Assembly (NCBI GenBank): GCA_030683605.1
Contig: JAUXPL010000044.1
Location: 1-36,107 of the forward strand
Direction: 5' to 3'
DNA length: 36,107 nt
Source: Candidatus Altimarinota bacterium
GTDB lineage: Bacteria > Patescibacteriota > Gracilibacteria > BD1-5 > UBA6164
The translations under genes were made by a program, and so were the position numbers. Positions 1-36,107 of the stretch are shown piece by piece (position 1 is the stretch's first letter; every line of letters starts with the position of its first letter). Under the pieces are notes generated by a model, which worked only from the letters and a program-made list of their open reading frames with translations, was not told where the DNA came from and ran no database searches.

Positions 1-45
1 CCCTTTTCAAGGGAAGTGCCTGAAAGGCGATGGGTTACTTTGTAT
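1..45. repeat. Palindromic intergenic repeat, two-hairpin unit (cut by window edge)
   Basis: The first 36 bases match 29306-29341 and, in reverse orientation, 17707-17742. The unit holds two small hairpins: CCCTT-ttc-AAGGG, then a GCC/GGC stem around TGAAA. This copy differs from the one at 29306 by a paired C/G swap on both sides of the second stem, so base pairing is kept. The element probably continues to the left of the window. Confidence 0.8.
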
Positions 46-101
46 TTTTTGTTTATTCATAGTTTTTTGATTAATTTATATCCTATTTATTTTATATAAA
101 A

Positions 102-137
102 AAAGCAAAATAAAAAAATATTTTTTTATTTTGCTTT
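102..137 (-). terminator. Terminator of the superoxide reductase gene
   Basis: An inverted repeat (AAAGCAAAATAAAAA paired with TTTTTATTTTGCTTT) lies about 27 bases past the stop codon of the minus-strand gene and is followed by a T-run on that strand. It is nearly symmetric and could work in both directions. Confidence 0.65.
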
Positions 138-163
138 GACAAATTAATTATATATTTTAATAC

Positions 164-604
164 TTACTCATTCACAAATTTCTTACCCCAAACTCAATGC
201 AAACTACACTTTACTCTGATTTCATACTCATCTAAATCATCGAAATCAAACTCAATTCTTGCTTCATTTTCCATTTCTAAATACTTTTCATCTATCAAGT
301 CTCAATACTCATCATACAATCATACTGATGCTATCCTATGGTCTTCTCACATTGGATGAAGTTCTCATCATACTACTACTATTAATTTATCTCACTGTAT
401 AGTTACTTCTGGAAAATGTTCCAATTCAATAGAATCCATTATATCATCTTCAATATAATTTACCTCTTCTTCTATACCTTGAAAAGTATCATACTCTTCA
501 CAAACTGGACATTGTTCCAATATATCTCATATTTCTATCTCTTCTTCCATATCTCAAAATGCACTATCATAAATATAATTACAATTTGTACATAAATATT
601 TCAT
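164..604 (-). CDS. Rubredoxin-superoxide reductase fusion protein
   Basis: This 146-residue protein reduces superoxide to hydrogen peroxide, probably in the cytoplasm. An N-terminal rubredoxin-like iron site is visible as CTNC (5-8) and CPVC (32-35). The C-terminal half carries the full ligand set of the superoxide reductase Fe(His)4Cys centre: H63 (EHFPEV), H83 and H89 (HPMGEDH), C133 and H136 (CSLHGVW), with the family's 6- and 3-residue spacings. In classical desulfoferrodoxin the N-terminal domain is a desulforedoxin; here it looks like a true rubredoxin, so the electron donor is built in. Several glycines, including GG just before the HPM motif, are TGA codons, which is why the gene is invisible under the standard code. 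It is transcribed alone, divergently from the nucleotidyltransferase. The family assignment is firm; the electron path is inferred. Confidence 0.88.
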
Positions 605-655
605 AATTTTAGTTTAAATTATATAATGAAAACATTATAACAAATAATAAATAAA

Positions 656-1534
656 ATGAAACAAAATTTTGATAAAAAAATTCATGAAAGATTTAAATCA
701 TATTTTGGGATAAAAGAATCACCTTCCGAAATTGAAAAATGATTTTATAAAAAAACTGAAAAATATATTAAATATATTAAATGGATACCTTGAATAAGAA
801 TGATTTGAATCTGAAATAGTATATCCATGAACTCTGCAAATGCTGAATCTGATATAGATTTATTTATAGTCACAAGTCCTAATTCTATGTGGTTAAATAG
901 AATTATAATAACATTTATTTTTCAAATACTTTGAGTCAGAAAAAATGATAAATATCATGCAGGTAGATTTTGTCTCAGTTTTTTTGCTACTACTACTTGA
1001 TTGGATTTTTCAGACTGGAAAATAGAAAATGATATATATCTATATTTTTGGATAGTTTATTTCAAGCCAATATTAAATTATGATAATACTTACGAATTAT
1101 TTATAGAAAAAAATAGCTCCTGGGCTGATTTAAGCGAGTATAAAGATGTGATAGAAGATAACAAAAAATATATAAAAATAACCTCACCTCAATCCTCTCC
1201 TATAAGGAGAGGAAGCATAAGGAATTTACTTAAAAATTTTCCATTTATTCCCTCTCCTATAAGGATAACTGAGACAGGAGTGCTTGCACGACTATCTTCG
1301 AAGTTAGAACGGAGTAGAGGGCTAGGGTGAGGTTGTTTTGAGAGGAAAGAATGAAGTTGGTCTGAGTGGGTAAAGTGAGGTCTAAATATTCTCCTTAAAA
1401 AAATATTTCTCCCAAAAACATTAAAGCATTTTGAAAAAATATGAAAACCCTATTGAGTAATAATAAATGACAATTTGCTCAAATTTCATAACTGAGATAT
1501 AAGAAAAAAAATAAAAGAAGAGTTAGTTAAATAA
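656..1534 (+). CDS. Nucleotidyltransferase-fold protein with in-frame repeat insertion
   Basis: The product has 292 residues. Residues 53-70 carry the nucleotidyltransferase signature: GNS, a spacer, then SDIDLF with the two metal-binding aspartates, as in MNT/KNT-type and DNA polymerase beta-like enzymes. The substrate cannot be told. Residues about 175-226 are translated from a palindromic repeat (1180-1334) of the kind found in spacers across this window. The frame stays open through it, partly because TGA at its right end is read as glycine, and the normal AT-rich coding character resumes up to the stop. The gene is therefore either intact with a repeat-derived insert, like Rickettsia palindromic elements, or a recent casualty. 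The start at 656 is the first ATG of the open frame, 52 bases from the divergent superoxide reductase start. Confidence 0.7.
1180..1334. repeat. Palindromic repeat inside the nucleotidyltransferase gene
   Basis: The element is bounded by the inverted ends AACCTCACC and GGTGAGGTT. It contains an internal perfect stem TCCTCTCCT/AGGAGAGGA and a second half ending GAGGGCTAGGGTGAGGTT. That ending is shared with the intergenic copy at 13098-13174. It is much richer in G+C than the surrounding coding sequence. Confidence 0.85.
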
Positions 1535-1548
1535 ACTAGCTCTTCTTT
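1514..1548. terminator. Bidirectional terminator between convergent genes
   Basis: The inverted repeat AAAGAAGAG..TTAGTT / AACTAG..CTCTTCTTT overlaps the stop codons of both convergent genes, with an A-run on one side and T-rich sequence on the other. It is likely shared by both. Confidence 0.6.
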
Positions 1549-2831
1549 ACTTCAATTTTTCAAATCTTATGGTCTTCAATATTAGTAACAATAAAATCTA
1601 TTTTACTATGTTTATCTTCGCTATCACTAACAAAATTAAATGTAATAGTTTCTCATTTTTCTGGATATCTTTCAAGCTCATGAGTAATTATGTAACTAAT
1701 TGTTTCTCAGTCAAATTCTTTCTCATCTAGTCAGATATCTTTTAATCATAATCAAAATTTATCAAGTAAATCTTGCATCATAACATCTGGTTCTACCATA
1801 AATGTTCACTTAGCTGTTTTCTTTATATCTTCTACTTCTTTATCTGTTTCATCTCTTATTTCTCAAAATACTTCTTCTACAATATCTTCTATAGTAATCA
1901 ATCAAGCTACTCAACCATATTCATCTAATACAATAGACATAATTTTATTAGAGTTTTGAAAATTTTCTAATAATTTAGGTATTGTTAGATTTAAAGGAAT
2001 CTTCATAACTTTATTAAGAGTAAGTTCTGATAACTTTGTATCTGATTTTCAATTTTTAAAATGTATTAATAAATCCCTAGCTGTTACAAAATTATCTATT
2101 TTATCAATAGTTTCAGTATATATTGGTATCCTACTATGAGTATGTGATAGAAAAAAATCAATAGCTTCAATAACTGTTTTATCAGAAGACAATGCTTCTA
2201 TCTTTACTCTAGGAGTCATTATTTCATCTACATATGTATCATCCAATTCCAAAATACTTTTAATCTTTTTATGTTCTTCTATTTCCAATGTTCATGAATC
2301 TCTTCACATATCTATAAAACTCTCCAATTCTTCATCTGTAAGTGTTTCTACTTTTCATTTAGTAGAAAATAATCTAATAATCACTTCTATAAAAGTAATT
2401 ATAGGATATAAAACAAGCATAACTACTTTATAAAAAGGAGCAACAGATAATGCAATTCCAGATGCATTTTTTGATGCAATACTTTTTGGTAAAATTTCTC
2501 AAAACATTAATAATAGAAATGTTATTATTCATGCGGATATTCATATAACTGTTGATTGTGGTATTCACATCGAATCAGCAATATTAATAGCTATTGAAGT
2601 AGCTAATGAGGCTGTATAAACATTTACTAAATTATTTCAAATAAGAATAGTTATAAGCAATCTATCATTATTTTGCTTAATTCTCTTAAGTGATTTAGCT
2701 CAATATTTTCACTGTTTTACTAAAGAATCAATTTTATGTGAAGGTAAACTCATCAATGCTAATTCTGTACCTGAAAAAAATGCAGAAAGTAAAAATAGTA
2801 CAATAAATAAAAGTATGAGTAAAGGATCCAT
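1536..2831 (-). CDS. CorC/HlyC-type membrane protein (CNNM/DUF21 domain plus CBS pair)
   Basis: This 431-residue integral membrane protein belongs to the CNNM/CorC family, linked to magnesium or cobalt efflux and often misnamed hemolysin. The N-terminal part (about 1-190) has hydrophobic segments, starting with a signal-anchor-like stretch (LLILLFIVLFLLSAFFSGTE), and the DUF21 features SAFFSGTELA and MFGEILPKSIA. It is followed by the family's EIMTPR motif and a CBS-domain pair (about 195-325). A C-terminal CorC_HlyC domain (about 345-425) is also present. The stop overlaps the terminator shared with the neighbouring gene. It appears monocistronic. The family is certain; the transported ion is not known. 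Confidence 0.85.
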
Positions 2832-2921
2832 AAAGTATAGTTAATATATAATAAAAGATATCCAATTAAATAAGGATATCTATTTAAGTTGATTTTATCT
2901 GTTTTTTGTACTTTGTAAAGA

Positions 2922-4088
2922 CTATTTTGTAAAAAATAATTCTGTTTCTTTTGAAATATATTTTCAATTATTATCTATAATTATTTCATTTCACATATAT
3001 CTGAAAAAATTACTATTACTATCGTCTATTGGATTTATATATATTCAAGTTCATGTTGAAGACTCTCCTCTGATATTATAAATTAAAGTACCTGTTCAAG
3101 TTGATTTCACAAACAATGCATAATCATTGTTTGTGAAATCAAAATCATATTCATTTCATGTTATATTTCATGATAATGAAAGTACTCATCAATTATTCTG
3201 TAAATATCAAATATTTGCTATACTAGTTCAGTCCAATTTTTCTTTTATAATAAGTTCATTAAAATTATTATAACTATTTCTATCAAATTTAACTAATTTA
3301 ATATCAAAACTCTTATCTATATCTATATATAAATATGCAGATGTAGTATCTCATATTTTTATATTTAAACTATCATTATTATTAGTATTATCATCTATTA
3401 TTTTATTAGTTTTGCTAGTATTCCAAAAAACTTTTTTATATCAAAAACTTGGTGAGATAAATCAGTAAAACATTTTTCTAGCTACTACATCATCATCTTG
3501 CCAATTATTAGGATAATAAACTCATGTAGAAGTATTTCAAGTAGAAGTAACTCTATAATTATCACTATTGAAATTATCATCATATCAATCTCAAATATTA
3601 TAGTTAAATCAAGAAAAATCAATCAAAGTACTGTCTGTATCCGAAAAATTTGATAATCATAATCATCATGATAAAGTAACTAAATATCAATTATATTCTG
3701 CAGTTGAAAAATCAGTAAATCAAGTATTAAAATATATTTTTAATTCATCTCAAAAATAATCTCACAAACAATAAATAGATCAGCTACTTACTAAGGTAGT
3801 ACCTATTTGGTCAGTATTTATAGTTCAACTCATAGTTACTCAAGTACCTGTTGGGCATCAAATATTATCTATAAATCAACTTCAATTTGAGTTTTTATCT
3901 TTATGCAATTTTATAGATATCTCAGAATCATTTGATATATTTGTCAATACTTTACTCTCTACTTCAAAATAATCAGATATATTAAATAAAAAAGAATTAT
4001 TATTTAAAATGATAGTTGCAAATATAACCGATATAGTAACTAAAAAAAGTACATAGATAAATACTACTGCTCTTTTTTCTTTTTTCAT
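2922..4088 (-). CDS. PilX-like surface protein, probable minor pilus component
   Basis: The product has 388 residues. It starts with a short basic segment (MKKEKR) and one hydrophobic helix at residues 8-30, without the FTLxE prepilin motif. This layout recalls PilX/GspK-type pilus tip proteins. The remainder is a long, Asn/Ser/Thr/Gly-rich extracellular region with aromatic residues and a CPTGTC pair that could form a disulfide. The upstream gene ends 3 bases before this start and encodes a clear prepilin-like protein, so the two form an operon. A perfect 16-bp inverted repeat lies inside the coding sequence at 3103-3140. No enzymatic domain was recognised. Membership of the pilus is inferred from the N-terminus and the operon. 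Confidence 0.6.
3103..3140. repeat. Perfect inverted repeat within a coding region
   Basis: Two 16-base arms, GATTTCACAAACAATG and CATTGTTTGTGAAATC, pair perfectly around a 6-base loop. They lie inside the PilX-like gene, well away from its stop. Such a stem is unexpected by chance in AT-rich coding DNA. Confidence 0.85.
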
Positions 4089-4091
4089 AAA

Positions 4092-4757
4092 TTAAAAATC
4101 AATATTAAATTTTTTAAGATTATCTCTAGGTAGATCATTCCAATATTGTCATACTAAATTGTTTTGAAAATCTTTGTTTATTAAAACATTTATTTCAAAA
4201 ATTTCTCAAGAATTATATGATTCAAATGATAAATCTTGTAATTTTAAATCTGAAAAAATATTGTCATCTTGGAATATTAATTCATATATATTACTTACAT
4301 CCATATCTATATCTAATAATTCTTCATTAGATATTTTTCTAAATCATATTCATCTATTTTCATAAATAGTATTATCTGTATCCAATTTATTATCCGCCAA
4401 GTTAACTGCTCAAATTAATATTCAATTTTCTCAAGTAACATCTCTCATCAAAAATACATCACTTCAAGTAGAAGTATTATCTACAATTATTCATCAAGTA
4501 ATATATACATTACGATAATTATTTAGTTTATATGTAAAATCATAAAAATCATACATTAATACTGTTTCTTTTTTTGAGTCTGAAATTCAACTAGATATAT
4601 CACTTAAAAAAATAAATATAAAACTTAAAATAATTCATGAAATAAATGTTGCAATTACTACTTCTGGTAAAGTAAATGCTTTATTATTTATAAAATTTAT
4701 TGATTTAAATATATTAGCACCTTTAAATATTTTTTTTAATTTTATTTTATTTAACAT
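4092..4757 (-). CDS. Type IV prepilin-like minor pilin
   Basis: The product has 221 residues. After a basic leader of about 33 residues comes the class III signal KAFTLPEVVIATFISG: cleavage would fall before F, and E is at position +5 of the mature protein. A hydrophobic helix of about 20 residues follows, as in PilW/PilV-like minor pilins. The C-terminal part is soluble, acidic and not recognisable. It is the first gene of a two-gene minus-strand operon with the PilX-like gene and is divergent from another prepilin-like gene at 4822. The leader is longer than usual, so a later start is possible. Confidence 0.75.
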
Positions 4758-4821
4758 TTTTATCTTTACAAAAAATATAATTTTTATAAACTAATTGTAA
4801 TAATTTTTTTCTAAATTCAAA

Positions 4822-5259
4822 ATGATAAAAAATAATTTCTGAGAATCATTGATTTGAGTAATAATATGAATTTTTATTCTATCTTTTATTGTCTTATGAA
4901 TTACAAATTTACTCATAAATAGTAAAAATATTATTAATACTTATGAAAATAAAAAAATTATTAACCTAATAAAAAATAATTCTGAAAACATATTAAAAAA
5001 AATAAATACCGAAGATATTCAGGAAACTGAAGTTTTTTATCTATATAAAGATATCATAAATAAAGAATTTGTAATATTTACTTGATCTACAAATGTATGA
5101 TATAAATATATAGATGAATTTGGTAACAAAATAGATAATCTAGAATCCTTTGATTGAGATATTTATTCTAGAATATTTTGGGCTGAAAGAGATGATAATT
5201 CACTTTGAAATAATCATCAAATTATAAAAATGAGTATAAAAAAATTACTAAAAAACTAA
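4822..5259 (+). CDS. Small prepilin-like protein
   Basis: This 145-residue protein has the N-terminus MIKNNFGESLIGVIIGIFIL, resembling the PilV/minor pilin pattern in which a glycine precedes the cleavage site (here TGA) and a hydrophobic helix follows. The helix covers residues about 10-30; the rest is a small polar domain. It is divergent from the prepilin operon at 4757 and ends at a strong terminator. It is probably a minor pilin processed by the prepilin peptidase. The mature part carries no recognised domain. Confidence 0.6.
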
Positions 5260-5287
5260 TACAACAAATGTTGTATTAGTTTTTTTA
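5251..5287 (+). terminator. Intrinsic terminator
   Basis: Stem AAACTAATACAAC / GTTGTATTAGTTT around a 4-base loop (aaat), followed by a T-run, overlapping the stop codon of the prepilin-like gene. Confidence 0.85.
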
Positions 5288-5316
5288 AAATAAAAAAATG
5301 TCTTCTAATTTGGATT

Positions 5317-5691
5317 TTATTGTAATTGTTCTCTTAATTCTGATTCTTGTCTATTTTTTTCTAATTGATCACTTAAATCTGATTTTTGTCTATTTTTTTC
5401 TTTGCGCTCTTTTTTTCTTAAATCAGCAGTCTTTTTTGCTTCTTCTATTCTTTCTTCTAAACTTTTAATAGGTTCTCAGATATTTCATGTTGAAGTAATT
5501 CAAGTTAAATCATTATTTATACTTCCTGTAGAAGTATCTCATGTAGAAGTTTCAATTACTTTAATAGTGTCATTTTTTGAAATATTTATATTAGAATTCT
5601 CTTTTACTTTATTATCTTCATTTTGAATTTCAGATGAATTAGTACAAGAAACTAAAGTAAACATAATTATTAATAAAAGTATCTTTTTCAT
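5317..5691 (-). CDS. Small lipoprotein with coiled-coil tail
   Basis: This 124-residue protein has a lipoprotein signal: MKK, a hydrophobic core, then the lipobox LVSC with cysteine 16 as the lipid anchor. A Thr/Ser/Asn/Gly-rich linker follows. The C-terminal 45 residues are highly charged and helical, with two near repeats (KNRQKSDLSDQLE and KNRQESELREQLQ), so probably coiled coil. It is the third gene after 9-residue-scale spacing of the surface-protein operon at 7476-5723, 31 bases after the YadA-like gene. It might tether or space that protein at the membrane; this is inference. No known family was recognised. Confidence 0.65.
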
Positions 5692-5722
5692 ATATAATTT
5701 TAATAAATAAAATATTATAATA

Positions 5723-6784
5723 TTAATTATCTAATTGTATCCAAGTTGTTCAATCACATCAATAGAAATGTTTTCAACTACTATCATATCTAATAGATCA
5801 TTCATTAGATGAATTACATGTAGTGTCTGTTGCAACTCATATTTTTAATGATCAATTAACTGTTAATTTATTAGTTGCGAAATCTCAATGTATTAAAGGA
5901 GATGAAGTATTACTATTGTCTATATATAGCTTATTAGAACCTAGTTCATTATATCAAACTTGGTGTCAAATAAATACATTTCAACTTCATCTAGTATTAT
6001 ATCAAGCATGTTTTCATACTACTGTATTTAAACTACCAGTCGAATTAGTATATAATGAAAATGCTCATAATGAAGTATTTCCTTCACAATAAGTACATCA
6101 AATCAAAGAGTTATGTCATACTGCTGTACTATAACTTCAAGTACTATTATTACGTAAAGAACGTTGTCATAAAGCTACATTGGCATGTCAAGAAATATTA
6201 TCTCTCAATGATGACATTCACATTGCAATATTGGATTGTCAAGTTTCATTTTCTTCCAATGCTCAATCTCATATAGCTATATTTAAATATCATGTTGTAT
6301 TATATAATAAAGCTATAGTTCATATTGCAATATTTGACCATCAAGTAGTATTAGAAGCAAGTGCCGCGACTCAAATTGCAACATTATCTCTTCAAGTTGT
6401 GTTTTCATATAATGTTTCAACTCAAATTGCAGTATTTCAATATCAAGTAGTGTTAGAAAATAATGACATATTTCATATACCAACATTGGCATTTCAAGTA
6501 TTACTTAATCAGGTCATATCTCAAAAAAACATATTATTACCATCTACTATTACATCGCTTAAATCATTAAGTGATAATAAAGACATAAATGTAACTTTTA
6601 ATTTTCACTCTGTATCAAATATTTTTGTAAATATGTCTCAAAATAATCATGAGATAATTGAACCTCATCTCAAATAATTTATACTATTTTTTACATCCAA
6701 TTGATCATCTGCAAAAACAGATTTTCATAGTAAACTTATTATCAATAAAGTTAATATTATTTTTGTTTTCATTTTTGTTTTCAT
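5723..6784 (-). CDS. Secreted YadA-head-like repeat protein (probable adhesin)
   Basis: The product has 353 residues with a cleavable-type signal peptide (residues 1-25, ending SVFA). From about residue 95 to 230 it carries 17-residue repeats of the form NTTGxxNxAIGxxALxx, six of them in exact register, the pattern of YadA-type trimeric autotransporter heads and related phage tail-fibre modules. Almost every repeat glycine is TGA. After the repeats comes a short TC..C segment and a C-terminal module (CNSSNEGSIRYD, then CDGTTWIQL) often seen in surface and tail-fibre proteins. No membrane beta-barrel anchor or LPXTG is visible, so attachment may depend on the neighbouring proteins. It is preceded by the anchored protein at 6790 (5-base gap) and followed by a lipoprotein. 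The start at 6784 is chosen over an in-frame ATG at 6772. Confidence 0.8.
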
Positions 6785-6789
6785 TTTTA

Positions 6790-7476
6790 TTATTTAATTA
6801 TATAAAATATAGATTCTTTTACTGTTTCAGTTTGAATTAAATCTCATCAAAAAGTATTTAAATTTTGTTCATTATTTATATTATAAGTATTTTGTTCTAT
6901 TTCTGTTGTATCATTATTAAAAATATAATTTGTTATTTTTTCAAATAAACTTTCAACTTCAACTACTATTTGTATATCTATTCATTCAAAATTTTGAAAT
7001 CATATAATTTTTGAATAAGCTTTTCAATGTAATTTTCAATCAATACTACAAAAATAAACAAAATTATTTAAATCATAGTCAAAATCAATATATCACACAA
7101 ATTCATTATAAGCTTTTCATCATAATTTATATCAATATCATGTATTACATTTATCTGTTGATCATATTATTTTTACATTTTTAGTCTTATCATTTGACCA
7201 ATCCAATTTAAAATATCAATATAAGTTATCATAATAATATCCTTTAAAATAATTTTTTATAATTGTTGAATTATTTTCATCATTTACATAATATCATTGT
7301 TTATCTGTAACTCATGTAAAACTTATAATTGAATTATTAGATCATACTTGTGTAGATGTTTGTGGAGTTATCAAAAATAATGTAAAAGTAGCATATACAC
7401 TTGAAAACATAAAAAAAGATGCAAAAATATATATTTTTTTTCTATTTAAAAACTTTTTTATTTGTTGTTTTTTCAT
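6790..7476 (-). CDS. Membrane-anchored surface protein with GxAY-type repeats
   Basis: This 228-residue protein has a basic N-terminus and one hydrophobic helix (about residues 15-36), giving an N-in signal anchor or signal peptide. The soluble part has two similar segments, GKAYNEFVGYIDF and GKAYSKIIGFQNF. They resemble the G-A-W/Y..G-W/Y-I repeats common in CPR surface proteins. Two cysteines (KCNTG, YFCSID) may pair. It is the first gene of an operon with the YadA-like gene (5-base gap) and the lipoprotein. It is divergent from a pilin gene at 7566. The function is unknown. Confidence 0.6.
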
Positions 7477-7565
7477 TACTTATTAATATAATTAGTAAAA
7501 TAAGTAAAATAATAATAACATAAATATTATTTAAAACCAAATTTTTAATATTAAAAAATATACAT

Positions 7566-8366
7566 ATGAAATTAAAGAATAAAATATCATTTTACAATTC
7601 TTTGAATTATAAATGATTTACATTAGTTGAGCTAATTATAACAATTACAATTATAGCTATTTTATCTACTATAGGATTTAATTCTTACGTTTGATACTTA
7701 TGAGAAGCTAGAGATTCTGAGAGAAAAGCAAATATGTGAGAAATAAAAACAGCACTAAAACTATATAAACAAAAAAGATGATCTTACCCATTACCATGAA
7801 AAACATTTAATATTACTAATAGTGGTGTTTTAGTAGCTATTCAATGATTACTAAATGAAGATGTTACTCTTAATACAATGGATAAGATACCAACAGATCC
7901 TTATACTAGTAAGAATTATTTTTATAGTATAACTAAAAATAAACAAGAAGCAGAAGTAGCTTTGACTTTAGAAAATTGAGAATTTCCAATTGCATTATTA
8001 GATTGAGATTATAAAACAGTTTCAAAAAATGTATTACCTTGAATAATATTAGCTACTTGATCTACTTCATCAATAGAAATACATACTTGAGTATTAGATT
8101 GATCAAATAATAGAAATTTATTTATATTAAATTGATGAATAAATCTAGCTTATAGTATTGCTAGACCTTATAATGTATATAGTGCATGAGAAAATATAGA
8201 TACTGTATTAATATCAGGTAATATAAAATTTTGGCAAAATAGTGATTTCAGAACTTGTGATGAGATTTCTGAAGCATGAAAATTAATACATACAACTTGA
8301 ACAGAACAATATCAAATACTAGATGAAACTTGATATTTATCAAACACTTGATGTATTCTTCCATAA
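7566..8366 (+). CDS. Type IV pilin (class III signal)
   Basis: The product has 266 residues. The leader has 17 residues and ends KG (the G is TGA), followed by FTLVELIITITIIAILSTIG: canonical prepilin cleavage with glutamate at +5 and the helical spine. The sequence after the helix (EARDSERKANMGEIKTALKLY) is typical of Gram-positive and CPR type IV pilins with the PxDP element, here IPTDPYT. Two cysteines (RTCDE, NTGCILP) near the C-terminus suggest the D-region disulfide. It is monocistronic with its own terminator. It uses TGA for most glycines, unlike the pilin at 18217, so it is probably a less abundant pilin. Confidence 0.88.
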
Positions 8367-8403
8367 AAAAAATGTTTTTCTTTAAAAGAAAAACATTTTT
8401 TTT
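8365..8403. terminator. Strong terminator, probably shared by convergent genes
   Basis: Stem AAAAAATGTTTTTCTTT / AAAGAAAAACATTTTTT with T-runs on both strands. It sits directly between the convergent pilin (plus) and pseudopilin-propeller (minus) genes. Confidence 0.85.
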
Positions 8404-10270
8404 ATGTGATTATATTTCAAGAAGCATCAATAGTATCTAGTCATCCATTAGTAAAAATCAATATATTTCAATTATCATCCTCTGTTATCAAAAATACATA
8501 ATTTCATAATAATCAATCTCAAGTGTCATAATTTGTCCAAGATGATCAATTAAATTTTGATACACCTCATGTAGTTCAAACCCGTATATTTCAGCTAGAA
8601 TCCTCAAACAAATAAGTTATATTATTATTTATTAATCATCATGAAGTATTAGCTGTAGTGTATGTTGTCCAAGATGTTCAAGAATTTGAAGTTATTCATA
8701 TTCATCATTGAGTTCATACCCATACTTTAGAATTAGAATCTTCAAATATATATTTTACTATATGATTTGGTAGATTTCAAGCATTATAATTCTCTACTGT
8801 TCAATCTGACATTTTATATCTATCTACTCATTTAGAATTAGTTCAAAACCATACATATCAAGCTGAATCATTGTATATAGCTGTAATATTATTATGTGTT
8901 ATTCATGAACTTTTTCTTGTATAATCAGTCCATACTTCTCAATTATATGATGTAGCTCATTGATTAGTTCAAATCCAAACTACTCAATTACTATCTGTAT
9001 ATATATATTGAATATGAGAATTTTTTAAAATTGTTTTATTATATGTAAACCAAACATCATCACTTTTATCTACAAAGTCTCATAAAACTAGTTTATTAAT
9101 TCCATTACTTGTTCATATCCAATAATCTCAGTTATTATCTTGATTAACTGATGTAATATGATTAAGTACCAATCAACTATCTTGTTTTTTATATACTACC
9201 CAATTTATTCAATCAAAAAATGCAATTCAATTATTTGTACCAAATACAAAATTTCAATCATCATCTTGATATACTGCTGTTATCTGATTTCATGGTAAAT
9301 TAGAAATATCAATATTTAATACATTTACAACAAAAAATGTAAGAAAATCTACTTTTCAACACTCTACAAAATATTTAAGCTTGAAATTTATCAAATCACA
9401 AGCAAGTATTTTTATTTTATTTGACGGTTCAGGAGAAAATAAATCAGTATCATCTAATCTATTTACAGATATAGATTTTCACAATATACTTCAACTATAT
9501 GCTAGTCTAACATTTTGTAATAATCAAACTTGATTATATGTTTCTCTTAAATCACTTACAATTCAACTATATAATAACAAATTATTAGGTGCGAAATCTA
9601 TATTTTCATCAAAACTATATTTAGTTCAAGAATAACTAGCAGGAATATTTCAGTAATCATTATATACCAAATTATTATTATTTAATATATCTACTATATC
9701 TAATGATGATAAATCACTTGATACAATTGAAGGTAAAGCTAAAACATAAGTAAGTCAATTTAATTGTATAGAAATCAATTCTCAATTATAATTTCATTTT
9801 ACAATTGCTATTCATTTTGTTTTTCATTTTTCTGCAGCAGATACTTGAGAATGAAGTTTATTATATGCTACTAATCAGGGTCTTTCCTCCAAAACTCATG
9901 CAATAGAATATTCTCTTCTAGAATTTTTTAAAGAATAAGTATATTGATTTTTAGTTAATGGATCATAAACTCATTTAGAATATCATACCAAATTACTTAC
10001 ATCATCTCAAAATGTTCACTGTTTCCATAATTCTGATCAAGAATATGTAATATTTACTCAATTAGTCGGATCAGGATAAAATCAACTTCTAATTACATAA
10101 GATCATAATCATGTTTCTATATTTTGTAATTCTACAAGTCTAGATGAATCCCTTACTGAAACTAGATAAGATTTATAAGATAACAATGAAATTACTGACA
10201 AAATAGCTATAACAGTAATAACAATTATTAATTCAATAACACTTATTCCCTTTTTATTGATATTTTTCAT
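8402..10270 (-). CDS. Pseudopilin fused to a regulator-type beta-propeller
   Basis: This large protein has 622 residues. The N-terminus (NKKGISVIELIIVITVIAIL) is a class III prepilin signal with glutamate at +5 and a pilin helix, followed by a pilin-like region (KSYLVSVRDSSRLVELQNIE, a PDPTN segment). From about residue 330 to 615 it carries at least six repeats of the form ITxxxxDxxGxxWxGTxxG, the two-component-regulator propeller (Reg_prop) motif; examples are NGDYWIGTSNGI, NGVVWIGTNQGA and AGYVWFGTNSKG. A pilin anchor with a full propeller would display a ligand-binding or sensing head on the pilus or cell surface. It follows hisS by 21 bases and may be co-transcribed. Most glycines are TGA. 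The domain calls are firm; the role is inferred. Confidence 0.85.
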
Positions 10271-10291
10271 TAAATTAACATAAATTAATAA

Positions 10292-11620
10292 TTATAATAA
10301 TATTTCTAACAATTTTTTTTCTAAATCTTTAATTTTTACTTCTATTTGTTCTCATTTCTCTAAGTTTTTCAATTGAATAACTCATTTTTCTATTTCATCT
10401 TCTCATTGTATGATAACAAATGGTATTTTTTTATTATCAGCATATTTTATTTGTTTTTGTAGTTTAGTTTCAGAATCTAAATATATCTCAGTATTAATTC
10501 AAATATTTCTCAAAGTTTTAACAATTTGTAAATTATTTGTTAAATACTCTTCTCACATATTTAATACTAACACTTTAGAAACAGTTTTTGCTCATAATTC
10601 TATTTTTCATATATTATTTAATACTGATATAAGTCTAGATAATCAAATACTTCATCATACTCATGGATAATTATTTTTACAAAAGTTTGAAGTCAGATTT
10701 TCATATCTACCTCCTGAAGCTATACTTCACATTTCTTCTGCTCATAGTATAAAAGTCTCAAATACAGTTCAAGTATAATAATTTAATCATCTTGATATTG
10801 AAGGATTCAATTTGATAAATGATTCATCTACTCATAAATTAATTAAATTTTCATATAAATATTTCAATTCTCATAATCACTCTAATAAAGTATCATTTTG
10901 CATATTTGAAAAATATTCAAGTATTTCCATACTAGTTCTTATCTCTGATAAATTTACATATGTTAATATTTCAGAGATTTGTTCTGTTTTTAATCAAAGT
11001 TCTTCTAGCATTGGAACTATAGATTTTACTTTATCTTTTTTATCTATTATAGAAATAGTTTTTACTATATTTTCTACATCTATACTTTCTAGAAATCAAA
11101 CTAATAATTTTTTATTATTTATATTTATAACAAAATCTCAAAAATTTAATTCTTTCAGTGAATTATAGATAGTAGATAATATTTCTACATCAGCAAAAAG
11201 TGATAATTTCGCATTTCAGATAATATCAACATCAGCTTGATAAAATTCTCTATATCTTCCCTTTTGTGGCCTCTCTCATCTATAAACTTTAGCTATATGT
11301 TGCCTCTTGAATGGAAAATCCAATTCTCATTCATATTGTGCTACATATCTAGCTAAAGGAACAGTCAAATCAAAACGAAGTCATAACTCGAAATCATTTT
11401 TTTCTTCTCCTTCAGCTTTGAGTCTCTTTATACCATATATTTCATTATCATCTGCTCATTTAGAAGTCAAAGTTTCTACCCTCTCTATATTTGGAGTATC
11501 TAGAGGTGTAAATCATGACAATGAATAATTTTTTCTAATTATTTCTTTGAAATTATCCTCTATTATTTGTGCTTCTGGTAAGTTTTCATAAAATCCAGAA
11601 ATTGACTTTGGTTTTATCAT
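10292..11620 (-). CDS. hisS: Histidyl-tRNA synthetase
   Basis: This class II synthetase charges tRNA-His with histidine in the cytoplasm. Its 442 residues are close to the usual 420-430. Visible are RFDLTVPLARYVA (motif 1/2 region), FKRQHIAKVYRGERPQKGRY (motif 2), REFYQADVDIIG, SGGRYENL and the motif 3 region VGGSIGLSRL, plus a C-terminal anticodon-binding domain of about 90 residues. Several invariant glycines in motifs 2 and 3 are TGA. The start ATG at 11620 gives MIKPKSISGFYENLPEAQ, matching the family's N-terminus; an ATG 10 bases upstream is out of frame. It lies upstream of the pseudopilin-propeller gene on the same strand. Confidence 0.95.
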
Positions 11621-11801
11621 TTTTTTTCATATAAATTAAATAATTTTATGTTAAATAGATTAAGAAAATAAGCACAAAAATCAAATAAATATAAAAATAA
11701 AAATAAAATAAATAAATTAAGTATTCATATATTTGATTTTTAATATAAAATAAAGTATTATTAAATTATATATAAATATTTAAAATATAAATTTTTTAAT
11801 T
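11621..11801. other. Divergent AT-rich intergenic region
   Basis: This 181-base spacer between divergent hisS and the membrane protein gene at 11802 is almost pure A/T. It must hold promoters for both genes, but no -35/-10 pair stands out from the background and no repeat element is present. Confidence 0.5.
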
Positions 11802-13073
11802 ATGCCAAGTCCAAAAATAAATCTAACTGCAATGGTAAAGAAAAAAATCTGAGATAAAAAAACAGAACTAATAGAAGAAAAAGTAACAAGTGAAAGTGTT
11901 ACTAATACTGATGTGAATACACAAATAATTAGTGAATCAAAATTAAATGATTCAGTTTTTAAATCAAAAGAAGAAAAAGAATCAGAATTAGCAAAAAAAG
12001 AAGTTAAAGATGAAGAAATAAAAAAATCAAATGAAGAAGTAAATAAAACATCACTAATGCCAAAAATTTCTCTATCATCTATAAAAACTACTAAATCTGT
12101 AGTAGAAATAAAAGAAAAAAAAGCAAAAGATAAAATAGATGAACATGCAAGAAAAAAAGAAGAATTATTGGAAGTACTAGTAGATGAAAATAATTCTACA
12201 AATATTGATAATAATATAATTGCTAACAATATAGAACAATCTAGTTCAGAAAATAATAGTGAATCAGCTAATAAAGAAGTTATTAACACAGAAAATAATG
12301 ATGAATCATCTAATAAAGAAGATAATAATTCAGAAAATGATGATGTTATAGTTAAAACAGATGAAGAAAAATTGAAAGAATTAGAAGAGATAGAAAGAAA
12401 AATAGATGAAAAAGTAGAAGAAGAAGTAAATAAAAAAATAAAAAAATCAGATGATAATCAAAATAAAGAGATTCTTGACGATAAAGAAGAATTATTTTGA
12501 AATTATAAGTCAGAATTCATAGAAAAAGAAGACAAAATAATTGAAAAAGTAGAAACAGAAAAAAAGAAATTTACAGATAGAATAAGATTACCTAAAACTA
12601 GAGTTTTATTAGTTATAGGACTAATTCTTTTAACTATTTCTATAGTCTGAGCACTATTTAAAATTGATCCAAAAAATCACTCAATTGATATATATAAAAA
12701 TGCTATAATAAAAAATGTAGATACTATAAAAACTACTTATATAGTTAAGCCTTGGGTATTAGAAGTAATAAATATAGAATGATATAGTTTTAATACATAT
12801 TCTCAAAAACAAGTATTTAAAAAAACATCATATAAATATAATGAAATAGTTTATGATACGAAAGAAAATATGGAAATAGTAATTAACAATGAATTATTAG
12901 ATATAAAGCAAGCAGAAGAAGCTGAAAAAGCAAGAATAGCAGCTGAGCAAGCAAGAATAGCAGCTGAAAAATTGATCCAAGAACAACAATTAAAAAATAA
13001 AACATCAAAAGAAAAAATAAAAATTATTCTAAAACTAAAATACAATGAATTAATAAAATTGTATCAAAAATAA
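11802..13073 (+). CDS. Bitopic membrane protein with long charged cytoplasmic region
   Basis: The product has 423 residues. The first 260 are low-complexity and rich in Lys, Glu, Asn and Ser, probably disordered and cytoplasmic. One transmembrane helix follows a basic stretch (about residues 268-287; VLLVIGLILLTISIVGALF). Then comes a globular part of about 90 residues and a C-terminal coiled coil with a small repeat (KARIAAEQARIAAEKL). No family is recognised. It lies directly upstream of pilB - phosphatase - pilC but ends at its own terminator. A role as an inner-membrane pilus assembly or linker protein (a PilN/PilO-like position) is possible but not supported by sequence. Confidence 0.65.
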
Positions 13074-13097
13074 ACTCCTATTAAAGGAGTTTTTTTT
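13073..13097 (+). terminator. Intrinsic terminator
   Basis: Stem AACTCCT / AGGAGTT followed by eight T, immediately after the stop codon. Confidence 0.85.
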
Positions 13098-13174
13098 AAC
13101 CTCACCCTTGTCCACAGGATTCACCCACAAGGGGATCAATTCCCTCTCCTTGATGAGAGGGCTAGGGTGAGGTT
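13098..13174. repeat. Palindromic intergenic repeat
   Basis: Inverted ends AACCTCACCC / GGGTGAGGTT enclose an internal stem CCCTCTC/GAGAGGG and the shared words TTGTCCACAGGAT and CACAAGGGGAT. It lies between a terminator and pilB. It has the same ends as the copy inside the nucleotidyltransferase gene. Confidence 0.85.
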
Positions 13175-13288
13175 AAAGTAATATAATATATAATAAAACA
13201 TAGTAAATACAAAAAAGTATATTCAATTATTTTACTATTATAAAAAAGTATGATATTATTTATTAAATATAAGTTAATTTATTAAAAA

Positions 13289-14512
13289 ATGAATAACAAT
13301 TTAAACATTGATGCTCTAAAAGTCAAAAGAGATATATGAGATATTGTTGATTATATCAACAAAATGTTTACTAATGCAATTGATTTATGAGCATCAGACA
13401 TACATATAGAACCAACTGAATTTTTTCTACTTATTAGATTTCGTAAAGATGGTGATTTTTTGCTATTTGATAAATTACATACTGAAAATATTAGTAGTAT
13501 GATTACTAGACTAAAAGTATTATCAAAAATCAAAATAGATGAAAACAAAAAACCTCAAGATGGTAAAATAGTATATCTATATGAAAAAGAAAGTTTGAAT
13601 GTAGATATAAGACTTTCTACTCTACCTACAAATTATTGAGAAAAAATAGTAATGAGAATATTAAAACAAGATGAATCTCTTATTAATATTGAAGCATTAT
13701 GATTGATAGATGTTAACTTGGAAAAAGTAAGAGAATCTCTAAATAGTACATATTGAATAATATTAGTAGCATGACCTACTGGTTCGTGAAAAACTACTAC
13801 ATTATTTGGAATACTTAAAAACTTCAACCCTTTAGAATACAATATTTCTACTCTAGAAGATCCAGTAGAGTACAATATAGAATATGTAAACCAATCTCAA
13901 GTAAAACCAGAAATATGATATACATTCTCTACAGGTCTTAGAAGTCTAGTAAGACAAGATCCAGATATCATAATGGTATGAGAAATCAGAGATAAAGAAA
14001 CTGCTATTCTAGCAGTAGAAGCAGCATTGACTTGACATTTGGTATTATCAACTATACATACGAATAGTGCAGCTGCAACTGTACAAAGACTTATTAATAT
14101 GTGAGTAGAACCGTTCTTGTTAGCTTCTGCAATGAAAATGGTTATATCACAAAGACTATGAAAAAAGATATGTCCTCACTGTAAAGAAGTAGATCAAATA
14201 AAAGATATAGAAAAAAGAAAAGTAAAAGAAATACTAGGTCCAATTATAGATAAAGAAGAAATAGATAATGTAGTATTTTACCATTGAAAATGATGCGAAA
14301 AATGTTGATATACATGATATAAATGAAGAATGTGATTCCATGAAGTATTAGTTGTTTGAGAATTTATGGAACCACTAATAATTGATAAAGAAAGTGCTAA
14401 TGTAATGAGAGATGCTGCTATCAAAAACTGAATGATAACTATAACTCAAGATGCTTTATTAAAAGCTGTATTATGAGAAACAACAGTTGATGAAGCATTG
14501 AAATTAATATAA
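13289..14512 (+). CDS. pilB: Type IV pilus assembly ATPase PilB/GspE
   Basis: This hexameric ATPase powers pilus extension at the inner face of the membrane. It has 407 residues, shorter than classical PilB (about 560), because the N-terminal MshEN/N1 domain is missing; it starts at the N2 domain (DLGASDIHIEP). Visible are Walker A AGPTGSGKTTT (about 162-172, two glycines encoded by TGA), the Asp box EDPVEYN, Walker B region RQDPDIIMVGEIRD, the His box TGHLVLSTIHTN, and the zinc cysteines CPHC (about 295) and CEKC (about 336) that mark GspE/PilB rather than PilT. The SpoIIE-type phosphatase gene follows 16 bases downstream, then pilC. Confidence 0.93.
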
Positions 14513-14528
14513 TTCTAATTTAAATAAA

Positions 14529-16445
14529 ATGTTTGGTCTTTTTAAAAATAAAAATGTCGATACTGGAAATATAAAACAATTTGATAGCGCTTTAAAAGCT
14601 ATCGAAATTTTCATTATGCTTTCAGAATGGGAAAAATGAAAAAAAGCACTAAAAGAAATAGAATTCAAAGAAAAAGATTCTTTATCAATAGTATTGGAAA
14701 AAATAGATCAAATGGATGATAAAGACTGAGTAAATGAAAAAGAAAAAATAAGATTAACAAATGAATTAAAAAAGAAACAAAAAAAATTAAATGATTTATA
14801 TGAAATATTAGAAAAAAAAGAAGAAAAATATAATCAAAATGTTGATGCAGAGAGATTCAAAATCAGATTCAAAAAAATAAAAGATGAAATAGAAGTACTA
14901 ATGTGAAATAGAAAAAGTGATAATGCTCTAGCATTATTACAAAAATTCTTAGAAGAAAATGCAGAAAAACCAAGTGTAGTTAAATTTTATAACAAAGAAA
15001 AGAAACTAATAATTAAAAGTCTTGAAAAAGAAAAAAAGAAAAAAGAGGAAAAAATGAAATCTGATGCAAGATTAGAAGCAATGACATTGATATGAAAAAC
15101 TGTTAATTTAGAAGAAGAAGAAAAAAAAATAAATCCAGATGAAGAAGCTAATAAATCTATTTTTGCAAAATTGAAAGATAAAATAAATTTTTATAAAAGA
15201 ATTAAAGAAAGAGTAAGAAAAAAGAAATTATTAGATGAAATAAATCTACTTATAGAAGAAGATTCAAAAATAAAAAATGACTTAGCAGCAAGAAAACTAG
15301 CTAATATACATAAATGATTAGTAAAAGAATTATCAAGTAACAAAATGCTATGATATGAACTTTATTGAAAAATACTATGAGCGGATAAGATATCTTGAGA
15401 TACATTTGGTTTCGTAGAAAATGATAATAAATATAATTTCTTTTTATGAGATGCTACTTGACATGGTATTAGAGCTTGATTTATTATTACATTATTAAGT
15501 AGATTATTCAATAAATATGTAAAAGATTCTAGTTTATCTCAGTTAACTTATGAAATAAATAACTGATTAAAACAAGATTTAAAATCTAGAAATTTCATTA
15601 CTTGAATATTTTTTGAAATATATAAACAAGATATTTCAACTCTAAATTATGTATGAATGGGGCATGAACCAATGCTTATTTTTAGAAAAAAGACTTCAGA
15701 AGTAGAGAGATTAATACCAGGTTGATTAGCAGCCTGAATCAGACTAATAAATAAACCAACAGATATAAAAGTAAAAACTATTAATTTAAATGATTGAGAT
15801 GTACTACTGACATATAGTGATTGAATAGTAGAAAGTAAAGATTTTGAATGACAATTTTACTCTATAACAAAATTGGAACAATTATTTAATCATGCATGTA
15901 AAACTCAAGCTGATATAAATTCAATTTATGAATATTTGATAGAAGATCTGAAATCATTTAGATGATGAGCAAATTTTGATGATGATGTAAGTTTGTTATT
16001 AGTTAAAAGAGATTCTAGAAAAGATATAATTGATGCATCTTCTAAATATATACAAGAATTAAAAGCAAAAGAATGATTAAAAAGTAGTGATATAAGAAAA
16101 TTGAAATGAAAAACTATAGAAGATATAGATAAAGAATTAGAAGTACTAAAAAAGAAAAAAGAAACAGAAAGAATTATTAAAAGTCTAGAATGATTGTATT
16201 ATACTTGAGAAATATTAAAACTAAAACAAGAAGCAATCAGATATATCAAAGAATGATATATAGATAAAAAAATAAATTTCTATCTAAAAAAAGCTATAGA
16301 TAATGAGAAATCTTACAAAGTAGAACAAAAAAATCAAAAAGTAGTAAACAAATACAATATACTAGAAGAATTACTTAAAAAATGAGATTACGATACTGTT
16401 ATAAGTGAAGCAGAAGAAATAATAAGTAAAGATGGGAATATGTAA
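14529..16445 (+). CDS. PP2C/SpoIIE-type serine phosphatase in the pilus operon
   Basis: This 638-residue protein appears cytoplasmic, with no membrane segment. Residues 1-270 are strongly charged and helical, probably coiled coil or TPR-like. Residues about 283-490 form a PPM/PP2C phosphatase of the SpoIIE/RsbU type: GADKISGD, FFLGDATGHGIRAGF, YVGMGHEPMLIF, DGDVLLTYSDGIVES and NFDDDVSLLLV, with the metal-binding aspartates in place. The C-terminal 150 residues are again helical and charged. The gene lies between pilB (16-base gap) and pilC (24-base gap), so it is very likely co-expressed with them and may dephosphorylate a protein governing pilus extension. That role is inferred; no partner kinase or STAS protein is in the window. 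Confidence 0.85.
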
Positions 16446-16469
16446 ACTTTAATAATTTAAACACACATT

Positions 16470-17684
16470 ATGTTTTGAAACAGCTTCTATGATAAATACT
16501 GAAATTTCAACAACCAAAAGTTTGTTGCTATTTTGGAAAAAGCTAGAAAAGCAAAAAGAAATAAACAGATGCACAAATCAGGTAAAATTAATTTCGAAAT
16601 TACCTTATTTGAAAGTGTTTCAAAAAAAGATGTTTGGTGATTTATTAATAAATTCTCAATTTTTGTTAATTCTTGAATTGATGTAAAATGAGCACTGTGA
16701 ATCCTAGTAAAACAAGTAAAAAATCCGTATCTAAAAAGAATAGTAAGTGAAATGAAAGAAAATATTAATCACTGAATAAGTATAAGTGAAACAATGAATG
16801 AATATCCAAAAGTATTTGATTCATTGACAACAGCTCTAGTATGAGTATGAGAAAAAACATGACAATTAGGTAAAATACTTATAGAACTAGATCAAAATCT
16901 ATTAGAAAATATAGAATTAAAATGAAAAGTAAAATGAGCAATGATATATCCGATGATATTGTTATGATTAACTATCACCATGGTAATATTTATGATGATA
17001 TTCATAGTACCTAGAATTACAGCAGCATTTGAAAAATCATGAACAGCTCTACCAGCTCTTACACAATTCATAGTTTGAGTATCAAATTTCTTTATGAATG
17101 ATTATCTAAAACTTATTTTATGAGTTATATGATTAGTATTAGTTATTAGAATGATAAACTCAACATATGTATGAAAAATGTGATTTGCTAAAATGTTTAC
17201 AAAAATGCCAATATTCTGATATGTAGTAAAACAATCAAATATAGTATTTTTCATCAAATCATTTACAATTCTATTAGATTCATGAGTATTATTACTAGAA
17301 TCACTTAAAACTTCTAGTAAAGTAGTACCAAACTTAGCATACAAAAAAGAGTTAATCAGAATAAAAAATGAAGTAGAAGTATGATTGACAATATCAAAAT
17401 CACTGTGATTAAATCTGGATTATGAATCAAGTGTATATTTAAATCCACTATTCCCTGAAGAATTTGCCTATGTAGTAAGTACTTGAGAAGAGACATGAAG
17501 TCTGTCTGATTCACTTAAAAAAGTATGAAATAATTACAATTGAGAATTGAAAAGATATATATGAAATATGTCGAGTATGATGGAACCAATCATCATTGTA
17601 ATAGTTTGAGCATTGGTAGGAACAATTATCGTATGAGTTATGCTTCCATTCTTTGAAATGGGTAAAATCGCAAAAAATTTATAA
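16470..17684 (+). CDS. pilC: Type IV pilus inner-membrane platform protein PilC/GspF
   Basis: This 404-residue polytopic protein carries two T2SSF domains. The first (about 65-190) has the pattern FINKFSIFVNSGIDVKGAL .. GEKTGQLGKIL followed by transmembrane helices (about 170-190 and 220-240). The second has FFIKSFTILLDSGVLLLESL .. STGEETGSLSDSL and a final helix (IIIVIVGALVGTIIVGVMLP). It couples PilB/PilT motion to pilin assembly. It is third in the pilB operon. It is extremely rich in TGA glycines, with dozens in frame. Its last 24 bases are duplicated downstream at 17831-17854, flanking a repeat element. Confidence 0.93.
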
Positions 17685-17854
17685 AAAATTCTTGTACTTA
17701 GGTGCTAACCCATCGGCTTTCAGCCACTTCCCTTGGAAAGGGAAGATAAATATCATAAAGGAAAGAGGATACAAAAGTTAAAAATGAGCCCCCTGCCTTT
17801 ATGTAAAGGTAGGGATTCAGGGAAGGAATAGTTAAAATCGCAAAAAATTTATAA
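17661..17854. repeat. Palindromic repeat complex flanked by 24-bp duplication of the pilC end
   Basis: The last bases of pilC (17661-17684) recur at 17831-17854 with one mismatch (core TAAAATCGCAAAAAATTTAT). Between them lies a repeat: 17707-17742 is a reverse copy of the two-hairpin unit found at 1 and 29306, followed by GGAAAGAGG and a second hairpin (CTGCCTTTATGTAAAGGTAGG). The geometry resembles an insertion with target-site duplication. Confidence 0.8.
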
Positions 17855-17929
17855 GAATAATAAAAAATTTGAACAATAAAATAGTAAAAACTAATTTTAT
17901 TTTACAAATCAATGAAAATACAAAATAAA

Positions 17930-17963
17930 AAAAACTGAAAAATAAAATTTTTCAGTTTTTTTT
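17930..17963 (+). terminator. Terminator of the pilB-phosphatase-pilC operon
   Basis: Stem AAAAACTGAAAAA / TTTTTCAGTTTTT with a T-run. It lies after the repeat complex, so the repeat would be part of the operon transcript's 3' end. Confidence 0.8.
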
Positions 17964-18039
17964 ATTGATTATATCAATACTTATTATCATTATAAAAAAT
18001 ATTGTGTTTTTACTCTAATCTAAAAGATAAACAGTACTT

Positions 18040-18149
18040 TTGACTTTTATATATTGTATTTTATGATATTTATTAGGATAGAATACTATTGATTAGTCTA
18101 GCTGAAAATATACTTTTTTTTTGCAATTATATGTAGTTTCGGATAGAAT
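18040..18149 (+). promoter_or_regulatory. Candidate tandem promoters of the major pilin
   Basis: TTGACT (18040-18045) and TATGAT (18062-18067) are spaced 16 bases apart. A second pair, TTGCAA (18121-18126) and TAGAAT (18144-18149), is spaced 17. The word GGATAGAATA occurs twice, at 18076 and 18141, the second as part of the downstream -10. Either start leaves a leader of about 60-145 bases with a small stem GTCTT-aaaaa-AAGAC near 18156. Confidence 0.5.
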
Positions 18150-18216
18150 ATAGAAGTCTTAAAAAAAGACGTATTTATGAAATTTATTTTGTATTTTATT
18201 TCCTAATCATATATAA

Positions 18217-18951
18217 ATGAGAAATACAAAAAAAGCGTTTACATTAGTTGAGTTAATTGTTGTTATTACTATTTTGGCTATATTAGGTACTATCGCGTTT
18301 ATTTCTTTACAAGGTTACTCAGCTGATGCTAGAAACTCAAAAAGAACATCTGACCTAGGTAACATCCAAGGTGCTATGACTCTTAAACAAGTAGAATGAG
18401 TACCATTATTAAGTTTTATTATGGAAGATACTAATTCTGAAGTTCCTGGTATATCTTTAGCTGGTTCTGGTGTTTTAGCTGATGAATATGTTGCTGGTAC
18501 TCCTAGTTATACTGTTTTAAATGTTATTGAAAAAGATTTTAAAGATCCTAAATCTGACAAAGCATATAGAATTGGTGCTACTACTTTAGCAGGTGGAGTA
18601 TTCCAAGTTGCTGCTACTATGGAAAAAGATGGTACTCCAACTGCACAAGTTAATGGTACATTTGCTCCTAGAACTACTCAAACTTTTTCTGGTACAGCTG
18701 ATGGAACTTCTTTCTCTTTAGAAGATGCTAATGCTAATAGATTTAAAGTTGGTGATAAAGTTACTGGTGATAGAACTGTAAGTAAAGTATCTAGAGATGG
18801 TGTTACTTTAACTTTAAGTTCAGCTTACTCTGGTACTACTTTAGCTTTATTAGTTAATGAATCTGAAGGTTTAATCTATGATAGTGAAACTGCTAATACT
18901 ACTGCTACTTGAGTAGTTACTAACTTATCTACTACATTATTACCTTACTAA
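18217..18951 (+). CDS. Major type IV pilin
   Basis: The product has 244 residues with a very short leader (MRNTKKA) before FTLVELIVVITILAILGTIA: class III cleavage, glutamate at +5 and a pilin helix. It then has the DARNSKRTSDLGNIQGAM segment typical of CPR/Gram-positive pilins and a Ser/Thr/Gly-rich beta domain. Glycine is spelled GGT or GGA in about 20 of 22 positions and TGA in only two (after QVE and near the C-terminus), opposite to the surrounding genes. With the strong candidate promoters, the long leader and its own terminators, this points to a highly expressed structural subunit. There is no disulfide pair. That it is the major pilin is inferred from codon use and context. Confidence 0.85.
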
Positions 18952-18979
18952 TATATAGTAAATTTCATAAACATATCAC

Positions 18980-19040
18980 AATAAGGTCACGAACTTATTA
19001 TGAAATAGGATAAAAAAGAACCATTTTGGTTCTTTTTTTT
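18980..19040 (+). terminator. Tandem hairpins ending the pilin transcript
   Basis: A first hairpin, AATAAG / CTTATT (18980-18999), is followed by a classic terminator AAAAAAGAACC-atttt-GGTTCTTTTTT (19012-19040). The first stem may protect the 3' end of an abundant mRNA. Confidence 0.8.
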
Positions 19041-19046
19041 GGACTC

Positions 19047-19140
19047 AAACCTCTCACTTGTCCATGGGATACACCTTCGGATAAATTCTCTCCCCTTCCA
19101 GCTAAAGACTGGACACGTATCAGGGGAAAGAGGCTGCAAA
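19047..19140. repeat. Palindromic intergenic repeat, long-loop variant
   Basis: Contains ACCTCTCACTTGTCC, ACACCTTCGGATAAATTCTC and the CCCCTT..AGGGG stem, here enlarged by CCAGCTAAAGACTGG and ACACGTATC, ending GGAAAGAGGCTGCAAA. The same enlarged loop recurs at 35195-35225. It stands just upstream of hicB. Confidence 0.85.
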
Positions 19141-19209
19141 AAGTATAAAAGTTTGTTTTATTTTATAAATGATTATAATATTATTATATTATTAATTAAT
19201 TAATTGAAT

Positions 19210-19413
19210 ATGACTAACATTGAAATAATATTTGATAATGAAACTTGATATTATGATGCTATTATTTTAGAAAAATGAATTGCAACTCAATGAAAATCCC
19301 TAGATGAAGTAGTAAAAAATATTTGAGAAGCATATTCATTATCTAGAGAAAAGAGTTTTTCACTAAATAAATTTAACATATCATTTAATGAAGATACTTA
19401 TGTGAATATTTAA
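19210..19413 (+). CDS. hicB: HicB-like antitoxin
   Basis: This 67-residue protein has the HicB partial RNase H-like fold: IEIIFDNETGYYDAIILEKGIATQGKSLDEVVKNIGEA follows the family pattern of beta-strands, a G-x-A/T-x-G-x-S/T-x-D/E-E turn and a helix. No DNA-binding C-terminal domain is present, so it probably neutralises the toxin by direct binding and may not autoregulate alone. It overlaps the downstream toxin gene by 14 bases, an arrangement typical of coupled toxin-antitoxin genes. Confidence 0.75.
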
Positions 19414-19648
19414 TACCGTAAAATTTAAAATATTAGAAAAATTTATTTTATGATTATGATATAATAAATATTCTCAAGAAGGTTCACATATAAAATATAA
19501 ATATTGAAATATGTCACTTACTATTCCAAAACATAAAGAAATTTCTAGATGAACTCTAAATAATATATTTAAAATTATCAGTTTACATATCTGAATAGAT
19601 AAAAATCAAATAGAAAATAATTTCATCAGTTATTATAATAAATTTTAA
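19400..19648 (+). CDS. hicA: HicA-like mRNA interferase toxin
   Basis: The 82-residue product matches HicA, the small double-stranded-RNA-binding-fold toxin that cleaves mRNA. It shows EGSHIKYKY with the catalytic histidine region, TIPKHKEISRGTLNNIFKII (the P-H-x-E-I-x-x-G-T-L pattern), and a C-terminal helix. The start ATG lies inside the end of hicB (overlap 19400-19413), and the second codon is TGA (Gly). Order antitoxin-toxin is the reverse of classical hicAB but occurs in the family. Confidence 0.8.
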
Positions 19649-19653
19649 TTATT

Positions 19654-19681
19654 AAAAAAGAACGAGCAATCGTTCTTTTTT
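19654..19681 (+). terminator. Terminator after hicBA
   Basis: Stem AAAAAAGAACG / CGTTCTTTTTT with a 6-base loop and a T-run, 5 bases past the toxin stop. Confidence 0.85.
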
Positions 19682-19689
19682 TGTTCCTC

Positions 19690-19766
19690 ACCTCTCACTT
19701 GAATATAAAACTACATTTTCTGTAGCCTCTTTCCCCTGATAAGGGGAGAGAATTCAAGTGAGAGGT
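19690..19766. repeat. Palindromic intergenic repeat, reverse orientation
   Basis: Ends ACCTCTCACTTGAAT / ATTCAAGTGAGAGGT form a 15-base perfect outer stem. The inner part TGTAGCCTCTTTCCCCTGAT is the reverse complement of the core found at 19100-19137. With the copy at 19047 it brackets hicBA in opposite orientations. Confidence 0.85.
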
Positions 19767-19782
19767 TATTTTAAGTAATTTC

Positions 19783-20868
19783 TTATGCATTCAGACTTTC
19801 TTTAATCAACTTAGGATTATTAGAATATTTCAATCATTCTTCTTCTGTTATCAATCATAGATGAATAAGTTTTATAATATCTGTTTCTAATAATTGCATT
19901 CATTCTCTAGATCACATTTGTATCACAGAAGGAATTTGATGTAAATCATTTTCTCTTATTAGATTAGCAACTGCTGCATTTTTTACTAGTATTTCTTTTG
20001 CTAATTTTACTCATGTACCATCAGTAGTTTTTAATAATCTTTGTGAAAATACAGCTACTAGAGAATCAGCTAATTGCATTCTGATTTGATTTTTGTCTTC
20101 TCAACTGAAACTATCCAGTATTCTAGTAATTGTTTGATATGCACTTCTAGTATGCAATGTTGAAAAAACAATATGACCAGTTTCTGCTAATCTCAGAGCC
20201 ATTTCCATTTCATTTTGATTTCTCATTTCCCCGAATAATATTACTTGAGGATTTTGTCTCATCGCTCAAATTAATCATGTTTCATAATCTGGTATATCTT
20301 TACCTATTTCCTTGTGCTCTATTATAGATTTTTTATGTGGATGAACATATTCTATAGGATCTTCTATCGTGATAATATGTTTAGTATAATTACTATTTAT
20401 ATAATCTATCATTGCTGCAAGTGTAGTAGTTTTACCAGATCAAGTTGGTCACGTAACTAATATCAATCATTGTCACAGTTTGGTTACTTCTTTATAAATA
20501 TCAGGTAATCACAAATCTTCTATATCTGGAATATCAGCAGTTAATAATCTCAAAACTACCATATAATGTGTCATTTGAAAAGATACATTACACCTAAATC
20601 TCCTATCTCAATGAAAAAATGAAAAATCCAAGTTTTTTTCTTGTAAAAGTCTAGTATGTTGAACATCTGTAATAAGAGATAATGCAAAATCCATTGAATC
20701 TTTTGGTGTAAATATATCCAATCAATCATCTATTTTTATAATTTCTCATCAGATTTTTATAGCTGGATATGTTCATACAGTTATATACATATCACTTCAT
20801 TCATTATCTATCATTACTTGAAGTAATTGATCTTTTATTATATGGTCCTCAATAATTGTTTTTTCCAT
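19783..20868 (-). CDS. pilT: Type IV pilus retraction ATPase PilT
   Basis: This 361-residue hexameric ATPase drives pilus retraction. Visible are the PilT N-terminal GSDMYITVG segment, Walker A GPTGSGKTTT (about 143-152, with two TGA glycines), EDPIEYVHPHKKS, the PilT feature HKEIGKD, AMRQNPQVILFGEMRN (Walker B) and the His box TGHIVFSTLHTRSA. The zinc cysteines of PilB are absent and the C-terminus is short, as expected for PilT. It is monocistronic, convergent to hicBA and distant from pilB, as is common. It provides the retraction partner of PilB/PilC encoded upstream. Confidence 0.93.
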
Positions 20869-20945
20869 TTATCTATAGTTTATTTAATATATATATTATT
20901 TTACTATACTTTATTTTAATAAGCAAGAAAAAGACAAAAAAAAAT

Positions 20946-21071
20946 ACCTCTCACTTGTCCACAGGATACCTCCCTTCGGGCATAAATTCTCTCCCCTTGA
21001 CAGGGGAAAGAGGCTGCAATTATATGTAGCCCCTTGTCCAGCAAAGCTGGATAAGGATTCAGGTAAGAGGT
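20946..21071. repeat. Palindromic intergenic repeat, double unit
   Basis: Starts ACCTCTCACTTGTCCACAGG, contains the CTCCCCTTGACAGGGGAAAGAGG hairpin, then a second unit GTCCAGCAAAGCTGGATAAGG, and ends AGGTAAGAGGT, which pairs with the start. It lies between the secreted-protein gene's 3' end and the pilT promoter region. Confidence 0.85.
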
Positions 21072-21089
21072 TTTTATGTATTTTTTTTA

Positions 21090-21935
21090 TTATTTTACTA
21101 AGTTTTTTCTATAGAAAAATGCTATACTTCATATTAATGCAAGCATTAATAGTATTATAGATGTAGTTCATGTATCTGGTGTTCTATCAACATTCTTTGC
21201 TACTTCTTCTAGATTTCAAGTTGAAGTTTCAATCATTGGTTCTGGTTGTACTTGAGCAACTGTAACAGCTAATTCTTCTACTTCTTGTACTAAATCTGCA
21301 GGAGTAACTAAATCATATAAATCTTCATCAAATGTTATTTTTTTGCCACTTGCATCAGTTAGAGATAATACCATAACTATATAATTAGATGATTTTTCTA
21401 TATTTTTAGCTACTTCTAAGTCCAATTTATTTGATCATGCTGATTTAATTTCAGATAATGCTACTTCACTTAATATTTTGAATTCAAAATTTGATTCAAC
21501 TAATGCATCTGTGAAATAAATTTCTAATGTTCTAGAATCAATTACTTTTACTTTAGATATTCATTTTTCTCATTGTAATAAATTTGAATTTACAAACTCT
21601 CATTCTAAGAAATCTCATATTTTAAAATCAATATTTCATTCACCTCATAAAATAGTAATCAAACTATATGAAGTATTAGAAATCAAATCTGATGATAAAT
21701 TTACCAAAACTTTTTTAGCATTTTCTGTATCCTTTACACTAAATGATACTGGGATATCTTTTAATAATTTAATATCTCATTCTACTTTTGTATCTGATAT
21801 AACTACATCATTACTTATAGTTAATTGAACAGTATTATTATCTATAGCTGTAATATTATCTATAGAAGCAGCAAATGTATTTCAAAACAAAAAACTAGTA
21901 ATAGCAATTATAAAAATTATTTTTAGTGATTTCAT
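21090..21935 (-). CDS. Secreted protein with PDTG-type C-terminal anchor
   Basis: The product has 281 residues: signal peptide (1-24, ending TFAA), a middle of beta-rich Ig-like or cohesin-like segments, and a C-terminal sorting-like signal: TPDTG, a hydrophobic helix, then RKNLVK. This resembles LPXTG-type or CPR-type wall/membrane anchors, with P-D-T-G in place of L-P-x-T-G. A low-complexity linker of Glu/Gln/Val/Pro precedes the anchor. It is last in a possible minus-strand run nusA-rplI-ruvX. No sortase gene is in the window. The function is unknown; a cell-surface location is inferred. Confidence 0.65.
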
Positions 21936-21994
21936 ATTATATAAATTATAAATTATAAATATTGTTAAATAATTTAACAAAAATTAACAATTCC

Positions 21995-22387
21995 CTAAGA
22001 ATTATTCTTACTTAAATAACTCTCCAAAATTAATACTGCTGAGATATCGTCTTTATTTCAAATTTTATTCTTTATTCACATACTATTTAACACAAAATCT
22101 GCCTCAAAACTTGTAAACCTCTCATCAATTCAGTCTATTTTTTGCATTGGGAAAATATTTTTTAACTTTTGTATAAATATATTAGTTTTATCTAATTGTT
22201 TTAATTTTTTCCCATACAAATCATAAGGCAAACCTACAACAATTGTAGTAATATCATATTCTTTTATCAATTTTTTTAATACAGATATCAATAAATGTCT
22301 ATCTACAATACCTTTAGGTAAAATTACTCATTGTATATAAACAGATATTCAACATCTCTTATCTCATAAATCAATTCAAAGATACAT
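21995..22387 (-). CDS. ruvX: RuvX/YqgF RNase H-fold nuclease
   Basis: This 130-residue protein is of the YqgF/RuvX family, a proposed Holliday-junction resolvase and 16S rRNA 5' end processing nuclease. Seen are GIDLGDKRCGIS (first acidic strand), VVGLPYDLYG, DERFTSFEAD (DER-TS-EA motif) and the final DDISAVLILESYL. The length is normal. Its start lies 1 base after the rplI stop, so translation is probably coupled to rplI. Confidence 0.88.
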
Positions 22388-22388
22388 A

Positions 22389-22838
22389 TTATTCTTCACT
22401 TATTGTTATAAACAACTTAGCCATAGCATCCTTACCAAGTTTTATAAAAATCTGACTTTCTCATAATTTCTTGATATGTCACTCAGGTAATTCTATATGT
22501 TTTTTAGAAAGTTCTATTTTAAATTTTTTCTTTATTTCTCATATAATATCTTTTTCTCAGATAGCTCAAAAAACTTTGTGATTAGCTCAAGTTTTTAATT
22601 TGAATTCCAATCTTTGTCAATTTAAATTATCTGAAATATTATGCCTATTTTCTATCAATTCCCTCTTATGTACTTCTTCTTTTTTTAGCTTATCCTTATA
22701 TTTTTTTTCTACTTCAGGAGTCAATTCAATAGCATATCATTGAGGAAGCAACATATTTACAGCATAACCAGTTTTTACATCTTTTATATCTCACTGTTTT
22801 CAAACATTCACGACATGTTTTAAAAATAATACTTTCAT
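22389..22838 (-). CDS. rplI: Ribosomal protein bL9
   Basis: This 149-residue large-subunit protein has the conserved N-terminal domain (MKVLFLKHVVNVGKQGDIKD, then VKTGYAVNMLLPQGYA), a charged connecting helix and the C-terminal domain with GANHKVFGAIGEKDI and LPEGHIKKLGESQIFIKL. The length is standard. bL9 is lost in several CPR lineages, so its presence is informative about the group. It is co-transcribed with ruvX (1-base spacing) and follows nusA. Confidence 0.92.
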
Positions 22839-22909
22839 TTTCAATAATTTACAAATTAACTAATTATTATTATAAAGATAATTCAAAATTATCAAATAAA
22901 AAAGTATTT

Positions 22910-24001
22910 TTATTTCTCTTCTTTCTTTGGTTTATCTTTTTGTTCTATATCTTCTATTGAGATTCTATAACCGGTTAATTTAGACGCTAAATTAACATTT
23001 AAACCATTTTTTCAAACAGCTTTAGCTCTTTCTGTTGGTAATATATAACATATTGCTGATTCATTTTTTTCATCTACATCTACTTTTATAACTTCTGCTG
23101 GTGAAAGTGATTTTTTAAGTATTTCTCTAATATCACCTTTATTTGCTATTATATCTATTTTTTCACCAGATAATTCATCCATTACTCATTTTACTCTTAT
23201 TCCTTTTTGTCAAATAAGTGTACCAACCGCATCTATCTCATCAAAAGTAGTAGAAACAAGTAGTTTAGTTTTTACTCATGGTTGTCTTACTACATTATCA
23301 ATAGTAATTATTCAATCACCTATCTCTGGTACATTTTCTGCAAATATTGCATTAACTAATTCTGGTCTTTTTCTAGATAATACTACTTTAGGTGTACCTG
23401 TTTCATTTTTTGAAACTTCAGCAACATACAAGAAAAATCTTGCACCAGGAGTATAAGCATCTCTAGCAACTTGTTCTGATTTAGGTAATACTACTTGATT
23501 ACCATTATAATCAAATATAACTTTTCATCATTCTACCATTTCTACTTTCATACTTATTACTTGACCTTCTTTTCATTCAAATAAATCATATATTTTTTCT
23601 TTTTCACTATCACCTATTTTTTGAATTATTACTTGTCTAGCAGCTTGAGAAGCTATTCTTCAAAAACTCTCTCCTGCATCATCTGCATATATTTCATCAG
23701 TAACATCAAGCTCTATAATATCTCATTCTTCATAATCTGCTGCATCTTCTCATAATTCTTCAAAAGATATCTCAGTTGCAGAATTAGTTACTTCTTTTAC
23801 TACTGTTTTTTCTACAGTTATTTCTAGATTATAATTTTGTAAATCTAGTCTAACATTTATTTCTTCATCTTTTGTAGAATAATCTTTTTTATATGCTGTT
23901 TTTATTGCTGCTTCAATAATCTCAATCAATTTTTCTTTTGGTATTTTTTTCTCAATTGAAATAATATTAACAGCTTGTTCTATTTGTTTTAAATCTAACA
24001 T
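22910..24001 (-). CDS. nusA: Transcription elongation/termination factor NusA
   Basis: This 363-residue protein contains the N-terminal RNA-polymerase-binding domain (MLDLKQIEQAVNIISIEKKI, then EIIEAAIKTAYKKDY), an S1 domain (about 130-200), and two KH domains (LIGQKGIRVKGVMDELSGEK and ERAKAVGKNGLNVNLASKL). It lacks the acidic AR repeats of E. coli NusA, as in most other bacteria. The start is placed at 24001 to match the family's N-terminus. In-frame ATGs at 24025 and 24058 lie within or at the edge of a palindromic repeat and would add a repeat-derived extension. Downstream are rplI and ruvX. Confidence 0.92.
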
Positions 24002-24023
24002 AGTTTTTATAATTAACCCTTTC

Positions 24024-24110
24024 ATAACTCTATCCTGCCCTAAAGGATACACCCACAAGGGGATAAATCCTTTCTCTACTTAGAGAAAGTGGCTACAAAA
24101 TAAGGAAAAT
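24024..24110. repeat. Palindromic repeat in the nusA leader
   Basis: Contains GCCCTAAAGGATACACCCAC, AAGGGGATAAATCC and a TTTCTCTACTTAGAGAAAG stem with the usual TGGCTACAAA ending. It lies directly upstream of nusA, so it would be part of its 5' leader. Confidence 0.75.
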
Positions 24111-24134
24111 AAAGGAAAATAAAATATTTTTTTA

Positions 24135-24226
24135 AAACAAAACGAGAACTTGCTTTCACAAATCCCCGCTTCAGTTCTAAATACATTGTTATTTTAATAG
24201 TTTTTTATTTAATTGCAAATTTTTTA
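24135..24226. repeat. 92-bp direct repeat, left copy (downstream of DUF2442 gene)
   Basis: Identical to 24824-24915 except for one base (GAACTTGC versus GAACTTGT). The two copies bracket the DUF4160/DUF2442 gene pair with a period of 689 bases. The sequence includes AAACAAAACGAGAACTT and ATCCCCGCTTCAGTTC and ends in T-rich sequence. It contains no gene. Confidence 0.92.
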
Positions 24227-24249
24227 AATAGATTTAATTTATTCATTAT

Positions 24250-24492
24250 TTATTCATTATTTATTCATTTTTCATATAAAAAATCTGGAGATATATCTGC
24301 TCATGTAATCCAAGATATAGTATTTCCCTTAATTTTAAACATTTTAAAAATATCTTTTTGTTTTAATGGTCTAAATGTTAGTGAATTATTTTCCAAATAA
24401 GGAGACATATCAAAAACTTTTACATTTCAATCTTCAAATGTAATTTTTATATTATATTCTCATATATAAGATGCTTCTTTTACAAAGTGCAT
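24250..24492 (-). CDS. DUF2442 family protein, probable antitoxin partner
   Basis: The 80-residue product fits DUF2442: VKEASYIGEYNIKITFEDGNVKVFDMSPYL .. LTFRPL .. ISWITGADISPDFLY, with the characteristic F-x-D/E-G and W-x-x-G-x-D-I-S-P-x-x-L-Y ends. Members usually sit next to DUF4160 proteins in small two-gene units thought to be toxin-antitoxin-like. It starts 4 bases after the DUF4160 stop. Biochemical function is not established. Confidence 0.8.
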
Positions 24493-24496
24493 AAAT

Positions 24497-24769
24497 TTAT
24501 TTTTTAGAAATTAAAGGATCTATTTTTTTTGGAGTTTTCATATTTTGTACATCTTCCCAAGCTTCAAGTAATTCTTCGTTATATAATTCTGCCCATGAAA
24601 TAACTAATTTTTCAATTTTTGGAGGTAAGTTTCATTCAAGAATTTTTAACTCTTGTATAGAAATATAACAATTATAATCTTTATATATTACATGGAAATG
24701 TGGTGGATTATGGTCATTCCAATACACATATATACTTACTCAAAAAAATTCTGATAATTTTGGATTCAT
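24497..24769 (-). CDS. DUF4160 family protein
   Basis: The 90-residue product shows the DUF4160 hallmark F-G-x-x-I-x-x-Y-x-x-D-H-x-P-P-H-F-H-V (FGVSIYVYWNDHNPPHFHV) followed by a Y-K-D-Y segment and the C-terminal helix with LVISWAELYNEELLEAWED. The His-rich PPHFHV motif suggests metal or nucleic-acid chemistry, but the activity is unknown. It is the upstream gene of a pair with DUF2442. The pair is enclosed by 92-bp direct repeats. Confidence 0.85.
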
Positions 24770-24823
24770 TTTAATAATATTTAAAAATAATTATATATAT
24801 TATACATATTAATTTAAAAAATC

Positions 24824-24915
24824 AAACAAAACGAGAACTTGTTTTCACAAATCCCCGCTTCAGTTCTAAATACATTGTTATTTTAATAGTTTTTTATTTA
24901 ATTGCAAATTTTTTA
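24824..24915. repeat. 92-bp direct repeat, right copy
   Basis: Same sequence as 24135-24226 with one mismatch. It abuts the 3' end of the C1q-like gene (stop at 24917) and forms the upstream border of the DUF4160 gene's region. Confidence 0.92.
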
Positions 24916-24916
24916 T

Positions 24917-25537
24917 TTATGGTAATTGTTTTATGTATAATCAGCTTGATTGATCAATTGTTATGCTTTTAGTGTCAACTCATACAATTTGTACCTTTAT
25001 AGTATCTCATGCATTTAATTGTTGCATAGTATGAGCTGTTTGCTCTATTTCAGATGTAGTATCTACCAAATATGCTATATCAATAGTAATTCAATCATCA
25101 ATAACTCAATTTTTTACAAAATTTATAACAAATGTATCATCTCATTTAGTTGCATTTCAAATAAATGAAAGATTAGCTACAAATTCATATACTCATGTCT
25201 CAGCAGCAGTAAAAGTATAGGTAGATGTATTAAAAGTACCTGCTCATTTTTGTAACAGAATAGTATTAAATTGAACTGTTGAAACACTTCAAGTTGGTAA
25301 TAATTGATTAGAGCTCATATCTATATATAGATATGTTAATTGTCTGTCAACTTTATCTTTCAAATATGTTTGATTTTCTAACATCTGATTCCATGAAGTC
25401 GCTGTTAAAATATCTCATGTAGTTACAGATGTCATCGTTGTCCATGCTGCATATGTGATTCACATAAATCATAGAACAATAAAAAATCCTAGTCAAACAA
25501 GAACTCAATCCATTAATTTTTTAGTTATGTGTTTCAT
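24917..25537 (-). CDS. Membrane-anchored surface protein with C1q/TNF-like head
   Basis: The product has 206 residues. The N-terminal anchor (MDGVLVGLGFFIVLGFMGIT then YAAW) is followed by a stalk, VTTGDILTATSWNQMLEN, closely similar to the stalk of the two tail-collar proteins at 30774 and 31487. The C-terminal 125 residues look like a C1q/TNF-type jelly roll: FNTSTYTFTAAETGVYEFVANLSF, FVINFVKNG, and the final ITIDQSSGLYIKQL. Such heads trimerise and bind ligands. A role in host contact is inferred from the anchor and fold. Its 3' end abuts the right copy of the 92-bp repeat. Confidence 0.65.
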
Positions 25538-25564
25538 AATAATTTTTTATATAAATAGTAAATT

Positions 25565-25816
25565 TTAATTTTGATGATTATCAATTTTATAAACAACTAA
25601 TGTATTGTTTTCTCTATAACAAAATGCTCTATATTGTTTATTTATCCTAAAACTATATATTCAATCAGATTTAGGTTTTCTTAATTTAAAATCAGTTTTT
25701 CAAAAAACTCATTCAATTATTAAGTTTTTTGATTTTTTATATTGATTCAATAGATTTCTTTTATTTAAATCATTTAGTATATAATCTTTTTCAAATATAT
25801 TCTTTATTATAAGCAT
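25565..25816 (-). CDS. RelE-superfamily toxin
   Basis: The 83-residue product resembles RelE/ParE-like toxins: a short helical N-terminus (NKRNLLNQYKKSKN), beta-strands with DFKLRKPKSDGIYSFRINKQYRAF, and the C-terminal strand LVVYKIDNHQN, similar to the V-x-x-I-x-x-H end of the family. The mid-protein R-I-N-x-x-Y-R-A pattern is the usual substrate-contact strand. It lies 3 bases after the stop of a small gene (25820-26017), its probable antitoxin. Expected to cleave mRNA on ribosomes if RelE-like, but the exact subfamily is uncertain. Confidence 0.75.
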
Positions 25817-25819
25817 ATT

Positions 25820-26017
25820 TTATATATTAATTAATTTACTATTATCTGATTTAGCTTTTTCAAATTCTAATTTTTCTTCAAATGATAAATCATTAATAGA
25901 TTTAAATTGTAAATCTGGTAAGATGTATTTTTCCTCTATATAATAATATAATTCATACATATCAGAAAAATTTGTTTTTGATAATTTTAAATCACTTTCT
26001 ATAGTTATAGTAGTCAT
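25820..26017 (-). CDS. Probable antitoxin of the RelE-like toxin
   Basis: The 65-residue product starts MTTITIESDLKLSKTNFSDM, a strand followed by helices as in many RelB/Phd-like antitoxins, and ends in a charged, helical region (EEKLEFEKAKSDNSKLINI). It contains no TGA codon. Its stop is 3 bases from the toxin start, the usual antitoxin-toxin order. No defined family was recognised; the assignment rests on the pair. Confidence 0.65.
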   Translation of the reverse strand: MTTITIESDLKLSKTNFSDMYELYYYIEEKYILPDLQFKSINDLSFEEKLEFEKAKSDNSKLINI

Positions 26018-26119
26018 AATTTTTTTATTTAAAAAGTATTAAAATACATTATATAGAAATAATTAATATTTAAAAATCAATTTTTAAAATCAAAAAAATC
26101 CTATTTTAAACACAAAAAA

Positions 26120-26220
26120 ACCTCTCTCTTGAATTCTCTCCCCTTATCAGGGGAAAGAGGCTGCAATGAAATGTAGCCCCCTTGTCCAGCTAAAGCTGGA
26201 TAAGGATTCAGGTAAGAGGT
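26120..26220. repeat. Palindromic intergenic repeat, double unit
   Basis: Starts ACCTCTCTCTTGAATTCTC, carries the CTCCCCTTATCAGGGGAAAGAGG hairpin, then TGTAGCCCCCTTGTCCAGC, AAGCTGGATAAGGATTCAGG and the closing TAAGAGGT. Same architecture as 20946-21071. It lies downstream of ftsZ and upstream of the toxin-antitoxin pair. Confidence 0.85.
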
Positions 26221-26258
26221 TGTTTTCTTGATAATTTAAAAAAATTCAATAAATTTGA

Positions 26259-27497
26259 TTACATTTTTCTTCTTAAAAATGATGGAATATCTAAATCATC
26301 ATTATGACCTAGAGAATGTCATGTATTTGAAGATGGTGGTGTAGAAGGTGGTGTATTTACAGTAGGAGTTATTCTAGAATCTGTAACTGGTTTTCTACCA
26401 AATGGATTTTGAGTAGGAACTTGTATCTTTGATCTAGATCATTCAGTATAATTTTTGTTTGAATCTTCGTCAAATCATGTAGCAACAACAGTTATTTTTA
26501 ATTCACCATTATATTCTTCATTGATAGTTGCACCAAATATAATATTAGCATCAGCATCTACTGATTCAGTAATTATTTTAGCAGCTTCATCCACTTCAAA
26601 CATAGATAAATCAGTACCTCAAGTAATATTAAATAATAATCATTTTGCTCAAGCAATAGATAACTCTAAAAGTGGTGAATCTATTGCAGCTCTAGCTGCT
26701 TCAATAGCTCTGTTTTCTCCAGATCCATAACCAATTCACATAAGTGCTGAACCTGCATTTTTCATTACTGAAGTCACATCAGCGAAGTCTACATTGATTA
26801 ACCCTGGTTGAGTAATCAAATCAGAAACACCTTGTACTCATTGATTTAATATTTCATCTACTATTGAAAATGCATCTAGAAGTGGAGTCTTTTTATCTAT
26901 AATAGATAATATTCTATCATTTGGAATTGTGATTAGTGTATCTACTTTTTCTTTTAAATTATTGAAACCATCTATAGATTTTCACATTCTATTTTGTCAT
27001 TCAAAAGAAAATGGTTTAGTAACAATTCATACAGTTAATGCTCATAATTCTTTTGCTATTTCAGCAACAACAGGAGCAGCACCTGTACCAGTACCTCATC
27101 ATAAACCACAAGTTATAAATACCATATCAGCTCAAGTTAAAGCATTTTTTATATCTTCTCTTGATTCTTCAGCAGATTTTTTACCTATTTCTGGATCAGC
27201 CCCTGCTCAAAGTCATTGTGTAATTATTTTTCAAATATTTAATTTAGTTGGTGCAAGAGAATTATATAATGCTTGAGTATCAGTATTAATAGAAACAAAT
27301 TCTACTCATTCTAATCATCATTCGATCATTCTATTTACAGCATTTTGTCATGCTCAACCTACTCAAACTACTTTTATTCTAGCAACTGGAGAAATACCAG
27401 CTCATATATTTATTTCTTCAGCTCAAGCAAATCAAGAACTATCTCTGTTTGCTCATAGTAAGTTTTTTAGTTTGTCTTCTCTTCTTTTATTAATCAT
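26259..27497 (-). CDS. ftsZ: Cell division GTPase FtsZ
   Basis: This tubulin-like GTPase polymerises into the division ring. It has 412 residues. The N-terminal extension (about 37 residues) is followed by [28 protein letters not shown], the tubulin signature [13 protein letters not shown] (around residue 136, with GG encoded TGA TGA), [28 protein letters not shown] and the T7-type loop region. The C-terminal linker is Pro/Thr-rich and ends [12 protein letters not shown], the conserved tail peptide that binds FtsA. It follows ftsA on the same strand across a spacer containing a palindromic repeat. Confidence 0.96.
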
Positions 27498-27529
27498 AAT
27501 ATAATTTAAATTTATAAAGTATTTTTTAA

Positions 27530-27600
27530 TACATCTCTCTTATCCAGAAGATACACCTTCGGATAAATTCTCTACCGCTTTAGCGGGAAAGAGGCTACAT
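27530..27600. repeat. Palindromic repeat in the ftsA-ftsZ spacer
   Basis: Contains GATACACCTTCGGATAAATT and a changed inner stem: ACCGCT-tt-AGCGG instead of the usual CCCCTT..AGGGG, with both arms altered so pairing is kept, then GAAAGAGGCTACA. It would be transcribed between the two division genes. Confidence 0.85.
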
Positions 27601-27643
27601 ATAAATATATAATCTCTTAAAAATTCAGAAATGGTATAGTTTA

Positions 27644-28882
27644 TTATTTAGGTAATAACTTTTTAAACATTTTTTTAAGTGATTCTATGAATCAAGAAAT
27701 ATTAAATGTAAATAAGTTTGAGTTTGTTCAATATAGATTTGATAGTATCATAGTTCAGATAACTGCTGCAAATACTGGATCACTTATAGAAGAATCAACT
27801 AATTCATCTTTTGATACAGGAGTTCATATAAAAACAGGTAATTTTAAATTTTTCTTTGATAAATTTACAAATCATCTCATTTTTACACCTCATCATACAC
27901 ATACAGCTCATTCTGGTAACATACCATCTCTACCCACTTTTTTCAATTCTTCTCTTACAAAATATAGAATCTCTTCATATCTAGCAGTAACTATCCTAGA
28001 AAGATAAACCCTAGAAACCAATCATTCTTCTCACATATTCAATTCTCTCAAATCAAACTCGTGATCTACATAATTTTCATCTCTTTCTAAATTTAACTCT
28101 GCATAATCAATCTTGATTTTTTCTGCAACTACTGTAGAAGTTCTCAATCATAATGCTATATCATTTGTTACATTATCACCTCCTATCGGTATAATACTAG
28201 AATAATTTAGTACTCAATTTTCATATAATGTTAATCAAGTAGTAGAAGCTCATATATCAATACATACTACTCATAATTCTTTTTGTCTTTTTGATAATAC
28301 ACCTTCTGGAGAGCTTAACAAATTTGGATAAATATCATAAATCTCTATTCATATATCTGATATAGCTTTTCTAATATTATTTAATACATTTAAGTTCATA
28401 GAAAATATATTTGAAACTACTTCTAGTTTTCTAGCTGACATTCAAATAGGATTTTTTATTCATTCTTCCAAATCTACACTAAAATGTTCTGGTATAACTT
28501 TTAATATTTCTTTATTTGGTAAGTCTACTCAATTCTTAGCCATTTCCAATGCTCTATCTATATCATCTTCTGAAATCTCTCATCAAGTAACTGCTACTAC
28601 TCATTTATTTCTATATATTTCAAATGATGAAGAGTTAAATGATATATATGCACCATTTACTTGTTCTCAAGCCATTTTTTCTGCTTCCGCTAAAGATGCA
28701 TCCAAATTGTTTTTGAACTCTTCCATATCCAAAATATTTCACTTTCTAATTGCATTAGAATTTGATAGTCCAACTCATAATATATGAAAATTATCTTTGT
28801 TTTCACTATCAAAATATCATATAACAGTTCTAATCTTAGAACTTCATATATCTATCGTCGTAATTGTGTTAGCTGTTGACAT
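27644..28882 (-). CDS. ftsA: Cell division protein FtsA
   Basis: This actin-like ATPase anchors FtsZ to the membrane. It has 412 residues with the fold's phosphate-1 motif ITTIDIGSSKIRTVIGYF, the second phosphate motif VVCIDIGASTTGLTLYENG, GGDNVTNDIALGL, the adenosine motif AVCVGGGVKMRGF and DPVFAAVIGTM. The end (GFIESLKKMFKKLLP) is an amphipathic helix that serves as the membrane-targeting sequence. It is first in the ftsA-ftsZ pair. Glycines in all the nucleotide motifs include TGA codons. Confidence 0.93.
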
Positions 28883-29435
28883 ATTTTTTATTTTAACTTA
28901 GATTGTATAATTTTTGTTCAATTTTTTTATACTAGTTTCTACCTTATATTTAAGCCATTATCCCCTTTTTCCTCCTTCAATTGATATGTAGATTATACCT
29001 AGCTATTTTTCTTTTTCAAAAAAAGTATTTAATTAATGTTAAAAACAATCTATTTATGAAGCTATTTTCACTTTTTGTACTTTGATTCTACCCCTTCCCA
29101 CTGCGGGGACCACTGCTAAAGACAGGGCTAACTTTCCCCTAAAAGGAAATGCCATTAAGTTAAGGATAATTTTGTACTTTGTTTCTAATCCCTCCCCCTG
29201 CGGGTACTCCCTTTGTCCTAAAGGATACATTTCAATAAAAAAGGGAGATATTTAATTAATTCCTTAACTTAATGGTATTGCCCTAAAAGGGGCAGAAAAT
29301 TTCTTCCCTTTTCAAGGGAAGTGGCTGAAAGCCGATGGGTTAAAAGCAAAATACATTAAATAAACCACCATTATTTGCATTATAATCGTAAATATAGTAA
29401 AATATTTATATATATATAACATAAATATAGATAAA
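28883..29435. other. Long spacer upstream of ftsA and the phosphatase gene, with composite repeat
   Basis: This 553-base divergent spacer contains no gene. Bases 28883-29075 are AT-rich and should hold the ftsA promoter, although no clear box pair is evident. Bases 29076-29345 are a repeat complex described separately. The rest (29346-29435) would hold the phosphatase gene's promoter. Confidence 0.6.
29076..29345. repeat. Composite GC-rich repeat complex
   Basis: Two similar units begin TTTTGTACTTTG (29076 and 29172) and contain CTGCGGG. A 14-base inverted pair, CCATTAAGTTAAGG at 29152-29165 and its complement at 29261-29274, bounds the second unit. The right end (29306-29341) is the two-hairpin unit also present at 1-36 and 17707-17742. 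The CCATTAAGTTAAG word recurs near 35982. Confidence 0.8.
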
Positions 29436-30641
29436 ATGAGATGATTTTATACAATATTCCAGACAATTATTCTAATAATTCTTATATCAAACCCTTTGAT
29501 GTATTTTTTGTTCTCTGATTATTTCTTGAGATATGAAGAAATTCAAAGAATTAGTATAATCTGAATACTTATTTTAACAGAATTCTTTATAATTCTTTTT
29601 ATAGTTAAAAAACTATATCACGATCCTATAGTTAAGCTAGAATTTACTATAAAAAATTTCCTAGTTTGAAACCTAAAAGATACGGATATAGAATTCAAAA
29701 AGACACTAAATCCAAACTTAAATTATGCACTTACGTTTTTTGCTAAGACATTAAATACATTAAAAAACATAAAAGATGAATTCATTCATGGTAAAGAAAT
29801 CAGATCAGAAGTAGATCTAGGTAAGGAAATACAATGAAAAATGCTTACAAAAAAAATGATAGAAGTACCAGAATTGGAAGTAATAGTTAAATCAAAACCA
29901 GCATGAGAAATAGGTTGAGATTCATATGATATTATAAATCAATGAGATAATTATTATATATATGTATGAGATGCTACAGGTCATTGAGTATGAGCATGAT
30001 TTATAATGATTATGGTAAATGCAATGATTAGTTGATTTGCAAAAGTATATAAAAGTTGAGCTTTAATCTTAGCTAGAACAAATGAAATACTTAAACCAAG
30101 AGTTAAAGCTAACTTACTAATGAGTTTGTTAATGATCAGATGGGATAGTAAAGAAAAAAAGATGTATATGACAGGTGCTTGACATGAATACTTGATGATA
30201 TACAAACATAAAAAAAATAAAACATTTAGAATCAAATCATGATGAGTAGCACTATGAATGGTAAAAGATATTTCTAAAATAGTAAAAGAACAAGAAATTT
30301 TATTTGAAGAAAATGATATAATAGTACTATATAGTGACTGAGTAACTGAAGCAATCAATAAATCAAAAAAAGACTGAACAGAACAAATGTTTATGGAAGA
30401 TAGACTAGAAGAAAGTATAAATAATGCTCCAAATGTAAACCTAAAAGACTATAAATCAGCTAGAAGTGTATTTAACAACATAACAATAGATTTATCTAAA
30501 TTTATGTGATACAAACATACTCAACTAGATGATGTAACTCTAGCAGTTATACATTATAAATGAAAAGACTACGATAAATCTGCTGATTTCCCAGAAGTAT
30601 TACCAGAGGAATTTATCACAGAATGGTATTGGAATGAATAA
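29436..30641 (+). CDS. Membrane-bound PP2C/SpoIIE-type serine phosphatase
   Basis: The product has 401 residues. Two N-terminal transmembrane helices (about 5-28 and 38-57) enclose a very short outside loop; then a HAMP-like or helical linker, and an RsbU/SpoIIE-type PP2C domain from about 140 to 380. It has GGDSYD near 160, VGDATGHGVGAGF, MTGAGHEYLMIY, VLYSDGVTEA and LDDVTLAVI, so the metal aspartates are intact. It would dephosphorylate a cytoplasmic protein in response to a membrane signal. Unlike the phosphatase at 14529 it has no coiled-coil extensions. No STAS or kinase partner is nearby. It is monocistronic, with a repeat right after its stop. Confidence 0.87.
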
Positions 30642-30772
30642 GCCCCCTCTCAATTCTCCTGAAGTACAAAAAAATAACCGCTCTCTTGTCCACAGGATAC
30701 ACCTTCGGATAAATTCTCTCCCCTTGTCAGGGGAAAGAGGCTACAAATGTAGTTTCAAGAAAAGGTTATTTT
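30642..30772. repeat. Palindromic repeat between convergent genes
   Basis: Bears CTCTCTTGTCCACAGGATAC, ACCTTCGGATAAATTCTC and the CTCCCCTTGTCAGGGGAAAGAGG hairpin with the GCTACAAATGTAG ending. It starts right after the phosphatase stop and ends just before the stop of the tail-collar gene, so it may serve as the 3' end for both. Confidence 0.85.
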
Positions 30773-30773
30773 T

Positions 30774-31430
30774 TTATTGTTTTACACAGTATAATAATGC
30801 TACATTACGAGGACGAGGTGTTCTATAATGAACACTTGCACTCGTAAATGTTCATCATGTTCTTGACACTCAATTATCATTATTTCAGGCAATAGTTACC
30901 TCTGAATCAAAATTTAATACAGCTTCTTGATCTGTTAAAAAACGAATTCAAGCAAAAGAATTTCTACTATTAGAATAATTAGCATTTGATACATTAGATG
31001 CTATTTGAGTTGCTACTTGTGCACTTGCTAAAGTTCTACCTGTATCTATTCATCTACCTCAATCCAATCATCTGATAAATTCTCCTCTCAAATCAAGAGT
31101 TGTATTAGTTCAGCTTGTATTTTTTTCATCCCCACTTCAGTCAGCTGCTGTCCATCAACTAGGACAACTAGAACCATTAAATGCCATAACTGCTCATGTT
31201 GGAATATTTGATAATCATGATAATGTTGTTGTATGTCAATCAACAGTAGATTTAATTGTTCTTATATTTTCTTGTACTATATTAAATGTACTTGCAGTTA
31301 AAGTTTCTCCATTATTTACATCTGTCATAGATACATATGCTCAATATGCAATACCACTAACTCACACAATTGTAAGTATTCATAATCAAATACTTAATCA
31401 TTTCATATATCAATCTAAATATTTTTTCAT
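30774..31430 (-). CDS. Membrane-anchored phage-tail-collar-like surface protein 1
   Basis: The product has 218 residues. An N-terminal hydrophobic helix (about 10-32) is followed by the stalk YGAYVSMTDVNNGETLTAST, a short helical neck, then a tail-collar domain: VMAFNGSSCPSGWTAADGSG, LDLRGEFIRGLDGGRGIDTG and the end RPRNVALLYCVKQ. These are the hallmarks of phage tail-fibre collar/tip domains (P-x-G-W, DLRG-x-F-x-R-G-x-D, RPRN-x-A). No phage structural genes are nearby, and the transmembrane anchor suggests a cellular surface protein. It is adjacent to a paralogue at 31487. Two cysteines (SCPSG and LLYC) may pair. Confidence 0.8.
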
Positions 31431-31455
31431 TGGCTTATTTTAATTTTAAATATAC

Positions 31456-31492
31456 AAATGGCTTAAGCCATCAGTTGACAAGTGATTTATTG
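31456..31492. repeat. Direct repeat at the 3' end of collar protein 2
   Basis: CAAATGGCTTAAGCCATCAG, then TTGACAAGTGATTTATTG, including the 14-base palindrome ATGGCTTAAGCCAT. It recurs at 32085-32122 with few changes. It covers the gene's last codons and the spacer. Confidence 0.8.
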
Positions 31493-32059
31493 TTTTACAC
31501 AGTATAGTAGTGCAACATTACGAGGACGAGTTTCAGTTCATCAAACAGATGTTGTATCTCTATTTACAGTAAAAGACTGAAAATATCATAAGTTAGTACT
31601 TCCTCATCATGCTCATCATCATCAAGTAACTTGATGATGATGACTTTTTAATTCATCTGCTTGATAATCTCACAATGTTCTACTAACATCTCTACCATTT
31701 AAATCTCAATTCATTCATCTAATAAAAGTTCACCTCAAATCTAATGTAGTATTAGCTCAACTAGTATTTTTTTCATCCCCACTTCAATCTGCAGCAGTCC
31801 ATCATGTAGGACAAGATGTTCAGTTAAATGCTATAACTGCTCATACTGGTATTGTTCAACTACCTATTCAATCAACTGTAGTTTTCAGTACTGATACATT
31901 TTCTATCAATTGATTATAATTACTAGCTGTTAATGGATCTCATGTAGATACATTTGATAATGTAACATATGCTCAATATGCTACTCATGTAATTCCGACT
32001 ACTAATACAAATCAGATACCATTATATATTCATCATTTTATTTTTTGTAGAAATTCCAT
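31487..32059 (-). CDS. Membrane-anchored phage-tail-collar-like surface protein 2
   Basis: The product has 190 residues, paralogous to the gene at 30774. The start ATG at 32059 gives MEFLQKIKGG before the hydrophobic helix. The shared stalk is YGAYVTLSNVSTGDPLTASN. The head carries VIAFNGTSCPTGWTAADGSG, LDLRGTFIRGMNGD, a KSHHHQVTGGGG segment (the His-rich loop typical of tail-collar tips) and RPRNVALLYCVKQ. The His-rich and glycine-rich loop is mostly TGA. The two collar genes are tandem, separated by a 56-base spacer, and differ strongly in the loop region, as expected for ligand-binding tips. Confidence 0.82.
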
Positions 32060-32084
32060 AGTTTTTTTTTGTTATTTAAGTATT

Positions 32085-32122
32085 CAAATGGCTAAAGCCA
32101 TCTGTTGACAAGTGATTTATTG
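32085..32122. repeat. Orphan direct repeat resembling a collar-gene 3' end
   Basis: CAAATGGCTAAAGCCATCTG, then TTGACAAGTGATTTATTG. Corresponds to the end of the collar gene at 31487 including its stop region, but here no collar gene is attached, so it may be a remnant of a third tandem copy. Confidence 0.7.
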
Positions 32123-32200
32123 CAAAATTCATAATAATCACCTAAGAATTATGATACATTAATTATATTTATTTTATGTTTATATCAATATTTTAGTATT

Positions 32201-32291
32201 ATTTTTACTTTACTTTTTAAATAAATATTTCATAAAAAATATTAAAAATATAATAAGTTTTTTGTAAAGCTAAAATTGTATTGCATACTTT
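32201..32291. repeat. 91-bp direct repeat, left copy, upstream of BrnT-like cassette
   Basis: Matches 32930-33020 with a diverged stretch near its left end and near identity after it (ATTTCATAAAAAATATTAAA, then AAGTTTTTTGTAAAGC and TAAAATTGTATTGCATACTT). The two copies bracket the toxin-antitoxin pair with a period of 729 bases. Confidence 0.9.
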
Positions 32292-32301
32292 TATAAATTA
32301 T

Positions 32302-32329
32302 TTGACTTAATATTAAAAATGTATACTAT
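32302..32329 (+). promoter_or_regulatory. Candidate promoter of the BrnT-like pair
   Basis: TTGACT at 32302-32307 with TACTAT at 32324-32329 (16-base spacer), or TATACT at 32322. It lies just inside the left 91-bp repeat and about 36 bases before the toxin start. Confidence 0.45.
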
Positions 32330-32364
32330 AAAGATATACATTTTTACTTTAAAATATTTTATAT

Positions 32365-32613
32365 ATGTGAAAAATAATACTATGGAGTAATGAAAAAAAT
32401 GAAATTTTAAAAAAGACTAGATGAATATGTTTTGAAGATGTATTAAGTTCTGAAATAATTGATGATTTAGAACATCCTAACAAAGAAAAATATCCAAATC
32501 AAAGAATTATGATTGTTGAAATAGATTGATATCCTTATGTTTGCCCATATATAGAAAACAAAAATGAAATATTTTTAAAAACACTGTTCCCAGATAGAAG
32601 ATATAAAAAATAG
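32365..32613 (+). CDS. BrnT-like toxin
   Basis: This 82-residue protein matches the BrnT-related toxin group often paired with CopG antitoxins: WSNEKNEILKKTRGICFEDV, HPNKEKYPNQRIMIVEIDGY, and FLKTLFPDRRYKK. The E-K-N-x-x-L-K..R-G-x-x-F-E-D-V start and the F-L-K-T-x-x-P-x-R-x end are characteristic. It would act as an RNase-type toxin. The second codon is TGA. It is followed 29 bases downstream by the antitoxin gene, the toxin-first order usual for BrnTA-like modules. The whole unit is enclosed by 91-bp direct repeats. Confidence 0.75.
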
Positions 32614-32642
32614 ATTAATTTATTATATAACTCAATAAAATT

Positions 32643-32921
32643 ATGAAAAAAAATGAATTCCTAGATATAGAAGAAAAAGAAATAATTGAATCATTTGAAA
32701 AATGAGAATTTGTAAGTGTATCTAATTTAGAAGAAAGAAAAAAAGAATTAAAACAAAGTTTTAAAAAGACTATTAATTCTAGAAGACCGATAAATATTAG
32801 AGTATTAGAAACAGATATACATAAACTGAAAACAAAAGCAATAGAAGAATGATTACCATACCAAACTCTTATTTCAAAAGTTTTACATGATTACACTACT
32901 TGAAAATTAATTTCTAAGTAG
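32643..32921 (+). CDS. CopG/BrnA-like antitoxin
   Basis: The 92-residue product has a Glu-rich N-terminal toxin-binding half and a C-terminal ribbon-helix-helix-type segment: RRPINIRVLETDIHKLKTKA, then EEGLPYQTLISKVLHDYTTG. The I-x-I-R-V strand and the K-x-K-A-x-x-x-G-x-P-Y-Q-T-L-I-S helices are hallmarks of CopG-like antitoxins, which bind DNA as dimers and repress their own operon. It is the partner of the toxin at 32365. Confidence 0.8.
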
Positions 32922-32929
32922 TTTTTTTT

Positions 32930-33020
32930 ATTTTTACTTTACATTTCTAGTTATTATTTCATAAAAAATATTAAAAATAGAATAAGTTTTTTGTAAAGCT
33001 AAAATTGTATTGCATACTTT
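32930..33020. repeat. 91-bp direct repeat, right copy
   Basis: Second copy of the sequence at 32201-32291. It starts 9 bases after the antitoxin stop and ends 54 bases before the VirB4-like gene, so it may contribute to that gene's promoter region. Confidence 0.9.
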
Positions 33021-33074
33021 ACAATTGATGTTTAATAATTAAAATAATCGAGAAATAATAACTAAGTCTTTTAC

Positions 33075-34919
33075 ATGGAAAACCAAAATAAATTAATAGC
33101 TCTAGTCTGAACAAGAATTACTTGAGATACTTATACTTTTACAGGTAAAGTAAAGGAAAATAAAAAAGAAAAAACAGCAGAAGAAAAACTAGAGCTAGAG
33201 TCTGAAAAAGAGTATAAAGAAGCTCTAGCATATATAAAAGATGCAATAGCTCCAGCTTATTGGAAAAGCTATCCAAACAAATTAAAAATTAACGATACAT
33301 ACGTTAAGACTTATTTTGTGTATGCTTATCCAAATTTTTTGGAATGAAACTGGTTATCTCCTATTATTAATTGGGATGTAAAATTTGACATGAGTTTGTT
33401 TGTATATCCTATTGATTGAGCATTTATTCAAAAATACTTGAGAAAAAGACTTACACAACTACACTCAGAAAGAAGTATGATGGCAGAAAAATGATTGATA
33501 AATGATCCTGGTATAGAGGCTCAAATTCAAGATGTAGAAGAATTGAGATACAAACTAACAAGATGAGAAGAAAAATATTTCCACTTATGATTATATATCA
33601 CTGTTTATGCTGAAGAAGAAGAAAAATTGAATAGAATATGAAAAGATATAGAAACAGTACTAGCAGGTAGAAACGTATTACAAAAACAAGCTTATCTGAG
33701 ATCTGAGCAAGCATTTATTTCTACATGACCATTCTGTAAAGATGAGTTATGAGTATATAGAAATATTTCAACAGGTTGATTATCTACTACATTTCCTTTT
33801 TCTAGTAGTACTCTAACTCATGATGACTGAATACTGTATTGAGTAAATACTCATAACAATTCTCTTATAATATTTGATAGGTTCAAAACTGAAAATGCTA
33901 ATATGACAGTATTTGCAAAATCTGGTTGAGGTAAATCATTTGCTGTAAAACTAGAAATACTTAGAAGTCTTATGTTTGGTACTGATGTAATAATAATAGA
34001 CCCTGAAAACGAATACAAAACTCTTGTTAATCAAGTATGATGAAGTTATTTGGATGTATCTTTGAATTCTAATCAAAGAATTAATCCTTTTGATATGCCT
34101 TATGGATTAAAAGACCATGATGAAAATCCTGGTGATTTACTGAGAAGTGCTGTTATAAGTTTGTTATGACTTATGAATTTGATGCTAGGTAAAATGACTG
34201 CAGAAGAAGAATCTATCATGGAAAAAGCAATTGTTACAACATATAGTCTGAAATGAATTACTCTAGAAGATGATAATATAGTAGGAAAAGAGATTCCAGT
34301 AATGAAAGATTTACAAGATGTACTTGAAACTATGGATTGAGCAGGAAGTCTAGTTAAAAGAATAGAAAAATATACCATAGGTATATTTTCATGAATATTC
34401 TCTAATAGAACTAATATAGACCTAAATGAATGATTACAAGTATTTTCAGTGAGAGATTTAGATGATATGATGAGACCAATTGCCATGTATGTAGTACTAA
34501 ATCATATATGGAACAAAGTAAGATCAACTAGTAAAAAAAGAATACTAGTAATAGATGAAGCATGGAATATAATGCAACATGAAGACTCTGCTAAATTTTT
34601 ATTCTGACTTGTAAAAAGAGCGAGAAAATATTGATTATGAATAACTACTATCACTCAAGATGTAGAAGATTTCATCGGTAGTAAATATGGTAAACCTATC
34701 ATGACAAACTCTTCTATTCAATTATTATTAAAACAATCTAGTGCTTCAATAGATGCATTACAAAATATATACAAGCTAACTGAACAAGAAAAATACATAT
34801 TATTAAATGCTGCTGTATGACAATGATTATTCTTTGCAGGTACTGAACATGTAGGAATACAAGTAATAGCAAGTTATTATGAGGAACAAGTAATAACTGC
34901 CAATATGAATAAAAAATAA
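33075..34919 (+). CDS. VirB4/TraC-family secretion ATPase
   Basis: This 614-residue ATPase belongs to the VirB4 family of type IV secretion and conjugation motors (HerA/FtsK superfamily). The N-terminal half is the VirB4 accessory domain (KSYPNKLKINDTYVKTYFVY, RLTQLHSERSMMAEKG). The C-terminal half holds the motor: Walker A MTVFAKSGGGKSFAVKLEI (about 277-295), DVIIIDPENEYKTL, Walker B RILVIDEAWNIM (about 488-499), and ITTITQDVEDFI with the sensor glutamine. No VirB6, VirB8 or VirD4 gene is in the window. Patescibacteria often encode lone VirB4-like ATPases linked to DNA uptake or export, so it might act with the type IV pilus; that is inference. Confidence 0.9.
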
Positions 34920-34975
34920 AGACTTATATATGAGCGATTACTGAAAAATGTATTGACTTTAATACAAAAGTTTTT

Positions 34976-35014
34976 AAAAATCAATTTTATTGAAAAATAA
35001 ATTTGATTTTTTTT
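34976..35014 (+). terminator. Probable terminator of the VirB4-like gene
   Basis: Inverted repeat AAAATCAA..TTT / AAA..TTTGATTTT followed by a long T-run, about 57 bases after the stop codon. Confidence 0.65.
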
Positions 35015-35142
35015 ATTTTTTTTATAGAATATCACAGCTTCTAAAAACCTCTTAAATGAGGTAGTTATATGATTATATCTAGTTTGTCCCGAAAACAATA
35101 CATATAGAGTAATTATTTTAACTTCAAAAGAAAAAAATAATT

Positions 35143-35235
35143 TAACCTCTCTCTTGTCCATAGGATAGCTCCCTTCGGGCATAAATTCCTCCCCTTCCAG
35201 CTAAAGACTGGACACGTATCAGGGGAAAGAGGCTC
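35143..35235. repeat. Palindromic repeat in the rplK leader, long-loop variant
   Basis: Starts AACCTCTCTCTTGTCCATAG, has CTCCCTTCGGGCATAAATTC, and the enlarged loop CCAGCTAAAGACTGG with ACACGTATCAGGGGAAAGAG. Same enlarged form as 19047-19140. Confidence 0.85.
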
Positions 35236-35277
35236 AAATATTGGATTAAAATACTTTAAAACATAATAATAATTATC

Positions 35278-35748
35278 ATGGCACCAAAAAAAGCAGTAAA
35301 AGGATATATTAAGTTACAAATCAATTGAGGACAAGCTACTCCAGCTCCTCCTGTTTGACCAGCTTTAGGTCAACACTGAGTACCTATTCAAGAATTTACT
35401 TCTAAATTCAACGAACAAACTAGAGATAGAATGTGAGTTAGATTACCAGTTATCATCACTGTTTACGAAGATAGAACTTTTGATTTCGTTGTAAAACAAC
35501 CACCTATGTCAGTTTTAGTAAAAGCTAAATTGAACTTAAAAAGTGGTTCTAAACTTCCTCATAAAGAAAAAGTTGGACACTTAACTTTACAACAAGTTAA
35601 AGAAATAGCATTAGAAAAAATGCCAGACTTAAATGCAGTTGATATTGCAGGTGCTATGAAAATAGCTCAAGGTACAGCTAGATCAGCAGGTATTACTACT
35701 GATGTTGATGGTTTAACTAAAGCAGAAATTGCAGCTAAATTAGCATAA
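35278..35748 (+). CDS. rplK: Ribosomal protein uL11
   Basis: The product has 156 residues, slightly longer than the usual 141. It binds the 23S rRNA GTPase-associated centre. Seen are the N-terminal domain VKGYIKLQINGGQATPAPPV and GPALGQHGVPIQEFTSKFN (proline-rich loop conserved) and the C-terminal domain with QQVKEIALEKMPDLNA .. AMKIAQGTARSAGI. Four of its 13 glycines are TGA, all in the first half. The start at 35278 is fixed by the family's N-terminus. It ends at its own terminator; rplA, the usual partner, is not seen in the remaining 359 bases. Confidence 0.95.
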
Positions 35749-35752
35749 TTAC

Positions 35753-35785
35753 AAAAAATTCTTGATTTTCATCAAGATTTTTTTT
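35753..35785 (+). terminator. Terminator after rplK
   Basis: Stem TCTTGAT-tttc-ATCAAGA with A-run before and T-run after, directly following the stop codon. Confidence 0.85.
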
Positions 35786-36107
35786 ATTGCTTTAAAAATT
35801 AATTATTTTAATATTTTTTAATTTATTTAAATTATTTAAATTTAATTTTTAGTTTAGTATTTTCTTTCTTTACTTTTGACAGCAAAAGTAAAACAAAACT
35901 GTTAGGGGGCTCGAATTTCAGATGTCTATAATTGTGCTTTCTGTTAGTTCTCACTATTGTCTCGCCCCCTAAAACCCAATGCCATTAAGTTAAGCTTAAA
36001 TGGTATTTTTTATGTTTAAATTGTAGTAAAAAATTGATAAATAACAAATTTAAAACAAGCAAAAAAATCTATTATAATATTCTAATAGATTAAAAATAAT
36101 AATTTAT
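35786..36107. other. Gene-free tail of the window with GC-rich repeat structure
   Basis: No coding frame was found to the window end. Bases 35871-35890 form a perfect hairpin (TACTTTTG-acag-CAAAAGTA). TTAGGGGGC (35902-35910) pairs with GCCCCCTAA (35964-35972) across 53 bases. The word GCCATTAAGTTAAG (35981-35994) is shared with the complex at 29151. The rest is AT-rich. Confidence 0.6.

What the first reader, a model, noticed from the sequence alone, without database searches (positions are those of the whole stretch)
24135..24915. DUF4160/DUF2442 pair bounded by nearly identical 92-bp direct repeats
Two 92-base copies with a single mismatch enclose only these two small genes (period 689). 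A toxin-antitoxin-like pair framed by long direct repeats with no transposase looks like a cassette that can be gained or lost by recombination or a trans-acting enzyme. I know of no described cassette system of this form.
Basis: partly seen in the sequence, partly recalled or inferred. Interest (0 to 1): 0.8.

Follow-up and report, generated by a model that had tools for sequence, protein, structure and literature searches.

The report
Toxin-antitoxin pair between duplicated nusA promoters
In a Gracilibacteria genome a known kind of toxin-antitoxin gene pair (DUF4160/DUF2442) sits between two copies of the 92-base control region that normally lies once in front of the core gene nusA, which is best read as a recent insertion with a long target duplication, a described but poorly explained way for such modules to enter genomes.

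Summary
The 92 bp is not a cassette end. It is the native ftsZ-nusA spacer, with a promoter-like site and a conserved 15-bp terminator-like hairpin, and it is single in every relative examined. Some relatives have ftsZ-spacer-nusA with nothing inserted, others carry different genes there, and G002 carries the same pair next to a single copy. The 92-bp sequence flanks no other gene pair.

The arrangement recurs with unrelated repeats: a BrnT-like/CopG pair in this window (~118 bp), and elsewhere in the genome a YafQ-like pair (66 bp) and an R-M system (179 bp), each with an empty single-copy site in a congener. [quoted passage not shown] Synonymous divergence (0.19-0.28 for the pair, 0.69-1.7 for neighbours) indicates that the pair moved horizontally between congeners. 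I favour incoming DNA anchored by homology on the nusA side and joined illegitimately on the other. It is a new member of a known kind, not a new cassette system.

The parts
24135..24226 (-). Repeat copy next to nusA: native nusA upstream region (promoter-like site plus terminator-like hairpin)
24824..24915 (-). Second repeat copy, upstream of the toxin-antitoxin operon and directly after the C1q-like gene
24497..24769 (-). DUF4160 protein, DhiT-like toxin (90 aa, code 25)
   Evidence: Pfam E 6e-21; toxin role by homology, PMC8198452 and PMC12724237
24250..24492 (-). DUF2442 protein, DhiA-like antitoxin (80 aa, code 25)
   Evidence: Pfam E 1e-14; antitoxin role by homology
24026..24134 (-). 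Leader between repeat and nusA, nearly identical in G002 only (79 of 81 aligned bases)
22910..24025 (-). nusA
   Evidence: Pfam NusA_N E 5e-27, KH_5 E 9e-19
24917..25537 (-). C1q-like protein gene; a gene with a related N-terminus precedes the single copy in G004
32199..32320 (+). Second case, left copy of the region upstream of the virB4-like gene
32928..33045 (+). Second case, right copy; single in G004 and G002
32365..32613 (+). BrnT-like toxin candidate (82 aa; identified by eye, no Pfam match)
32643..32921 (+). CopG-type antitoxin candidate (92 aa; Pfam E 2e-5, just under the curated cut-off)

Best explanation
A DhiTA-type toxin-antitoxin operon was inserted into the ftsZ-nusA spacer with a long (92-bp) target duplication. 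Shown: the repeat is the native nusA upstream region, relatives have it once, and the pair is much less diverged between G000 and G002 than its neighbours. Inferred: DNA from a congener in which the pair already lay upstream of this region (the G002 arrangement) entered a recipient with C1q gene-spacer-nusA (the G004 arrangement), recombined by homology on the spacer/nusA side and was joined without extended homology on the other side, so that the recipient's own copy was kept. The two copies were later made alike by gene conversion. Functionally (inferred), the TA operon now sits behind a copy of the nusA promoter and attenuator-like hairpin while nusA keeps its own; the two copies would let the pair be lost cleanly by recombination. 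No dedicated recombinase is needed.
For: Single copy directly between ftsZ and nusA in G003, G032 and G012. G004 has ftsZ-C1q gene-copy-nusA, G002 has pair-copy-nusA. dS of the pair to G002 is 0.19-0.28 against 0.69-1.7 for six neighbouring genes. The leader between copy and nusA is 79/81 identical to G002 and different in G004. Similarity to G002 drops to 70% in the 53 bases upstream of the pair and stops at an A-rich junction where the second copy starts. Same pattern with unrelated repeats and empty sites at three other TA or R-M loci. ComEC is encoded, Ku was not found.
Against: The nusA-proximal copy is 88% like G002 and 99% like the other copy, so the donor-tract model needs later conversion between the copies. 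G002 itself is not the donor, only the same arrangement. For the three other loci no donor arrangement was found in 33 relatives, so a single mechanism for all four is not shown. All genomes are draft or metagenome assemblies.
Confidence: 0.6

Rival explanations
1. True de novo target duplication. The module was captured at a break with ends staggered by 60-180 bp, or copied in by template switching that re-copied the flank, without any donor copy of the repeat.
For: Copies of one locus are alike (63/66, 176/179, 91/92) and the empty sites hold exactly one copy. For three loci no relative carries the module at that site.
Against: For the DUF pair, G002 shares pair, junction and leader at the same site, which a fresh insertion in this lineage would not predict.
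Confidence: 0.2
2. Old insertion with loss. The copy-pair-copy form existed in the common ancestor; recombination between the copies removed the pair in G004, and G002 lost the outer copy. The copies stay alike by gene conversion.
For: The G004 form is what clean excision would leave. Pair and junction are shared with G002.
Against: dS of the pair to G002 (0.19-0.28) is far below that of neighbours. No trace of an outer copy in G002 above shuffled DNA (score 34, 95% of shuffles 36).
Confidence: 0.12
3. A dedicated cassette system: the 92-bp sequence is a recombination site recognised by an enzyme in trans.
For: Exact direct repeats framing one pair; lone copies elsewhere.
Against: The lone copies are all the nusA spacer. 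No other pair is framed by this sequence; other modules have unrelated repeats. Conservation of the sequence is explained by the nusA promoter and hairpin.
Confidence: 0.04
4. Assembly artefact.
For: Draft assembly of 57 contigs; reads were not available.
Against: Each junction has an independent counterpart: pair-copy-nusA in G002 and C1q gene-copy in G004. A 92-bp repeat is shorter than usual reads. The pattern recurs at other loci.
Confidence: 0.03

Closest known systems
Insertion with long target duplication (Nobusato et al. 2000, Helicobacter pylori; read here through PMC1643837 and PMC3874152)
   Same: Module present in one genome between two direct copies, of order 100 bp, of a sequence that is single at the empty site of a related genome; no transposase. 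Its classical cargo, an R-M system, shows the same pattern in this genome (C36).
   Different: Cargo here is a toxin-antitoxin pair, the host is a Gracilibacterium, and a relative carries the same pair at the same site with one copy.
DhiTA type II toxin-antitoxin system (DUF4160/DUF2442; PMC8198452, PMC12724237)
   Same: Same domain pair, same toxin-first gene order, two small adjacent genes.
   Different: Chromosomal beside nusA, framed by copies of the nusA upstream region; activity not tested.
Homology-facilitated illegitimate recombination (PMC3240628)
   Same: One end joined by homology, the other illegitimately; fits the shared leader and the abrupt outer junction.
   Different: Inferred from sequence only; needs later conversion of the repeat; not shown to make long duplications here.
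Integron-type or other repeat-bounded gene cassettes (from general knowledge)
   Same: Promoterless-looking small genes between direct copies of a short sequence.
   Different: The repeat is not shared between cassettes and is a core-gene control region.

Membership tests
Insertion with long target duplication | Direct duplication of order 100 bp framing the inserted genes | tested here: met
   92 bp, one mismatch
Insertion with long target duplication | Related genome has the site with one copy and no insert | tested here: met
   G003, G032, G012 for the nusA site; G004 for three other loci
Insertion with long target duplication | Duplicated sequence is locus-specific, not a shared element end | tested here: met
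   Unique to the locus
Insertion with long target duplication | Duplication made by the insertion event itself | tested here: inconclusive
   G002 carries the pair with one copy; mosaic similarity
DhiTA toxin-antitoxin system | Adjacent DUF4160 and DUF2442 genes, toxin gene first | tested here: met
   order as in PMC8198452
DhiTA toxin-antitoxin system | Toxicity of DUF4160 and neutralisation by DUF2442 | not testable with these tools
   Shown for relatives only (PMC8198452, PMC12724237)
Repeat-defined cassette system | Same repeat frames different genes at several sites | tested here: not met
Transposon | Transposase gene or terminal inverted repeats | tested here: not met
   No such gene between the copies; insert ends are not inverted repeats by inspection
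Homology-facilitated illegitimate recombination | Donor tract with homology at one end and an illegitimate junction at the other | tested here: inconclusive
   Leader and pair G002-like, abrupt outer junction, but repeat native

The most novel reading that the evidence does not exclude
TA and R-M modules share an undescribed transfer route that inserts them beside core genes with 60-180 bp target duplications, copying the neighbour's control region so that the module is expressed at once and the neighbour stays intact.
Probability: 0.1. Interest if true: 0.75.

Novelty: new member of a known kind. Interest (0 to 1): 0.4.

Why it matters
How small toxin-antitoxin and restriction modules move without transposases is an open question. 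The long-target-duplication pattern was described in 2000, and the sources I could read give no settled mechanism. Here one genome has four cases with empty sites in congeners, and for one of them donor-like, recipient-like and product arrangements are all seen, with divergence rates that indicate which stretches moved. That makes a recombination model testable in a competent laboratory strain.

Tried and rejected
Cassette family: the 92-mer is found nowhere else in the genome, and the full-length or near full-length matches in relatives that I placed are the nusA site. Known RNA: no Rfam match in 23900-25100 at E<=1. Other DUF4160 loci: besides this genome only G002 and two genomes of the same order; not framed by such repeats, apart from one 45-bp repeat farther out in L212. 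Dispersed REP-like palindromes explain many other local repeats and were set aside. One repeat-framed unit (C50:30106) encloses EF-Tu and ribosomal-protein-like genes and may be repeated tRNA genes (not checked). TA loci in other genomes showed no excess of framing repeats over NUDIX control loci: 2 of 18 against 2 of 30, so the pattern is not general for TA pairs. Furuta 2010 was not held.

Full report
OBSERVATION. The longest exact repeat in 100 simulated windows was 20 bp, against 73 bp observed. The window reads with TGA as glycine (code 25), and the records of the closest nusA loci are named Candidatus Gracilibacteria or Patescibacteria. Only two genes lie between the copies, DUF4160 then DUF2442, both on the minus strand.

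WHAT THE PAIR IS. The same family pair was tested in Dickeya dadantii as DhiTA, with switched (toxin-first) gene order (PMC8198452). In Thermus thermophilus a plasmid lacking the DUF2442 gene could not be introduced, while one lacking the DUF4160 gene could (PMC12724237). So DUF4160 is the toxin and DUF2442 the antitoxin, by homology. Both genes are under purifying selection against G002 (dN/dS 0.05 and 0.14).

WHAT THE REPEAT IS. It is the spacer upstream of nusA. In G003 and G032 it lies once, directly between nusA and ftsZ; the named records corresponding to G003 and G012 show the same. In the alignment of copies a TTGCAA box and a TAAAAT-like box are largely conserved, followed by a 15-pair hairpin and a T-run. 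The single-sequence fold has z = -6. Promoter-like matches as such are no more frequent than chance in this AT-rich DNA, so the promoter rests on conservation and position. I infer a nusA promoter with an attenuator-like leader; no Rfam family matches. The hairpin motif occurs in this genome only in the two copies.

HOW RELATIVES LOOK. Reading towards nusA: G003, G032, G012: ftsZ, copy, nusA. G004: ftsZ, C1q-like gene, copy, nusA. G001: ftsZ, two other genes (one a subtilase by eye), copy, nusA. G002: ftsZ, a short gene (HicB-like by eye), the same DUF pair, one copy, nusA. This genome: ftsZ, a ParE/HigB-like pair, a C1q-like gene, copy, DUF pair, copy, nusA. The ftsZ-nusA spacer is therefore a site of repeated insertion, and the second copy is seen only here.

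THE PATTERN RECURS. In the same window a BrnT-like/CopG pair lies between ~118-bp copies of the region upstream of a virB4-like gene; G004 and G002 have one copy and no pair. A YafQ-like pair at C23:40318-40785 is framed by 66-68 bp copies and G004 has one copy. An R-M system (HinP1I-like endonuclease, HTH protein, C5 methylase) at C36:43864-46197 is framed by 179-bp copies that include the 3' end of a gene I recognise as rplS; G004, G001 and G003 have one copy. The repeats of the four loci are unrelated and no common insert ends are visible. Small same-strand gene pairs are framed by locus-specific repeats in 4 of 64 cases, against 6 of 1424 single genes (P 5e-4) and 2 of 1425 other neighbours (P 4e-5). 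The framed pairs had been seen before this test was designed and the ORF calls are my own, so these P values are indicative only. In an insertion list made without regard to content, mostly from about 420 kb of G004, overlaps of 40 bp or more were found for two TA-like pairs and a few other genes, while most insertions had overlaps near zero. The pattern is thus not exclusive to TA or R-M modules, and TA pairs also occur without it.

HOW IT AROSE. Synonymous divergence between this genome and G002 is 0.19-0.28 for the pair but 0.69-1.7 for six neighbouring genes, and 0.43-0.63 for neighbours even against the nearer G004. The pair genes are short (42 and 48 synonymous sites), but the difference is large. 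The pair therefore most likely moved between lineages after they split. The leader between the copy and nusA is also nearly identical to G002 (79 of 81 aligned bases) and different in G004, while nusA itself is at background. Similarity to G002 fades upstream of the pair and ends where the second copy begins. I read this as an incoming tract (pair, copy, leader) that recombined by homology on the nusA side and was joined illegitimately on the other, keeping the recipient's own copy. The weak point is that the nusA-proximal copy is 99% like the other copy and only 88% like G002, so conversion between the copies must be assumed. For the other three loci no donor arrangement was found, and a staggered break or template switch is as likely there. 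The genome encodes ComEC and no Ku was found, which fits DNA uptake with RecA-type recombination but proves nothing.

COMPARISON WITH THE KNOWN. The pattern matches insertion with long target duplication, described from H. [quoted passage not shown] In the papers I could search I found no report of it for TA pairs or for Gracilibacteria, but that search was limited to open-licence papers.

VERDICT. Observation confirmed; the cassette reading is not supported in its specific form; a new member of a known kind, with a useful set of donor-like, recipient-like and product arrangements.

Noticed in passing
24135-24190 and 24824-24880 (-): Conserved hairpin (15 pairs) followed by a T-run in the nusA upstream region across the genus and some of the family; looks like a nusA attenuator and matches no Rfam family.
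   Followed up: partly
24917-26017: The ftsZ-nusA spacer also carries a ParE/HigB-like toxin with a small upstream partner gene and a C1q-like protein gene; relatives carry other genes in the same spacer.
   Followed up: partly
30774-32122: Two paralogous surface or tail-collar-like genes with patchy similarity; G004 has several more in the same place, a variable tandem array.
   Followed up: no
13099-13153, 19053-21015, 24027-24081, 26101-26168, 27535-27602, 30681-30748, 35127-35234: Dispersed REP-like palindromic repeats (CTCTCCCC...GGGGAAAGAGGCT) in intergenic regions of this window and the genome.
   Followed up: no
G000:C36:43684-46366 (L112): R-M system (HinP1I-like endonuclease, HTH protein, C5 methylase) framed by 179-bp copies; no relative of the endonuclease in 33 related genomes.
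   Followed up: yes
G000:C2:7424-12533 (L005): Row of NYN, ATPase and Fic genes separated by near-identical REP-like repeats; the Fic gene and its partner also have 193-bp locus-specific repeats.
   Followed up: partly
G000:C50:141-3339 and C42:1011-4929: Clusters of several small TA-like pairs separated by related upstream repeats of 50-240 bp, as if pairs had been added one after another.
   Followed up: no
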